48,857 nucleotides of DNA from Bacillota bacterium (GTDB lineage Bacteria; Sysuimicrobiota; Sysuimicrobiia; Sysuimicrobiales; Segetimicrobiaceae). The position numbers and the translations under genes are program-made. This document shows positions 1 through 48,857 of this stretch, one piece after another; position 1 is the stretch's first letter; every line of letters begins with the position of its first letter. Below the pieces are notes generated by a model. That model saw nothing but the letters and a program-made list of their open reading frames with translations. It did not search any database and was not told the origin of the DNA. Location: the NCBI GenBank assembly GCA_021324255.1, contig JAJPJL010000030.1, positions 1 through 48,857 of the forward strand. The letters are read 5' to 3'.

Positions 1-169
1 GCGCGCTGAGACACACCAGGGCCGGCCGGATCATCTTCCCGTGGCTCCGCAGCACGTGCGCGACGAGATCGCCGATGAAGGGGTCGTCGCTCACGAGCTC
101 CGCGCGCAGGAGGCCGTCGAGCGCTTCGAGGTCCTGCTGCACGGGCGAGTAGATGCGCGTGAGGTCCAT
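1..169 (-). CDS. Polyprenyl diphosphate synthase, 5' end only
   Basis: The first 56 codons of a gene that runs off the left edge of the window. The translation starts MDLTRIYSPVQQDLEALDGL and later carries GKMIRPALVCLSA, which matches the GK-x-x-RP block near the N-terminus of trans-isoprenyl diphosphate synthases (hepta/octaprenyl type). These enzymes make the side chain of menaquinone or the lipid carrier. The DDxxD motifs lie outside the window. The ATG is the only good start; the Shine-Dalgarno is weak. It follows the quinol-oxidising operon in the same direction, which fits a quinone role. The 174 bases between it and the 45-residue gene hold no clear terminator. Confidence 0.75.
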   Translation of the reverse strand, partial: MDLTRIYSPVQQDLEALDGLLRAELVSDDPFIGDLVAHVLRSHGKMIRPALVCLSA

Positions 170-343
170 CGGGTGGTGTGTTCTCGTCACCGGCCGCGTT
201 TCCCTCGGCTGCGCCGCGCCCGGACCGCCGTCTCGGGCTCGCGGCCGCCGCGCGCCGTGAGGGCGCGGCACCGCGCCGCGGCCGTCCACGCCGCACGCGA
301 ACGCCCCGGCGGGCGCAAACGACCCTTGGTCCCCGGACCGCGG

Positions 344-481
344 TTAGACGTCGGCGACGGTACCGTAGAACGAGATGAAAAAGAGCAGCCCGAACAGGAG
401 GACCCAGAACGCGAGGTATCGCCAGTACACGATGGCGGCCGTCGGCTCCGCCGGGGTGCCGGGTGCTCTGCGTTCGGCCAT
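344..481 (-). CDS. Single-span membrane peptide of the redox operon (45 aa)
   Basis: A 45-residue protein with a short polar N-terminus and one hydrophobic segment of about 24 residues (about 17-40, including YWRYLAFWVLLFGLLFFISF). The ATG shares one base with the TGA stop of the MvhD-like gene (TGATG), so translation is probably coupled. No family is recognised. Position, size and topology resemble small accessory subunits of respiratory complexes; that role is inference. It is the last member of the redox operon before the polyprenyl synthase. Confidence 0.6.
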   Translation of the reverse strand: MAERRAPGTPAEPTAAIVYWRYLAFWVLLFGLLFFISFYGTVADV

Positions 482-1029
482 CACGTTCCCTCCCGTCCAG
501 CGGGCGCGCCGGCCTGGCCGTCCTGGGCCGCGGGCCCCGTGCGTGGCGCCGCGGAGGCCGGGCCCGCGGCCGCGGGCGCCGGCTTCCGCGGCGGGAACGC
601 GGGACCGGGCATACCCGCCACGCGGTCGCTGAACGCCCGGACCGCATCCACGAACGCCGCCCCCGCGTGCTTGCCGTAGAACAACGCGCCGATGCGCTCG
701 GGATTGACCTTTTGCCGCTCGAGGCGCCGCCGGAGCTGCTCCACGCGATCGCCGATCAGGTTGTTGCCGTAGCGGTTGAAGCAGTCGCCGAGCGGGCACC
801 CGCAGACAAACACCCCGTCGGCCCCGTTGCGCAGCGCAAACTCGAGCCACGCCGGCCGCGTAAAGCCGGAGCACGGGATCTTGATCAGCGTCACGTTCGG
901 CAGATCGCGCATCGTCCCGTCGTCGCGGACCAACCCCTGGGACGCGACCGCCCAATCGCAGAGAAAGCCGACGATCTTGGGGCCGCGGCGGCCCGCCGCC
1001 GATGGCGGACGATCGGCTAGCTCTGGCAT
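481..1029 (-). CDS. MvhD/FlpD-like iron-sulfur protein
   Basis: 182 residues related to the delta subunit of methyl-viologen-reducing hydrogenase (MvhD), a small [2Fe-2S] protein that passes electrons between a dehydrogenase and heterodisulfide-reductase-like partners. Visible family marks are VGFLCDW (Cys24), IPCSG (Cys53) and VCGCPLGDC (Cys76, 78, 83), spaced as in the family. One Cys of the usual N-terminal CC-x-W-C cluster is absent. The C-terminal 40 residues are Ala/Pro-rich. The ATG start lies 13 bases inside the ferredoxin-fused cytochrome b gene. No hydrogenase, formate dehydrogenase or Hdr subunit is present, so the usual partners are missing and the adjacent ferredoxin domain is the likely one (inference). 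Confidence 0.75.
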   Translation of the reverse strand: MPELADRPPSAAGRRGPKIVGFLCDWAVASQGLVRDDGTMRDLPNVTLIKIPCSGFTRPAWLEFALRNGADGVFVCGCPLGDCFNRYGNNLIGDRVEQLRRRLERQKVNPERIGALFYGKHAGAAFVDAVRAFSDRVAGMPGPAFPPRKPAPAAAGPASAAPRTGPAAQDGQAGAPAGREGT

Positions 1030-2174
1030 GCGCTCAGCACCTTCTCGTGGATGTCTTTTTGGAGCAGCCGCGGCAGCTCCAGCGCCTCGAACGGGCACGC
1101 GCCGACGCAGATGCCGCACTCCACGCACCGGGATTCCAGGATCACCGCCCGCAGCTTGCGCGCCTGCGCCGCCTTCGTCACACCGGGATTGGGGCTCGGC
1201 ACCATGACGATCGCGTTGTACGGGCAATCATAATAGCACAACTCGCAGCCGGTGCAGTTCGCGTCGATGACCTGCGCCACGCCCGAGTCCTTGAGGCCGA
1301 GCTCGCTCCGCGTCTCGGGCAACTGGTAGGGAATGTACAGGCCGTAGCCGATGAGGACCACGGCCAGCGCGATCAACACGAGCGGCGGCAGGAACCGCAT
1401 CGCCCAGTACGGCGTGAGGAACAGCCAGTCGATGGCCAGCGTCTGCGGGCGCTGCGAGACGACGGCCGGCGCCTGGCTGGTCACGGGGATGAGTCCCGTC
1501 AGCAGGACCACGAACCCGAGCGCGAACAGCGTCCACACGGCGGGCGGCCACACCTTGGGGTGGCGGATCCGCGTGTAGTGCCACCACAGAAACACGTAGA
1601 GGCCGACGGCGGGACCGATGTGCAGGAACAGGAGACGCGGCAGGAGCAGATCGGTCAGGCCGGTGCCGCCGAACAGCGCGTGGCGCAGCCACCCGCCGAC
1701 CAGCGGGACCTGGGCGGCGGCGTTGGCCGTCATCGCCACGAGGGCCTCGCTCCGCTGGTCCCACACCAGCATGTACCCCGTGACCCCGATGAAGCCCGTG
1801 AGCGTGAGCAGCATCATCCCGCTGATCCACGGCTCGTCCCGGGAGAACCGGAAGCGCTCCGTGAACCAGTTGCGAAAGAGATGCAGCAGCACCACGATCA
1901 TGAACCCGTCGGCGGAGTACCGGTGGATGCCCCGGATGATCTGCCCGTAGGGCACGTCGAGCGTGAGAAACTGGACGGACGTGTACGCCTGGTCGAACGA
2001 CGGCGTGTAATAAAGGAAGAGGAAGATGCCGGACAGGACCAGGACGGTGAGAAAGAGGTTCGCCAGGCCGCCGGTGTAATACAGCGGGTTGAAGTCGTCC
2101 GGGTACACCCGCGCGACGAGGGTGTCCACCCGCAGCGTCGCGGCCAGCAACCCGGCCAGCAGCCGCTTATACAC
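1017..2174 (-). CDS. Cytochrome b fused to a 2x[4Fe-4S] ferredoxin
   Basis: 385 residues. Residues 1-290 are a cytochrome b/b6-type membrane domain with both haem pairs intact: His84/His98 (HX13H) in helix B and His185/His199 (HX13H) in helix D. The Qo-loop region reads AIDWLFLTPYWAMRFLPP, so the usual PEWY is IDWL. Residues 300-385 are a bacterial ferredoxin with CTGCELCYYDCP (Cys307, 310, 313, 317) and CVECGICVGACP (Cys350, 353, 356, 360), two [4Fe-4S] sites expected on the cytoplasmic side. The start is GTG, 8 bases inside the preceding gene, with GGGAGG eight bases upstream. The fusion implies direct transfer between membrane haem and ferredoxin. It overlaps the MvhD-like gene. Confidence 0.88.
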   Translation of the reverse strand: MYKRLLAGLLAATLRVDTLVARVYPDDFNPLYYTGGLANLFLTVLVLSGIFLFLYYTPSFDQAYTSVQFLTLDVPYGQIIRGIHRYSADGFMIVVLLHLFRNWFTERFRFSRDEPWISGMMLLTLTGFIGVTGYMLVWDQRSEALVAMTANAAAQVPLVGGWLRHALFGGTGLTDLLLPRLLFLHIGPAVGLYVFLWWHYTRIRHPKVWPPAVWTLFALGFVVLLTGLIPVTSQAPAVVSQRPQTLAIDWLFLTPYWAMRFLPPLVLIALAVVLIGYGLYIPYQLPETRSELGLKDSGVAQVIDANCTGCELCYYDCPYNAIVMVPSPNPGVTKAAQARKLRAVILESRCVECGICVGACPFEALELPRLLQKDIHEKVLSACQS

Positions 2175-2361
2175 TCGTGAACCCTCCCTTGCGCAGGCAC
2201 AGCAGGATGAACGAGTACGCCAACAGGATCACGCCGATGAGCGCCCCGCCCAGGCGATGATGGCCCGTCAGTTCGCCCCAGACGATCCCGGCGGTGCAGA
2301 CGAGGCTCACCGCGGCCAGCACCACGATCCAGAGGACGTACGCGGACGCCCGGTCCGTCAT
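2167..2361 (-). CDS. Two-span membrane protein of the redox operon (64 aa)
   Basis: 64 residues with two hydrophobic segments (about 8-28 and 38-56) joined by WGELTGHHRLGG. A strong Shine-Dalgarno (GGGAGGT, four bases before ATG) supports it as a gene, and its end overlaps the GTG start of the ferredoxin-fused cytochrome b by 8 bases. No family is recognised. The two adjacent histidines in the loop are the only possible metal or haem ligands. Likely a small subunit of the complex (inference). Confidence 0.65.
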   Translation of the reverse strand: MTDRASAYVLWIVVLAAVSLVCTAGIVWGELTGHHRLGGALIGVILLAYSFILLCLRKGGFTSV

Positions 2362-2363
2362 CG

Positions 2364-2672
2364 CTACCTCCCGCTCCGCCCCGCCGGCGGTGTCAGGGGC
2401 CACGCTTGCCGTCCGGCCGGCCCGCCGCGCCGCGCGAGCAGCCACTCGTAGAGCGCCACCTTGCGGCGCACCTGGCCGGCGGCACGGTCGACCTCGTAGA
2501 GCAAGAACCCCAGCCACACCATCGCGAAGACGAGGGCGGCGCCGAGCACCACCGCCTCCGCCGCCGCGTCCAGGCTCCCGGATGCGCGCCACGCGCGCCA
2601 CGCCGCCAGGAATCGGCTCAGGCCGAGCGTCGCCGCCGCGAGCAGCGCGCAGAACAACGCGTTCCGGCGCAT
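2364..2672 (-). CDS. Two-span membrane protein of the redox operon (102 aa)
   Basis: 102 residues with a hydrophobic N-terminus (about 5-25), a second span around residues 40-60 (VVLGAALVFAMVWLGFLLYEV) and a basic, Pro-rich tail. It lies between the two cytochrome b genes in the same orientation, two bases before the 64-residue gene. No family is recognised. Codon use is as GC-rich as the neighbours, and the tail is low-complexity, so the exact end of the conserved part is unclear. Probable accessory subunit or assembly factor of the complex (inference). Confidence 0.55.
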   Translation of the reverse strand: MRRNALFCALLAAATLGLSRFLAAWRAWRASGSLDAAAEAVVLGAALVFAMVWLGFLLYEVDRAAGQVRRKVALYEWLLARRGGPAGRQAWPLTPPAGRSGR

Positions 2673-2754
2673 CGGCTACCCCGCCCCCGGCATGCCGCCC
2701 GCCGCGCGGTCCCGATCCCGAACGCCCTGGCGCGTGCGGCCCGCCCGCATGACC

Positions 2755-3918
2755 CTACGACGCCGCGGGCCGAGGCGCCGGCCGCGACGCCCCCGCGGGC
2801 GCCGGGGCGGAGGCCGCGCCGCGCCGCGCCTGCCGCCGCCGGTACGCGAGCTCCCAGAGAAAGGCGGCAAACAGCACGACCACCGTGATGCCCCAGATGT
2901 ACGGCGGGTCGCGCGAGATGACGGCGATGTTCAGCATGATGAGCGCGCTAAACCCGATCCAGTAGATGACCGCGAGCAGGCCCACCACGAAGAAGAACGG
3001 CCGCCGCGTCGGCAGCGTCTCCTTGGTACGGTCGAGAAAGGGCACCAGCATCCCGTACCCGATGAGCAGCGCCGGGGCGACCCCCGCCCACAGCGGCGGC
3101 ATGTACTTCACCACCTGGTAGAGGGCGAGGAAATACCAGTCGGAGAGGACCGGCAGCGGCGTGCGGTTGTTGTTGGCCCACTGGCCCAAGTCCGGCAGGT
3201 TGATGAAACTCACGAACGCCAGAAAGACGAGCACGAGCACGATGGCAAACGCGGAGACGTTCAGGCGCCGCCGGCGCGTGCGGTAGAAGAACGTTTCGGC
3301 CACGATGGCCAGGACGATCGAGATCCCGAAGTGGATGGAGTAGAAGCGGGTGAGCGTCCCCTGGCCGAGCGCCGGCCCGCCGAGGAAGATGTAGGCGATG
3401 GCGTGGCCCAGCCCCAGGTTGCCGATCAACGGGATGTCGTCGTAGTAGGTCGGCACCGTGAGGATCACCTTGGCCGCCCAGAACGCGCGCTGGTTCCACT
3501 CCAGGGTGTACCCCGTCACGCCGGAGATCATGGCGAGCACCAGCGAGGCAAAGAGGATCATCCACGTGAGCTCACCCGGCTTCTTGTACTCCCCGGCAAA
3601 GTACATGCGGTAGATCCGGAGCGTGATGCACGTGATGAGCATGTCCCCGCCGTACTTGTGAAGCCCGCGCACGACCCACCCGAAGGGGATGTCGTACGTG
3701 ATGTGCTCGATCGAGCGGTACGCCCCGGTCGTCGTCGGGATGTACCAGAGCATGAGCACGATCCCCGAGACGATGACGATCATCCAGGACAGCCAGACGA
3801 GGCCGCCCAGGATGTACAACGGATTGTCCTGGCGCGCCGTCTGCGTCTCGTCCCAGAGGTCCAGGCGCTGCTTGCGGTCCTGGAACCACTCCCTGAGGTT
3901 TGCGAGCACCGCCTCCAC
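2755..3918 (-). CDS. Cytochrome b lacking the haem bH ligands
   Basis: 387 residues with cytochrome b helices and a C-terminal subunit-IV-like part. In helix B the first histidine is present (RGLHKYGGD, His87) but the residue 14 places on is Arg101 (ITLRIYRMYF). In helix D His196 is present (YSIHFG) but the residue 14 places on is Phe210. In classical cytochrome b the first His of each helix binds haem bL and the second binds bH, so the bL pair is kept and the bH pair is lost. I checked this against the codons (CGG and TTC). The Qo motif PEWY reads SDWY (259-262). It follows the Rieske gene. A Rieske/cytochrome b partnership is expected, with a modified low-potential chain. Confidence 0.88.
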   Translation of the reverse strand: MEAVLANLREWFQDRKQRLDLWDETQTARQDNPLYILGGLVWLSWMIVIVSGIVLMLWYIPTTTGAYRSIEHITYDIPFGWVVRGLHKYGGDMLITCITLRIYRMYFAGEYKKPGELTWMILFASLVLAMISGVTGYTLEWNQRAFWAAKVILTVPTYYDDIPLIGNLGLGHAIAYIFLGGPALGQGTLTRFYSIHFGISIVLAIVAETFFYRTRRRRLNVSAFAIVLVLVFLAFVSFINLPDLGQWANNNRTPLPVLSDWYFLALYQVVKYMPPLWAGVAPALLIGYGMLVPFLDRTKETLPTRRPFFFVVGLLAVIYWIGFSALIMLNIAVISRDPPYIWGITVVVLFAAFLWELAYRRRQARRGAASAPAPAGASRPAPRPAAS

Positions 3919-3977
3919 AGCCTACCTCCAGCCCCTCGCCGTGCGCGCCGAGCACGCCCGGGCGCGACGCGCGCGCA

Positions 3978-4652
3978 TCACGCCTCCCGCGGCGACGCGG
4001 CGCCGCCGGGCGCGCACTGCGCGATCGCGCCGACCTCGGCGCCGGTGACGACGATGTCGTCGCCGTGGATCTCGAACCGGAAGTACCGTGCGCCCCGGGG
4101 CGCGGGTCCCGAGATGACGTTCCCGGGATTGTCCGGGTACTCTGGGTCATAGATGCTGAAGTGGCACGGGCACGCCATGAGCGCATGCTGCTCGAACCCC
4201 GGCGGCCGGAACCCGCCGTAGCCCGCCGATACTTCATGCCAGTCGGACACGTAGTTGTAAATGCAGCCCAGGTGCGGGCAGATCCGGGAGAACAGCACGA
4301 TGTCGGTCTCCCCGTCGAAGCCCACGTACCCCTCGCTGTTCACGAACCTCACCTTCTTGGGCAGGCGGATCGCCACGCCCGGGACATTGCTCGCTTCCTG
4401 CCCCTCCGGCGTGTACTGGACGAACCGCTGCACGTACGTGAAATAAAACGAGTCCCACGGCTTGGCCAGCTGGGATACCTTGCCCACGACCTGGGCGCCG
4501 CCCTGCGGGAGGTCGGGGGTGATCGTGAAGATGCCCCACGGCTTGTCGTTCGGCTTGAGAAAGCGGAAGAACGGCGACAGCACGGCGATGAGCGCCCCCA
4601 CCACGGGGATCGCCGTCAGCGCCTTGAGCACGCCGCGCCGGTCGAGCTTCAT
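3978..4652 (-). CDS. Rieske [2Fe-2S] protein
   Basis: 224 residues. The N-terminus has a Tat-like/uncleaved anchor (DRRGVLKAL followed by a hydrophobic stretch to about residue 32). The Rieske boxes are CPHLGC (Cys125, His127, Cys130) and CPCHFS (Cys161, Cys163, His164), giving two Cys and two His cluster ligands plus the disulfide pair Cys130/Cys163. It takes the high-potential electron from quinol at the Qo site and hands it to cytochrome c. A good Shine-Dalgarno (GGGAGG) precedes the ATG. It sits between the dihaem cytochrome and the cytochrome b, the expected order for a quinol:cytochrome c oxidoreductase. Confidence 0.93.
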   Translation of the reverse strand: MKLDRRGVLKALTAIPVVGALIAVLSPFFRFLKPNDKPWGIFTITPDLPQGGAQVVGKVSQLAKPWDSFYFTYVQRFVQYTPEGQEASNVPGVAIRLPKKVRFVNSEGYVGFDGETDIVLFSRICPHLGCIYNYVSDWHEVSAGYGGFRPPGFEQHALMACPCHFSIYDPEYPDNPGNVISGPAPRGARYFRFEIHGDDIVVTGAEVGAIAQCAPGGAASPREA

Positions 4653-4683
4653 GCCGTGCGCCTCCCTCGCCCCTGCGCCCGCC

Positions 4684-5556
4684 CTACTTGATCGGCGGGT
4701 GTTTGTAGAAGAACGTGTAGATATAGTCCACGACGTCGTTCAGCTGCTCGGCGCTCATCTTGCCGCGAAAACTCGGCATCGGCCCGCCGCCGTCGAGGAT
4801 CGCATTGGTCAGGTCCGCCCCGTTGCGTTGCACCATGTAGTTGATGTCGGTGAAGATGCCGGGCCCCTTCCCGTGCGACCACGACCAGAGCTGCGCCGCC
4901 ATCTCGGGGCCGCGCGGCCCCTTGCCATCGCCGTTCGTGCCGTGGCACTGCGCGCACTGCGCCTCGTAGATGCGCTTCCCCTCGCTCAGCGCCTGCGGCG
5001 TCGTGCGGAACATCATCTCGTAGACGTTCGCGTCCCAGCGGTCCTGGTTGGAGAGCGTCTGGGCTTTGTTGGCGCCGAACGACGCTTCGGGCCCGAACGC
5101 CGGCATCGCCGTGTATGCGCGTCCGTTGGTCACCGTCTGGTACATGATCGCCGGGGTGATGACGCTCTCCAGGTCGCGGTTGTGAAAATCCGCGGGCTTG
5201 CTCGGCACCGTCGGCCGGTGAACGGTGATGCCGAACAATCCCGTGACCAGCGCCAGTACGTCGTGCTGGGGCTCCACGAGCGTCGGCGCCATCGGACCGT
5301 TGCCCCGGCCGTCCGTCCCGTGGCACACCGCGCAGTTTGCGTCGAACACCTGCTTCCCGTGCACGGCGTCGGGGACGATCGGCCGGTCGTTCTCGTCCGC
5401 GACGAGCGGGGTCTCGACTTCCTCCGTCGGCGGGAGCGCGAGATCGAGCCCGGGCCCCCGCAGGCTCGTCTGCGGCTGGCACCCGGCGGCCAGGACGGCC
5501 GCAGCGATCACCAGCAACATTGCGGCCGAACGCGTCCGGCCGGACCCTGTCGGCAT
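4684..5556 (-). CDS. Dihaem cytochrome c lipoprotein
   Basis: 290 residues from the ATG that follows AAAGGA. A lipoprotein signal peptide ends in LAAGC (Cys26), so the protein should be anchored outside the cytoplasmic membrane. Two c-type haem sites are seen: CAVCH (75-79) and CAQCH (201-205). MPAF (Met151) and MPSF (Met260) are likely axial methionines, one per domain. The reading frame stays open upstream, but that part is arginine-rich and crosses the terminator hairpin. It is the first gene of the redox operon and the likely electron acceptor of the Rieske protein. Its haems need the ccm genes upstream. Confidence 0.9.
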   Translation of the reverse strand: MPTGSGRTRSAAMLLVIAAAVLAAGCQPQTSLRGPGLDLALPPTEEVETPLVADENDRPIVPDAVHGKQVFDANCAVCHGTDGRGNGPMAPTLVEPQHDVLALVTGLFGITVHRPTVPSKPADFHNRDLESVITPAIMYQTVTNGRAYTAMPAFGPEASFGANKAQTLSNQDRWDANVYEMMFRTTPQALSEGKRIYEAQCAQCHGTNGDGKGPRGPEMAAQLWSWSHGKGPGIFTDINYMVQRNGADLTNAILDGGGPMPSFRGKMSAEQLNDVVDYIYTFFYKHPPIK

Positions 5557-5606
5557 GCCGGTCCTTTCTGTCGTCGCCCTCGGGGCGCGGGTTCTGGCGC
5601 AGCACA

Positions 5607-5647
5607 AAACCACCCCGATCGTGAGCCGTACACGATCGGCGTGGTTT
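5607..5647 (-). terminator. Long hairpin terminator, possibly bidirectional
   Basis: Two 17-base arms, 5607-5623 and 5631-5647, pair with a single mismatch around a 7-base loop. On the minus strand the stem is followed by TTTTG, fitting an intrinsic terminator for the ccm operon upstream. On the plus strand it also ends in TTT. It separates the ccm operon from the cytochrome operon, so the latter needs its own promoter downstream or within this element. Confidence 0.75.
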
Positions 5648-5718
5648 AGGCGCGCGAGTTTGGGCTTCCACGACGCGCCCGCGCTCTCCTCCCTTCCGCG
5701 CCGCGCGGGCAAGCGGCC

Positions 5719-6726
5719 CTAGACCGCGCCGCGGGGCCGCCGCGCGAGCGCGAGGGTGAGGCCGCAGGTCAGGAGGATCCCGAGGAGGGCGGCGGCCGCT
5801 CCCGGCCACACGTCGCGGGACACCGGCACGCCCTCGAGGCTCACGGTGAGGTCCGCGCCCGGGAGGACGGGTCCGCCCGACCAGCGCGCCAGCCGGCGGC
5901 CCGCCGCCGACACGTCGGCAGCGCGGTGAAACCCGGCCGTCGCCACGCGCACCCGGGGATCCGTGACGAGAATCTCGACGTCCGCGGCGCCGTAGGGCAG
6001 CGCCCACGTGATGCCGAGCGCCGGCGCGCGCACGGTGACGCCAAAGGCATAGGCCACCTGCGTCGCGCCGGGCAGGACGGGGATCGCGTCCGCGATCGCC
6101 CCGTCGGCGATCCGCGGATCGCGCCAGCCGCCGATGTACTCCACCGCCTCCGCGCCGGATGGAATGGGAAAGACCAGCGGATCGGCCGGGGTGACCGCCA
6201 CGGTCCGGTCCGTCGCATTTTCGAGACGCTCCACCACGCTGACCCGCAGGGCGCCGCGGGCGGTCTCCACGACCGCGAAGAGCGCCGCACCGTGGATGAC
6301 CGCCCGGTCGCGCGTCGGCTCGTAGACGGAGATCAAAATGGCGCGGGCGGGCGCCGACGCCGTGAGCGCCACGCGGGATTCGTACGGCACCCCGCCGTAT
6401 CGCACCCGCACCACAAAGACGCGGATGCCTCCCACGGCGAGGCCGGTGAACGCGAAGCGACCCGCCGCGTCGGTCACCGTGCGCCGCTGCGCCGTGGATC
6501 CCCGCTCGACGATCTCGAGCATGACCGGCTGGCGCGCCACGGGATGCACGGGACGTGTCCGGTCCACCACCACCCCGGCGATCCGCCCGGGCCCGCCCCG
6601 CGGCGTGGCAGCCCGCAGGACCCCCGGCCAGGCCGCGGTCCACAGGATCGCGCAGGCCAAGAGTACGACGTGAGCGCGGAGGTGCGACCCGCGGCGCGGC
6701 GCGGCACCGCCGTGCCTCCGCCTCAG
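5719..6726 (-). CDS. Membrane-anchored protein with carboxypeptidase-regulatory-like domain
   Basis: About 335 residues. A basic N-terminus and hydrophobic segment look like a signal peptide. Residues from about GRIAGVVVDRTRPVHPV to the SVYEPTRD block resemble a CarboxypepD_reg/Ig-like beta-sandwich (VTDAAGRFAFTGL). A C-terminal span (WPGAAAALLGILLTCGLTLA) and a basic end suggest membrane anchoring with an extracytoplasmic body. No ATG, GTG or TTG start has a ribosome site. CTG at 6726 overlaps the upstream stop (CTGA) and follows GGAGG by seven bases, so I prefer it. TTG at 6660 is the alternative. It is the last gene of the ccm operon; the role is unknown. Confidence 0.6.
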   Translation of the reverse strand: MRRRHGGAAPRRGSHLRAHVVLLACAILWTAAWPGVLRAATPRGGPGRIAGVVVDRTRPVHPVARQPVMLEIVERGSTAQRRTVTDAAGRFAFTGLAVGGIRVFVVRVRYGGVPYESRVALTASAPARAILISVYEPTRDRAVIHGAALFAVVETARGALRVSVVERLENATDRTVAVTPADPLVFPIPSGAEAVEYIGGWRDPRIADGAIADAIPVLPGATQVAYAFGVTVRAPALGITWALPYGAADVEILVTDPRVRVATAGFHRAADVSAAGRRLARWSGGPVLPGADLTVSLEGVPVSRDVWPGAAAALLGILLTCGLTLALARRPRGAV

Positions 6727-7028
6727 CTCGCGCCCTCCGGTCCCGCGGCGGCGTCGCGCTCGAAGATCGCCAGCGCGTCGAGGCGGCGCAACACCGCGAC
6801 CGCCTCGGCCTGATAGCCGGCGCGCAGCGCCGCGTAGTCGCCGTCGGCGAGCTTGCCGGTTTCGTGGTCGAGATCGAGGTCTCTCAGCGCGCGGTATGCC
6901 GCCTCGCGCGCCGCGAGCAACCGCTGCCGCTCCGCGTCCGGCGCCGGCGCCGGCACGGGACGCCACAGCGGCCAGAGGACAAACACCGCGGCCGCGCACG
7001 CGAGGACGACGAGGCCGGCCTCGGCCAT
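6723..7028 (-). CDS. CcmI-like small membrane protein
   Basis: 101 residues. One N-terminal span (AGLVVLACAAAVFVLWPLW) is followed by a charged helical part (ERQRLLAAREAAYRALRDLD) typical of the short CcmI/CcmH-linked proteins found after ccmF. It lacks the RCxxC motif of CcmH, so it is not the apocytochrome thiol reductase. Its ATG shares a base with the ccmF stop. A role in holding the maturation complex or apocytochrome is inferred from position only. Confidence 0.6.
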   Translation of the reverse strand: MAEAGLVVLACAAAVFVLWPLWRPVPAPAPDAERQRLLAAREAAYRALRDLDLDHETGKLADGDYAALRAGYQAEAVAVLRRLDALAIFERDAAAGPEGAS

Positions 7029-9010
7029 CACTCCCCGGCGCTCCAGGCGCCGCGAAACGCCGGCGCCGCGCGGGGCATGAGGCGGCGCTCCGGGATCATC
7101 GCGATCACCGCGCCGAGCGTGAGCACCGCGCCGCCTGCCCACATCCACGAGACGAGCGGGTTCACGAGCAACCGCAGGGTGGCGCGGCCGCTCGGCGTCC
7201 ACCCCGCGAGCGTCACGTAGAGGTCGTCGCGCGGCGTGCTCCGCAGCGCGACGTCGGTCGTGACGTCGCCCGTGAGATAGAGGTTGCGCCGGGCGGCGGC
7301 GGGCCCGAGATCGCGGGCGCCCTCGAACACGCGCAGCGCCGCGGTGATCGCGAGCGCGCCGCCGCGCGCCGACTGCGACAACCCGTCGAAGCGCACGCGG
7401 TACCGCTGGATCGCCGCGGCCTCGCCGGGCGCCAGCGTGACGACCCGCTGCGAGGCGAACACCGACGAGCCCGTGATCCCGCAGAACAGCAGCAGGATGC
7501 CGAGGTGCACGATGTATCCGCCGTAGCGCCGGCGGTTGTGCGCGACGAGCGCCAGGAGCGCGCGCAGCGGGGACTCGCCGCGGTGCGCGCGCCGCACGCG
7601 CACCCCGCCGGCAAACTCCATGGCGACGGTCGCGGCGACGAACGCGCACAGCGCAAAGGCGAGCAGCGGCCCGGGCGCGCGCATGCCGGCCGCGAGCAGC
7701 GCCAATCCCACCACCACCGCGGCCGCGGCGGGCGCCTGCAGGCTGCGGCGCAGGCCGCCGGGGGAGGCCCGCCGCCACGCGACCGCGGGGCCGATCCCCA
7801 TGAGCAGCAGGATGCCGAACGCGAACGGCACGACGATATGGTCGAAGAACGGCGGCCCGACGTTGATCGCGCGGCCGGCCACCGCCGCCGACACGATGGG
7901 AAACACCGTCCCCAAAAACACCGAGAACGCCACCGCGAGAAACAGCACGTTGTTCAACACAAAGGCGCTCTCCCGCGACACCGCCGCGTCGAGCTCGTGG
8001 CGGCCGCGCAGCTCGTCCCACCGCCATGCGGCGAGGGCAAACGCCGCGACGAGGGCGAGCGCCAGGAAGCCGAGGAAGAACGCGCCGAGCGACGACTCCG
8101 TGAACGAGTGAATGCTGCTCAGCACGCCGCTCCGCGTCAGGAACGTCCCGAAGACGGCCAGCCCGAAGGCGAGAATCACGAGGACGACGTTCCACCGCGC
8201 CAGCATCTGGCGCCGTTCCTGGATCATGACGGAGTGGAGAAACGCGGTGGCCACGAGCCAGGGCATGAGCGCGGCGTTTTCCACCGGGTCCCAGGCCCAG
8301 TACCCGCCCCACCCCAGCACCACGTACGACCACTTGGCGCCGAACATGAGCCCCATGGTGAGGCAGTACCACGCCCACAGCATCCAGCGCCGGGCGAGAA
8401 GCACGCCGCCGCCGTCCACGGATCCCGCGGCGAGGCTCGCCGTCACGATCGCAAAGGGGACCGTCATCCCCACGAACCCGAGGTACAGCGTCGGCGGATG
8501 AATCGCCATCCAGGGGTTCAACAGCAGCGGGTTCATCCCGCGGCCGTCGGCGGGCGGGAACGGCGACGTGGCAAACGGCGAGGTGACGAACGCGAGCATG
8601 AAAAGAAAGAACGCCGAGATCCCGCCGAACACGGTCGTGAGCGCGGGCACGAGCGGCGGCCTCGTCCGCCCGATGCTCCGCAGCGCCGCGAGTGTGTACG
8701 CGGACAGGATGAGCGCCCACAGCAGCAGCGAGCCCTCCATCCCGCCCCAGAACGACGTCAGATCGTAGATGAGCGGCTGGGCGTCGCGAACGTGCGACAC
8801 CACGTATCGAAACGAATAGTCGCGCCCGGCCAGCGCCGCCCACAACACCGCCGCGGCGACGGCCTCCAGCAACGCGACGGCGACGAGCCCGTGGACGGCG
8901 CTGCGCGCCAGCTCGGGCCGGCGGGTGCGGGCGCCGAGGATGGACGCCGCCATCGCGTACAGCGCGAGCACCAACGCGGCGAGGAGCGCAAACCGTCCGA
9001 GATCAGCCAC
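7028..9010 (-). CDS. ccmF: CcmF cytochrome c haem lyase subunit
   Basis: 660 residues, a normal CcmF length, with about 15 hydrophobic segments. The N-terminal signature SFWGGMEGSLLLW is at 87-99 and the tryptophan-rich WWD haem-handling motif WGGYWAWDPVENAA at 234-247. It ligates haem from CcmE to exported CXXCH apocytochromes. The start is GTG with AGGGA upstream. It sits in the order ccmC-ccmD-ccmE-ccmF and serves the dihaem cytochrome encoded in the next operon. Confidence 0.93.
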   Translation of the reverse strand: MADLGRFALLAALVLALYAMAASILGARTRRPELARSAVHGLVAVALLEAVAAAVLWAALAGRDYSFRYVVSHVRDAQPLIYDLTSFWGGMEGSLLLWALILSAYTLAALRSIGRTRPPLVPALTTVFGGISAFFLFMLAFVTSPFATSPFPPADGRGMNPLLLNPWMAIHPPTLYLGFVGMTVPFAIVTASLAAGSVDGGGVLLARRWMLWAWYCLTMGLMFGAKWSYVVLGWGGYWAWDPVENAALMPWLVATAFLHSVMIQERRQMLARWNVVLVILAFGLAVFGTFLTRSGVLSSIHSFTESSLGAFFLGFLALALVAAFALAAWRWDELRGRHELDAAVSRESAFVLNNVLFLAVAFSVFLGTVFPIVSAAVAGRAINVGPPFFDHIVVPFAFGILLLMGIGPAVAWRRASPGGLRRSLQAPAAAAVVVGLALLAAGMRAPGPLLAFALCAFVAATVAMEFAGGVRVRRAHRGESPLRALLALVAHNRRRYGGYIVHLGILLLFCGITGSSVFASQRVVTLAPGEAAAIQRYRVRFDGLSQSARGGALAITAALRVFEGARDLGPAAARRNLYLTGDVTTDVALRSTPRDDLYVTLAGWTPSGRATLRLLVNPLVSWMWAGGAVLTLGAVIAMIPERRLMPRAAPAFRGAWSAGE

Positions 9011-9055
9011 CGAAGCGTTCCCTGGGTTGCCGGCCGGCGCGGAGCATCCCGCGCC

Positions 9056-9523
9056 CTACTGCGCCGTTGTGGGATCCGCGGGATTGTACCGGGTCGGGCA
9101 CTTGGCGAGCAGCGTCGTCGCGTCGAACGTGCCGTGCCGGTCGAGCGCCCCTTCGACGACGACCTGGCGGCCCTCCGCGAAGATATCGGGCACCACGCCG
9201 CTGTAGACGACCGGCAGCGTACGGCGTCCGTCGGTGACCGCGAACCGCAGATGCCGGTGCGACGCGTCCCACCGCACCGTGCCGGCGGCCACCGTACCGC
9301 CGAGCCGCACCCGCTCCGGCCCGATCCCCGGGGCGCGTTGCTCGAGCTCGCTCACGGTGACCCAGTACGTCGCGCCCTGCTGGATCCCGCCGTAGACGAG
9401 ATACGCCAGCGACAGCACGACGACGGCCGTCCCCGCGGCGAACACGAGCGCGCGGCGCGGGCGGCCGGCGCGCGCCGCCCGCGGGAGCGCGCGAGGCACC
9501 GCGATCCCGGCGGCGTCCCTCAT
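9056..9523 (-). CDS. ccmE: CcmE haem chaperone, cysteine (CXXXY) type
   Basis: 155 residues. A basic N-terminus and one membrane anchor (about 25-45) precede the OB-fold domain (VRLGGTVAAGTVRWD, LPVVYSGVVPDIFAEGRQVVVEG). In most CcmE proteins haem is bound by the histidine of HXXXY. Here the site is AKCPTRY, with Cys142 and Tyr146. Cysteine-type CcmE is known from the 'System I*' variant in some deltaproteobacteria and archaea, which lack CcmH; no ccmH is seen in this window. The start codon ATG has no obvious Shine-Dalgarno. Confidence 0.9.
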   Translation of the reverse strand: MRDAAGIAVPRALPRAARAGRPRRALVFAAGTAVVVLSLAYLVYGGIQQGATYWVTVSELEQRAPGIGPERVRLGGTVAAGTVRWDASHRHLRFAVTDGRRTLPVVYSGVVPDIFAEGRQVVVEGALDRHGTFDATTLLAKCPTRYNPADPTTAQ

Positions 9524-9575
9524 GGCCCGGCGACCGGCGGGACGCCCGCGAGCCTCGTACCCGGCCGGGGGCGGG

Positions 9576-9767
9576 TCACCGCGGCGTCCCCACCGGCGGG
9601 GGCGTCACCGGTGCCCCCGTGGGATGACGCGCCTCCGCGCCGGCGCCAACGCGCGCCGCGAGCTCATCCACTTCCCGCTCCAGGCGCCGGCTGCGCCGTG
9701 AAAGGCCGTACACGTAGACGAAGAGCGCGATCCACACGACGGCGAAGGCCCAAAACAGATACGTCAT
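9576..9767 (-). CDS. ccmD: CcmD-like small membrane protein
   Basis: 63 residues: a single N-terminal span (LFWAFAVVWIALFVYVYGLS), then a basic coiled-coil-like stretch (RRSRRLEREVDELAARV) and a Pro-rich tail. This matches the usual CcmD plan, a small protein that links CcmC and CcmE. It starts three bases after ccmC ends and precedes ccmE. The symbol rests on size, topology and place in the operon, since CcmD sequence is poorly conserved. Confidence 0.72.
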   Translation of the reverse strand: MTYLFWAFAVVWIALFVYVYGLSRRSRRLEREVDELAARVGAGAEARHPTGAPVTPPPVGTPR

Positions 9768-9770
9768 GTC

Positions 9771-10463
9771 CTACGCCCGCTCGTCGATCAGGGCCTGGAG
9801 CCGGAGCTCCAGGACGCCCAGCCGGATCCGGGCGCGCACGAGCACGATGTAGAGCAGGCTCCATGCCACCAGCCCGGCCAAGAGCGCCCATGCCATGGAC
9901 GGCGCGAGGCCGATCGAGCGCGTCGTAAAGATGACCGGGCTCAGGGCGCGCAGGTACCGCGCGGAGAGCCACACGAGCGGCACATCCACAAACCCGACGA
10001 TGGCAAACACCGCCGCGAAGCGGGCCTGCCGCGGGTCGTCGCCCGCGGCCGCGCGGAGCACCAGGTACCCGGCGTAGATCAGCCACAAGATGAGGTAGGT
10101 CACGAGCTGCGGATCCCAGGTCCACCAAGTGCCCCACACCGGACGCGCCCACAGGGATCCCGTGATGATGACCAGTGTGGCAAACAGCAGGCCGATCTCC
10201 GCCGCGGACGCCCCGACTACGTCCCACTCCTGCCGCCCGGTCTGCAGGTACCGGATCCCGGCCCATGCCGCGTGGCCGAACGCGACAAAGCCGACCCACG
10301 CCAGCGGCAAGTGCACGTAGAAGATCCGTTGGATGTCCCCCATCACGACCTCGCGCCGGGCGTACACAAACGCCCCGTACAGCGCCGCCAGCATCACGGC
10401 CCCGCAGGCCCAGCCGAGCGCGGCGTCGGAGAATCGGGAGTCGCGCGCGTGTATCACCGCCAC
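9771..10463 (-). CDS. ccmC: CcmC haem delivery protein
   Basis: 230 residues with six hydrophobic segments. The haem-handling WWD motif WGTWWTWDP is at 110-118 and the first conserved histidine at His51 (FYVHLPLAW). The second periplasmic histidine of the family, usually in a TLHP-like context, appears to be replaced: the matching stretch reads RALSPVIF. CcmC loads haem on to CcmE. The GTG start lies only about 5 bases below the predicted transcription start, so the message may be leaderless. First gene of the ccmC-D-E-F operon. Confidence 0.9.
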   Translation of the reverse strand: MAVIHARDSRFSDAALGWACGAVMLAALYGAFVYARREVVMGDIQRIFYVHLPLAWVGFVAFGHAAWAGIRYLQTGRQEWDVVGASAAEIGLLFATLVIITGSLWARPVWGTWWTWDPQLVTYLILWLIYAGYLVLRAAAGDDPRQARFAAVFAIVGFVDVPLVWLSARYLRALSPVIFTTRSIGLAPSMAWALLAGLVAWSLLYIVLVRARIRLGVLELRLQALIDERA

Positions 10464-10474
10464 ACCACGCAGAC

Positions 10475-10503
10475 AGCATAACAGACGCCCGGAGGCCTTT
10501 CAA
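10475..10503 (-). promoter_or_regulatory. Sigma-70-type promoter of the ccm operon
   Basis: On the minus strand a -35 box TTGAAA (10503-10498) and a -10 box TATGCT (10480-10475) are separated by exactly 17 bases. Initiation about seven bases on would fall near 10468, just above the GTG of ccmC at 10463. Confidence 0.65.
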
Positions 10504-10508
10504 ACAAC

Positions 10509-10522
10509 GGCGGCGCGCCGCC
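10509..10522 (-). terminator. Hairpin at the end of the ABC importer operon
   Basis: A perfect 14-base palindrome, GGCGGCGCGCCGCC, overlaps the stop codon of the last permease gene. On the minus strand it is followed by GTTGTTTG. The short loop and imperfect T tract make it a modest terminator candidate between the importer operon and the ccm promoter. Confidence 0.4.
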
Positions 10523-11364
10523 TACTGCCGGACGCGGATCACCATATTCACCGGGTTGATGAACCGGAGGGCGGCGAGCAGCACCACGAGCCCCGTGACC
10601 ATGTACACGACGGCCATGGCGTCGATAGCCTGCGCCGGCCGGTTCCCCGCCGCGAACGCCGTGTAGTACAGCGCGACGACGAGCGTCTGGCTCCGGGCGC
10701 CCGAGACGAGAAACGTGAGCTCGAACAGCGCGATCGCGCGCACGAGGATCAGCAGCCCGGCCGCGAGCACGCCGGGCAGCGCGATCGGCAGCAGCACGCG
10801 GCGGAACACCTGGACGGGTCCCGCCCCCAACGTCCGCGCGGCGCGCTCGAGGTTGGGATCGATCTGCTCGAAGAACGGCGTCATGATGAGGACCGCGAAC
10901 GGCAACGCCGGCACGATGTTGACGACGATCACGCCGGCGAGCGAGCCGCCGAGGTGCGCGGCGTAGAGCATCGCCGCGAGCGGGATCCCGTAGGTGATGG
11001 GCGGCACCAGCATCGGCAGCACGAGGAGCAGCAACAACGGCGCCCGCCCCGGAAACGCGTGACGGGCCAGGACGTAGGCGGCCGGCACCCCGAGGATCAA
11101 GCTCAAGACCGTGACGCTCACGCCGACGACGACGGTCACCCACAGCACGTAGCCGAGGTTGAACTCGGCGAGGGCGAACCGATACCACCGCATCGTGTAC
11201 CCGTCGGGTAGCCAGCCCCCGAACCAGCTGGAGGCGATCGAGTTCAGGAACGCCGAGAGAAAGATCCCCGCGACCAGCAGCGCAAACGCCGCGACGGCGG
11301 CGTAGACCCACCACGACGAGCCGCCGTCCGTCCGCGCGCGCGGCGCGCGGGCGACGGCGCTCAC
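10522..11364 (-). CDS. ABC importer permease, PotC-type
   Basis: 280 residues with about six membrane spans. The binding-protein-dependent permease signature (EAA-like loop) is ERAARTLGAGPVQVFRRVLLP followed by a hydrophobic helix. It pairs with the permease upstream to form the channel. The GTG start overlaps the upstream stop (GTGA) and has GGAGG six bases before it. The family moves polyamines, ferric iron or similar small solutes. The substrate cannot be told from this subunit. Confidence 0.85.
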   Translation of the reverse strand: MSAVARAPRARTDGGSSWWVYAAVAAFALLVAGIFLSAFLNSIASSWFGGWLPDGYTMRWYRFALAEFNLGYVLWVTVVVGVSVTVLSLILGVPAAYVLARHAFPGRAPLLLLLVLPMLVPPITYGIPLAAMLYAAHLGGSLAGVIVVNIVPALPFAVLIMTPFFEQIDPNLERAARTLGAGPVQVFRRVLLPIALPGVLAAGLLILVRAIALFELTFLVSGARSQTLVVALYYTAFAAGNRPAQAIDAMAVVYMVTGLVVLLAALRFINPVNMVIRVRQ

Positions 11365-12278
11365 CCGCGGCCTCCGATCGTCGGCCCGCGGTACGCGCGG
11401 TTCCGCGCCGCGAGCACGAGCGCCACGAAGACGAGCTCGATCGCCGCCATCACCATCGCGATCGCCGAGGCGCGCGGGTAATCGAACTGTTCGTAGGCCG
11501 CCTGCCAGGCCGCGAGGGCGATCACGCGCGTCGAGCCGGCGGGCTCCCCCACGAGCACCGCGGATGGAAACACCGAAAACGTGGCGACAAACGACAGCGC
11601 CGCGGCCGCCGCGATCCCGGGCGCCAAGAGCGGGAGCGTGACGCGCCGCAGCCGCGCCCACCACCCGGCGCCGAGCGTGCGGGCGGCCTGCTCCAGCCGC
11701 GGGTCGACACCGGAGGCGTAGCCGAGGAGCACCAGAAAGACCGCCGGGAAGTCGGCGATGGCGAGCGAGATGAACACGCCCGTGTAGTTGTGGACGAACT
11801 GCACCGGCATCCGCACGAGGTGGAGCGCCAGCAGCGCCTTGTTGGCCCACCCGGCGGGCCCGAAGAACTCGATCATGCCTTCCGCCAGCAACACCGTGCC
11901 GAGCGTCATCGGAATGACGAGCAGCGCCGTGATCAGCCGCTGTCCCGGCAGCGGCCGGCGCAGCCGGTACGCGAGCGGCAGCGCCAGGGCGAGGTCGAGC
12001 GCGGAGACGGGCACCGCCAGCCGGAGCGTGTTCCAGATCGACGCGCGCTCCCACGGCGTGCCGAAGAACGCGGCGTAGTTCGCCAGCATGCCGCCCCGCG
12101 CCAGCGCGCCGATCGGGTGCAGCGAGAGCGCGAGCCCGTAGGCGAACGGGTACACGAAGAGCACGAGGACCACGAGCAGCGCCGGCGCGATCGGGACGAG
12201 CGGGCCCCAGCGCAGGCCGCCGCGCCGTGCCCTCGGGGCGGTCCCCGGTCCCACGCGTGCCCCGGCGGCGCGCTGCAC
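11361..12278 (-). CDS. ABC importer permease, PotB-type
   Basis: 305 residues: a basic cytoplasmic N-terminus, then about six spans. The EAA-like loop reads EQAARTLGAGWWARLRRVTLP. It forms the transmembrane dimer with the downstream permease. The start is GTG, six bases past the ATPase stop codon. Gene order, binding protein-ATPase-permease-permease, is typical of PotABCD/Fbp-type importers. Confidence 0.85.
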   Translation of the reverse strand: MQRAAGARVGPGTAPRARRGGLRWGPLVPIAPALLVVLVLFVYPFAYGLALSLHPIGALARGGMLANYAAFFGTPWERASIWNTLRLAVPVSALDLALALPLAYRLRRPLPGQRLITALLVIPMTLGTVLLAEGMIEFFGPAGWANKALLALHLVRMPVQFVHNYTGVFISLAIADFPAVFLVLLGYASGVDPRLEQAARTLGAGWWARLRRVTLPLLAPGIAAAAALSFVATFSVFPSAVLVGEPAGSTRVIALAAWQAAYEQFDYPRASAIAMVMAAIELVFVALVLAARNRAYRGPTIGGRG

Positions 12279-12284
12279 GACCGG

Positions 12285-13400
12285 CTACTCCGGCGGAAAC
12301 ACGAGCAGCCGGCTCGGGTCGACTCTGAGCAGCACGCGCGCACCCTGCGCCCATCGATCCGGGGTCCGCACGACAAACACGACCCCGGCGTCGGCGGTCA
12401 CGCTGCACTCGAACGCATCGCCCACAAACTCGGCGAACTCGACCGTCGCGGGAATCCCGTGGTCGACGCCGCCGGGCCCGCCGACCTCCACGTCCTCCGG
12501 GCGCACCGCCGCGACCGCGTCCGCTCCCTGGCGGACCCCGCTGCGGGGTGTCCCCTCGAGCCTGAGCCCGCCCGGGATGGTCACGGTCGCGCGGCCGTCG
12601 TGGACCGCGTCGGCGTGGACGCGGAACACATTGCGGTAGCCGAAGAAGTTCGCGACAAACGCGGTGTCGGGGTGCAGGTACACCTCCTCGGGCGTCCCGA
12701 CCTGCCGCAGCACGCCGTCCTTCATGAGCCCGATGCGATCGGAGAGCGACAGCGCCTCCTCCTGATCGTGTGTCACGTAGAGCGTCGTGAGCCCGAGGCG
12801 CTGGTGCAGCCGCCGGATCTCCAGCCGCATTTCCAGCCGCAGCTTCGCGTCCAGGTTGCTGAGCGGCTCGTCCATCAAGAGGAGGCGGGGCTCGATGACG
12901 AGCGCTCGAGCCAGAGCCACCCGCTGCTGCTGGCCGCCGCTGAGTTGCGCAGGATACCGGTCCCCAAGGTCTTCCAGGTGCACGAGCGCGAGGGCCTGCC
13001 GCACGCGCTCCGCGACGGCCTCGGGCCGCACGCCCATCATCTCCAGCCCGAACGCCACGTTCCGCGCCACGGTCATGTGCGGGAACAGGGCGTAACTCTG
13101 AAAGACCACGCCGAACCCGCGCCGCTCCGGGGGCACGCGCGCGAGGTCCTCGCCGTCGAGGAGGATCCGCCCCGCGTCCGGCTCGACGAGGCCCGCGAGG
13201 CAGTTGAGCGCCGTGCTCTTGCCGCATCCCGAGGGTCCGAGCAGGCTGATAAACTCGCCGCTCTGCACGTCCAGGTCGAAGTTGGACAGCGCGACAACGT
13301 GCGCAAAGCGCTTGGAGAGCCCCCGGACCTCGAGGCGGCCGATCCGCCGCGCCGGTGCGGGCGCGGACGGCGCGGGCTCGGCGGCGGGCCGGGCGCTCAC
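12285..13400 (-). CDS. ABC importer ATPase, PotA/FbpC-type
   Basis: 371 residues. An Ala/Pro-rich lead of about 20 residues precedes the ATPase domain: Walker A GPSGCGKST, signature LSGGQQQR, Walker B LLLMDEPLSNLD and H-loop THDQEE. The C-terminal third is a TOBE-type domain (AAVRPEDVEV). It powers the two permeases. GTG start overlapping the binding-protein stop (GTGA), so translation is coupled. PotA/FbpC/CysA groups share this layout, so the substrate stays open. Confidence 0.92.
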   Translation of the reverse strand: MSARPAAEPAPSAPAPARRIGRLEVRGLSKRFAHVVALSNFDLDVQSGEFISLLGPSGCGKSTALNCLAGLVEPDAGRILLDGEDLARVPPERRGFGVVFQSYALFPHMTVARNVAFGLEMMGVRPEAVAERVRQALALVHLEDLGDRYPAQLSGGQQQRVALARALVIEPRLLLMDEPLSNLDAKLRLEMRLEIRRLHQRLGLTTLYVTHDQEEALSLSDRIGLMKDGVLRQVGTPEEVYLHPDTAFVANFFGYRNVFRVHADAVHDGRATVTIPGGLRLEGTPRSGVRQGADAVAAVRPEDVEVGGPGGVDHGIPATVEFAEFVGDAFECSVTADAGVVFVVRTPDRWAQGARVLLRVDPSRLLVFPPE

Positions 13401-14611
13401 TTGAGCTTGTTGGCGCCGACCTTTTGGTCCCAAATCTGGAACGCCTGCACCAGCTTGATCGGATCGAGCGGGATCTCGACCGGCCGGCTCTTGATCAGGT
13501 CGTCGAACGACTGGCGCCGGACGGGACCCACCGCGTCCTGGCTGTCCTTCGGCGCCATGGCAAGCGTGACGCCCTTGACGGCAGGACCCGGATAGAAGTA
13601 CCCGGTGTCGTATGTCTTGGCCTGCTCGTCCGGCCGCAGGACCCAGGCGATGAGGTCGAGCACCAGCCCGAGCATCTCCGGCGTGTTGCCCTTTGGCACG
13701 CAGATGTACTGCGTGTCCGCGATGAGGTGCTCGTTCGCGAACGCAAACGCGCCGAAGTTCTTCGGCACGACACCGAGCGCGCGCACGTTGAGGTCCCACC
13801 CCATGGTCGAGGCCGCGATCGTCCGCGCGCCCTGCCCGAGCTCCTGAAACGTGCCCGCGGTCCCGGTCGGGTAGTACTGGATGTACTGCCCGAGCTGCTG
13901 ATAGTACGGCCAGACCTTCGTCCACGATTGCGGCTCGCGCGGCTGCGCTTCGCCGAGCAGGTACGGCAGCCCCATCAGCAGGCTGCGGCCCGGGCCGGAA
14001 TTGGCGGGCCGGGCGTAGATCAGCTGCCCCGGATTCGCCTTCGCCCACGCCAGCAGGTCCTCGGGCGTCTTGGGCGGCGTGGGCAGCTTGGCCGGGTTGT
14101 ACGTCATCGTGGGCCCGTAGTTTCCGAACACGTCGAGGATGCCGTACCCTTGGGCCAGGCCCTGGGCCTTTGGCTGCAGATAGTTGCCGATCAAATTCGG
14201 GAACTTCGCCTGGTAGTCCGGCAGCAGCCGCTGCCAGATGTCCTGAACGATCCCCGCGGACAGCGCGTCCGAGCCGGTGAGCACCATATTGATCTGCAGC
14301 TGGTTTGCCGCCTGCTGCGCCTTGATCTTCGCCGGCAACTCCGGCGCCGTCGCCTGCTGGTAGCTGACGCCGCTCACGTACTGCCCGTGCGACTTGGCGT
14401 AGTCTTCGATGATGGCCTTGGTGAGCTGGAGCTGCCCCGCCACGTCGATGATCGTGAGCGTAAGCGGACGGGAGGGCATCGGCGGCAGCCCGGGCGAGGA
14501 CGCCGCGTCCGCCGCGCCACGCCCGGTCCACACGCCCGCGCCCGCCGCCGCGGCAGCCGCTCCCGCACCCTTGAGAAACGTCCTGCGATCAAACACGCGA
14601 CGCTCGTCCAT
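13397..14611 (-). CDS. Extracellular solute-binding protein (Tat signal)
   Basis: 404 residues with a twin-arginine signal (FDRRTFLKGAGAAAAAAGAG), suggesting export in folded form. The body matches the PotD/Fbp-like family 1 binding proteins (TIIDVAGQLQLTKAIIEDYAKSH; later YGPTMTYNPAKLPTPPKTPE). The ligand is unknown. It is the first gene of the importer operon, 85 bases below the LacI-type regulator gene, which is probably its controller. The odd point is a LacI regulator, usually sugar-linked, next to a polyamine/iron-type importer. Confidence 0.85.
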   Translation of the reverse strand: MDERRVFDRRTFLKGAGAAAAAAGAGVWTGRGAADAASSPGLPPMPSRPLTLTIIDVAGQLQLTKAIIEDYAKSHGQYVSGVSYQQATAPELPAKIKAQQAANQLQINMVLTGSDALSAGIVQDIWQRLLPDYQAKFPNLIGNYLQPKAQGLAQGYGILDVFGNYGPTMTYNPAKLPTPPKTPEDLLAWAKANPGQLIYARPANSGPGRSLLMGLPYLLGEAQPREPQSWTKVWPYYQQLGQYIQYYPTGTAGTFQELGQGARTIAASTMGWDLNVRALGVVPKNFGAFAFANEHLIADTQYICVPKGNTPEMLGLVLDLIAWVLRPDEQAKTYDTGYFYPGPAVKGVTLAMAPKDSQDAVGPVRRQSFDDLIKSRPVEIPLDPIKLVQAFQIWDQKVGANKLK

Positions 14612-14696
14612 CCCGCCCCCACCTCCGGACCATCATGGTCGCCCCGCTGTTGCCGGCCCCGCGCCCGCGCGTCCGCGGAGCCCGCGCCTCGACGCC

Positions 14697-15803
14697 CTAC
14701 CCCGGCTCGCACCCCGCCCGGGCGGCGGACGGCCGTGCGGCGGCGCCGCCCGCTGCCGGTCGGGTGGTCCCCGCCGCTCCCGCGGCCGGGTGTGGCTCCG
14801 GCGTGCTTGCCCTCGCCACCAGCGTGGGCCGGATCACCAGCTCCGCCGCCTCCGGCCCGGGCGCGGCGATGCGGTCCAGGAGCATCCGCACCGCGGACGC
14901 GCCGATATCGTATTTCGAGACGCGAATCGTGCTGAGCGGCGGTGTCACCAGGCTCGCGAGCAGGATGTCGTCGCACCCGACGACGGCAACGTCCTCCGGC
15001 ACGCGGGCGCCGAGCTCGCGGCAGGCCTGGAGCGCGCCGATGGCCACCAGGTCGTTGTAGCAGACCAGGCCGTCGACGGCCCGGCGGCTCAGGAGCACGC
15101 GGCGGGCCGCACGAGCCCCACCGTCGAGATACGGTGGGCACGCGAGGATGAGTTCCGGATCGACCGCCAGCCCCGCCGCCTGCAGCGCCTCCCGAAACCC
15201 GCGCACGCGCTCGCGGCCGCCCCACGAGGCGGGCGGTCCCGAGAGCATGGCCAACCGCCGGCGGCCCCCGCCGAGCAAATGCCGCACGGCCTGCCGGGTG
15301 CCGTCGGCGTCGTCCACGCGCACCACGCCCGCCGCAGCCCCGGCCACGATACGGTTCACGAGCACGACCGTGCGCTGCCGCCGCAGCAGCGGGACGAGTT
15401 GATCGTCGGGCAGCCGCGCGCTGCACACGACGACACCGTCGACGCGTTTTTCCTCGAGCAGCCGGAGCACCGCCACCTCGCGCTCCGCCTGCTCCGTCGT
15501 GTTGCACAGGAACACGCTGTAGCCCGCGGCGAGCGCGGTATCCTCGGCGCCCCGCGCGATCTCCGGGAAGAACGGGTTCGTGATATCGGGAACGACGAGG
15601 CCGAGGCTCAGCGTCCGGCGGGTGACAAGGCTCCGGGCAACGGAGTTCGGGCGGTAGCCCAGCCGCTGGATCACGTCCGACACGAGCCGGCGGGTCTCCG
15701 GGCTGATCTCGCCCTTGTTGTTGAGCACGCGGGACACAGTCTGGGTCGACACGCCGGCCTCACGGGCGACGTCGGCTATCGTGACATTAGACCTGGCAAT
15801 CAT
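14697..15803 (-). CDS. LacI-family transcriptional regulator
   Basis: 368 residues. The N-terminal helix-turn-helix and hinge are clear: VTIADVAREAGVSTQTVSRV, then LGYRPNSVARSLVTRR. A periplasmic-binding-protein-like sensor follows (LGLVVPDITNPFFPEIARG, VDGLVCYNDLVAIGAL). The last 35 residues are an Ala/Pro-rich extension not usual for the family. No Shine-Dalgarno precedes the ATG; a palindrome sits 7 bases upstream and suggests autoregulation. It probably controls the importer operon downstream. Confidence 0.92.
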   Translation of the reverse strand: MIARSNVTIADVAREAGVSTQTVSRVLNNKGEISPETRRLVSDVIQRLGYRPNSVARSLVTRRTLSLGLVVPDITNPFFPEIARGAEDTALAAGYSVFLCNTTEQAEREVAVLRLLEEKRVDGVVVCSARLPDDQLVPLLRRQRTVVLVNRIVAGAAAGVVRVDDADGTRQAVRHLLGGGRRRLAMLSGPPASWGGRERVRGFREALQAAGLAVDPELILACPPYLDGGARAARRVLLSRRAVDGLVCYNDLVAIGALQACRELGARVPEDVAVVGCDDILLASLVTPPLSTIRVSKYDIGASAVRMLLDRIAAPGPEAAELVIRPTLVARASTPEPHPAAGAAGTTRPAAGGAAARPSAARAGCEPG

Positions 15804-15809
15804 AGGTTT

Positions 15810-15828
15810 TTATCGATGTTAGCGATAA
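15810..15828. promoter_or_regulatory. Putative LacI-type operator
   Basis: TTATCG and CGATAA arms, perfectly inverted, flank a 7-base centre (ATGTTAG). It is A/T-rich against its surroundings and lies just upstream of the lacI-type start codon, where bound repressor would block transcription. Central CG-containing palindromes are typical of LacI-family sites. Confidence 0.5.
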
Positions 15829-15853
15829 CGTGATCCTTCACGCAACTTCGATG

Positions 15854-15880
15854 GCACGGGGAGGGTTTCCTCCGTGGTGC
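15854..15880 (-). terminator. Hairpin after the pilin cluster
   Basis: GCAC/GTGC outer and GGAGG/CCTCC inner stems pair around a GTTT-type loop with a small internal loop. It lies between the end of the PilX-like gene and the lacI-type gene. There is no T tract, so it is only a weak terminator candidate. The rest of this 141-base gap holds the operator. Confidence 0.3.
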
Positions 15881-15944
15881 TGCGCCGGGCTGGACCGCCC
15901 GTGGACTACTCTTGCGGGGGGCATCCCCGGCTGCGGCTTGGCGG

Positions 15945-17622
15945 TTACTCCTGCGGGGTCAACTCGTGCCACCACTTGATCTCGACCGGCTGCGGCGACG
16001 AGCTGCCCGCGAGGACCCCGATCAGGTCTTGAATCGGCGCCGGGAGGGCGTTTCCGAGCCCGGGGACCTGGTAGAAGTCCGGATTCTGCGTCGTATCGAG
16101 GTTCGTCGTAATGACCATGCCGAAGACCGCGACCTTGTTGGTCGCCGTAAAGGTGTCGCTGGTCCCGAGCCGGCCCACCACCATGACCGCATCGTTCTCC
16201 TGGGCGCAGGCGGTCGAGTTTCCCGAGAGCGTGACGCTCCCCGCGACGATGAACCCCATGATGTCCGACGTGGGCATGCTGCTCGCGGCGGTGCTGGTGC
16301 AGCCGAGCACGTTGCTCGTCCCGGTGCCGCTCGCCCTGGTGCTGGAGAGGATCTGCCCTCCCATGTTGACCGCGTTCGAGGCGCTGTTGACGTTCTCGAC
16401 CACGATCGTGCCGACGCCGCTGTACGTGACGTTGCCGGACGAGGTGACGATCCCCGGGATCTCGATCGGCGCGCCGTCGTTCGTCGTGTTGAACGTCGCA
16501 TTTCCGGCGCCGTCCCACGTCAGCATGTAGTTCGTCCCGGACGGGGGGGATGCGCAGGAACTGTTGCTCGCCGTCGGGATGAAGAACGCGGTGCCGCCGA
16601 ACGCCAGGTTCGTCACCTGCGCGGGCGAATACGCGCTGCCCGACTTCTGGCAGATGGTCGTCGTGCTCGACGTACCGCTGCCCGAGACCACGTTGCCCGG
16701 GCTCTGGACCGTCACGTTGGCGGGACACGCGCCGCCGTTCAGGCACGTGATGTACGCGGCGACGTTTGGCGGGTTGATCGTCGGGACGACGTTGTCCTCC
16801 TGATCCGTGTAGATGTTCTTGGACGGGTTGTTGATGTGACTGGCGTGCACGCCGTACATGGGCTGCGACGCCGTGCCGATGTTGACGTTGCCCTTGCTCG
16901 TATCGAGCGTGCCGCGCACCCACAGCTGGTTGAGGTACGGCGCCGTATCGCCGATGTTGATGGCGCGGTCGTTGTACACGCCGGCCCCGGCGCCGCCCTT
17001 CAGCAGGGCGTCGCTGTAGAAATAGGCGGAGCCGTGGAACGTCGTGCTGCCGTTGCCGTTCGTCGCCGTGCTGTACGACCCCGCGGAATACACGGCCGGG
17101 GCCGCCGCCGACGTTTGCGGGGGTCAGCCGCTCGACGTAGGCTTCGATCGACCGGGCCACCCCGCCGTAGGTTCCCAGGGCCCGCACCCAAATATTGTCA
17201 TGGTTGACGTTGGGATTCGTCGAGGACGCTTCTTTGAACTCGATCGTATAGGTGCCGAAGCTCGAGCTGACGGGAAACGCCTGGTTCGTCGCGTTCGCCT
17301 TCGCCACCGTGTCGTACATGGGTCTGAAGTTGAGCCCGGTCGTGTCGAGGTTCTTCAACAGGGGATTGTTGGTGTCGCTCCAGTCCGGGGCCAGTTTCAA
17401 GAATGCCACCGCCCGCTCGATCGCTCCGTCGGCAACCGCGAGCGCCCGGGTCCCCGTGTCGAGGCTGCGGGCGGCCGCGAGCTCGGACACCGCCAGGTTC
17501 CCGAGCGCCACCGTGATGAGCGCCATGATGAGCATGAACACCATGGCCAGGATGAGCGCCATTCCAGCCTCCGGATTCCCCGCGTGGAGCACCCGCCGGG
17601 CCCGGGATCGTCGCCGTATCAT
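15945..17622 (-). pseudogene. PilX-like pilus assembly protein, frameshifted
   Basis: Reads as one gene in two frames. The first part (17622 to about 17100) starts MIRRRSRARR, has the PilX-like N-terminus GMALILAMVFMLIMALITV and continues to VERLTPANV. The second part resumes at AVYSAGSYSTATNGNGS and runs to TPQE at 15945. The whole span is 1678 bases (3n+1), so one extra base, in a GC-only run at about 17094-17112, breaks the frame. A restored protein would have about 558 residues: pilin-like anchor plus a Ser/Thr/Asn-rich extracellular body. It could be a true mutation or a sequencing error. Last gene of the minus-strand pilin cluster. Confidence 0.75.
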
Positions 17623-17625
17623 GTC

Positions 17626-18282
17626 TTACGCCCCCTGCCGAATGACGATGTCCGTGACGATGCTCACCGGCGTCTCGCTGCTCGACACGCCCTTGACTTT
17701 GACGGTGACCTCCACGCGACGAACGAGCGCTCGATCGGACGCGCTCAGCGGGGTCGCGGTCAGTTGCCCGCCGCTCAGATCTTCCGCGTCGTAGTAGGCG
17801 AAGTCGAGCTCGGTGAACGTGAGCGTCTTGGCCTCCACCGAGGTCGTGAGCGGATTGCCCGTTTCGCCCGTGATCGACGACCCGCAGGACGTGCTCGTGT
17901 CCTTCGCCTCGTAGACCACGCCGTTGTTGAGATAGAAGCGGTAGCACTGGACCGTGCCGGTGTTGTCGATATCCGCGTAGAAGTCGACCTCGTTGTTGCT
18001 CGCGTAGATGAAGGCGGGCGCCGTGGCCGTCCCCGTGTAGTTGTACCCGGTCATGCGGAGAGCGCGTGCGACGCGGTTGACGGTGGTCCGGCCGTTTTGC
18101 TGCTCGGACGCGTATTGCTGCGTGATGATCCAGTTGCTCAACCCGGCCTGAAACCCCAAGAACACCCCGGTGGACATGATGCCGAGGAGCGCCAGCGCGA
18201 CGTGGACGTCGACGAGCGTCATCCCGGCATCGGCGCGGGCGAGGCGGCGCAGCCGCGCCAGATCGCACCTCGCCGGCTTCAT
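17626..18282 (-). CDS. PilW-like minor pilin
   Basis: 218 residues with a type III (class IV pilin) signal: basic leader, cleavage after Gly20, then MTLVDVHVALALLGIMSTG. Asp, not the usual Glu, occupies position +5 of the mature protein. The body (VARALRMTGYNYTG, DFYADIDNTGTVQCYRFYL) resembles PilW-type minor pilins, with a Cys pair. ATG overlaps the upstream stop (ATGA), and the PilX-like gene starts three bases after its end, so the three genes form one operon. Confidence 0.82.
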   Translation of the reverse strand: MKPARCDLARLRRLARADAGMTLVDVHVALALLGIMSTGVFLGFQAGLSNWIITQQYASEQQNGRTTVNRVARALRMTGYNYTGTATAPAFIYASNNEVDFYADIDNTGTVQCYRFYLNNGVVYEAKDTSTSCGSSITGETGNPLTTSVEAKTLTFTELDFAYYDAEDLSGGQLTATPLSASDRALVRRVEVTVKVKGVSSSETPVSIVTDIVIRQGA

Positions 18283-18854
18283 CGCGTGCTCACCGACGTG
18301 TAGCTCTGCTGGTACGCCTTGCCGGCGTTGCAGTCCGCGAGGGTGCGGTAGAGGTCCACCTCTACGAGCTGCAGGTAGTTCGTCGCCGGATTGGTCGAGC
18401 TGTCCGACGGCGTGTTGGCGTCCCATGACACGGCGATCTTGGCCGCCGCGAAATCGGACGGAAGCGCGGGCCCGTTCCCAACGGCCGTGGTGATGCTCGT
18501 TGCGGGACTGACGGCCGATCCTCCGCAGCTGGTGGCGGGGCCAGGGAGGTACCATGTACAGCTCGTTTGGTTGCACTCCCCTTCCCACCCGAGCTGGCGG
18601 GCGTACTCGATCTGCGCCTGGATCCACTCGCTGGCGATGCTCTCCAGCCTCGCTGTTTTCTGCCCGCTGGGCGACTGCTTGCCGATCAGCCCCAGCGTGG
18701 TGGTCGCGACATCTTGACTGACGCCGAACGACGAGGCCGCGGAACTCAGCAGGGCGCTCGACGCCGTGATCGACCCGAGCATGGCCGCCATGATGAGGAC
18801 GAGCGCGACGATCACTTCGAGCGTGGTGAAGCCGTGTTCGCGGGTGGTGTGCAT
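18279..18854 (-). CDS. PilV-like minor pilin
   Basis: 191 residues from an ATG chosen because it puts the prepilin motif at the expected place: MHTTREHG, cleavage, then FTTLEVIVALVLIMAAMLGS with the conserved Glu at +5. The body has several Cys (ECNQTSCTWYLPGPATSCGG). The frame is open further upstream but that part has no pilin features. It leads the minus-strand pilin cluster and faces the ECF sigma gene across a 301-base divergent gap. Confidence 0.82.
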   Translation of the reverse strand: MHTTREHGFTTLEVIVALVLIMAAMLGSITASSALLSSAASSFGVSQDVATTTLGLIGKQSPSGQKTARLESIASEWIQAQIEYARQLGWEGECNQTSCTWYLPGPATSCGGSAVSPATSITTAVGNGPALPSDFAAAKIAVSWDANTPSDSSTNPATNYLQLVEVDLYRTLADCNAGKAYQQSYTSVSTR

Positions 18855-19155
18855 GGATGTGTGGTCCGACGTGGGCGCGCTGCCGCCGCCCCACGATCGA
18901 GCGTTGCCTCCAACCTTGGCTCGTAGGGGACGTGCCCTGGCACCGCCGCGCGGTCCTCGCGGGCGGCACATCTCCCCCCAACGCATGGGTGCCTTATGAA
19001 GGCCGTTCGTGACGGAACGCCGTCGTTTCTATGTCGAGAATCGGACGCGCGTTCGGTGTCCGGCGGTCTCAACGGGGCCCAAGTCGGGCATTCAGACTGT
19101 GGAGCCGCGGCCGTGCAGAGCGCCGAGTGGCCGGCGGGCAGATTCCGGACGGACG
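18855..19155. other. Divergent intergenic region between pilin cluster and sigma factor
   Basis: 301 bases without a convincing gene. It must hold the promoters for the minus-strand pilin operon and the plus-strand sigma operon. A small hairpin, GACGG-AACG-CCGTC (19011-19024), followed by GTTTCTATG, is the main visible structure. No clear -35/-10 pair of the sigma-70 type is seen on either strand. Confidence 0.5.
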
Positions 19156-19671
19156 ATGAGCGTAGAGTCAGTAGAGTCATTTGCCGAGATCTACGAGCAG
19201 CACTATCCGAGAGTATTTCGCTACTTGCTCGGAAGGCTGGGCCGGCGGCACGACGCCGAGGAATTGGCGGCCGAGGTCTTTGCCAAGGCCCTCGAAGGGC
19301 TCGGGCGCGGCAGCGAGCCGCGTCACATGAGAAGCTGGCTGGTCGGCATCGCCGACCACCTGGTGTCGCATGCGTGGCGGCGGCGGGCGGTCGAGCAGCG
19401 GCACGCCGACACGGAACCACCGGCCAACGCGATCGATCCGGAAGAGCTGGCCATGGGACGGATCGAACACGAGCTCCTATGGCGCTGCCTGGACGCGCTG
19501 GAGCCGGATCACCGGCGCGTCTTGCTGCTCCGCATCGCCGCCGAGTTGCCGGCGCGCGAGGTGGGCGCGGTTATGGGACGCACGGAAGAGGCCGTGCGGA
19601 GCCTCCAGCTCCGCGCGCTCGCGGCGTTGAGGAAGCAGTGGATGGAGGCGAACCCGGATGCCCGACCCTAA
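19156..19671 (+). CDS. ECF-type RNA polymerase sigma factor
   Basis: 171 residues. Region 2 reads YEQHYPRVFRYLLGRLGRRH then DAEELAAEVFAKALEGL; region 4 reads LEPDHRRVLLLRIAAELPAR followed by EVGAVMGRTEEAVRSLQLRAL, a helix-turn-helix. There is no sigma-1/3 region, so it is an extracytoplasmic-function sigma. The start was set at the ATG before SVESVESFAEIYEQ; the open frame further up has no sigma-like sequence. It overlaps the next gene by 14 bases, and that gene is the likely anti-sigma or partner. The divergent and downstream pilin genes are probable targets (inference). Confidence 0.9.
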   Translation: MSVESVESFAEIYEQHYPRVFRYLLGRLGRRHDAEELAAEVFAKALEGLGRGSEPRHMRSWLVGIADHLVSHAWRRRAVEQRHADTEPPANAIDPEELAMGRIEHELLWRCLDALEPDHRRVLLLRIAAELPAREVGAVMGRTEEAVRSLQLRALAALRKQWMEANPDARP

Positions 19672-20287
19672 CGCGGTTCCTCACGCGGAGATGCAGCTCG
19701 AGGTGCTCCTCCGGCAATTCCTGGGAGAGGACATGGATGACCTGGAGCCGCAGGCAAGCGGCGAGGTGCCGCCGGCGGTCTCCGAGCTGGCCGATCTGGC
19801 GCGGCGCCTCAACGCGGCCGCGCGCGACGCGGCGCTGGCGTCGCTTGGCGGCGCATGCGGGGCGCGGGCGAACGTCATCCCGGCGCGACGCCGCCGGCCA
19901 CTGCGGCCGCGGGGACGGCGGCTCCAAGCGTACCCTTGGGAGTGGGCGACCGCCGCCGCGGCGGTCGCGGTCGGCGTCGTTGGTTTTGGCCTCGGCATGA
20001 TGTGGGCCGGCGCCTCGCCCTCCAGTCCTTGGTACCGCGCGCGCCTCGCGGTCGAAGACATCCAAGTCGCGCTCGCGCCGAGCCCGCTGGCCCGAGCAGA
20101 GTTGCTGGTCAGGAACGCGCGCGCGCACATCATCGAAATCCGGACCATGGCGTCCGCCGGAAACACCGCGGGCCTGCGCCAGGCTGCCGACGCGCTCGAC
20201 GCCGACGCGGGGTGGTTGCACGCCGTGCTGCCGGCGCTGCCGGCCCCCGAGCAACGCGTGCTCGTCAAGGTCCTGAACGACGGTTAG
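19658..20287 (+). CDS. DUF5667-like membrane protein, probable anti-sigma partner
   Basis: 209 residues: acidic, helical cytoplasmic part (about 1-85), an Arg-rich stretch, one membrane span (WATAAAAVAVGVVGFGLGMMW) and an extracytoplasmic helical domain (SPWYRARLAVEDIQVAL, ARAELLVRNARAHIIEIRTM) of the type seen in DUF5667 proteins. Such genes often follow ECF sigma genes. The 14-base overlap with the sigma gene argues for coupled synthesis. No ZAS zinc motif (HxxxCxxC) is present in the N-terminal part, so it is not a standard zinc anti-sigma factor. Confidence 0.65.
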   Translation: MPDPNAVPHAEMQLEVLLRQFLGEDMDDLEPQASGEVPPAVSELADLARRLNAAARDAALASLGGACGARANVIPARRRRPLRPRGRRLQAYPWEWATAAAAVAVGVVGFGLGMMWAGASPSSPWYRARLAVEDIQVALAPSPLARAELLVRNARAHIIEIRTMASAGNTAGLRQAADALDADAGWLHAVLPALPAPEQRVLVKVLNDG

Positions 20288-20309
20288 CGGACCGGGGGAG
20301 CGCCGTAGC

Positions 20310-21278
20310 GTGGCACGGTGTGCCGCATCCATCCTGGCGCTCTGCGCGCTCGCGTCCGCAGCGGCGCTTCCTCGTTGGGCGGCCGCGGCGGAGCCGCTGG
20401 CGCTGGAGTTCAACGCGGTCCAGGTGCCGTCAGCCGCTCAGCCCACGACCCAGGTGCCCGGAACCGTGGGAGGCCTCGCGATGACCCTGTCGATGACCAA
20501 GGCGGCGATCGCCGGGTGTCCCGGCGGCGACACGTGCGGAACGTTTACCGCCGCCGTCTCGGGATTGAAAGGAGCAGCGAGCGCGCAGTTCGGGCAGATG
20601 CGCGGCTCGTTTGCGTGTTCCGCGAGCGAATGCTCGCTCGCGCTGGCCAGCACAACGGGCGTCTTCGCCGGCGTGTCCGCGACCACGCTCGCGCTGAACG
20701 TCGGGGGACCCACGACGGGTTCGATCAGCACGTCTTTCCCGAACCACGGGGCCTGGGTCGCGAGTGTTGCGCAGGCGGCGTCCGTGCTGAAGGCCGAGGG
20801 GACGTTACCGGCTTCGATGAGCATCGCGGATCTGGTGAACGACGCGGCGCGCACCAACAACGGAAGCTCCTCCGGCGGTACCGGCCACGGCACCGGCAAC
20901 GCAGGCTCGAGCAACCAGGCAGCCGGCGGAGGCAATTCGAGCGGACACGGTAACGGCGGCGGCAGCGGCAATGGCGGCGGTAACGGCAATGGCGGCGGTA
21001 ACGGCAATGGTGGCGGCAACGGTAACGGCAATGGCGGCGGCAACGGCAATGGCGGCGGCAACGGCAACGGTGGCGGCAACGGTAACGGCAACGGCGGCGG
21101 CAACGGCAATGGCGGCGGTAACGGCAACGGCAATGGCGGCGGTAACGGCAACGGCAATGGCGGCGGTAACGGCAACGGCAATGGCGGCGGTAACGGCAAT
21201 GGCGGCGGTAACGGCAATGGCGGCGGTAACGGCAACGGCGGCGGTAACGGCAACGGCGGCGGCCACGGGCATCAATAA
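20310..21278 (+). CDS. Secreted protein with a long Gly/Asn repeat tail
   Basis: 322 residues. GTG start after GGGGAG. A signal peptide (about 1-26, ending WAAAA) precedes a globular part of about 160 residues with several Cys (AGCPGGDTCGTFTAAV; FACSASECSLALAS). From about residue 190 the chain becomes Gly/Ser/Asn/His-rich, then a regular GGGNGN/GNGNGGGN tail of about 105 residues, ending GGHGHQ. The tail should be flexible and hydrophilic. Function unknown; it lies between the sigma/partner pair and a pilin cluster, so a surface or matrix role is plausible. Confidence 0.8.
   Translation: MARCAASILALCALASAAALPRWAAAAEPLALEFNAVQVPSAAQPTTQVPGTVGGLAMTLSMTKAAIAGCPGGDTCGTFTAAVSGLKGAASAQFGQMRGSFACSASECSLALASTTGVFAGVSATTLALNVGGPTTGSISTSFPNHGAWVASVAQAASVLKAEGTLPASMSIADLVNDAARTNNGSSSGGTGHGTGNAGSSNQAAGGGNSSGHGNGGGSGNGGGNGNGGGNGNGGGNGNGNGGGNGNGGGNGNGGGNGNGNGGGNGNGGGNGNGNGGGNGNGNGGGNGNGNGGGNGNGGGNGNGGGNGNGGGNGNGGGHGHQ
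20952..21267 (+). repeat. In-frame tandem repeat coding Gly/Asn units
   Basis: Imperfect 18-base units (type GGCGGCGGTAACGGCAAT) mix with 24-base units that carry one more GN pair. All keep the frame. Units differ mostly at third positions (AAC/AAT, GGC/GGT), so the array is not a fresh expansion. Length variation between strains is likely. Confidence 0.9.
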
Positions 21279-21279
21279 G

Positions 21280-21753
21280 ATGATGCCGTCGCGCCCCGCC
21301 AGCGGTCGCGGCGAAGAGCGAGGGTTCACCCTCGTCGAGGGCGTGGTGACCCTCGCTCTTCTCGGCGTCGTGCTCAGCTTCGCCTTCGTCTCGATCAAGC
21401 TATTCGTGTCGCAGCGAACGCTCGACGGGTGGAGCGACACGATCGTGAGCGACGTGCGGGCGGCCCAGCAACTGGCGATCGCCCGGCGGAGCACCGCGAC
21501 GGTGACCTTTACCGGGGCTGCGCCGTCGACCTACTCGGTCTCCGTCGGCGGGACGACGGTGCGGGGCGACACGCTCGCGGGCGATTTGACCCTGACCAGC
21601 ACGACCCTGTACTTCAACAGCCAGGGCATTCCGGTAGATTCGTCGGGCAACCAGCAAACGTCAGCTGTCACGGTGCAGATCTCCGACAGCACCACCGGGA
21701 AGTCGAAGACGATCAGCGTCACGCCAATTACGGGCGCGGTGACCGCTCAATGA
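21280..21753 (+). CDS. FimT/GspH-like pseudopilin
   Basis: 157 residues. Prepilin motif GEERG, cleavage, FTLVEGVVTLALLGVVLSF with Glu at +5. The body (RAAQQLAIARRSTATVTFTG, LYFNSQGIPVDSSGNQ) matches GspH/FimT-type minor pilins. Two ATGs in tandem follow the stop of the Gly/Asn-repeat gene by one base; the first is used here. It leads a FimT-PilV-PilW-PilX series, the usual set of minor pilins that prime type IV pilus assembly. Confidence 0.82.
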   Translation: MMPSRPASGRGEERGFTLVEGVVTLALLGVVLSFAFVSIKLFVSQRTLDGWSDTIVSDVRAAQQLAIARRSTATVTFTGAAPSTYSVSVGGTTVRGDTLAGDLTLTSTTLYFNSQGIPVDSSGNQQTSAVTVQISDSTTGKSKTISVTPITGAVTAQ

Positions 21754-22196
21754 AAGCCATGGGTCGTTCGTTCGGAGATCTCCGGAACGACGCCGGCGCG
21801 ACCATTCTCGACACGTTGGCCGGCATGGCGTTCCTGGCGATCGTGGTAAGCTCCCTGGCCAACTTCTTCCTCGGGACGATGACGCAGGCCAAGAGCGCGG
21901 GCCTGCGCGCCGAGGCCGCGGTGTGGGCGCAGGCCGAGCTCGACTACCTGCGCGGGCTCAGCTACCCGAATTCGTATCAGAACTCGTGTCTCACCGTGGC
22001 CACGAACACGTACACCCCGACGTCATCGGGCTGCACGAGCCTGCAACCCGCTCTGCCGTCCGACTTCACCAAGGCGACGGTTCAGATCGACACGGTTCCC
22101 GGCCAGAGCGGGCTCAAGCGCATCACGATTCAGGTCTATCAGACGGCAACGACGGTGCTCTTCACCACGGTGACGTATGTCGCCCAGTACTCGTAG
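21750..22196 (+). CDS. PilV-like minor pilin
   Basis: 148 residues. The prepilin-like N-terminus is RNDAG, then ATILDTLAGMAFLAIVVSSL. Both the usual Phe at +1 and Glu at +5 are changed (Ala, Asp). The body has AELDYLRGLSYPNSYQNSC and a second Cys, near SSGCTSLQPALPSDF. This last phrase echoes the PilV-like gene of the other cluster (ALPSDFAAAKI), so the two clusters look paralogous. The ATG overlaps the upstream stop (ATGA). Confidence 0.75.
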   Translation: MKAMGRSFGDLRNDAGATILDTLAGMAFLAIVVSSLANFFLGTMTQAKSAGLRAEAAVWAQAELDYLRGLSYPNSYQNSCLTVATNTYTPTSSGCTSLQPALPSDFTKATVQIDTVPGQSGLKRITIQVYQTATTVLFTTVTYVAQYS

Positions 22197-22869
22197 GCGC
22201 GGGACGCCGCGCGGCCCGCGGCGGGGCGAGGCCGGGTTCTCGTTGCTCGAGCTTCTCGTCAGCCTGGTCATCCTGGGCGTCTTGTTTGCGTCCCTGCACT
22301 TCGTGGTCGGCACCGCCGTGCTCGGTAAGATGCTCACGGCCAACCGCTCCACCGGCCAGAACCAGGGGCGGCTGATCGCGGAGTGGCTCGCCGACCGGGT
22401 GCGCATGGCCGGGTATGGAACGAGCTCGAGCAATCCGATTGCTCGATGCCAGAGCGGCATCGTCTCCACGGACTCCAACTATTATCCGACCACCTCGGCG
22501 CTGTGGGTGAGCGGCGAGTACACCCAGTCCGACATCAACAACAACACGCCTGAAACCCGCGGGTTTCGGCTGGAAACGGTGAACGGCGTCCAGGCGATCA
22601 CAGAGACGGTGATCAACTGCGCGGCAGGCGCGACGTCGACCGACGAACCGCTGACGGACACCACGACGACCACGGCGGTCTCCCTGGCGTTCGCGTACTA
22701 CGACAACACGGGAGCGCAGGTCACCGCGCTGACGACGCCGAGCAAGATTCAGACCATCCGCGTGGTGCAGATCACCGCCACCGTGCAGCCGCTCCACACG
22801 CCGCCGGGCATGGCGGCCGGGAGCGCGCAGCAGACGTGGACGACCAGGGTCACCGTGCGGAACCCGTAG
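22177..22869 (+). CDS. PilW-like minor pilin
   Basis: 230 residues. Basic leader RRRGTPRGPRRGEAG, cleavage, then FSLLELLVSLVILGVLFASL with Glu at +5. The body (GRLIAEWLADRVRMAGYGTS; SLAFAYYDNTGAQVTALT) parallels the PilW-like protein of the minus-strand cluster (TTVNRVARALRMTGYNYTG; DFAYYDAEDLSGGQLTAT). The start overlaps the previous gene by 20 bases. A minor pilin of the tip complex is the likely role. Confidence 0.82.
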   Translation: MSPSTRRRGTPRGPRRGEAGFSLLELLVSLVILGVLFASLHFVVGTAVLGKMLTANRSTGQNQGRLIAEWLADRVRMAGYGTSSSNPIARCQSGIVSTDSNYYPTTSALWVSGEYTQSDINNNTPETRGFRLETVNGVQAITETVINCAAGATSTDEPLTDTTTTTAVSLAFAYYDNTGAQVTALTTPSKIQTIRVVQITATVQPLHTPPGMAAGSAQQTWTTRVTVRNP

Positions 22870-22872
22870 AGC

Positions 22873-22992
22873 ATGACGCCCGTGCGCCAACATCACTGGA
22901 ATCGGCCTGAGCGTGTTCGATCCTTGGTGGAAACGGAGGTGACGGACCAGGCGCGTAGGCTTCGCTCGGCGCGCGCCACCGAGTCGCGATGA
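22873..22992 (+). CDS. Possible 39-residue peptide
   Basis: A short open frame (MTPVRQHHWNRPERVRSLVE onward) fills most of the gap between the PilW-like and PilX-like genes. Its TGA overlaps the ATG of the PilX-like gene (ATGA), which could couple translation. It is basic, has no membrane segment and only a weak ribosome site. It may be chance; without relatives it cannot be confirmed. Confidence 0.25.
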   Translation: MTPVRQHHWNRPERVRSLVETEVTDQARRLRSARATESR

Positions 22993-24299
22993 GACACGTC
23001 ATTCGCAGCGCGTGCTGCCCCACCCGGTGGGGGCGTCAGAGCGCGGGGTTTGTGACAATCTCGGCGCTCATGATCATGCTCGTTGTCACGACGATGGCGG
23101 TGCTCGCGTACACGAGCCTCCTAGGGGAAACGCAGGGCGAGGTCGGCAATCAGGAGGCGGTCGGCGCCCTGGCCGCCGCCGAGGCCGGCGCCAACTGGGC
23201 GGTCAACAAGTTGTCGGCATCCGGCGCGACAACCTACACGGGCGACACCGGCCAGACCGTGTCGAGCGCCGGCGGCTCGTCAATCGGCGTGTTCGACGTG
23301 TCGGTTACCTGCGATGATCCGCCGACGTACTCCACTCCCGGCGTGAGCCCGAACTCGGCGTCCGGATGCAATACCAATCCCACGACGCGTATCGTCACCG
23401 CGACCGGTTACGTGCCGACGAAGTCGGCGGCGCTCGGCAAGCGCACCGTTGTATTGCAGGTGACCGCAACCGGGCTCGGTTTCGCGCTCTGCGCGTGGGG
23501 ACCCCTCACCTTCAACCAGCAAGACACGGTGTATGGGAACGTGGGAAGCGACGACAGCATAGATCATCCGAGTATCAGCCTGCAGGGCCCCGCGTCGAGC
23601 GCGGCCGCGATCAAGGCCGGAGGGGGCACGCCGGGGGCCGCCTACGCCGTGACGACACCGCAGGTGAGTTGCAGCCAGAGCTGTGGGACCCAGGTCGCGG
23701 GCGGTGTCCAGGCCAAGACGGCGGGCACGATCTGCCCGAGCCAAACGCAGACAAAGGCCTCGTTCACGTGCCCGGTTGGAGCCACCAACATCACGACCTC
23801 GGGGACGACGATCTCCAGCAACAGCACGTGGAACAGCGTCACCCTGGGCGCAAATTCGACCCTGACGTTCCAGACGGCCGGACCGGGCACCGTGTTGACC
23901 GTACACGTTAACGGCTTCACGGTGGGGCAGGGCTCGAAGGTGCTCGTCACCGGGGGCGGGAGCGTCGTCCTGACCGTGAACGGTGTCATGCACATCAACC
24001 AGAGCAGCTGGTTTGGAAGCTCGAGCGCGGCCAGCTGGACCGCCGTTCCGGGCAGCAATCTCACCGTGGAGAGCTGCAACACGAGTACTCCGGCCGTGAA
24101 GTTCGATCAGAGCAGCGACTTCAGCGGTTACTACGTGGTGCCGTCGGGAGGATTCGAGATCAACCAGGCGCAGAACGCGCAGGGGGCGATCCTCGCGGCG
24201 AGCATCTTGATGGACAAGACATCAAGCTTCACGTACGACAGCTCCGCCGGGGGCGGCAGCACGTACAACCACCTTGTCACATGGCTGGACAAGCCATGA
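22989..24299 (+). CDS. PilX-like pilus assembly protein
   Basis: 436 residues. N-terminal anchor SAGFVTISALMIMLVVTTMA, then a helical stretch (AVGALAAAEAGANWAVNKLS) typical of PilX N-terminal regions. The long Ser/Thr/Gly/Asn-rich remainder looks like a beta-helical or adhesin-like surface domain (VLTVHVNGFTVGQGSKVLVT; ILAASILMDKTSSFTYDSS). It is the intact counterpart of the frameshifted gene in the minus-strand cluster and the last gene of the plus-strand operon. Confidence 0.78.
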   Translation: MRHVIRSACCPTRWGRQSAGFVTISALMIMLVVTTMAVLAYTSLLGETQGEVGNQEAVGALAAAEAGANWAVNKLSASGATTYTGDTGQTVSSAGGSSIGVFDVSVTCDDPPTYSTPGVSPNSASGCNTNPTTRIVTATGYVPTKSAALGKRTVVLQVTATGLGFALCAWGPLTFNQQDTVYGNVGSDDSIDHPSISLQGPASSAAAIKAGGGTPGAAYAVTTPQVSCSQSCGTQVAGGVQAKTAGTICPSQTQTKASFTCPVGATNITTSGTTISSNSTWNSVTLGANSTLTFQTAGPGTVLTVHVNGFTVGQGSKVLVTGGGSVVLTVNGVMHINQSSWFGSSSAASWTAVPGSNLTVESCNTSTPAVKFDQSSDFSGYYVVPSGGFEINQAQNAQGAILAASILMDKTSSFTYDSSAGGGSTYNHLVTWLDKP

Positions 24300-24392
24300 T
24301 GGCAAAGGTTGGTGCCTCCCTCCCGGTGCGCGCGAACCGCGGCTCCCGGGCGTGTAGCGCCGGCGGCAAGACACGCTCCTGCAGCGTCGTTG

Positions 24393-24518
24393 ATGTTTGA
24401 CGGGAGTAGACGGGCCGGCTGGCTCGAACCTTTGCCGGAGTTCGGCAACGACGCACTACCGGACGTGGGGGCCGATCGAGGGACCGTGCGGCTGCGCGGC
24501 GCCGCTATTGCGAGCTGA
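24393..24518 (+). CDS. Small ORF carrying the PLPEFGNDAL motif (copy 1)
   Basis: A 41-residue frame starting MFDGSRRAGW and holding LEPLPEFGNDAL (24423-24458). Almost the same block occurs on the minus strand at 35605-35570. Of six base differences over 36 bases, four are synonymous and the others are L/F and E/D, a pattern expected of protein-coding sequence. There is no good ribosome site, and the end overlaps the convergent FimT-like gene by 14 bases. It may be a tiny gene or the decayed start of a larger one. The same DNA can form a small hairpin (24432-24448). The rest of the 205-base gap (24300-24504) shows nothing. Confidence 0.35.
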   Translation: MFDGSRRAGWLEPLPEFGNDALPDVGADRGTVRLRGAAIAS

Positions 24519-25113
24519 CGGAGATCGAGCCCGTAATCGGCTGAATCGTCACGTGGTACGTGCGGCCGTTGAGTGACACCGCGACGGCGTGGCTGTTCGT
24601 ATCCGCGAACAGAGGCTGCCCGGACGACCGAAACGCCAGGGCCGACTCCCCCGCCGCCCCATCACACGTGATCGTGCCCGAGCTCGGAAGCGAGAACTGG
24701 ACGTTGGAGTCGTACTCCTGGCCGGCGTTGACACTCCGGATCTTGGCGGTTGTCCCGATCGACGGGGTGGTCGTACTGTAGTTGACGTTCAACACGTCGC
24801 TCCCGGAGTACGTCGTCGTGTACACGTCGTACCCGTTGGACCGGAAGCACACTTCCACCTGCGGGCCGTTGCCGGCGTTGCTGACCGCCTGCTGCTGCGC
24901 CCACCGGAGGTCGCCCTCCAGCATGAAGGCGGCGTTTTGCAGCTTGCGCATGGTCACGAGGCTCGTCCAGCCCCACGCCGCGGCCAGCACGACGCCGATC
25001 ATGGCCAGGACGACGACGAGCTCGATGAGCGTCGTGCCCCGGCACGCGGCGCCGGGATCCGGCAGGCTCCCCCTGGCACCGGAACGGCGGCGCGGGGCTC
25101 CGGCACCGGCCAT
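24505..25113 (-). CDS. FimT/GspH-like pseudopilin (stand-alone)
   Basis: 202 residues. After a basic leader of about 28 residues comes the motif ACRG, cleavage, TTLIELVVVLAMIGVVLAAA with Glu at +5. The body (FMLEGDLRWAQQQAVSNAGN; VEVCFRSNGYDVYTTTYSGS; AFRSSGQPLFADTNSHAVAV) and the ending HVTIQPITGS are typical of GspH/FimT. The start ATG was chosen to give a normal-length leader. It stands alone, convergent to the plus-strand pilin cluster, and may supply the FimT-like subunit that the minus-strand cluster lacks. Confidence 0.82.
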   Translation of the reverse strand: MAGAGAPRRRSGARGSLPDPGAACRGTTLIELVVVLAMIGVVLAAAWGWTSLVTMRKLQNAAFMLEGDLRWAQQQAVSNAGNGPQVEVCFRSNGYDVYTTTYSGSDVLNVNYSTTTPSIGTTAKIRSVNAGQEYDSNVQFSLPSSGTITCDGAAGESALAFRSSGQPLFADTNSHAVAVSLNGRTYHVTIQPITGSISVSSQ

Positions 25114-25252
25114 ATCCGTGCGGGGGTACGCGCGGCCCGCACGCGATGGATTGAAACGACGAGCATGTCCGCGGATCGACAATGCCGCCCTCCATGGACA
25201 ATCCTGCGCTAAGGTAAATGCCCAACGCGCTCGGATACCAGACTCGGCGCGC

Positions 25253-25327
25253 CTACCGAGGCGCAACCCCGGCAGCCTCCACCCCGCCCGAGTACCATGA
25301 GAGGACCGCGCTGGCATCCACGACAAG
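25253..25327 (-). pseudogene. Remnant of a PIN-domain (VapC-like) toxin gene
   Basis: Twenty-four codons reading LVVDASAVLSWYSGGVEAAG and four more before a TAG stop. The VVDASAVL start is the hallmark first strand of PIN-domain ribonucleases, with the first metal-binding Asp. The remaining acidic residues and the rest of the fold are absent. No antitoxin gene is seen. It lies in the 275-base gap between ccmB and the FimT-like gene, which otherwise shows nothing certain. Confidence 0.5.
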
Positions 25328-25388
25328 CCGGGGCGCCGGAGCGGCCACCGGGGCGCCGCTCCGTACCGCGGGCCGGCCTGGGCAAACG

Positions 25389-26057
25389 CTACTCGGCCAC
25401 CACGTACTCAAAGAGCCACGTACCCAGCACCACGAACAGAAGGTCGTAGGCCGCAAGCAGCTTCAGCGGTCCCGCGAGCGCGCCGAACGGCGCACCGTCG
25501 AGCGCCCTCGCGACGGCGGCCAGCGACACCAGAATGACGGGCAGCACGACGGGCAACAGCACGATGGGCAACAACACCTCGCGGAGCCGGGTGGCCGCGG
25601 TCATGGCCCCGAGCAAGGTGCCCACCGCGGCAAATCCCACGGCGCCGAGGACGAGCGGCACAGCCATCGCCCCGGCGTGGCGTCCAGCCAGAGGGTCGAC
25701 AAACACCGCCGTCGCCAGCACGACCACCGCCTGCAGGGCGGCCACGAGGACGGCGTTGGCCAGGCACTTCGCGAGAAAGACTTCCCCCCGGCCGACCGGG
25801 GCGAGCAGGACGCCCTGCAACGCCTGCCGCTCCTGCTCGATCGCGTGCGACCGCGCGAGCCCGAGCGTGGCCCCGAACGCCACGGTCACCCACAGGATCG
25901 CCGGCGTCATGGCGCCAGCGCCACGCGGAGACGCCTGGGCTGCGAGCCCGAGAATGACGACGGTGAGAAACGCCACGAGGCTCATCGAGCTCATCAGCTC
26001 TCGCGTGCGGGCCTCGATCACGAGGTCCTTCCACGCGAGCAAGGCGATCGTCCTCAT
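25389..26057 (-). CDS. ccmB: CcmB haem exporter permease
   Basis: 222 residues with six membrane spans. The N-terminus LLAWKDLVIEARTRELMSSM and the stretch ERQALQGVLLAPVGRGEVFL are typical of CcmB. With CcmA it forms the ABC unit needed to release haem-loaded CcmE. The ATG overlaps the ccmA stop (ATGA). It lies 15 kb from ccmC-D-E-F in the same orientation, with an importer operon and the pilin island between them. Confidence 0.92.
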   Translation of the reverse strand: MRTIALLAWKDLVIEARTRELMSSMSLVAFLTVVILGLAAQASPRGAGAMTPAILWVTVAFGATLGLARSHAIEQERQALQGVLLAPVGRGEVFLAKCLANAVLVAALQAVVVLATAVFVDPLAGRHAGAMAVPLVLGAVGFAAVGTLLGAMTAATRLREVLLPIVLLPVVLPVILVSLAAVARALDGAPFGALAGPLKLLAAYDLLFVVLGTWLFEYVVAE

Positions 26058-26800
26058 CGGGCCCTGCCCGTGCGCCCGGCGCTCCGGTACCATCCCTCGA
26101 GCGCCGCAACGTCCATGCGGACGAGCGGCTGCGGCCCGGTGAGCCGGCCGTCGACGAGGACGTACGCGACGTCGGCACCCCGCAGCGCTTCCGCGGCGTG
26201 GTGGGTTGCGAGGACGAGCGCGCCGCCCCGGCTGCGAAACGTCCGCAGATAGTCCGCAAAGCGCGCCGCGGCATCGAGGTCGAGCCCGGCAAACGGCTCG
26301 TCGAGCAGCAGCACCGGGGGGCGGTGCACCAGCGCCCGCGCGAGCGCCGCACGCTGCACCAGCCCGCGGGACAGCACGCGCACCGGATCGTCGCGGCGCG
26401 CGAGCCCGACAAGATCGCAGGCCCAGGCGGCACGCGCCCGCGGATCCTCGACGCCGTACAGCGCGGCGAACAACCTGAGATTCTCGAGCGCGCTCAGCCC
26501 GCCGTAGAGCATCGGCTCGTGCCCCACAAAGCCGATGCTGCCCCGCGCCGCCGGATCCGCCCACGGATCCCGGCCCCGGATGCGAACGGCGCCGCGGACC
26601 GGTCGAAGCAGGGCGGCAAGGACCCTGAGCAACGTCGATTTGCCGGCGCCGTTCGGTCCGAGGATCGCGATGCCGCTCCCCGGGGGCACCTCGATGCCGA
26701 TGCCCCGAAGCACGCGGTCACGCCCGTACGACTTCCAGACGTCGACGGCGGACACGGCGGGACACGGGCCTGCGGCGGACGCGACCGCGTCCGGAAGCAT
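26054..26800 (-). CDS. ccmA: CcmA haem exporter ATPase
   Basis: 248 residues from the ATG used here. Walker A GPNGAGKST, signature LSRGLVQR (the C-loop has R-G-L instead of S-G-G/S-G-Q), Walker B VLLLDEPFAGLD and H-loop ATHHAAE. CcmA drives the haem-handling step with CcmB. The frame is open a little further up (GTG at 26818) and no start has a clear ribosome site, so the 5' end is uncertain by a few codons. First gene of a ccmA-ccmB pair. The 144 bases upstream hold no clear promoter. Confidence 0.9.
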   Translation of the reverse strand: MLPDAVASAAGPCPAVSAVDVWKSYGRDRVLRGIGIEVPPGSGIAILGPNGAGKSTLLRVLAALLRPVRGAVRIRGRDPWADPAARGSIGFVGHEPMLYGGLSALENLRLFAALYGVEDPRARAAWACDLVGLARRDDPVRVLSRGLVQRAALARALVHRPPVLLLDEPFAGLDLDAAARFADYLRTFRSRGGALVLATHHAAEALRGADVAYVLVDGRLTGPQPLVRMDVAALEGWYRSAGRTGRAR

Positions 26801-26944
26801 CACGCGATAACTGTACACCAAATCGGCAGGTACGGCACACCCGCGGAAGGTCCCGGCGCGAGGATGTGGATCGCGGCCGGGCTTCGCGATGGCCTATCCC
26901 GCCGGGGCGGCGACGCTCCGCGCCCCGGGCGCCGCCGCCGCGGA

Positions 26945-28510
26945 TTACGTGGCGCTCGCGGGCATGCCCGCGAGCGCTGCGACCTCGGCCGGCTCGAAGA
27001 GGAAATACGGGTATTCGCGGTACCCGGCGGCGCCGCCGGGGTCCGCCTCGCCGAGCGCGCTCAAGCGCGTCTCGACGCGTTCGATCTCCCGCGCCAGGCG
27101 GCCCGCCAGCTCCGCGTTGATCTCGCGGATGCGGCGCGTGGCCTCGCGGCGTGCGCGCCCGGGCCGCATCGTCCCGACCTCGCGGATGAGGCGCCGCTTT
27201 TCGTCGACGAGGCGTTGCTGCGCCTCGTCGGCGCCGGCGAGGTGCCGGTCCGGGTTGTGACGGAGGTCCATCCGGAGCTGGTGGAGCGTCCGGCGCTCGT
27301 CGCCGCTCGCCTCCGCGGGCAGCGGCAGGTGGAGCGTCGCGGTCGCCACGGCGTACGGTGCCGGCGCACAGCCGAACAGGTCGCGGACGATCGCGTCGGT
27401 GACGCGGTCGTAGCGCCCGCCGCCGACCCCGTGGATGAACGCGTCGCCGAGGCAGAGCCGCGCGAACATCGTGAGCGCCATCGCCTTGGGGCGCAGCGCG
27501 ATCCGGGCGTCCGCGAGCGCCTGGACCCCCGATGCGTCCGCGGGCACGGCCGCCACCGGGCCGGAGGCGGTGCTGAGCTCGAGGCGGTCGCCGGCGCGTG
27601 CGACGTAGAGCGAGGTCCGCCGGCCCGAACGCACGACCCAGAACGGCGCCTCGACCCGCCCGCCCTCCGCGGCCAGGTTCGGGAACGGGTTCGCGGCGGA
27701 TCGAAGCCGCCGTTGCCGCCGGTAGGCGTCGAGTTGCCCGTTGAACGCCCGCGCGAGCGCCTCGGGGTCCTGAACGAGGTGGAGCGCGAAGGCGCGGAAC
27801 TCGGGGGTGTCCGACAGCGCCGCCATGGAGACCTCGACGTAGCACGGGGCGCCGGCGCCCGACTCGTACCGGCGGCGCAGCCGTGCCAGAAACTCTCCCA
27901 GGTGCCGCGATCCGCGGGCCTCGTCCGCGCCCTCCGCCCAGCGGTCGAGCCTCGCGGCGAGGCCCTCGAGCGGCACCGTCGCCAGATGCCGGCGCGCGCG
28001 CGCGAGGAAGCCTTCCCACGCCGCCGCGGAGGGGACCGGGGCGACCTCGAGCGGCACATCGTCCGGGAGATCAGCCAGCATCTCGCGCACCCGCACGAGG
28101 TGGTCGCGATCCGCCGGCAGATCCGCGCCGACCGGGCCGGCGGCGTCGGTGTCGACGATCACATGCAGTCCCGCCGCCCGCGTGTCGCGCACGATGCGCG
28201 TCAGCAGGAAGTACTTGATCCAGATGCCCGGATGGAACAACACGGGTTGATGGCCCATGACGACGAGCGGCCGGGCCGCGTCGGGGACCGGCGCGCTCGT
28301 GTACTCGGCCGCCAGGCGCAGCGCGCGACTCCGCGTGCGCCGCCGGAATTCCACGAGCGGCACGCCGAGGATCTCGACGCCCTCCCATTGGGCCGTCCCG
28401 GCGGCGGCGAGCAGCGCGGGCATGCGGTCCGGCCCGGGCTCGATGAGGACCTCGCCCGATCGGGCCGGGGTCGCGTAGTCCGGCGCCGTCACGGCCGGCC
28501 CGCCGGTCAC
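26945..28510 (-). CDS. BshC-like protein (bacillithiol synthase-related)
   Basis: 521 residues. Features shared with the BshC group are an N-terminal nucleotide-fold phrase, VVMGHQPVLFHPGIWIKYFL (BshC usually has GQQ-type), the block RPKAMALTMFARLCLGDAFI followed by HGVGGGRYDRVTD, and a helical C-terminus (REINAELAGRLAREIERVET). BshC adds cysteine to glucosaminyl-malate. The match is distant, so another thiol-type ligase is possible. The GTG start overlaps the BshB1-like stop (GTGA), which supports a joint pathway. No bshA-type gene is in the window. Confidence 0.55.
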   Translation of the reverse strand: MTGGPAVTAPDYATPARSGEVLIEPGPDRMPALLAAAGTAQWEGVEILGVPLVEFRRRTRSRALRLAAEYTSAPVPDAARPLVVMGHQPVLFHPGIWIKYFLLTRIVRDTRAAGLHVIVDTDAAGPVGADLPADRDHLVRVREMLADLPDDVPLEVAPVPSAAAWEGFLARARRHLATVPLEGLAARLDRWAEGADEARGSRHLGEFLARLRRRYESGAGAPCYVEVSMAALSDTPEFRAFALHLVQDPEALARAFNGQLDAYRRQRRLRSAANPFPNLAAEGGRVEAPFWVVRSGRRTSLYVARAGDRLELSTASGPVAAVPADASGVQALADARIALRPKAMALTMFARLCLGDAFIHGVGGGRYDRVTDAIVRDLFGCAPAPYAVATATLHLPLPAEASGDERRTLHQLRMDLRHNPDRHLAGADEAQQRLVDEKRRLIREVGTMRPGRARREATRRIREINAELAGRLAREIERVETRLSALGEADPGGAAGYREYPYFLFEPAEVAALAGMPASAT

Positions 28511-29190
28511 AACAGATCCCGGAGGCCGCGCAGGCCGACCGCTTCTTTGCTGGCAAACGGCTCGCCGTAGGGCCGCCGGATCCGGCTGCCCCAGTACTGG
28601 TTCGTCGCGCGGATGCCGTCGAGGAGACCGAGATTGCCGCGTTCTAGGTTGAACTGCGAGCGATAGCAGGCGATGGCGTCGATCTTGCGGTCGATCTGAT
28701 CCGTGATGTCGAGGACAAAGGCGAGGTCCGCGTGCAACCGGTAGTGCGTACAGAAGAAGTGCAGGATGCGCGGCGCGTAGTACGGCTCCCCCCGCATCTC
28801 GGTCTTGGTCAGCTTGCCGTAGAATCGCGCCGCTTCCGCGAGCCGCTCGGCCGCCAGGTGGTCGGGATGCGCGTCCACCCAGTACGGGATGAAGAGGATC
28901 GCGGGACGAACCTCCCGGATCACCTCCGCCACGGCCATCCGGTTCTCCACCGTATCGGCGAGATAGCGGTTCGGAAACGGCAGCGTCACGCGGCGCGCGA
29001 TGCCGAGCACGCGCGCCGCGGCCTCGCTCTCCTGCCGGCGGCGTTCCGGGGTCCCCATCGGCGTCGGCTCCCCGTCCGTCAGGTCCAGGATCGTGACGCG
29101 GTGGTCTTGCCGCGCCAGCGCCGCGATCGTCCCGCCCATCCCGATCTCGGCGTCGTCCGGGTGCGCGGCAATCACCAGAAAATCGGCCAT
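28507..29190 (-). CDS. PIG-L/BshB1-type zinc deacetylase
   Basis: 227 residues. Zinc and catalytic motifs are AHPDD (9-13) and HPDH (108-111). The C-terminus ATNQYWGSRIRRPYGEPFAS followed by KEAVGLRGLRDLL is the BshB1 pattern. BshB1 removes acetyl from N-acetylglucosaminyl-malate in bacillithiol synthesis; relatives act on other N-acetylglucosaminyl compounds. A good ribosome site (GAGGTGA) precedes the ATG. It forms a tight pair with the BshC-like gene. Confidence 0.82.
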   Translation of the reverse strand: MADFLVIAAHPDDAEIGMGGTIAALARQDHRVTILDLTDGEPTPMGTPERRRQESEAAARVLGIARRVTLPFPNRYLADTVENRMAVAEVIREVRPAILFIPYWVDAHPDHLAAERLAEAARFYGKLTKTEMRGEPYYAPRILHFFCTHYRLHADLAFVLDITDQIDRKIDAIACYRSQFNLERGNLGLLDGIRATNQYWGSRIRRPYGEPFASKEAVGLRGLRDLL

Positions 29191-29254
29191 CGGCTCACCT
29201 CAGCAGGTCGGCGGCCGGGGGCATCCGCGGTGCCCCGCGCCGGCCGCCTGAACA

Positions 29255-29962
29255 TCACGACCGCACGCCGCTCCGGCTCATCTCGCGATCGATGATCGAC
29301 AGGTAGTACGTGCGCCGTGCCGCCGGATCGTCGAGACCGCCCCAGAATCGCCGGTTCGGGTTCTTGTAGATGCGCGGCACGGGGATCTCGGTCACGCGGA
29401 GGCCGAACCGTGCGGCCTGCAGCCACACCTGGAGCGGCAACCCGTAGCTGCGCTCGTCGAGCCGCATCCGGGCCAGGCCGCCGACGCGATACGCCTTGAA
29501 CCCGCACCACGCGTCCGTGAGTCGGTACCCCGTCAACTCGTTGACGATGCGCGTGATCTCCGCGTTGAGCTGCCGGCGGTCCGGCGGCGCCTCGTCGGCC
29601 GCGCCCGGCGTATCGGGATGGTACCGGCTGCCCGACACGATGTCGAACTCCCGCGCCGCCTCCAGGAAGCGCGGAATCATCCGCGGCTCGTGCTGGAGAT
29701 CGCAGTCGATGGTCACGGCGACGTCGAACCGGCGATCGGCGGCGTAGCGAAAGCCGTCGATCAAGGACTGGCCGTATCCCTCGTTGCGCGCGTGGGTGAG
29801 GACCTCGATCCCGCGATATCCGGCGAGGATCGATGCGGAGTCGTCCGTCGACCCGTCATCCACGACGAGGATCTCGGCGCTGGTGTGGCGCCGCACCTCG
29901 TCCAGCACCCGGGCCAGCGTCGCCTCTTCGTTGTACAGCGGCATGATGATCAGCGGTCGCAT
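29255..29962 (-). CDS. Family 2 glycosyltransferase, DPM/dolichyl-phosphate-type
   Basis: 235 residues. GT-A fold marks are IIMPLYNEEATLARVL at the N-terminus, LVVDDGSTDDSASIL, and the metal-binding CDLQHEP. There are no C-terminal membrane spans, so it resembles the soluble polyprenyl-phosphate hexosyl transferases. The ATG used follows AGAGG. It lies 64 bases above the BshB1-like gene; whether it belongs to the same pathway is unclear, since it is not a BshA-type (GT4) enzyme. The 135 bases above it hold no recognised element. Confidence 0.82.
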   Translation of the reverse strand: MRPLIIMPLYNEEATLARVLDEVRRHTSAEILVVDDGSTDDSASILAGYRGIEVLTHARNEGYGQSLIDGFRYAADRRFDVAVTIDCDLQHEPRMIPRFLEAAREFDIVSGSRYHPDTPGAADEAPPDRRQLNAEITRIVNELTGYRLTDAWCGFKAYRVGGLARMRLDERSYGLPLQVWLQAARFGLRVTEIPVPRIYKNPNRRFWGGLDDPAARRTYYLSIIDREMSRSGVRS

Positions 29963-30097
29963 CGGCCTCTCCCGTGGAACACTGATGCGCACAACGACCG
30001 AAACCGGCCGCGTATGCCCCGGGGTGGCCGCGCCGCCGGGTGTTCGCGCGTCACTGCCGCACTTCGGCGCGGGGTCGAGCCGAACATCGACGCGGCG

Positions 30098-31441
30098 CTA
30101 CCGCGCGAGCGCTGCCGCCGCGGCGTCCACGGTCCGCCGCACGTCGCCAGCCGTGTGCGCCAGGGACACGAACCACGCCTCGAACTGCGACGGCGGCACC
30201 ATCACGCCGCGGGCGAGGAGACCGTGGAAGAACCGGGCGTACCCATCCACGTCCGCCCGCTGGGCCGAGGCGGCGTCCGTCACCGGGCCGGCGGTGAAAA
30301 ACGGGGTCAGCATCGATCCCACGCGGTTGACGACGAGCGGCACACTCGACCGCCGCGCGGCGCCGGCGAGGCCGTCCGCGAGCGCCGCCCCGAGCTCGTC
30401 CAGCCGGCGATACGCCGCGTCGTCGAGCAACCGCAGCGTCTCGAGGCCCGCGCGCATGGCCACGGGGTTCCCGGACAGGGTGCCGGCCTGATAAACGGGA
30501 CCCAGGGGGGCGATCATCTGCATGAGGTCGCGCCGTCCGCCGTAGGCGCCGACGGGGAACCCGCCGCCGATCACCTTCCCCAGGCACGTGAGATCGGGCT
30601 TGAGACCGTAGCGTCCCTGCGCGCCGCCGCGAGCGATCCGAAACCCGGTGATGACCTCATCAAAGACCAGCACGGCGCCCGCGGCGCGGCACAGGTCCTG
30701 CACGGTCTCGAGGAAGCCGGGGGCCGGCGGCACCACGCCCATGTTGCCGGCGACCGGCTCGACGATCACCGCCGCGATCTCACCGCCCGCGCGAAACACG
30801 GCGCGAACGGCGTCCGCGTCGTTGAACGGCACGACCCGGGTCCACGCCGCGACCTCGTCCGGGACGCCGGCGCTCGACGGCAGGGCCGCGCCCGGCTGAG
30901 CGCGCGCCCCCGGGGACGCGTGCGCGAGCGTCATCATCCCGGACCCGGCCTTGACGAGCAGCGCGTCGGCGTGCCCATGGTAGCAGCCGTCGAATTTCAC
31001 GATGCTGCGCCGGCCGGTCGCGGCCCGCGCCAAGCGCAACGCCGCCATCACGGCCTCCGTGCCCGAGCTCACGAAGCGCAGCATGTCGATGGATGGCACG
31101 GCGGCCGCCACGGCCCGCGCCATCTCGACCTCGAGCGGGGTCGGCGCGCCGAAGCTGCTGCCGGCCGCCGCGGTCTCGGTGACCGCCGCGACGACCGCGG
31201 GATGCGCGTGGCCCGCGATCAGCGGCCCCCACGAGCCGAGGTAGTCCAGGTACTCGCGGCCGTCGGCGTCCCACACGCGCGCGCCCTCGCCGCGCACGAG
31301 GAACGGGGGTGTCCCGCCGACGGCGCGATACGCGCGTACGGGACTGTTGACGCCGCCCGGCATGAGGCCGCACGCCTCGGCGTAGAGCGCCGCCGAGCGC
31401 GGCCCGCCGCCCGGCGCGGCGGCGCGGGGCGCGCCGTTCAC
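30098..31441 (-). CDS. hemL: Glutamate-1-semialdehyde 2,1-aminomutase
   Basis: 447 residues with the GTG at 31441. A PLP enzyme: MPGGVNSPVRAYRAVGG at the start, substrate loop SSGTEAVMAALRLAR, CYHGHADALLVKAGSG, VFDEVITGFR, and the catalytic lysine in CLGKVIGGGFPVGAYGG. It makes 5-aminolevulinate from the product of HemA. An upstream GTG at 31471 is an alternative start giving ten more residues. Last gene of hemACDBL. Confidence 0.94.
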   Translation of the reverse strand: MNGAPRAAAPGGGPRSAALYAEACGLMPGGVNSPVRAYRAVGGTPPFLVRGEGARVWDADGREYLDYLGSWGPLIAGHAHPAVVAAVTETAAAGSSFGAPTPLEVEMARAVAAAVPSIDMLRFVSSGTEAVMAALRLARAATGRRSIVKFDGCYHGHADALLVKAGSGMMTLAHASPGARAQPGAALPSSAGVPDEVAAWTRVVPFNDADAVRAVFRAGGEIAAVIVEPVAGNMGVVPPAPGFLETVQDLCRAAGAVLVFDEVITGFRIARGGAQGRYGLKPDLTCLGKVIGGGFPVGAYGGRRDLMQMIAPLGPVYQAGTLSGNPVAMRAGLETLRLLDDAAYRRLDELGAALADGLAGAARRSSVPLVVNRVGSMLTPFFTAGPVTDAASAQRADVDGYARFFHGLLARGVMVPPSQFEAWFVSLAHTAGDVRRTVDAAAAALAR

Positions 31442-31478
31442 CGGGCCGGCGCCGCCATCCCGGGCGCGCACACCCGTG

Positions 31479-32459
31479 TCATCCGCGGCGGAGCCGCGCC
31501 GCCGCGGTCTCGGCGTAGTACGTGAGCACGAGATCCGCGCCGGCGCGCCGGATCGCCGTGAGCGCCTCGAGCATCGCCCGGTCCTCGTCCAACCAGCCGC
31601 GGGCGGCGGCCGCTTTGAGCATCGCGTACTCACCGCTCACCTGGTAGGCCGCCGTCGGCAGGCGGAGCTCGGCCTTGACCCGCGCGAGCACGTCGAGGTA
31701 CGGAAGGGCGGGCTTGACCATGACGAGATCGGCGCCTTCCTCGACATCCAGGCGCGCCTCCCGCACCGCCTCGTCGACGTTCGCGGGGTCGAGCTGATAC
31801 GCGCGGCGATCGCCAAACCGCGGCGCCGATTCGGCCGCGTGGCGGAACGGGTCGAAGAACGCCGAGGCGTACTTGGCGGCGTACGCCAACACCGCGACGT
31901 CCCCGCGGCCGCGGCCGTCGAGCGCGCGCCGGATCGCCCCGACCTGCCCGTCCATCATGCCCGATGGCGCGACGACGTCGGCCCCCGCGTCGGCGTACGA
32001 GACCGCGATCCGCGCGTACGCGTCCAGGGTGGCGTCGTTGTCCACGGTCTCGCCTGCCAGCACGCCGCAGTGGCCATGGCTCGTGTATTCGCACAGGCAG
32101 AGGTCGCCGATGATCACGAGCCGGTCGCCGGTCTCGGCGCGAATGCGGCGCATCGACCGCTGCACGATCCCGTCGGGGTCCCAGGCGCTCGAACCCGCAT
32201 CATCCTTGCGCGTGGGGATCCCGAACAGCATGACCGCCGGGATGCCGAGCTCCGCCAGCCGCCCGCACTGCTCGACGAGGCTCGAGACCGTGTGCTGCAC
32301 GTGGCCCGGCAAAGGGTCGAGCGGGGCCGGCTTGGAGAGCGCCTCCTTGACGAAGAGCGGGGCGATCAGATCGCCCGGATCGAGGACCGTCTCCCGAACC
32401 ATCTCGCGCAGCGTCGCCGTGCGCCGAAGCCGCCGCATGCGCCGGAGCGGAAACGTCAT
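31479..32459 (-). CDS. hemB: Porphobilinogen synthase (zinc type)
   Basis: 326 residues. The metal loop DLCLCEYTSHGHCG has the three cysteines of zinc-dependent enzymes. The two active-site lysines are in LAYAAKYAS and LVMVKPALPYLD. It condenses two 5-aminolevulinate molecules to porphobilinogen. It starts 16 bases below hemD, and the end is followed closely by hemL. Confidence 0.95.
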   Translation of the reverse strand: MTFPLRRMRRLRRTATLREMVRETVLDPGDLIAPLFVKEALSKPAPLDPLPGHVQHTVSSLVEQCGRLAELGIPAVMLFGIPTRKDDAGSSAWDPDGIVQRSMRRIRAETGDRLVIIGDLCLCEYTSHGHCGVLAGETVDNDATLDAYARIAVSYADAGADVVAPSGMMDGQVGAIRRALDGRGRGDVAVLAYAAKYASAFFDPFRHAAESAPRFGDRRAYQLDPANVDEAVREARLDVEEGADLVMVKPALPYLDVLARVKAELRLPTAAYQVSGEYAMLKAAAARGWLDEDRAMLEALTAIRRAGADLVLTYYAETAAARLRRG

Positions 32460-32475
32460 CCCTGGCCCACCCCTT

Positions 32476-33285
32476 TCATCCCTCCCTCGCCTCGCGGCCG
32501 CGCTCCGCGAACGCCTCGCGCAGCGCCTCCACCAGGCCGCGGAGCGTGTAGTCCCGGGCCACCGTTCCGACCGGAAAACCCAGGCCCCGCGCGGTCTCCG
32601 CGGTCACGGGTCCAATGCATGCGACCACGGCCGCGCCGAGCACCCGCGGGGCATCGGTCCCCAGGAGCTCGGCGAAGTTTCGCACGGTGGACGAGCTCGT
32701 AAACGTCACCGCGTCGGGATGCTCGCGCAGGAGCCGGCGGCGCGCCTCGGGCGCGTGGTCGCGCTCCACGTCCGTGCGGTACGCCGGCACCACGTCCACG
32801 ATGGCGCCGCGCGCGCGGAGGCCCGCCGGCAGCGCGTCGCGGGCCGCCGCGGCCCGCGGCAGGAGCACGCGGGCGTGGCGCAGGTCCGTGCCGGCGAACG
32901 CGTCCACCAATGCCTCCGCGCGGAACTCCGTGGGCGCGAGATCGACACGCAGGCCCGCCGCCCTGAGCGCGCCGGCCGTACCCGGCCCGATCGCCGCGAC
33001 GCGCACGGTGCGGAGCGCGCCGGCTGCGGCTCCCAAGGCGCGCGCGCGGTCGCACAGGGCGGCCACGGCGTTTGGGCTCGTCAAGACCACCCAGGCGTAC
33101 TCCGGGAGCCGGGCGATCGCGGCGTCGAGCGCTGCTGGATCGTCCGGGGGGACGATCCGGATCGTCGGAAATTCCAGGACCGCGGCGCCTTCCGCCTCGA
33201 GCAGCGCGCGCAGCGGGCCCGCCTGTGCGCGCGCGCGTGTGACGACGACGCGGCGGCCGGACAGCGGGCGGGCGGAGGCGATCAC
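32476..33285 (-). CDS. hemD: Uroporphyrinogen-III synthase
   Basis: 269 residues with the two-lobed HemD layout: VVVTRARAQAGPLRALLEAE, YAWVVLTSPNAVAALCDRAR, then DAVTFTSSSTVRNFAELLG and ACIGPVTAETARGLGFPVG. It closes the tetrapyrrole ring with inversion of ring D. GTG start overlaps the hemC stop (GTGA). HemD diverges fast, so operon position adds weight. Confidence 0.92.
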   Translation of the reverse strand: MIASARPLSGRRVVVTRARAQAGPLRALLEAEGAAVLEFPTIRIVPPDDPAALDAAIARLPEYAWVVLTSPNAVAALCDRARALGAAAGALRTVRVAAIGPGTAGALRAAGLRVDLAPTEFRAEALVDAFAGTDLRHARVLLPRAAAARDALPAGLRARGAIVDVVPAYRTDVERDHAPEARRRLLREHPDAVTFTSSSTVRNFAELLGTDAPRVLGAAVVACIGPVTAETARGLGFPVGTVARDYTLRGLVEALREAFAERGREAREG

Positions 33286-34241
33286 AACCCGTGGCGGGGC
33301 GCCGCCGCGCCCGCCGGTTCGCCGGCGGCGGTGAGCGCGAGCACGTCGCCCGCGCGGACGAGCAGCCGGTCGGCCAGCGACATGCCGAGCCACCGGGCGG
33401 CGCCCGCCGGTCCCCCGGCGATCTGCCGGCGTACCGCGCGCCCGTCCTCGCGCGCGATGAGCGCCTCCAGGATCGTGCGCCCGTCCCTGACCACGGCCAG
33501 CGCCGCGGCGGGGACGCGGCACCCCGTTCCGAGGCGGGCGAGGAACGCGCGCTCCGCCGTGACCGCCTCCCGCGTCGGGGCATCGTCGAGCGCGGCGACC
33601 AGGGCCCGGCAGTCGGTATCGCCCCGCCGGACCTGGACCGCGAGCGCGCCCTGCGCGGGGGCGGGCAGCATCACCTCGGGTGGGAGCCACTCCGTGACGC
33701 GATCCTGCCATCCCATCCGGAGCAGGCCGGCGCCCGCGAGGCAGACGGCGTCGCACTCGCCCCGCTCCATCTTGGCGAGCCGTGTGTCGATGTTGCCGCG
33801 GATCGGCACGGGAACGAGATCCGGGCGATGCGCCAGGACCTGCGCGGCGCGACGCGGGCTGCTCGTCGCGACGCGGGCGCCCGCGGGCAGATCGGCGAGC
33901 CGCGCGCCCGTGCGGGAGACGAGCACGTCGCGCGGATCGGCCCGGTGCAGGATGGCCGCGATCACCAGCCGGGGATGGGGCTCCGTGGGGAGATCCTTTG
34001 CGCTGTGCACCGCAAGGTCGCACCGGCCGTCGGCGACCGCGGCCTCGAGCTCTCCGGCAAAGAACCCCACGCCGCCGAGCCATTCGAGCGGGACATCGGG
34101 TGCGCGATCGCCGGCGGTCTTGACGATCACCGTCTCGGTGCGGAGCCCGGGCACGAGACGGGCAAGCGCATCCGTCACCAGCTGCGTCTGGCGCAGGCTG
34201 AGCCGGCTGCCGCGCGTGCCGACGCGGAGCGTGCGGGTCAT
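33282..34241 (-). CDS. hemC: Hydroxymethylbilane synthase
   Basis: 319 residues. Typical blocks are LRVGTRGSRLSLRQTQLV, HSAKDLPTEPHPRLVIAA, ATSSPRRAAQVLAHRPDL and VPIRGNIDTRLAKM. The cofactor-binding cysteine is in LGTGCRVPAAALAV. It polymerises porphobilinogen. The ATG overlaps the hemA stop (ATGA). The frame is open further upstream but without family sequence. Confidence 0.95.
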   Translation of the reverse strand: MTRTLRVGTRGSRLSLRQTQLVTDALARLVPGLRTETVIVKTAGDRAPDVPLEWLGGVGFFAGELEAAVADGRCDLAVHSAKDLPTEPHPRLVIAAILHRADPRDVLVSRTGARLADLPAGARVATSSPRRAAQVLAHRPDLVPVPIRGNIDTRLAKMERGECDAVCLAGAGLLRMGWQDRVTEWLPPEVMLPAPAQGALAVQVRRGDTDCRALVAALDDAPTREAVTAERAFLARLGTGCRVPAAALAVVRDGRTILEALIAREDGRAVRRQIAGGPAGAARWLGMSLADRLLVRAGDVLALTAAGEPAGAAAPRHGL

Positions 34242-35494
34242 CGCCCCGGCCCTTCGCGCCCCGCCGGTGCCTCCGGTGGCGTGGCGCCGGACTGCACCGC
34301 CGCGAGCAGCGCGGTGATCGGCCGGTGCAGCACCTTGTTGACGACGCGGCGGAGCACGGCCCGCACCGCGACCGCCTCCGCGGGATCGAGGCTGCCGAGA
34401 CGCGCGCGGGCCCGTTGCCACTCCTGTTCCACGATGGCATCGGCCTCGGCCCGCGCCTCACCGATGAGCGACGCCGCGCGGCGGCCCGCGCGAGCGCGGA
34501 GAAATGCCCGCACGTCGGCGTCGACGAGTGCCTGGGCGCGGCACAGACCTCCCGCGGCCGCCGGGTCCGTGCGCGGGGCCATGAGATCGTCGATATCGCA
34601 CAGATGCACCCCGGCAAGACGCCGGACCGAGGGATCCACATTTCGCGGCACGGCGATGTCGACGATGACGAGCGGCAGCCGGCGCCCGGCGCCCGCCCGC
34701 GCCACCGCGGCCTCGGTCACGACGGCCTCCCGCGCCCCCGTGCATACGATCACCGCATCCGCCCGGGCGAGTTGCGCTTCGATCGCGCCGAGCGACGCGA
34801 TCTCTCCGCCGACCCGCGCGGCGAGCTCGCCGGCGGCGCTCGCGGTGCGATTTGCCACGACGACCGTCCTGGCGCCGGCCTCGGCGACGGCTTGCGCCGC
34901 AAGCCTTGCCATCTTGCCTGCGCCGACCACGAGCACGCGGCGGCCGGCGAGCGACCCCAGGATGCGGGCGGCGCGGGCCGCCGCCGCATAGGGTACCGAC
35001 GCGGCGCGCCCCCCGCCGTCCACTTCACGGCGCAGACGCCGGCCGGTGGCGAGGGCCGCCCGAAATAGCGCGTCGAGCTTCGGCCCCACCGTCCCGGCGG
35101 CGCGCGCGGCGGCCAGGGCCGTCCGCATCTGCCCGAGGATCTCGGGCTCGCCGATGATCATCGAGTCGAGGCCGGCGGCGACCCGGAAGGCATGGCGCAC
35201 GGCGTCCTGGCCCGCCGACACCCGGACACTCGCCGACCCGTCACCGGCCTCGCCCGCGAAGAACGCCGCGGCCGCCCGCCCGGCCGCGTCCGGGTCCGGT
35301 CCCGCCACGTACCACTCGACGCGGTTGCAGGTCGAGACGAGCACGGCCTCGGCGACCGCCGCGCCGGCGCACATGGCGCGCAGCGCCTCCGGGACCGCCT
35401 CAGGCTCGAGCGCAAACTTCTCGCGCTGCGCCAGCGGCACCGCGTGATGGCTCACGCCGCAGACGACGTACTCGCGCACACCGTGACTCATCAT
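34238..35494 (-). CDS. hemA: Glutamyl-tRNA reductase
   Basis: 418 residues. The catalytic cysteine lies in VLVSTCNRVEWYVAG, followed by GLDSMIIGEPEILGQMRTAL and the NADPH-binding RRVLVVGAGKMARLAAQAVA. The C-terminal dimerisation helix is present. It catalyses the first step of C5-pathway haem synthesis. Two ATGs are adjacent at the start. First gene of the hemACDBL operon; the 180-base gap above it carries the PLPEFGNDAL remnant. Confidence 0.95.
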   Translation of the reverse strand: MMSHGVREYVVCGVSHHAVPLAQREKFALEPEAVPEALRAMCAGAAVAEAVLVSTCNRVEWYVAGPDPDAAGRAAAAFFAGEAGDGSASVRVSAGQDAVRHAFRVAAGLDSMIIGEPEILGQMRTALAAARAAGTVGPKLDALFRAALATGRRLRREVDGGGRAASVPYAAAARAARILGSLAGRRVLVVGAGKMARLAAQAVAEAGARTVVVANRTASAAGELAARVGGEIASLGAIEAQLARADAVIVCTGAREAVVTEAAVARAGAGRRLPLVIVDIAVPRNVDPSVRRLAGVHLCDIDDLMAPRTDPAAAGGLCRAQALVDADVRAFLRARAGRRAASLIGEARAEADAIVEQEWQRARARLGSLDPAEAVAVRAVLRRVVNKVLHRPITALLAAVQSGATPPEAPAGREGPGR

Positions 35495-35557
35495 CCGGTT
35501 CCGGGGCCGTCGCGCCGGCCCGCGGATGCGATCGCCGGCACAACGCGTTCATCCTCC

Positions 35558-35674
35558 TCATCGGACAGCCAGTGCGTCATTGCCAAACTCCGGCAATGGG
35601 TCGAACCGGCCGTCCTCTGGAAGGCGCGCCTGCGTACCCCGGCCGTGGGGAAACGAGACCGGACCGCGCGGCGG
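35558..35674 (-). pseudogene. PLPEFGNDAL-containing remnant (copy 2)
   Basis: Directly after the stop codon of the MerR-type gene, and in the same frame, 38 codons read to a TGA and include FDPLPEFGNDAL (35605-35570). No ATG or GTG precedes the block, so it is a remnant or it is reached only by readthrough of the MerR stop. The block is 30/36 identical to the copy at 24423-24458. A second frame after the block reads SDEEDERVVPAIASAG, possibly a frameshifted continuation. Function unknown. Confidence 0.4.
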
Positions 35675-36283
35675 CTACGCGGGGCGCTGCCCCTCGAAGG
35701 CCTCGATCATGGCGTGCAGCGCTTCTCCGAGAAAATCGTCCGCGCTGCGCAGCGACCGAACGTGACCCGATGACGTCCGGCGCACGCCGGCCAGCATGTC
35801 GAACACACCGCGCTTGAAGTGCAGGAATATCTCCGTGGACTGCGCGGGTGTCAAACCCCAGCGCGCGACCTCGCGTCCCAGATCGCCGCCGATACGCCGC
35901 GCCGAGCCCAGGTCGTGCGCCCGGCCCCCGCCGACGTAGGCCTCGAGCGCCTCCATCAACCGTCCACACTGCGCGCGGGCGCGCGCTCGGGCCTCGTCGT
36001 CGATCTCCCTGAACCATGGTCTCGCTGCGAACCAATGCCGCGGCGATTCGGCGTGTTCCCGTCTCGCGAACCCGCCGCCCGCCCCCCTCGATGTGTCGTT
36101 GAGCAGCGCGTCGAGATCCGCGATATTGAACCGGCGGTGACCGCCCGGGGTCCGAAACACGCGCACCTTACCGCCGTCCGCCCACCCTCGGAGCGTCGTC
36201 TCGTCAACGCCCAGCATCCGGGCGGCTTCCCCGAGGCTCATCCACTCGGTCCCGGCTCTTCGTCGAGCCGCCGCGCCGCTCAC
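35675..36283 (-). CDS. MerR-type helix-turn-helix regulator with a helical C-terminal domain
   Basis: 202 residues. The N-terminal winged helix is of the MerR/excisionase kind (SLGEAARMLGVDETTLRGWA, then RVFRTPGGHRRF). The C-terminal 110 residues are helical (ARAQCGRLMEALEAYVGGG, LTPAQSTEIFLHFKRGVFDM) and resemble sensor domains that follow such HTH units; the ligand is unknown. GTG start without a Shine-Dalgarno, 10 bases below a -10 box, so probably leaderless. It may control hemA downstream (position only). Confidence 0.82.
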   Translation of the reverse strand: MSGAAARRRAGTEWMSLGEAARMLGVDETTLRGWADGGKVRVFRTPGGHRRFNIADLDALLNDTSRGAGGGFARREHAESPRHWFAARPWFREIDDEARARARAQCGRLMEALEAYVGGGRAHDLGSARRIGGDLGREVARWGLTPAQSTEIFLHFKRGVFDMLAGVRRTSSGHVRSLRSADDFLGEALHAMIEAFEGQRPA

Positions 36284-36293
36284 AAACTATGCA

Positions 36294-36299
36294 ATTCTA
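36294..36299 (-). promoter_or_regulatory. -10 box of the MerR-type gene
   Basis: TAGAAT on the minus strand (five of six bases of the consensus), in an A/T-rich patch (36281-36310) of a GC-rich genome. Initiation would fall almost on the GTG at 36283. No good -35 box is seen. The remaining 150 bases to the next gene show nothing else. Confidence 0.45.
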
Positions 36300-36451
36300 T
36301 GAAAGCCTGGGGAAATCCTCTGCGGCTGGTGGCGATATTCCCAGGTTCGAGCGAGGGCGCACAACCCGATGAGGCTTGCGCTCGCTTCGCGCGGCCGATG
36401 CCTCGAGCACCTTGCCCGCGCTACGATGCCGCGCCCGCGTGGGGCGCGCGG

Positions 36452-36799
36452 TTACCGCTTGCGGCGCTTCGCCGCGGCCCGCGTGCCGCGCCTTGTACCC
36501 GCCTTCGCGGCCGGCTTACGTCCCGCGGTCCGCACCGATGCCGCCTTGGCCGCCGGCTTGGGGCGGCCGCGCGCCGCCCGGGCGCCGGTGCGCGATGACG
36601 ATGTCTTGCGCGAGGCGACACTCCGGCTGCGGTTCGCGGAGCCCGTGCCGGCCGAAGCCGACGGCAGGAGAAAACGCGACCCATCGTGCCACGCCCATTC
36701 TCCGGTCTCGACGCAGCGCAGCAGCATCGTGCCGCCCGGCCGCACGGAGATCTCGTGCACACCGCCGCATGATACACACCGGTACTGAACGTTCGCCAT
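36452..36799 (-). CDS. Small CxxC protein with a histone H1-like basic tail
   Basis: 115 residues. The first 45 look folded: YRCVSCGGVHEISVRPGGTM followed by LLRCVETGEWAWHDG, with CxxC and one further Cys. The last 65 residues are Lys/Arg/Ala/Pro/Ser-rich (KPAAKAASVRTAGRKPAAKA), like eukaryotic H1 and bacterial Hc1/AlgP-type tails. It probably binds nucleic acid through the tail. A strong ribosome site (GGAGGGG) precedes the ATG. No family name can be given. Confidence 0.65.
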   Translation of the reverse strand: MANVQYRCVSCGGVHEISVRPGGTMLLRCVETGEWAWHDGSRFLLPSASAGTGSANRSRSVASRKTSSSRTGARAARGRPKPAAKAASVRTAGRKPAAKAGTRRGTRAAAKRRKR

Positions 36800-36850
36800 A
36801 CCGCCCCTCCTTCGTCCGGCTACCGTGTCGGCCGCGTCGCGGGCCCGGCC

Positions 36851-36867
36851 GCCGCCCGTGTGGCGGC
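36851..36867. terminator. Hairpin after the HD-domain gene
   Basis: GCCGCC and GGCGGC arms with a CGTGT loop, extended by further GC pairs after a small bulge. It lies just past the end of the HD gene and upstream of the CxxC gene. There is no T tract, so termination is only possible. Confidence 0.35.
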
Positions 36868-36884
36868 GCCGGCTGCGGCCCGCC

Positions 36885-37604
36885 TCACAGAAGCTTCGTT
36901 CCGTTGATCTGCAGCTTGAACTGGCATCCCAACAAGGTCGCCGCGCGCCGGCACATCACCATGCGCGGCAGAAAGATCTCGAAGTACTCCATGACCTGCG
37001 ACATCGCCGTGTTGATCGTCAGCTCCAGGGTGATCGTTCGCGCGCGCTCGTCGACCCGGAGAAACGAGTGCTCCACCGCGTAGTTCACGCGGTCGTGGAT
37101 GTCGAACGACGTCGGCTCCGGGTTCCGGACCCGCGTCCGGTGTACATCGGATTTGTCGCCGATGACGAGCGCCGCGCCGACCCGGCTCACCGGTTCCCCC
37201 GTCTGCTCCTCGTGGTTGCCGATGGCCCCCATCACGACGGCCATCTCGAGGGGGCTCATGCCCAGACGGCCGAGGATGCGCCCGGCGAGCAGCGCGCCCG
37301 TGTGCTCGTGGTTGACCCGGCCCACGAGATTGCCGATGTCGTGCAGGTAGCCCGCGATGGCGGCGAGCTGCACCTCCCGCTCCGGGGATCCGAGGCGACG
37401 GAGCACGTTCGTGGCGATGCTGGCCACCAGGTTCGCGTGCCGCAGCCCGTGCTCGGTGTACCCGATCGCCGCGGTGTACTCGTCGGCCTTGGCGACATAC
37501 GCTTCGACTTCCTGGTCCCGCTTGACGTCCTCGAGCGCCAGCGGGCGGGCGGCCGTATCCGCCGCCGCGCGCCCGGCGTCCCCGTGGTGGTCGCCGCTCA
37601 TCAT
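36885..37604 (-). CDS. HD-domain phosphohydrolase
   Basis: 239 residues. The HD metal site is TEHGLRHANLVASIATNVLR with AGYLHDIGNLVGRVNHEHTG and GNHEEQTGEPVS, giving H...HD...H residues. Such proteins cleave phosphomonoesters or nucleotides; the substrate is unknown. The C-terminal domain (RTITLELTINTAMSQVMEYF) appears to be a separate beta-rich module. ATGATG start overlaps the yajC stop. It ends the tgt-yajC series. Confidence 0.82.
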   Translation of the reverse strand: MMSGDHHGDAGRAAADTAARPLALEDVKRDQEVEAYVAKADEYTAAIGYTEHGLRHANLVASIATNVLRRLGSPEREVQLAAIAGYLHDIGNLVGRVNHEHTGALLAGRILGRLGMSPLEMAVVMGAIGNHEEQTGEPVSRVGAALVIGDKSDVHRTRVRNPEPTSFDIHDRVNYAVEHSFLRVDERARTITLELTINTAMSQVMEYFEIFLPRMVMCRRAATLLGCQFKLQINGTKLL

Positions 37605-37900
37605 CCGGACCGCCCGCCGCCCCCACCGTTCCCTCCCCGGTTCACGACGGTTTGGACGGCGCTGCGCTCGGCCCGCACGCGCACGTTCTGTGCCAGCTCG
37701 AGGGTGAGGTTGTTGTCCTTGATCTCGAGCACGACCGCGTACAACCCTCCCCGCGTGAGCACGCGGTCGCCCTTTTTGAGCCGTCCCAGCATCTCCCGGT
37801 ACCGGCGCTGCTGAACCTGCTGCGGCCGGATCAGGATGAAATAAAACACCACAAAGATCGCCACCCATAGCAGGATCGGGGCGGCTTGCTGGGCGGTCAC
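37601..37900 (-). CDS. yajC: Preprotein translocase subunit YajC
   Basis: 99 residues. One N-terminal span (PILLWVAIFVVFYFILIRPQ) followed by RRYREMLGRLKKGDRVLTRG and LYAVVLEIKDNNLTLELAQN, the family core. It associates with SecDF. The tail is Gly-rich. The GTG start sits at the normal place before the span. Position after tgt is widely conserved. Confidence 0.92.
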   Translation of the reverse strand: MTAQQAAPILLWVAIFVVFYFILIRPQQVQQRRYREMLGRLKKGDRVLTRGGLYAVVLEIKDNNLTLELAQNVRVRAERSAVQTVVNRGGNGGGGGRSG

Positions 37901-37989
37901 GTGCGGCGATCTCCGCGCGGCATCGGGCGGGGATTTCTGCGATTTTTGAGCGTTTCCCTCCAGCGCCGCACGTGCCACAGCCGCGGGCG

Positions 37990-39102
37990 CTACCACGCGG
38001 TGCGGTAGCGGGCCAGGACCTCGCCGCTCCACCCATCAAAACGGTCCTCGAGGATGGCATCGCGCATGGCCCTGACGAGACGCGCCATGAACGTCAGGTT
38101 GTGCAGGCTCACCAGGCGGGGCCCCAGCATCTCCCCGGCCTTGAACAAGTGCCGCAGGTAGGCCCGCGAGTAGCCCAGGCACGCCGGGCACGGGCAGCCG
38201 TCTTCGAGCGGCGCCAGGTCGCTCGCGTGCGCCGCGTTGCGCAGCGTGAGGCGCCCATCGGGGGTCAACGCCACGCCGTTCCGGCCCACGCGCGTCGGCA
38301 GCACGCAGTCGAACATGTCCACGCCGCGGCGAACCGCCTCGATCACCGTCGGCGGCACCCCCACGCCCATGAGGTACCGCGGCTTGTCGTGAGGCAGCCG
38401 GGCGGTCACCGCCTGGAGCAGCTCGTGCGTGAGCGTCCGCGGTTCGCCCACCGAGAGCCCGCCGACGGCGTATCCCGGAAACTCGAGCGCGGCCATCTCG
38501 TCCGCGGCGCGTTCTCTGAGCCGGTGATCGAAGCCGCCCTGCACGATCGCGAACAGGCTTTGGCCCGCGTGCGTGTGCGCCGCCCGCCCGCGTTGCGCCC
38601 ACGCCACCGTCCGCCGGTGCGCCTCCTCCGCCGCCGCGCCGTCCGCGGGGTAGCCGAGGCAAACGTCGAGCGGCATGATGATGTCGGCGCCGAGCACTTC
38701 CTCGATCCGCGTGACGCGCTCGGGCGTGAGATGAATCTCGCTCCCCTCGATGGGCGATCGGAATACGACGCCGTCGTCGGTGACCCGGCGCAGTCGAGGC
38801 AGACTGAACACCTGGAAGCCGCCGCTGTCGGTGAGGATCGGGCCGTGCCAGTGCATGAACCGGTGGAGGCCCCCGGCGCGGCCGATGAGCTCGGCACCGG
38901 GACGCAACATCAGGTGAAAGGTGTTGGCGAGCACGATCTGCGCGCCCGCGTCGCGCACCTCTTCGGGCGTGAGCGCGCGCACGGTTCCGTGGGTACCGAC
39001 CGGCATGAACGCGGGCGTCTCCACGCTTCCGTGGGGCGTGTCGAGCCGGCCGGCGCGCGCGCCCGTGCGGCGGTCGGCGTGGAGCAGCGTGAACCGCATC
39101 AT
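37990..39102 (-). CDS. tgt: tRNA-guanine transglycosylase
   Basis: 370 residues. Active-site blocks are LTDSGGFQVFSL, GSEIHLTPERV and IMPLDVCLGYPADG; the zinc site is CPCPACLGYSRAYLRHLFKA with a later His in SLHNLTF. It inserts preQ1 at position 34 of tRNA for queuosine. Two ATGs open the frame; there is no Shine-Dalgarno, and a -10 box ends 8 bases above, so the message may be leaderless. It works with QueA, encoded just upstream. Confidence 0.95.
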   Translation of the reverse strand: MMRFTLLHADRRTGARAGRLDTPHGSVETPAFMPVGTHGTVRALTPEEVRDAGAQIVLANTFHLMLRPGAELIGRAGGLHRFMHWHGPILTDSGGFQVFSLPRLRRVTDDGVVFRSPIEGSEIHLTPERVTRIEEVLGADIIMPLDVCLGYPADGAAAEEAHRRTVAWAQRGRAAHTHAGQSLFAIVQGGFDHRLRERAADEMAALEFPGYAVGGLSVGEPRTLTHELLQAVTARLPHDKPRYLMGVGVPPTVIEAVRRGVDMFDCVLPTRVGRNGVALTPDGRLTLRNAAHASDLAPLEDGCPCPACLGYSRAYLRHLFKAGEMLGPRLVSLHNLTFMARLVRAMRDAILEDRFDGWSGEVLARYRTAW

Positions 39103-39110
39103 CCGGGAGG

Positions 39111-39116
39111 AGTATA
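39111..39116 (-). promoter_or_regulatory. -10 box of tgt
   Basis: TATACT on the minus strand, with its downstream edge eight bases before the first ATG of tgt. No Shine-Dalgarno lies between; the intervening sequence is C-rich. No clear -35 box. Confidence 0.45.
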
Positions 39117-39166
39117 GCACGGCCCCGGTAAGATTTTGGACGGCGCGATCGGCGCGACTCGGCCGC

Positions 39167-39195
39167 TGGACCGGCCGGACGCGCCGGGATACAAT
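39167..39195 (+). promoter_or_regulatory. Sigma-70-type promoter of the plus-strand orphan gene
   Basis: -35 TGGACC (39167-39172) and -10 TACAAT (39190-39195) with a 17-base spacer. A transcript would start near 39202 and leave about 35 bases before the GTG at 39237, including a GGCGAGG ribosome site. Confidence 0.55.
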
Positions 39196-39236
39196 CACCG
39201 CGGGACCAGATCTCTCGGAAGGCGAGGCCGCTACGA

Positions 39237-39764
39237 GTGAACGAGGACACGCCCACCCCGCCCAACACGCCGGGACCTGCCGGGACGACCCCGCCGGCGG
39301 AGCAAAGCCGCGAGGAGCGCATCGCGGCTGCCAAGGCCAAGGCCGAGGCGATCAAGGCGCAGCGCGCGGCAGCCGGCTCCGGGCCGGCCGCCGGGAGCGG
39401 AGCGGCCAGCGCCGCCCCTGCGGCCGCAACCGGCGGTTTCAAGGCGCCCGTCGCCTCGCGGAACCCCGGCGGGGCCCCGACCGTGCCGCCGAAGGCGCCC
39501 AAGGTCCAGGCCTTTGGCACGTTGACGCAGGCCGTGGAGATTCGGTGCGACCCGGGCGAGGAGCCCAACATTGTCAAGATCCTCGGCGGCCTGGGCCTCT
39601 ACAAGAATCCGCTCCGCGGGGTGTGGCAACTCGATTACCGTTACTACGCGGAGGCCGTGCGGCGCCTCGGAGCCGCCGGATACGAGGTGGACGGCACAGA
39701 CTACCTCGGCCGGCCCCTCGCCGGGTGGGCGCCCGAGGCCCGTGGCTGGACCCGCACATACTGA
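39237..39764 (+). CDS. Hypothetical protein with a charged linker and small C-terminal domain
   Basis: 175 residues. The first 90 are Pro/Ala-rich with a short coiled-coil-like stretch (REERIAAAKAKAEAIKAQRA). The last 80 look folded: QAVEIRCDPGEEPNIVKILG, GLYKNPLRGVWQLDYRYYAE, AVRRLGAAGYEVDGTDYLGR. No known family is recognised. It has its own promoter and lies on the opposite strand inside the queA-tgt series. No signal peptide, so probably cytoplasmic. Confidence 0.7.
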   Translation: MNEDTPTPPNTPGPAGTTPPAEQSREERIAAAKAKAEAIKAQRAAAGSGPAAGSGAASAAPAAATGGFKAPVASRNPGGAPTVPPKAPKVQAFGTLTQAVEIRCDPGEEPNIVKILGGLGLYKNPLRGVWQLDYRYYAEAVRRLGAAGYEVDGTDYLGRPLAGWAPEARGWTRTY

Positions 39765-39803
39765 GGCTCGCGGCATCGCGACGACACGTCCGGCGATGAC
39801 GCG

Positions 39804-40826
39804 CTACAGGATCAGCATCGCATCCCCAAAGCTGTAGAATCGATATCCGAGACGCACCGCGGTCTCGTAGGCCCCGAGCACGCGCTCCCGCCCCGCAAAC
39901 GCGCTCACGAGCATGAGCAGCGTCGTCCTGGGCAGGTGGAAGTTCGTGATCAACGCGTCCGTGGCGTGGAACCGGAAGCCCGGCGTGATGAACAACCGGG
40001 TCCACCCGCTCGCCGCCCGTATGGTTCCGTCCTCTCCCGCGACCGATTCCAGGGTGCGGACCGCGGTGGTACCGCACGCCACGATCCGGCCGCCCCGCGC
40101 GCGCGCGGCATTGATGGCACGGGCGGCCTCGGGCGTCACCTCGTACCACTCCGCGTCCATCTCATGCGCCTCGATGCGCTCGGCCTCCACGGCGCGGAAC
40201 GTGCCCAAGCCGACGTGGAGCGTGAGATGCACGGTCGCGACGCCGCGGGAGCGCACCGCGTCCAGCAGGGCGGGCGTGAAGTGCAGGCCGGCCGTGGGCG
40301 CGGCCACGGCTCCGTCGCGCTTCGCGTAGACGGTCTGGTAGTCGTCCGGATGTTCGAGCGGATGCTCGATGTACGGCGGGACCGGCATCTCCCCGATCCG
40401 ATCCAACACGCTCCGGAGATCTCCTCGACACGAGAGCGTCAGCCGCCGCGTCCCTGCGGCGGTCCTCGGCCCCGCGACGGCCTCGAGGATGCCGTCCTTG
40501 AACACCAGGCGCGCTCCCTCCCGTACGCGGCGGCCGGGGCGAATCAGCGCCTCCCACCCGCCCGGTCCGTCCGGCCGGAGCAGCAGCACCTCCACCGCGC
40601 CCCCGCCCGCCCGCCGGCCGCGCAGGCGGGCCGGGATCACGCGCGTATCGTTCAGGACGAGCGCATCGCCCGGGCGCAAATACTCCGGCAGGTTCCGAAA
40701 GATCCGGTGCGCGAGAGACCCGTCCTCGCGGGACAGCACCAGGAGACGCGCGGCGTCACGGGGCCGCGCCGGAGTTTGCGCGATCTGCTCGCGCGGGAGC
40801 GTGTAGTCGAAGTCCGACAATCTCAT
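39804..40826 (-). CDS. queA: S-adenosylmethionine:tRNA ribosyltransferase-isomerase
   Basis: 340 residues. Starts MRLSDFDYTLPREQIAQTPA and carries LVLNDTRVIPARLRG, AAPTAGLHFTPALLDAVRSR, HLTLHVGLGTFRAVE and ITNFHLPRTTLLMLVSAFAG, all standard QueA blocks. It transfers the ribosyl unit of AdoMet to preQ1 in tRNA. The next minus-strand gene is tgt. A GTG six bases earlier is an alternative start. Confidence 0.95.
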   Translation of the reverse strand: MRLSDFDYTLPREQIAQTPARPRDAARLLVLSREDGSLAHRIFRNLPEYLRPGDALVLNDTRVIPARLRGRRAGGGAVEVLLLRPDGPGGWEALIRPGRRVREGARLVFKDGILEAVAGPRTAAGTRRLTLSCRGDLRSVLDRIGEMPVPPYIEHPLEHPDDYQTVYAKRDGAVAAPTAGLHFTPALLDAVRSRGVATVHLTLHVGLGTFRAVEAERIEAHEMDAEWYEVTPEAARAINAARARGGRIVACGTTAVRTLESVAGEDGTIRAASGWTRLFITPGFRFHATDALITNFHLPRTTLLMLVSAFAGRERVLGAYETAVRLGYRFYSFGDAMLIL

Positions 40827-40923
40827 CGCCACGAGTACCGCCGGCTCTATCCTAGCACCGCCCCCGCCCTCCGAAGAAGCGCGCGCCCGGCAGCGGGACC
40901 ACGCGGGGCGCCAGGCCGTATCG

Positions 40924-40929
40924 TATACT
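40924..40929 (+). promoter_or_regulatory. -10 box of alkA
   Basis: TATACT followed after only six bases (CGGCCT) by the GTG start codon. Transcription would begin at or next to the GTG, pointing to a leaderless message. No convincing -35 box. The 109-base gap between queA and alkA starts must hold both divergent promoters. Confidence 0.5.
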
Positions 40930-40935
40930 CGGCCT

Positions 40936-41877
40936 GTGAAGCACGCCTGGACATGGCGTCTGCCCTTTCGGGGCCCGTACCATTGGGGCGCGATGACGGC
41001 GTTTCTCGCGCCCAGGGCCATCCCGGGCGTCGAGATCGTGAACGCAACCGGGTACCATCGCGCGGTCTGGCTCGATGGCGCCGGGGGCGTTGTCACCGTG
41101 AGCCCGGCGCCGCGGGGCTCGTACCTGGTCGCCACCGTCCGCGCTACCGCCGCCGCGCCCCGGGGTCCGATCGTCGAGCGGCTCCGCCGCCTCTTCGACC
41201 TCGACACCGACATCGAGGCGGTCGAGAACCACCTGCGGCGCGACCGCCGCCTCGCAGCCTCGATCGCCGCGCGGTCCGGCCTTCGGGTGCCGGGCGCCTG
41301 GGACACGTTTGAGCTGGCCGTCCGTGCGATGCTGGGGCAGCAGGTCAGCGTGGCCGCCGCCACCACGCTCGCCGGCCGCTTGGTCGCCGCGTACGGTCAC
41401 GCGATCGGCGACGCCGGCGCCGATCCCGGGCGGATCTTTCCGGCGCCGGCATCGCTCGCCCGCGCGGACCTGACGGCGATTGGATTGCCGCGGGCGCGCG
41501 CCAGGGCGATCTCGGCGCTGGCCGGCGCCGTGCTCGCGGACCCGGCGCTCCTCGAGCCCGCGGATGCGCTGGAGGGCACGGTCGAGAAGCTGTGCCGGCT
41601 GCCCGGCATCGGGCCGTGGACCGCCCACTACGTCGCGATGCGGGCGCTCCGCCAGGCGGACGCGTTTCCGGCCGCGGACCTCGGGATCCTGCGGGCGCTC
41701 GGCACCCCGCCGGAGCGGGCCACGCCGGCCCAGACCGTGCTCATGGCCCGGCGCTGGCGGCCGTGGCGGGCGTACGCGGTCATGCATCTGTGGGCGGACG
41801 GCAACGCCGCGCTTCGCGGAACGGCGGGACCACGATCGCGCGATCGAGATGCGTCTGTAAGCGGGCCGGCTCCTTAG
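40936..41877 (+). CDS. alkA: DNA-3-methyladenine glycosylase II (AlkA type)
   Basis: 313 residues. An AlkA-like N-terminal domain is followed by the HhH-GPD core: FELAVRAMLGQQVSVAAATT, the hairpin LPGIGPWTAHYVAMRAL and the catalytic Asp in FPAADLGIL. It removes alkylated bases in base-excision repair. There is no Cys-rich [4Fe-4S] loop, as expected for AlkA. GTG start, likely leaderless. Its stop codon overlaps the stop of the convergent SpoIID-like gene. Confidence 0.9.
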   Translation: MKHAWTWRLPFRGPYHWGAMTAFLAPRAIPGVEIVNATGYHRAVWLDGAGGVVTVSPAPRGSYLVATVRATAAAPRGPIVERLRRLFDLDTDIEAVENHLRRDRRLAASIAARSGLRVPGAWDTFELAVRAMLGQQVSVAAATTLAGRLVAAYGHAIGDAGADPGRIFPAPASLARADLTAIGLPRARARAISALAGAVLADPALLEPADALEGTVEKLCRLPGIGPWTAHYVAMRALRQADAFPAADLGILRALGTPPERATPAQTVLMARRWRPWRAYAVMHLWADGNAALRGTAGPRSRDRDASVSGPAP

Positions 41878-43013
41878 TAAATCTGCTCGATGGATACGCC
41901 CGTGTAGTAGTAGTGGAGGATCTGCTGGTAATCGGCGCCCTGCGCGGCCATGGCGCGCGCGCCCCATTGGTCGAGGCCGACGCCGTGCCCGGAGCCGCGC
42001 CCGGTGAAGATGGCGTCGGGCCCGCGGCGCGATGTCGTGAACATCGTGCTGCGGACGACGCCGGGCCCGACCAGCAGCCGGAACCGGTTCGCGGGCACCT
42101 CCGCCACGGACCCGTCGCGGCCGCGCACGCGCACCGTAATGGCGCGCCCCCACGGCGTGACGCGACCCGGCTCCACGCTGTCGACGGACCCCACCGGCAC
42201 GCCGCCGCGCGCGAGGGCCCGCGCCACGTCCTCGAGCGGGAGGGTCGCCGTCCAGGATAATCGCTCGGCGGTCAGCGCGTAGGGATCGGGCACCCCGCGA
42301 AGGTAAGGGTACGCGGTCCCCCACACATTCTCGCTGTCCTCGGTGTGGCCGCCGGAGTTTGCGTGGTACGCGGCGAAGATCGGCCGGCCCCCGTACGTGA
42401 CGAGCCATCCGCGCGTCGCATCCACGGCCGCGGTCGCCGCCGGATCCTCGCCCCGCACCCCAAGGTAGACCTGCGCGTCCGTGGTGGCCGCAAGGTCGTA
42501 CCCGGTCATCCCCGCCTGCGCTTGGGCGATCCGCTCCACGGCCAGCGTCCGCGCCGCCACCGCCTGCGCTTTCACGGCTTCGGGCGGCCAGCGGGGATCG
42601 ATCTCGCCCTTGATGACGCCGTACAGGTACTGCTCCAGCGGCAGCTCGTCGATCGCGGTCACGCCGGCGGCCGCGCGGTGTACCTCGATCGCGCCGCGGT
42701 ACGGCCGGCTGTCCACGCGCAGTTGCCCCGCCGGCGCCACAAACCGGACGACCGGGCCAACGTCCAGGCCCGCGACCGAGAGCCCCGCCGCGGTGGGCAT
42801 GACGGGCCACGTCCCTCCGGTCAGCGCCACCACCCGGCCGGTGTCGGGTTGTACGGCGTCCACGGGCCCGTCCGCCGCGATCACGACCGATGGACGGTCG
42901 ACGGCCACGCCCACCCGTACGACGAGCGTCTCCGTGGCCCCGGAAACGGACCCCCGCGCCGTCACCGCCGCCACGACCGCCGCCAGCGCGAGCCACAAGC
43001 CGGCCCGGCTCAT
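41874..43013 (-). CDS. SpoIID/LytB-domain protein
   Basis: 379 residues. Signal peptide (AGLWLALAAVVAAVTARGSV), a variable N-terminal part, then the SpoIID domain: LPLEQYLYGVIKGEIDPRWP, PEAVKAQAVAARTLAVER, YHANSGGHTEDSENVWG and the end GRGSGHGVGLDQWGARAMA. SpoIID is a lytic transglycosylase that acts on denuded glycan in spore formers; relatives occur widely in non-sporulating bacteria. No other sporulation gene is here, so a general wall role is likely. ATG overlaps the DUF2905 stop. Confidence 0.88.
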   Translation of the reverse strand: MSRAGLWLALAAVVAAVTARGSVSGATETLVVRVGVAVDRPSVVIAADGPVDAVQPDTGRVVALTGGTWPVMPTAAGLSVAGLDVGPVVRFVAPAGQLRVDSRPYRGAIEVHRAAAGVTAIDELPLEQYLYGVIKGEIDPRWPPEAVKAQAVAARTLAVERIAQAQAGMTGYDLAATTDAQVYLGVRGEDPAATAAVDATRGWLVTYGGRPIFAAYHANSGGHTEDSENVWGTAYPYLRGVPDPYALTAERLSWTATLPLEDVARALARGGVPVGSVDSVEPGRVTPWGRAITVRVRGRDGSVAEVPANRFRLLVGPGVVRSTMFTTSRRGPDAIFTGRGSGHGVGLDQWGARAMAAQGADYQQILHYYYTGVSIEQIY

Positions 43014-43225
43014 CGGCGGGCGAAGAAGAGATTGAGGAGCGCCGTGAGCAGGATGCTCAAGAGAAGGCTCCCCACCAGCGGCACGTACAACACGAATCCC
43101 CTGCGCTGCACGTAGATGTCGCCGGGCAGGCGCGGCAGGTGCCCGAGCGTCGACACCAGCGCGCCGAGGATGACGAGCAGGATGCCGGTCGCGATGAGAA
43201 ACCGGCCGATCTGGGACATCATCAT
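43010..43225 (-). CDS. DUF2905 small membrane protein
   Basis: 71 residues with two spans: IGRFLIATGILLVILGALVS and YVPLVGSLLLSILLTALLNL, joined by LPRLPGDIYVQRRGF, the family mark (GDI). Three ATGs in tandem start the frame; the first overlaps the ruvB stop. The position next to ruvB and spoIID is common in Bacillota-like genomes. Function unknown. Confidence 0.85.
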   Translation of the reverse strand: MMMSQIGRFLIATGILLVILGALVSTLGHLPRLPGDIYVQRRGFVLYVPLVGSLLLSILLTALLNLFFARR

Positions 43226-44289
43226 GAGAACAAGCTCCCTTGAGCACGCCCGGTCCGGTCCGGCAACGCCAGCCCCAGGTGGTCGCAGGCCTGCGCGGTC
43301 ACGCGGCGCCCGGACGGGGTGCGCGTCAGCAGCCCCGCCTTCAACAGAAACGGCTCCACCATCTCCACGAGGCTGTCGGCCTCTTCGTTCAGCGTCGCGG
43401 CGAGCGCTTCGACGCCGACCGGCCCGCCGCCGTACACCTGCACGATCGTCCGGAGCAGCTCCCGGTCCTGCGCGTCCAATCCCAGCGCGTCCACGCCTTC
43501 GAACTCGAGCGCGTTTCGGGCCACCTCCAGCGTGATCTTGCCGTCCGCACGCACCTGGGCAAAGTCGCGGACGCGGCGCAGGAGGCGGTTGGCGATCCGC
43601 GGGGTGCCCCGCGCGCGCCGCGCGATCTCCGCGGCGCCGTCCTCGGTGATCGCCACGCCCAGAATCGAGGCCGACCGGCGCACCACGAGCGTCAACTCGT
43701 CCACCGGATAGAAATCGAGATGCAGGGTGATCCCGAACCGCTCGCGCAGCGGCGAGGACAGGAGCCCGGCGCGGGTCGTCGCGCCGACGAGCGTAAAGGG
43801 CTGCAGCGTGTAGCGCAGCGTCCGCGCGTGCGCGCCCTTTTCGATGACGAAGTTGACGCAGAAATCCTCCATCGCCGGGTAGAGAAACTCTTCGACCGCT
43901 CGCGGCAGCCGGTGGATCTCGTCGATGAAGAGGACGTCCCCCTTGTTGAGGTTCGTGAGAATCCCCATCAGGTCGCCTCCGCGCTCGAGAGCGGGGCCCG
44001 ACGTCGTGACGATGCCCGTCTGCATCTCCGCCGCCACGACGTTCGCAAAGGTCGTCTTGCCGAGCCCGGGCGGCCCGTGGAGCAGCACGTGATCCAGCGC
44101 CTCGCCGCGCTCGCGCGCGGCCTGGAGGCCGATCTCCAGGGCGCTCGTCACGCGGGCCTGGCCGATGCACTCCGCGAGGCGTTTCGGACGCAGGCTGCGG
44201 ATGAGCTGCTCGTCGTCGCCGGCCTGCGCCGGGCGGGCCGCGCCCGGCCGGGCCTCTGATCCCCTCCCCGCCGCGCGTTCCCGGGTCAT
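43222..44289 (-). CDS. ruvB: Holliday junction helicase RuvB
   Basis: 355 residues. Walker A GPPGLGKTT, Walker B VLFIDEIHRL, sensor GATTRAGLLSSPLRERFG and the C-terminal winged helix (ARGTPRIANRLLRRVRDFAQ). It drives branch migration with RuvA. ATG overlaps the ruvA stop (ATGA). The first 25 residues are an Ala/Arg-rich extension. Confidence 0.96.
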   Translation of the reverse strand: MTRERAAGRGSEARPGAARPAQAGDDEQLIRSLRPKRLAECIGQARVTSALEIGLQAARERGEALDHVLLHGPPGLGKTTFANVVAAEMQTGIVTTSGPALERGGDLMGILTNLNKGDVLFIDEIHRLPRAVEEFLYPAMEDFCVNFVIEKGAHARTLRYTLQPFTLVGATTRAGLLSSPLRERFGITLHLDFYPVDELTLVVRRSASILGVAITEDGAAEIARRARGTPRIANRLLRRVRDFAQVRADGKITLEVARNALEFEGVDALGLDAQDRELLRTIVQVYGGGPVGVEALAATLNEEADSLVEMVEPFLLKAGLLTRTPSGRRVTAQACDHLGLALPDRTGRAQGSLFS

Positions 44290-44918
44290 GCCGGCGCCCC
44301 CCGCTCCACCCGGTAGACCTCCTGGAACAGGTCCTCGGCCGAGGCGATGGCCGGGTTCCGCCGAAGCGCCTCCTCAACCATGCGCCGGGCTTCCGCGGCG
44401 CGGTGGCCGAGCTGTCCCGTGAGTACCTCGATAACCTCTGCGCGAAAGTCCTCCGCGGCCGGTTGCGACGCGGCCGGGGCTTCTGATCGGAGCAGCGCGT
44501 ACTTCCCCATCTTGCCGTGGAGCGACGCGACGATCTTCTCGGCCGTGCGTCCGCCGATCCCGGGCAGCCGCCGCAGGAACGCCACGTCCTTGCGCTCGAT
44601 GGCGTCCGCGATCTGCTCCACGGGATGGACGATGGCCTTCATGGCCTTCGTCGGGCCGAGGCCGTCCACGGTAATGAAGCGCTCGAAGAACTCCTGCTCG
44701 ATCTCCCGCAGGAATCCCACGAGCAACGGCCGCGGCTGGTTGGCGGAGACGTGATACGAGACGTGCAGCTCGGCCGCGCCGCTGAGCCGGCCCGGATCGC
44801 CGCGCAGCAGATCGCGCAGGAACCCAGGCAGGTGCACCTCGTAGCCGACGCCCCCGCACTCCACGACCAGCATCTCGTCCGTACGCCGCAGGACGCGGCC
44901 GCGGAGAAAGGCGATCAT
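44286..44918 (-). CDS. ruvA: Holliday junction helicase subunit RuvA
   Basis: 210 residues. OB-fold start MIAFLRGRVLRRTDEMLVVE, helix-hairpin-helix pairs at FERFITVDGLGPTKAMKAI and FLRRLPGIGGRTAEKIVASL, and the RuvB-binding C-terminal three-helix domain (EDFRAEVIEVLTGQLGHRAA). ATG overlaps the ruvC stop (ATGA). Normal length. Confidence 0.95.
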   Translation of the reverse strand: MIAFLRGRVLRRTDEMLVVECGGVGYEVHLPGFLRDLLRGDPGRLSGAAELHVSYHVSANQPRPLLVGFLREIEQEFFERFITVDGLGPTKAMKAIVHPVEQIADAIERKDVAFLRRLPGIGGRTAEKIVASLHGKMGKYALLRSEAPAASQPAAEDFRAEVIEVLTGQLGHRAAEARRMVEEALRRNPAIASAEDLFQEVYRVERGAPA

Positions 44919-45418
44919 GCCGGGCCGCCGGCCGCCGCGTACAGGGCTGCGCCGCGGCGCGAGGCCGCGACGAGGGCGAGGGCCAGGGCGTCCGCGGCGT
45001 GCGGCCCGGGCTCCTCACGCAGATCCAGCAGGGCGCGCACCATCCGTTGGACCTGGCCCTTGTCCGCGCGGCCGAACGCCACCATGGCGCGCTTGACCGC
45101 CGCGGGGGGGATCGTGTGGACCGGCACCGCGGCCTGGGCAGCGGCGAGCCCGATCACGCCGCACACGTGGCCCATGACGATCGCCGTCCTGGGAAAGCCG
45201 GGATGCGCGAAGATGTCCTCCAAGGCGAGCGCCGACGGGCTCGCGCCCGCGAGAATCTCCGAGATGCCCGTGTGCAGCTCACGCAGCCGGTCGGGTAACG
45301 CGGCGCGGAGGGCGGTCCTGATGACGCCGGCTTCTACGAAGCTCACGCGGCCGCCGCGTACGTCGACCACGCCGTATCCCGTGACGCGCAGCCCGGGATC
45401 GATCCCAAGAATCCGCAT
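44915..45418 (-). CDS. ruvC: Holliday junction endonuclease RuvC
   Basis: 167 residues. MRILGIDPGLRVTGYGVVDV has the first catalytic Asp; others lie in LALEDIF and HAADALALALVAA. It cuts Holliday junctions. The start follows GGAG by nine bases. The 227-base gap upstream (45419-45645) contains no convincing gene; its main feature is a perfect 14-base palindrome at 45542-45555. Confidence 0.95.
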   Translation of the reverse strand: MRILGIDPGLRVTGYGVVDVRGGRVSFVEAGVIRTALRAALPDRLRELHTGISEILAGASPSALALEDIFAHPGFPRTAIVMGHVCGVIGLAAAQAAVPVHTIPPAAVKRAMVAFGRADKGQVQRMVRALLDLREEPGPHAADALALALVAASRRGAALYAAAGGPA

Positions 45419-45645
45419 GAAGCGTGCTCCGACTCGAGCGTGGATCGCTGGTGCATCCGGCGCAACGACGAACGAGGGTTCGCCGGCAGGGCGCGCATTC
45501 CTCCACGCGGGCTCGTCGGGCGACCCACCGGGATGCGCGGCCGCCGGATCCGGCGCCGCCGGGCTCCGTTCGGCGCATATGAAGGACAGACGCACCCCAC
45601 CCGCGCGGACGATCCGATCGCGCGAGGCGGGCGGGCTTGTTCGCG

Positions 45646-46107
45646 CTACGGCGCGACGAAGAGCGGCTTCACGCCTTGCATGCGGAGATAGATCGAGAGC
45701 TGCCCGTTGTGGTAAAAGAGGTGGCTGACCTGGCCGGCCATCACCGCGCCCTGCGGCATTTCCATGCCCCACGGCGTCCGGACGATCCGGCCGGCCTCCT
45801 CGTCCGTGAGGCGGGCTAGGCCCGCGAGGAACCGCGCGCCCCCGTCCCGCATCACATCCAGCACCTGCGCCCGGGACATCGGCTTGTCGATAGGGTACGG
45901 CGCGACGCGCTCCCAGACGCTCTTGCCCACGTTCTCACCGAACGTGACGCACGAGTTCGCCATGTGCACGGCGATCGCGCGGAACGGGCGCGTGTCCAGG
46001 CCGGCCGGCGTGAACTCCAGGCCGCTCTCGGGCATCGCCTCGACGTTCTTCTGGGCGGTGCCCCAGATCATTTGAAACCCACCCTGCACGTTCTCGCGGA
46101 CTCCCAT
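45646..46107 (-). CDS. DinB-superfamily protein
   Basis: 153 residues, four-helix bundle type. Histidines at positions matching the DinB metal triad are in AIAVHMANSCVTFGE and VMAGQVSHLFYHNGQLSIYL. The C-terminus (RMQGVKP) is typical. Relatives are thiol-dependent transferases or hydrolases, some using bacillithiol or mycothiol, which would fit the bsh-like genes 17 kb away (inference). Good ribosome site (AAGGAG) before the ATG. Confidence 0.8.
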   Translation of the reverse strand: MGVRENVQGGFQMIWGTAQKNVEAMPESGLEFTPAGLDTRPFRAIAVHMANSCVTFGENVGKSVWERVAPYPIDKPMSRAQVLDVMRDGGARFLAGLARLTDEEAGRIVRTPWGMEMPQGAVMAGQVSHLFYHNGQLSIYLRMQGVKPLFVAP

Positions 46108-46168
46108 AGGATGGCTCCTTTCGCGGTGGCGCGCGGCCCCGGCGGATGGCAACCGGGTGGCCGCGGGG

Positions 46169-46909
46169 TCAGCCCACCTGCTGCAGTACTTCGTCGGGGA
46201 TGTCGAAGTTGGCGTACACGTGCTGGACGTCGTCGTGGTCTTCGAGGGTCTCCATGAGGCGCAACACTTGCTGCGCCTCCTTGCCGGCCACCGGCACCGT
46301 CGACTTCGGGACCATCGTGATCTCCGCGGATTGCGGGCGGTATCCCGCCTCCTCGAGCGCCTTGCGGACCGCGGCGAAGTCCTCGGGCGCGGTGGTGATT
46401 TCGTAGTCCTCGTCCGTGGTCCGGATGTCCTCGGCGCCCGCCTCCACGGCACGCGTGAGCACCTCGTCCTCCGAGGCGGCCGAGCGCGGGACCGCGATCA
46501 ACCCCTTCTTTTCGAACATCCACGCCACCGAGGCGCCCATGGAGCCGCCGGCCTTGGTCAGGATGTTCCGGATCTCGGAGGCGGTGCGGTTGCGGTTGTC
46601 CGTCTGCACCTCGATCAGCACCGCCACCCCCGCGGGCGCCATCCCCTCGTACGTGACCTCTTCGTAGACCGCGCCCTCGGCCCCGCCGGTGCCCCGCGCG
46701 ATCGCCCGCTGGATGTTGTCGTTCGGCATGCTCGCCTCGCGGGCACGGTCGATGGCGGCTCGGAGGCGAATGTTGGCGCTCGGATCCCCGCCGCCGTCCT
46801 TGGCGGCGATGATGATCTCGCGGGCCAGCTTGCTGAACAGCTTGCCCCGCTGCTGGTCCACCTTGGATTTCTTGATCTTGATATTGTGCCACTTGGAGTG
46901 TCCGGACAC
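46169..46909 (-). CDS. yebC: YebC/PmpR-family regulator or translation factor
   Basis: 246 residues, standard length. MSGHSKWHNIKIKKSKVDQQ, RGKLFSKLAREIIIAAKDGG, ASMPNDNIQRAIARGTG and the ending YANFDIPDEVLQQ are signature blocks. Family members bind DNA or help ribosomes through difficult stretches. GTG start with AGGGGG five bases upstream. First gene after a recognisable promoter. Confidence 0.95.
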   Translation of the reverse strand: MSGHSKWHNIKIKKSKVDQQRGKLFSKLAREIIIAAKDGGGDPSANIRLRAAIDRAREASMPNDNIQRAIARGTGGAEGAVYEEVTYEGMAPAGVAVLIEVQTDNRNRTASEIRNILTKAGGSMGASVAWMFEKKGLIAVPRSAASEDEVLTRAVEAGAEDIRTTDEDYEITTAPEDFAAVRKALEEAGYRPQSAEITMVPKSTVPVAGKEAQQVLRLMETLEDHDDVQHVYANFDIPDEVLQQVG

Positions 46910-46965
46910 GTCAACCCCCTCTTGCGCGGCCGCGCCGTCGGCGGCCCCGCGCGGGACGCACTCTA

Positions 46966-46995
46966 ACTATAAGCCGCGCGCGGCGCCGGGCGCAA
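46966..46995 (-). promoter_or_regulatory. Sigma-70-type promoter of yebC
   Basis: On the minus strand -35 TTGCGC (46995-46990), 18-base spacer, -10 TATAGT (46971-46966). The transcript would have a leader of about 50 bases before the GTG of yebC and may extend into the genes beyond. Confidence 0.6.
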
Positions 46996-47004
46996 GCGCG
47001 CCCC

Positions 47005-47023
47005 CACGGCCGCGCAGGCCGTG
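47005..47023 (-). terminator. Hairpin after the penicillin-binding protein gene
   Basis: CACGGCC and GGCCGTG arms (seven perfect pairs) with a five-base loop, 25 bases past the stop codon of the PBP gene and just above the yebC promoter. No T tract follows. Confidence 0.45.
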
Positions 47024-47047
47024 CCGAGCGGGGTACGGGGGGTGGCG

Positions 47048-48857
47048 TTAGCGAATCTGTACGCGCGTCGTCGTGGAGCCGCTCTCGGATCCCACCGTCG
47101 CCGTGACGATGATGGCGTACGTCGCGCCGGCGGGCCGGAACCATGGGGTGATCGTGTAGGAAAACGCGCCCGTCGCGTCCGCGCGCGTGTACGCGTCCAC
47201 CACCTGGGTTCGGAGCAGCGCGGTCTGACTCTCCACCACGATGTGGACGGCCGCGCCGGGGCGCGTCGTCCCCTCGAGCCACAGCGGGAGATCGACCTGG
47301 CTGCCGTCCTTGGGGCTGGCCACGGTAACGGGAATCGTTCCCGAGGAGGTGGGCGCGGTCACCCGCGCCTGCGGGGGTGGGACGGCGGGAGACAGTGACC
47401 CGGTCGCCTGGCCATTACCGCTCCCCGGTGTCCCCGGTGAGCCTCCGCCGGTGTCCGGTTGCCCGTACGGATTCGCGGGCGGCGTTGGGCTCGTCGTGGG
47501 CTGCGCCGCCGGCGCCGCCGGCGTTCCCGCCGCGGCCGGCTGCGCCCCGGACGCGGAGGCGGACGCGTCGGGCTCCGTGCCGCGGACAAACACCTCGGTC
47601 CGCGGATCCGGGCAGCCCGGCGCCGCCGGCTGCCCGGACGTGCCGCACACCGGCGACTGGACGACGCTGTCGGGCATGGTCCAGTCGTCGTGCGGCATGG
47701 TCGACGTGACCTGCTTCATCAGCGCCGCCCAGATGCGCGCGGGCACGCTGCCGCCGGTCACCCGGTTCATCGGGGAGTTGTCGTCGTTGCCCACCCACAC
47801 CGCGGTCACGACGTAGGGCGTGTAGCCGATGTACCACGCGTCCCGGTAGTCGTCCGTGGTGCCGGTCTTACCGGCCTGGGGAATCCCGATGTTGGCGGCG
47901 GTGCCGGTGCCGCGCAGCACGTTCCCTTTGAGCATGTCGGTCATCACGTACGCCACCTCGGGGCTGAGCACGACGGTCCGCTGCGGCGTATGCTCCTCGA
48001 GCACCTTGCCCCGCCAGTCCGTCACCTTGGTGATCGCCATGGGGTCGGCCCGCACGCCGTTCGCGGCGAACACGCCGTACGCGGTGACCATCTCGAGCGG
48101 CGTCACGTCCGACGCGCCGAGCGTCAACGCGAGCGTCGGCTCGAGCGGGCTCTGGATGCCCATGCGGTGGGCCAGCTCGACGATCGACCGCGGCCCGACC
48201 TCCTGTTCGAGCCGGATGGTCGCCGCGTTGATCGAGTTCTCGAGCGCGTATCGAGCCGTCACCCACCCGTGCCACGTGTGGTCGAAGTCCTGCGGCTTCC
48301 AGATCTTCCCGTTCGGGAGCTGGAACTCGATCGGCGCATCGAGCAGCAGGCGGGTCGGCGGGATGCCCCGCATCACCGCGACCGTGTACGTGAAGGGCTT
48401 GAACGCCGACCCGGGCTGGCGGTGCGCCTGCCACGCCCGGTTGAACTGGCTGGTCCGGAAGTCGTAGCCGCCGACCATCGCGCGGATCGCGCCGGTGCGC
48501 GGGTCGCTCACGATGATGGCGCCCTGATGGACGTTCAAGTGCTGCGCCTGCGCGGCATCGATCCCCTGGCGCAGCGCGGCCGTCGCTTCCGCCTGGATCC
48601 GCAGGTCGAGCGTCGTGTAGATGCGCAGCCCGCCCTTGTACAGCGCATCCTCCCCGTAGTGCTGCAGCAAGCCGGGCAGGATGTAGCTCACGAAGTACGG
48701 AGCCCGGATGCCGATGAGGCCGGCGTTTCCCTTCGCCGCGAGCCCGAGCGGCGCGGCCGCGGCCGCGCGCATCTCAGCCGGCGTCAGATCGCCCACGTCC
48801 ACCATGCGCTGCAGCACCTCGGCGAGGCGGGTCCGGGCCCGCGCCGGGTGCTCGTAC
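47048..48857 (-). CDS. Class A penicillin-binding protein (PBP1A type), 3' part
   Basis: At least 602 residues; the frame stays open to the window edge, so the glycosyltransferase domain and start are missing. The transpeptidase has SXXK in PGSAFKPFTYTVAVMRG, the SXN motif in LENSINAATI and KTG in QAGKTGTTDDYRDAWYIGY. After it come a Pro/Ala/Gly-rich linker and a C-terminal Ig/FN3-like beta domain (IPVTVASPKDGSQVDLPLWL, then PGAAVHIVVESQ), ending VRVQIR-like. It cross-links and extends peptidoglycan outside the membrane; the extra domain may bind wall polymers. Confidence 0.92.
   Translation of the reverse strand, partial: YEHPARARTRLAEVLQRMVDVGDLTPAEMRAAAAAPLGLAAKGNAGLIGIRAPYFVSYILPGLLQHYGEDALYKGGLRIYTTLDLRIQAEATAALRQGIDAAQAQHLNVHQGAIIVSDPRTGAIRAMVGGYDFRTSQFNRAWQAHRQPGSAFKPFTYTVAVMRGIPPTRLLLDAPIEFQLPNGKIWKPQDFDHTWHGWVTARYALENSINAATIRLEQEVGPRSIVELAHRMGIQSPLEPTLALTLGASDVTPLEMVTAYGVFAANGVRADPMAITKVTDWRGKVLEEHTPQRTVVLSPEVAYVMTDMLKGNVLRGTGTAANIGIPQAGKTGTTDDYRDAWYIGYTPYVVTAVWVGNDDNSPMNRVTGGSVPARIWAALMKQVTSTMPHDDWTMPDSVVQSPVCGTSGQPAAPGCPDPRTEVFVRGTEPDASASASGAQPAAAGTPAAPAAQPTTSPTPPANPYGQPDTGGGSPGTPGSGNGQATGSLSPAVPPPQARVTAPTSSGTIPVTVASPKDGSQVDLPLWLEGTTRPGAAVHIVVESQTALLRTQVVDAYTRADATGAFSYTITPWFRPAGATYAIIVTATVGSESGSTTTRVQIR

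Follow-up and report, generated by a model that had tools for sequence, protein, structure and literature searches.

For decades it has been debated whether catalysis in complex III involves electron transfer between its two cytochromes b, and the question has been addressed mainly by engineered mutants. In a fused cytochrome b constructed for the bc1 complex of R. capsulatus/R. sphaeroides, G158W kills the Qo site in one half and H212N affects a haem bH ligand in the other; the cross-inactivated dimer is active by bL-bL electron transfer within milliseconds (PMC4330944). For two complexes of the anammox bacterium Kuenenia (Kuste4569-4574 and Kustd1480-1485), it has been proposed that quinol bifurcation drives reduction of a low-potential acceptor (PMC12954380). 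A further related component is MvhD/FlpD, a small [2Fe-2S] electron-transfer protein of MvhAGD-HdrABC and similar complexes in archaea (5odc).

Sysuimicrobiota are a little-known phylum of soil bacteria. We analyzed a window of 48,857 nucleotides (the whole stretch of DNA under study) from a member of this phylum, and found an operon which shares with bc1 and b6f complexes a Rieske protein, a cytochrome b with Qo motif and haem bL, and a c-type cytochrome, with quinol:cytochrome c activity implied by the genome context. The operon differs from these in having two non-identical cytochromes b, one without bH and the other without Qo motifs, a dihaem cytochrome c in place of c1 or f, and a ferredoxin fusion with MvhD on the cytoplasmic side. 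As in the engineered bc1 complex, bL-bL transfer would be the only path left; that complex is a laboratory construct (PMC4330944), whereas in the operon b1 and b2 are natural genes, separate and more deeply diverged, and a ferredoxin arm is present. The Kuenenia complexes resemble it in the proposed cytoplasmic-side Fe-S route and in a high-potential Rieske protein with Ser/Tyr, but where the operon has MvhD and a fused ferredoxin, they rely on multihaem cytochromes and an FAD/NAD(P) reductase, and their models are symmetric b dimers containing an additional haem at the centre, in contrast to the asymmetric b pair described here (PMC12954380). The operon MvhD is homologous to that of 5odc and keeps the four Cys, but is bacterial and tied to a membrane cytochrome b-ferredoxin rather than to hydrogenase/HdrA. 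As far as can be judged from the sequence, the complex would be of a known kind (Rieske/cytochrome b), with the asymmetric b pair and its ferredoxin/MvhD arm being new. No description of this gene set was found in open-licence papers, and the Sysuimicrobiota paper makes no reference to complex III or cytochromes in its main text. A "heterodimeric cytochrome b" of Nitrospira was rejected as a precedent because it concerns a bd oxidase.

Gene content of the operon

ORF and motif reading of the window revealed an operon of eight genes on the minus strand (5556-344; Table 1). In 5' to 3' direction, the genes code for the dihaem cytochrome c, the Rieske protein, cytochrome b1, the small membrane proteins sm1 and sm2, the cytochrome b2-ferredoxin fusion, the MvhD/FlpD-like protein, and sm3. 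Adjoining genes overlap by a few bases at sm2/b2, b2/MvhD, and MvhD/sm3. The gene set, motifs, and end coordinates of the initial annotation were all recovered on this strand, exact to the base. In a Pfam search, sm1 matched no family and sm2 matched none above the cut-off; sm3 shows 80% identity in the nearest relative. The operon encodes neither an acceptor enzyme nor an HdrA or hydrogenase partner, and no FAD/NAD(P) oxidoreductase gene lies within 344-5556 or in the flanks inspected. Genes for cytochrome c maturation and polyprenyl synthase adjoin those of the operon.

Table 1. Genes of the operon in order of transcription.
Feature	Position	Strand	Evidence
Dihaem cytochrome c lipoprotein, 290 aa	4684..5556	-	CAVCH + CAQCH; Cytochrome_CBB3 6e-26; LAAGC lipobox
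Rieske [2Fe-2S] protein, 224 aa, Tat-like (DRRGVLK), membrane-anchored	3978..4652	-	CPHLGC...CPCHFSIY; NCBIfam Rieske-type models
Cytochrome b1, 387 aa	2755..3918	-	PF00033 3e-33; PF00032 4e-6; ligand table; Qo motifs
Small membrane protein sm1, 102 aa	2364..2672	-	hydrophobic; operon member in many relatives
Small membrane protein sm2, 64 aa	2167..2361	-	present in many relatives
Cytochrome b2-ferredoxin fusion, 385 aa	1017..2174	-	PF00033 2.5e-31; Fer4 models; invariant His/Cys
MvhD/FlpD-like protein, 182 aa	481..1029	-	PF02662 9e-24, 84 bits
Small membrane protein sm3, 45 aa	344..481	-	one hydrophobic stretch; start overlaps MvhD stop

The Rieske protein scores 18.6 bits against the Pfam Rieske model, which is under the cut-off of 20.3 bits, matches solved Rieske proteins weakly, and is matched by NCBIfam Rieske-type models with E-values of 8e-9 to 2e-7. 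It is unusually divergent. It has the CxHxGC...CxCH box of the Rieske/cytochrome b (bc1/b6f) family, with CPHLGC/CPCH occurring in 17/17 Rieske proteins from relatives (the window's own not counted); in L104 the box reads CVHLGC/CPCH. The potential-raising Ser/Tyr pair is kept. The dihaem cytochrome c carries a lipoprotein-type signal and probably takes up electrons from the Rieske protein at high potential.

Complementary losses in cytochromes b1 and b2

The initial annotation had described two unlike cytochromes b. They do differ, but this understates the case as their losses are complementary: no single cytochrome b of the operon combines bL, bH, and Qo. As had been claimed, both bH ligands are lost from one of them (b1), in which the His pair on the p-side (bL) is retained. 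In an alignment of the ligand positions, Arg takes the place of the helix-B bH ligand in 21/21 b1 sequences from two phyla, which rules out a sequencing error or pseudogene, and the helix-D ligand is replaced by an aromatic residue. The Qo motifs of b1 are retained ("FWAAKV" at cd1, and "SDWYFLALYQ", with SDWY as the PEWY-type motif). By sequence, b1 is closest to b6 (1vf5, 5e-38). In a phylogenetic tree, b1 forms one clade spanning two phyla (99/95), so that the bH loss must be old and maintained. A recent duplication of one cytochrome b is ruled out, as b1 clusters with canonical cytochromes b (99/97), away from b2.

The other cytochrome b was correctly said to have both haems and a ferredoxin fusion: b2 has four His and two CxxCxxCxxxC motifs. 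The haem ligands (H84, H98, H185, H199) and the eight [4Fe-4S] Cys are invariant in alignments of 15 and 32 sequences, and the four His are retained by all b2, by all b-Fd-MvhD fusions from other phyla, and by the canonical controls, but not by b1. Both the cd1 and the SDWY Qo motifs are lost from b2. A single-chain AF2 model of b2-Fd (pLDDT 84, pTM 0.81) superimposes on mycobacterial cytochrome b with Z 28 and rmsd 2.2 over 263 aligned residues. VIA-align, applied to the fusion models, returned cytochrome b folds only and is uninformative for the ferredoxin and MvhD domains. According to the helix count (A-F, then Fd), the C-terminal 2x[4Fe-4S] domain is cytoplasmic, on the bH side.

The MvhD-like protein is a clear member of PF02662 (cut-off 22.3 bits), matches solved MvhD (5odc_D) with 3e-18, and is predicted to be a [2Fe-2S] electron carrier. 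Its C24, C53, C78, and C83 occur in all relatives that were read except L011, where the PCSG Cys is absent from the reading.

Conservation and genome context

The survey covered 43 genomes of the order (phylum CSP1-3/Sysuimicrobiota). The b2-ferredoxin fusion was found in 37 of these and is directly followed by the FlpD/MvhD gene in 37/37. A second phylum also has the full gene set, with b2-Fd and MvhD together in 3/3; two b1/b2 loci of this phylum have no Rieske gene nearby. Where contigs allow, b1 was never seen without b2. The genome search proposed in the initial annotation thus shows that the gene set is kept across the phylum, and loss of the ferredoxin fusion or of MvhD, which had been named as the sign against the proposal, was not seen in either phylum; elsewhere the two are even part of one polypeptide. 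With this adjacency and the invariance of Cys and His, the gene association is far beyond chance. The FlpD of the operon is the sole FlpD in 31/43 genomes, and a role of MvhD as a hydrogenase/HdrA component was rejected on this ground; in genome G000, too, no other FlpD was seen.

In 16 genomes, no cytochrome b other than the b1/b2 pair was detected, and COX1-family genes are present in 16/16 of these. Alternative complex III was rejected as the actual complex III because its marker ActD (PF11821) was detected in 0/43 genomes, the control Thermus composti being positive. For these 16 genomes, b1/b2 is therefore the sole complex III candidate, and ordinary respiration at the least has to be supported by it. 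Two further bc-type loci, canonical in appearance, exist in the genome from which the window comes. A search for the futalosine menaquinone route alone, intended as a guide to the quinone potential, detected MqnA/D-type genes in only 3/43 genomes and was discarded for this purpose.

In other phyla, b-Fd-MvhD is one polypeptide with invariant haem and [4Fe-4S] ligands, encoded beside ba3-type oxidase genes, and Rieske and b1 are absent nearby. The neighbours of the fused gene are COX1, COX2, and SCO1, and a C-terminal extracytoplasmic domain is often present. The operon has the same module of four-His cytochrome b, 2x[4Fe-4S], and MvhD (A1-A3), with MvhD as a separate gene, and lacks the linkage to ba3-type COX1/COX2 and SCO1; a COX1-like gene, and nothing more of this set, comes after MvhD in families f3, f4, and f7. 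Because the b-Fd-MvhD unit exists without Rieske, it need not depend on bifurcation.

Proposed electron route and direction of the ferredoxin arm

We consider it likely that the Rieske/cytochrome b complex is asymmetric, with the two jobs of a cytochrome b dimer divided between the unlike subunits b1 and b2. Quinol would be oxidized at Qo in b1, with the first electron passing via Rieske and the dihaem cytochrome c to an oxidase. The second electron would reach haem bL of b1 and, because b1 is devoid of bH, would cross to bL of b2 and proceed to bH of b2. From there, the two [4Fe-4S] clusters and then MvhD may hand it to a soluble cytoplasmic acceptor of low potential (quinol-driven bifurcation), with the electron possibly shared with a quinone site beside bH. 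The most likely route is thus bL(b1)-bL(b2)-bH, followed by ferredoxin/MvhD and/or quinone; the pairing of b1 with b2, the crossing between the two bL haems, and the outward direction are inferred.

This division of labour together with net exit through ferredoxin/MvhD is a reading that we favour tentatively, at somewhat below even chances. It is favoured because of the universal bH loss in the old b1 clade and its Qo complementarity with b2, the strict b2-Fd/MvhD adjacency and their fusion in other phyla, the occurrence as only cytochrome b alongside COX1 where the alternative complex III marker is lacking, and the position of ferredoxin on the bH side with the Rieske Ser/Tyr pair kept. The activity of the cross-inactivated engineered dimer (PMC4330944) and the quinol-driven Rieske/b reduction proposed for anammox (PMC12954380) also speak for it. 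It is weakened because the operon has no acceptor and its FlpD is the sole one in 31 genomes, with no Mvh or MvhD-fused HdrA partner seen, because b-Fd-MvhD occurs by ba3-type oxidase genes without Rieske/b1, because the window's own genome has canonical-looking bc-type loci, and because the second phylum has b1/b2 loci without Rieske nearby. In addition, passing electrons from quinol to a ferredoxin at -400 mV, with the membrane potential opposing, makes a heavy demand on energy. The stronger version, an obligatorily asymmetric complex with quinol-driven reduction of a low-potential carrier via a bL-bL bridge as the standard across the phylum, is possible but rather doubtful.

For the initial proposal this means that the evidence favours passage of the low-potential branch through the second cytochrome b (b1 has Qo without bH, b2 has bL and bH without Qo). 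Quinol-driven reduction of a low-potential acceptor is not established: the operon lacks a gene for an acceptor enzyme, many genomes have no other complex III candidate, and the unit occurs elsewhere without Rieske/b1. The initial annotation also allowed for the reverse and, from the sequence, entry through the ferredoxin arm appears about as open as exit. An analogous ferredoxin entry has long been proposed for cytochrome b6f in cyclic electron flow. In the same asymmetric complex, a cytoplasmic donor of low potential, either ferredoxin or a reduced flavoenzyme, would deliver electrons via MvhD and [4Fe-4S] to bH of b2 and on to quinone, with a normal Q-cycle that has a single Qo, in b1, and a single Qi, in b2. 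This is a serious candidate, held with somewhat more reserve than the exit reading: it is thermodynamically downhill and suits both the stand-alone modules without Rieske and the role as only complex III candidate, but the operon has no dedicated donor gene, a quinone site near bH of b2 is only presumed, and a plain ferredoxin:quinone reductase would leave the bH loss in b1 unexplained.

Occurrence as the sole cytochrome b together with oxidases implies a complex III role, and the cytochrome c maturation and polyprenyl synthase neighbours are as expected for a housekeeping complex. Both would suit an ordinary Q-cycle complex III with diverged b subunits, in which ferredoxin/MvhD is a redox sensor or stabilizer with little electron flux; with all eight [4Fe-4S] Cys of b2 invariant, the four MvhD Cys kept in nearly all relatives, and MvhD present in 37/37 genomes and part of a fusion in other phyla, this is improbable. 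The neighbourhood of the fusion in other phyla (COX1, COX2, SCO1) and its frequent C-terminal extracytoplasmic domain could instead suggest a trans-membrane reductase made up of b2-Fd and MvhD on their own, merely sharing the operon with a Rieske/b1 complex and serving, for example, copper/haem maturation of oxidases like the ferredoxin-type CcoG proteins. However, b1 by itself, lacking bH, would be a dead end, the losses in b1 and b2 are complementary, b1 was not seen without b2 where contigs allow, and the Sysuimicrobiota operon has no SCO1 gene and a b2 without such a C-terminal domain, so that we regard this as the least probable reading.

A natural cross-inactivated dimer, kept phylum-wide, appears to exist, and the bL-bL step would then be obligatory. 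Such a system would allow a direct test of electron crossing between the halves, and of whether quinol can drive low-potential reductions. Should the arm be an entry, the long-sought ferredoxin:quinone route through a b-type complex would be present here in a genetically fixed form. Should it be an exit, low-potential reduction driven by quinol, which to date has only been a proposal (for anammox bacteria), would be much more common.

Operon composition and genomic setting

The window corresponds to contig C108, part of a 3.7 Mb genome. Its nearest named relatives are MAGs labelled Bacillota, Armatimonadetes, or "Terrabacteria group ANGP1" which, by their names (PMC11604079), we infer to belong to the phylum CSP1-3/Sysuimicrobiota. 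One order (43 genomes) was used as a stand-in for this phylum. Several neighbouring operon genes overlap by a few bases, and each named part is backed by Pfam and NCBIfam. The Rieske protein is divergent and scores below the Pfam cut-off, yet it has complete cluster-binding boxes with the Ser and Tyr (CPCHxSIY) to which other Rieske proteins owe a higher potential (PMC12954380). The MvhD-like protein matches the solved methanogen MvhD (5odc) at 3e-18. No description of this gene set was found in the open-licence literature searched.

The contig also carries genes for cytochrome c maturation and haem synthesis. A low-complexity region reads as a Pro/Leu repeat (LPLPPPLP...) on the minus strand; a Pfam search with its plus-strand frame was without match.

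Coordinates of the operon, of other features of the window, and of related loci (L-numbers)
Feature	Location	Strand
Operon, all eight genes co-directional: dihaem cytochrome c, Rieske, cytochrome b1, sm1, sm2, cytochrome b2-Fd, MvhD-like, sm3 (sm, small membrane protein)	window 5556 to 344	minus
b1 (Qo site, haem bL)	window 2755..3918	minus
b2-Fd (cytochrome b fused to 2x[4Fe-4S] ferredoxin)	window 1017..2174	minus
CcmF, CcmE, CcmC-like; HemB-type, HemA-type	window 7028-10463 and 31479-35494	
Low-complexity region	window 20310-21278	
COX1-like protein (PF00115)	L012:5243-6634	
b1/b2-Fd/MvhD set, dihaem cytochrome c, FixO-like cytochrome	L115:1796-5125, L116:2-5535	
Cytochrome b-2[4Fe-4S]-MvhD fusion	L021-L024, L090, L091, L093-L103	

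Two complementary cytochromes b

Haem ligands were compared across 65 aligned cytochromes b, five canonical controls among them. The four haem-ligating His are present in all b2, in all fusions (cytochrome b, 2x[4Fe-4S], and MvhD in one polypeptide), and in all five controls. Every b1 retains the p-side (bL) His pair. Of its bH ligands, the one in helix B is replaced by Arg without exception (21 of 21 sequences), and that in helix D mostly by an aromatic residue (F, Y, W) and occasionally by M, L, or N. The b1 proteins of Sysuimicrobiota and of L104, a locus from a different phylum, carry a cd1-helix motif, FWAAKV/FWATKV, and an ef-loop motif, SDWYFLALYQ. Neither Qo motif is present in b2; among the fusions, the cd1 motif is absent and the ef motif mostly so.

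In a maximum-likelihood tree, all b1 form one clade (99/95) beside canonical cytochromes b (99/97); b2 and the fusions fall outside this grouping, with weak support for their own groups. By this topology, b1 is an altered canonical cytochrome b of single origin, and b2 is a separate lineage. As judged from sequence, the pair would be a natural counterpart of an engineered bc1 dimer with Qo inactivated in one half and bH in the other, so that electrons were forced from bL to bL on the millisecond scale (PMC4330944).

Proposed electron path and the ferredoxin/MvhD arm

The motifs suggest that quinol would be oxidised at the Qo site of b1, delivering to the Rieske protein and dihaem cytochrome c. 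An electron would then pass from bL of b1 to bL of b2, a step forced because bH is missing in b1, and, as known for the family, from bL to bH inside b2. From there it might leave through ferredoxin/MvhD; alternatively, Q might be reduced near bH, with ferredoxin/MvhD serving as entry. The potential of menaquinone is -75 mV, that of Rieske proteins +150 to +300 mV. If menaquinone is assumed, arithmetic from these textbook values allows bL to be as low as -300 to -450 mV, minus the membrane-potential cost. The same energetic reasoning has been applied to anammox complexes, for which NAD(P)H production was proposed (PMC12954380).

The AF2 model of b2-Fd (pLDDT 84, pTM 0.81) resembles mycobacterial cytochrome b (Z 28, rmsd 2.2, 263 residues aligned) and has six membrane helices ahead of the ferredoxin domain, which is thus predicted to lie on the bH (cytoplasmic) side. 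The single-polypeptide fusions (AF2 pLDDT 83) were detected in 13 or more genomes from other families (about 13 of about 340 sampled outside the order) and in Chitinophagaceae. Often they extend at the C-terminus into an additional TM and extracytoplasmic domain ("SFKHxGK...HMR"). Most fusion genes adjoin COX1, COX2, and SCO1 genes, without Rieske, and COX1 is ba3-like in the one case tested; electron input to the oxidase and its copper/haem maturation are candidate roles. Because such fusions exist, mostly by oxidase genes and without Rieske, cytochrome b, ferredoxin, and MvhD are a functional unit for which a Rieske/b1 partner is not required. Mainly for this reason, we do not accept outright the proposal of the initial annotation that quinol electrons are split, one passing to Rieske/cytochrome c and the other leaving via b2, ferredoxin, and MvhD.

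Distribution and respiratory role

The b2-Fd fusion was sought by protein search (61 genomes) and profile search (386 genomes); because the named and unnamed sets share genomes, the counts are not independent. It was found in 37 of the 43 genomes of the order, with an FlpD gene directly 3' in 37/37; in 31 of the 43 this is the only FlpD of the genome. The complete set (cytochrome c, Rieske, b1, b2-Fd, MvhD) is present on every sufficiently long contig among the named loci L002-L020, and relatives keep cytochrome c maturation genes upstream and a polyprenyl synthase downstream. At L104 (genome G151), dihaem cytochrome c, Rieske, b1, two small proteins, b2-Fd, and MvhD are all present. The same phylum contributes two more genomes (L115, L116), whose loci combine dihaem cytochrome c, b1, b2-Fd, and MvhD with CcoO/FixO-like genes; their b1 lacks the cd1 FW motif, and no Rieske gene was found on the contig stretches seen. 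This is possibly a Rieske-less version.

Six genomes of the order are without the fusion. G040 and G041 (completeness 85-89%) have other cytochrome b matches, some near contig ends. The others (G016, G029, G035, G037) constitute genus g9, the only one in the order to lack the complex; each has three other FlpD genes, no haem-copper oxidase was found in the four, and the genus looks as though it had shifted to anaerobic life. The joint absence suggests a link of the complex to oxygen respiration but, being a single evolutionary event, does not prove it.

A COX1-like gene directly follows MvhD/sm3 in families f3, f4, and f7; it is present at L012 and, 3' of MvhD, in G013, G014, G017, G019, G022, G025, G028, G031, and G034. 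Its L012 product, with only six His, is probably not a working oxidase. At L008, a monohaem cytochrome c gene comes after it.

The genome of the window has two further Rieske/cytochrome b loci of canonical-looking bc type (L107 and L108, on G000:C46 and C13), and the complex is therefore an additional one there. One of these loci carries a cytochrome c gene; the other adjoins a COX1 gene. Sixteen genomes yielded no cytochrome b other than b1 and b2; COX1-family genes are present (16/16), and ActD, the marker of alternative complex III, was found in none (0/16). In these genomes, no candidate for quinol:cytochrome c reduction other than the complex is known.

Follow-up and report, generated by a model that had tools for sequence, protein, structure and literature searches.

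A cytochrome b without haem bH ligands is encoded beside a ferredoxin-fused cytochrome b in a Rieske operon of CSP1-3 (Sysuimicrobiota)

Results

Organisation of the operon

The window, by which we mean the whole stretch of 48,857 nucleotides analysed here (contig JAJPJL010000030.1), contains an operon with the gene order cytochrome c, Rieske protein, first cytochrome b (cytb1), two small membrane proteins, second cytochrome b with a ferredoxin domain (cytb2-Fd) and FlpD. All of these genes are located on the minus strand, to which the window positions below refer. The window's genome belongs to the phylum CSP1-3 (Sysuimicrobiota). In every family sampled from this phylum the gene order recurred, with losses mostly at contig ends, and it was the same in the genome G151 from a second phylum.

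The dihaem cytochrome c (4684..5556, start chosen by eye) bears two CxxCH motifs, which were present in all 36 operon cytochromes c, and is probably a lipoprotein, as a lipobox recognised by eye suggests. The Rieske [2Fe-2S] subunit (3978..4652) carries the motifs CPHLGC and CPCHFSIYD, and both cluster motifs were intact in 37 of the 37 Rieske genes found in CSP1-3. The potential-raising residues were present as well, the serine in 37/37 and the tyrosine in 36/37 genes; both residues have been tied to a high potential (PMC12954380). The two small membrane proteins (2364..2672 and 2167..2361) are conserved operon members, the former without a family match and the latter without one over the cut-off. 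Their genes were recovered by similarity between both cytochromes b in most CSP1-3 loci (32 and 36 matches). The gene cytb2-Fd (1017..2174) starts within 600 bases downstream of cytb1, three genes downstream, and is followed directly by the gene for an FlpD/MvhD protein (481..1029, start chosen by eye). Pfam showed FlpD and Fer4 in the window's operon, and no NAD(P) oxidoreductase or flavoprotein.

Haem ligands and Qo motif of the first cytochrome b

The gene cytb1 (2755..3918) encodes a b6/subunit IV-like cytochrome b of 387 amino acids with approximately eight helices, counted by eye. A plus-strand frame over the same positions was rejected as a GC-rich antisense frame. Pfam assigned the domains Cytochrome_B (3e-33) and Cytochrom_B_C (4e-6), and the nearest solved structures were cytochrome b6 and, for the C-terminal part, subunit IV. 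A Foldseek search with the cytb1 model retrieved cytochromes b with E-values down to 5.4e-10, the model itself being weak (mean pLDDT 65). The protein has the cytochrome b fold and the Pfam domains of canonical bc1 and b6f complexes; it does not have the four haem-ligand histidines which their Qo-motif-bearing cytochrome b possesses.

A preliminary description of this DNA had reported that only one pair of haem ligands is left in the protein, with His87 and His196 in place and arginine and phenylalanine 14 residues further on. The minus-strand sequence reads exactly so: His87 (codon 3658..3660) and His196 (3331..3333), the two ligands of haem bL, are followed by Arg101 (3616..3618) and Phe210 (3289..3291) at the bH-ligand positions of helices B and D. 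The four positions were read in the sequence, in the family alignment and in a profile alignment to the solved cytochrome b6 (PDB 1q90_B), which placed Arg101 on b6 His100, Phe210 on b6 His202, and His87 and His196 on the remaining two b6 histidines. We take the former b6 pair to be the ligands of the n-side haem bH and the latter those of the p-side haem bL, and with this assignment the lost histidines are the bH pair, as had been proposed.

At the position of the canonical PEWY motif, the family alignment showed SDWY (3133..3144), invariant in 36/36 cytb1 rows and likewise noted at the outset. Glu208 (3295..3297) was invariant in CSP1-3 and in G151, and was missing from two other genomes of the second phylum, G386 and G387. 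It is a possible salt-bridge partner of Arg101; the AlphaFold single-chain models were weak (pLDDT 65 and 58) and too poor for a measurement of this contact.

Conservation and distribution of the ligand loss

The family alignment of cytb1 comprised 40 rows including that of the window, of which 38 had letters at each diagnostic column. His87, Arg101 and His196 were each found in 38/38 of these rows, all from CSP1-3, and position 210 was never a histidine (20 phenylalanines, 11 tyrosines, 5 leucines, one tryptophan and one methionine). The same loss of the bH ligands occurred in three genomes of the second phylum (G151, G386 and G387), each with arginine at position 101. Fixed across CSP1-3 and extending into another phylum, the loss is concerted and not random, in agreement with the preliminary description. 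No conserved histidine besides His87 and His196 was present in the alignment, so that no replacement histidine ligand is visible in cytb1. The ratio dN/dS amounted to 0.087 and 0.084 in the two closest pairs and to 0.152 and 0.254 in two wider pairs; the value of about 0.09 in the closest pairs argues that the loss of bH is not the result of decay. When 56 cytochromes b were compared, all 13 members of the cytb1 family were without the bH pair, and all four histidines were present in the 43 others (13 cytb2, 12 fusion proteins described below and 18 canonical cytochromes b).

Within the order, cytb1 was detected in 38 of 43 genomes (E <= 1e-60). Of the five genomes without a match at this threshold, G042 has a fragment where its contig ends, and the others are the four sampled members of genus g9 in family f6 (G016, G029, G035 and G037), none of which contained cytb1 or cytb2 at the thresholds used.

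Among 385 outgroup genomes, 57 had a cytochrome b match at 1e-35, and the histidines of the best match per genome were read for 26 of these 57. Both histidine pairs were present in 23 of them, two were of the bL-only type (G386 and G387), and in the remaining case (L174) the first pair was seen and the second was cut off by the match boundary. The candidate G243 (4.5e-57) turned out to be a canonical cytochrome b. Restriction of the bL-only cytb1 to a single phylum was ruled out by G151, the first genome outside CSP1-3 found to contain cytb1, and subsequently at a looser threshold by G386 and G387, which belong to the phylum of G151 and had escaped the thresholds 1e-60 and 1e-50.

The operons of G386 and G387 consist of cytochrome c, cytb1, cytb2-Fd and FlpD, without the Rieske protein and the small membrane proteins. 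A Rieske protein was also not detected elsewhere in the two genomes (completeness 92% and 82%), neither with query A4 (0/2) nor with PF00355 (0/2). The Qo-motif position reads ADWY in both. The Rieske-less operon versions in two genomes of this phylum (L177:891-5122 and L178:2-5538) encode an FlpD with a very acidic N-terminus. In G151, the operon follows genes of a cbb3-type oxidase (L120:4080-6671, COX1 and FixO fused to cytochrome c), which is a high-potential sink beside the operon.

The partner subunit and FlpD

The second cytochrome b of the window retains the four haem ligands, has lost PEWY in favour of DWL, and is fused to two [4Fe-4S] motifs. His84, His98, His185 and His199 were invariant in 35 cytb2 rows. 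The PEWY position was occupied by DWL, DWF or D-x-x, with the tyrosine absent. Seven of the eight ferredoxin cysteines were invariant and one was conserved in at least 90%. Shortly behind the second bH ligand, Arg204 was invariant and His205 was conserved in at least 90%. Quinone-site residues sit at this place in known proteins, so cytb2 may have retained a quinone site.

The FlpD/MvhD domain (Pfam 8.4e-24) has four invariant cysteines which probably hold a [2Fe-2S] cluster; cysteines 31, 85 and 90 were found in 36/36 sequences and cysteine 60 in 35/36, with an X in the remaining one. In the draft genome of the window (142 contigs), no HdrA partner of FlpD was found over the cut-off, the operon's own FlpD and ferredoxin being the only matches above 30 bits and the others weak domain matches. 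Two more cytochromes b are encoded in this genome, both of the ordinary cytochrome-c-fused type with four histidines.

Phylogeny of the two cytochromes b

Fusion proteins were found at 12 loci of 11 genomes (L136-L147); each unites in one chain a cytochrome b that has four histidines with two [4Fe-4S] motifs and an FlpD domain. Neither a Rieske protein nor cytb1 was present near the 12 loci within the stretches examined. The neighbours of the fusion gene at L138 are COX1, COX2 and SCO1, and similar frames were recognised by eye at other fusion loci. The fusion family may provide electron entry from the cytosol to an oxidase or to quinone.

In trees based on 181 columns, cytb1 formed one clade (support 98 in the first tree, 100 in the second with 15/15 sampled rows) that grouped with canonical cytochromes b (100 in both). 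Relatives with all four histidines were not found in this bL-only clade among the 15 sampled rows. The cytb2 sequences formed another clade (support 92 in the first tree, 93 in the second with 15 rows), which was affiliated with the fusions (100). The cytochrome b domains of cytb2 and the fusions were monophyletic with support 100, the long-branch row L146 aside, which by eye fell outside this group in the first tree and was dropped from the second. These affiliations rule out a recent duplication as the origin of cytb1 and cytb2. Each of the two clades spans two phyla. The pair is thus old; its members stem from separate ancient lineages that were brought together and have stayed so in both phyla.

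Discussion

The cofactor losses of the two cytochromes b appear complementary: cytb1 would bind haem bL next to a Qo-type motif and lack haem bH, and cytb2 would bind both haems with a degenerate Qo motif. Between them, the two subunits would have a single Qo motif, a bL site each and a bH site in cytb2 only. The preliminary description, which named no partner gene, had suggested that the electron of the bL-only subunit probably passes to a partner. The operon itself offers a candidate for this partner, the four-histidine cytb2 with its dicluster ferredoxin domain; the association of both subunits, the transfer and its direction are putative. The cofactor sites of each subunit, the operon and the signature of selection are all read in sequences, from which we infer that cytb1 and cytb2 form a heterodimer, as well as the path and direction of the electrons and their final acceptor. 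It is likely that cytb1 works as one half of a Rieske/cytochrome b complex.

The explanation we favour, at an even chance, is an asymmetric complex of this kind in which unlike cytochromes b split the work and bifurcation exports low-potential electrons to the cytosol. The Qo site of cytb1 would oxidise quinol and send one electron via the Rieske cluster to the dihaem cytochrome c (high-potential branch) and the other one to haem bL of cytb1. Since cytb1 is devoid of haem bH, the normal intrasubunit path would be closed to the latter electron; it would cross to haem bL' of cytb2, move on to bH' and leave through the two [4Fe-4S] clusters and the [2Fe-2S] centre of FlpD towards a cytosolic acceptor. 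Quinone-based bifurcation would in this way yield a low-potential cytosolic reductant. With the ferredoxin domain placed after the last helices of cytb2 and FlpD next in the operon, a wire into the cytosol would be the plain reading of the domain order. The serine and tyrosine of the Rieske protein and the cbb3-type oxidase beside the G151 operon favour an outward flow of high-potential and an inward flow of low-potential electrons. The stricter version has somewhat less than an even chance in our judgement: an obligately asymmetric, natural complex III, cross-inactivated to Qo in one half and bH in the other, in which all low-potential electrons have to take the route over the bL-bL bridge, the Fe-S clusters and FlpD, so that quinol yields low-potential cytosolic reductant and a Q cycle is minor or absent.

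The same components could also work in the opposite direction. FlpD and the ferredoxin domain would then feed haem bH of cytb2, where quinone would be reduced at a Qi-type site, and the Rieske side would run an asymmetric Q cycle in which cytb1 provides the Qo half and cytb2 the Qi half. A comparable ferredoxin-plastoquinone route has been proposed for b6f. The four haem ligands of cytb2 and its conserved Arg204 and His205 agree with such an input, as does the position of cytb2 inside the wider fusion clade, whose members have no Rieske protein nearby and, at L138, stand beside oxidase genes and could receive their electrons from the cytosol. However, cytosolic input leaves the loss of bH in cytb1 unexplained, as a normal homodimer would do, and the window's genome holds two other four-histidine cytochromes b for an ordinary Q cycle. 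Alternatively, both cytochromes b could contribute their haems, together with cytochrome c, to a transmembrane electron wire between the periplasm and FlpD in the cytosol that needs no bifurcation and in which the Rieske protein is optional. The pair without a detectable Rieske protein in G386 and G387, where everything else except the small membrane proteins is kept, is what this arrangement would look like, and it counts against bifurcation as a universal role. Then again, the intact cluster motifs of all CSP1-3 Rieske genes are at odds with a dispensable Rieske protein, and the retention of ADWY or SDWY even in G386 and G387 points to a quinol site. Weighing the Rieske-less genomes, the fusion relatives, the missing HdrA and the quinone site that may persist on cytb2, all of which speak against export, we leave bifurcating export at its even chance, regard cytosolic input as less likely, and consider the wire improbable.

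Two further explanations concern cytb1 itself. A second n-side haem might be held by other ligands, for instance as a five-coordinate or a Glu/Lys-ligated haem. The invariant Glu208 (36/36), one turn before position 210, could serve this purpose, and glutamate can ligate haem cN (PMC12954380). Nevertheless, Glu208 is missing in G386 and G387, further conserved histidines do not exist, and the guanidinium group of Arg101, present in the 38 rows and the three genomes of the second phylum, would make haem binding in the pocket implausible; we judge this explanation very improbable. A decaying or mis-assembled gene, in favour of which nothing was found, is ruled out for practical purposes by the 38/38 conserved rows, the low dN/dS of the closest pairs and the conserved operon.

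The window's operon shares the Rieske protein, the cytochrome b fold, the c-type cytochrome and, in SDWY, a putative Qo-type motif with bc1 and b6f complexes. In contrast to these, one of its cytochromes b is without both bH ligands, and it encodes two dissimilar cytochromes b together with cytosol-facing redox modules, a ferredoxin domain and FlpD. The anammox Rieske/cytochrome b complexes of Kuenenia stuttgartiensis with an NAD(P) oxidoreductase (Kustd1480-1485 and Kuste4569-4574) follow the same proposed principle, with a high-potential Rieske protein and the low-potential electron leaving via Fe-S clusters to the cytosol; their modelled b haems occupy the positions expected from b6f complexes, haem cN is present, an interface haem is proposed and electrons exit through an FAD/NAD(P) protein (PMC12954380). 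In the operon described here, by contrast, bH is missing in the Qo subunit, and the wire would run through the other cytochrome b and end at FlpD as the exit. How quinone reduction on the n-side is prevented is presented in that study as the larger, open problem (PMC12954380), and removal of bH from the Qo subunit could be an answer to it.

Another parallel is found in Rhodobacter bc1 mutants. When one half lacked Qo and the other the bH ligand H212, catalysis proceeded via bL-bL transfer, fast enough for turnover (PMC4330944). With Qo in one half and bH in the other, as we propose for the window's operon, the bL-bL bridge becomes the sole path. The layout of these cross-inactivated mutants appears to be natural here. 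The bc1 variants were engineered by point mutations in one fused cytochrome b, whereas the present proteins come from two naturally occurring genes that parted long ago, and their proposed exit to the cytosol is new. The cytochrome b-2[4Fe-4S]-FlpD fusions have the domain order of cytb2-Fd plus FlpD and share its clade; they differ from the operon as one fused protein without cytb1, without a Rieske protein within the stretches examined and with oxidase-type neighbours. The FlpD/MvhD domain is also common to the Mvh/Hdr-type bifurcation module, whose HdrA component the search of the window's genome did not detect.

A physiological role for bL-bL transfer, and the capacity of quinone-based bifurcation to feed soluble low-potential carriers, have been argued mainly from mutants and models. 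If the asymmetric complex is real, a natural enzyme with the usual path removed in one subunit and a cytosolic wire built into the other would make both questions directly testable. It would also show how autotrophic members of a phylum about which little is known could gain low-potential electrons while sparing the proton gradient the cost of reverse electron flow, a share of the respiratory energy being sent to the cell interior. The open-access PMC literature, to which the search was confined, yielded neither a report of a cytochrome b lacking its bH ligands nor one of a cytb1/cytb2 operon, and this is weak evidence of novelty. The main text of the paper on CSP1-3/Sysuimicrobiota mentions neither cytochrome b nor complex III, Rieske proteins or menaquinone (PMC11604079).

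Several genes surround the operon. Upstream lies a gene for the haem lyase CcmF (7028-9010, minus strand), which is located near the operon in many relatives too and fits the need for cytochrome c maturation. Following FlpD, a frame of 45 amino acids with a single helix (344-480, minus strand) has a similar counterpart in one close relative only. The contig starts inside a frame (1-180, minus strand) that resembles a polyprenyl diphosphate synthase by eye, the fragment having no Pfam match. Genes downstream of the CSP1-3 operon were typed in L039 and L047 only, and in both a full polyprenyl synthase gene is present near FlpD (PF00348, 1e-68 and 1.1e-67), which possibly links the operon to quinone synthesis.
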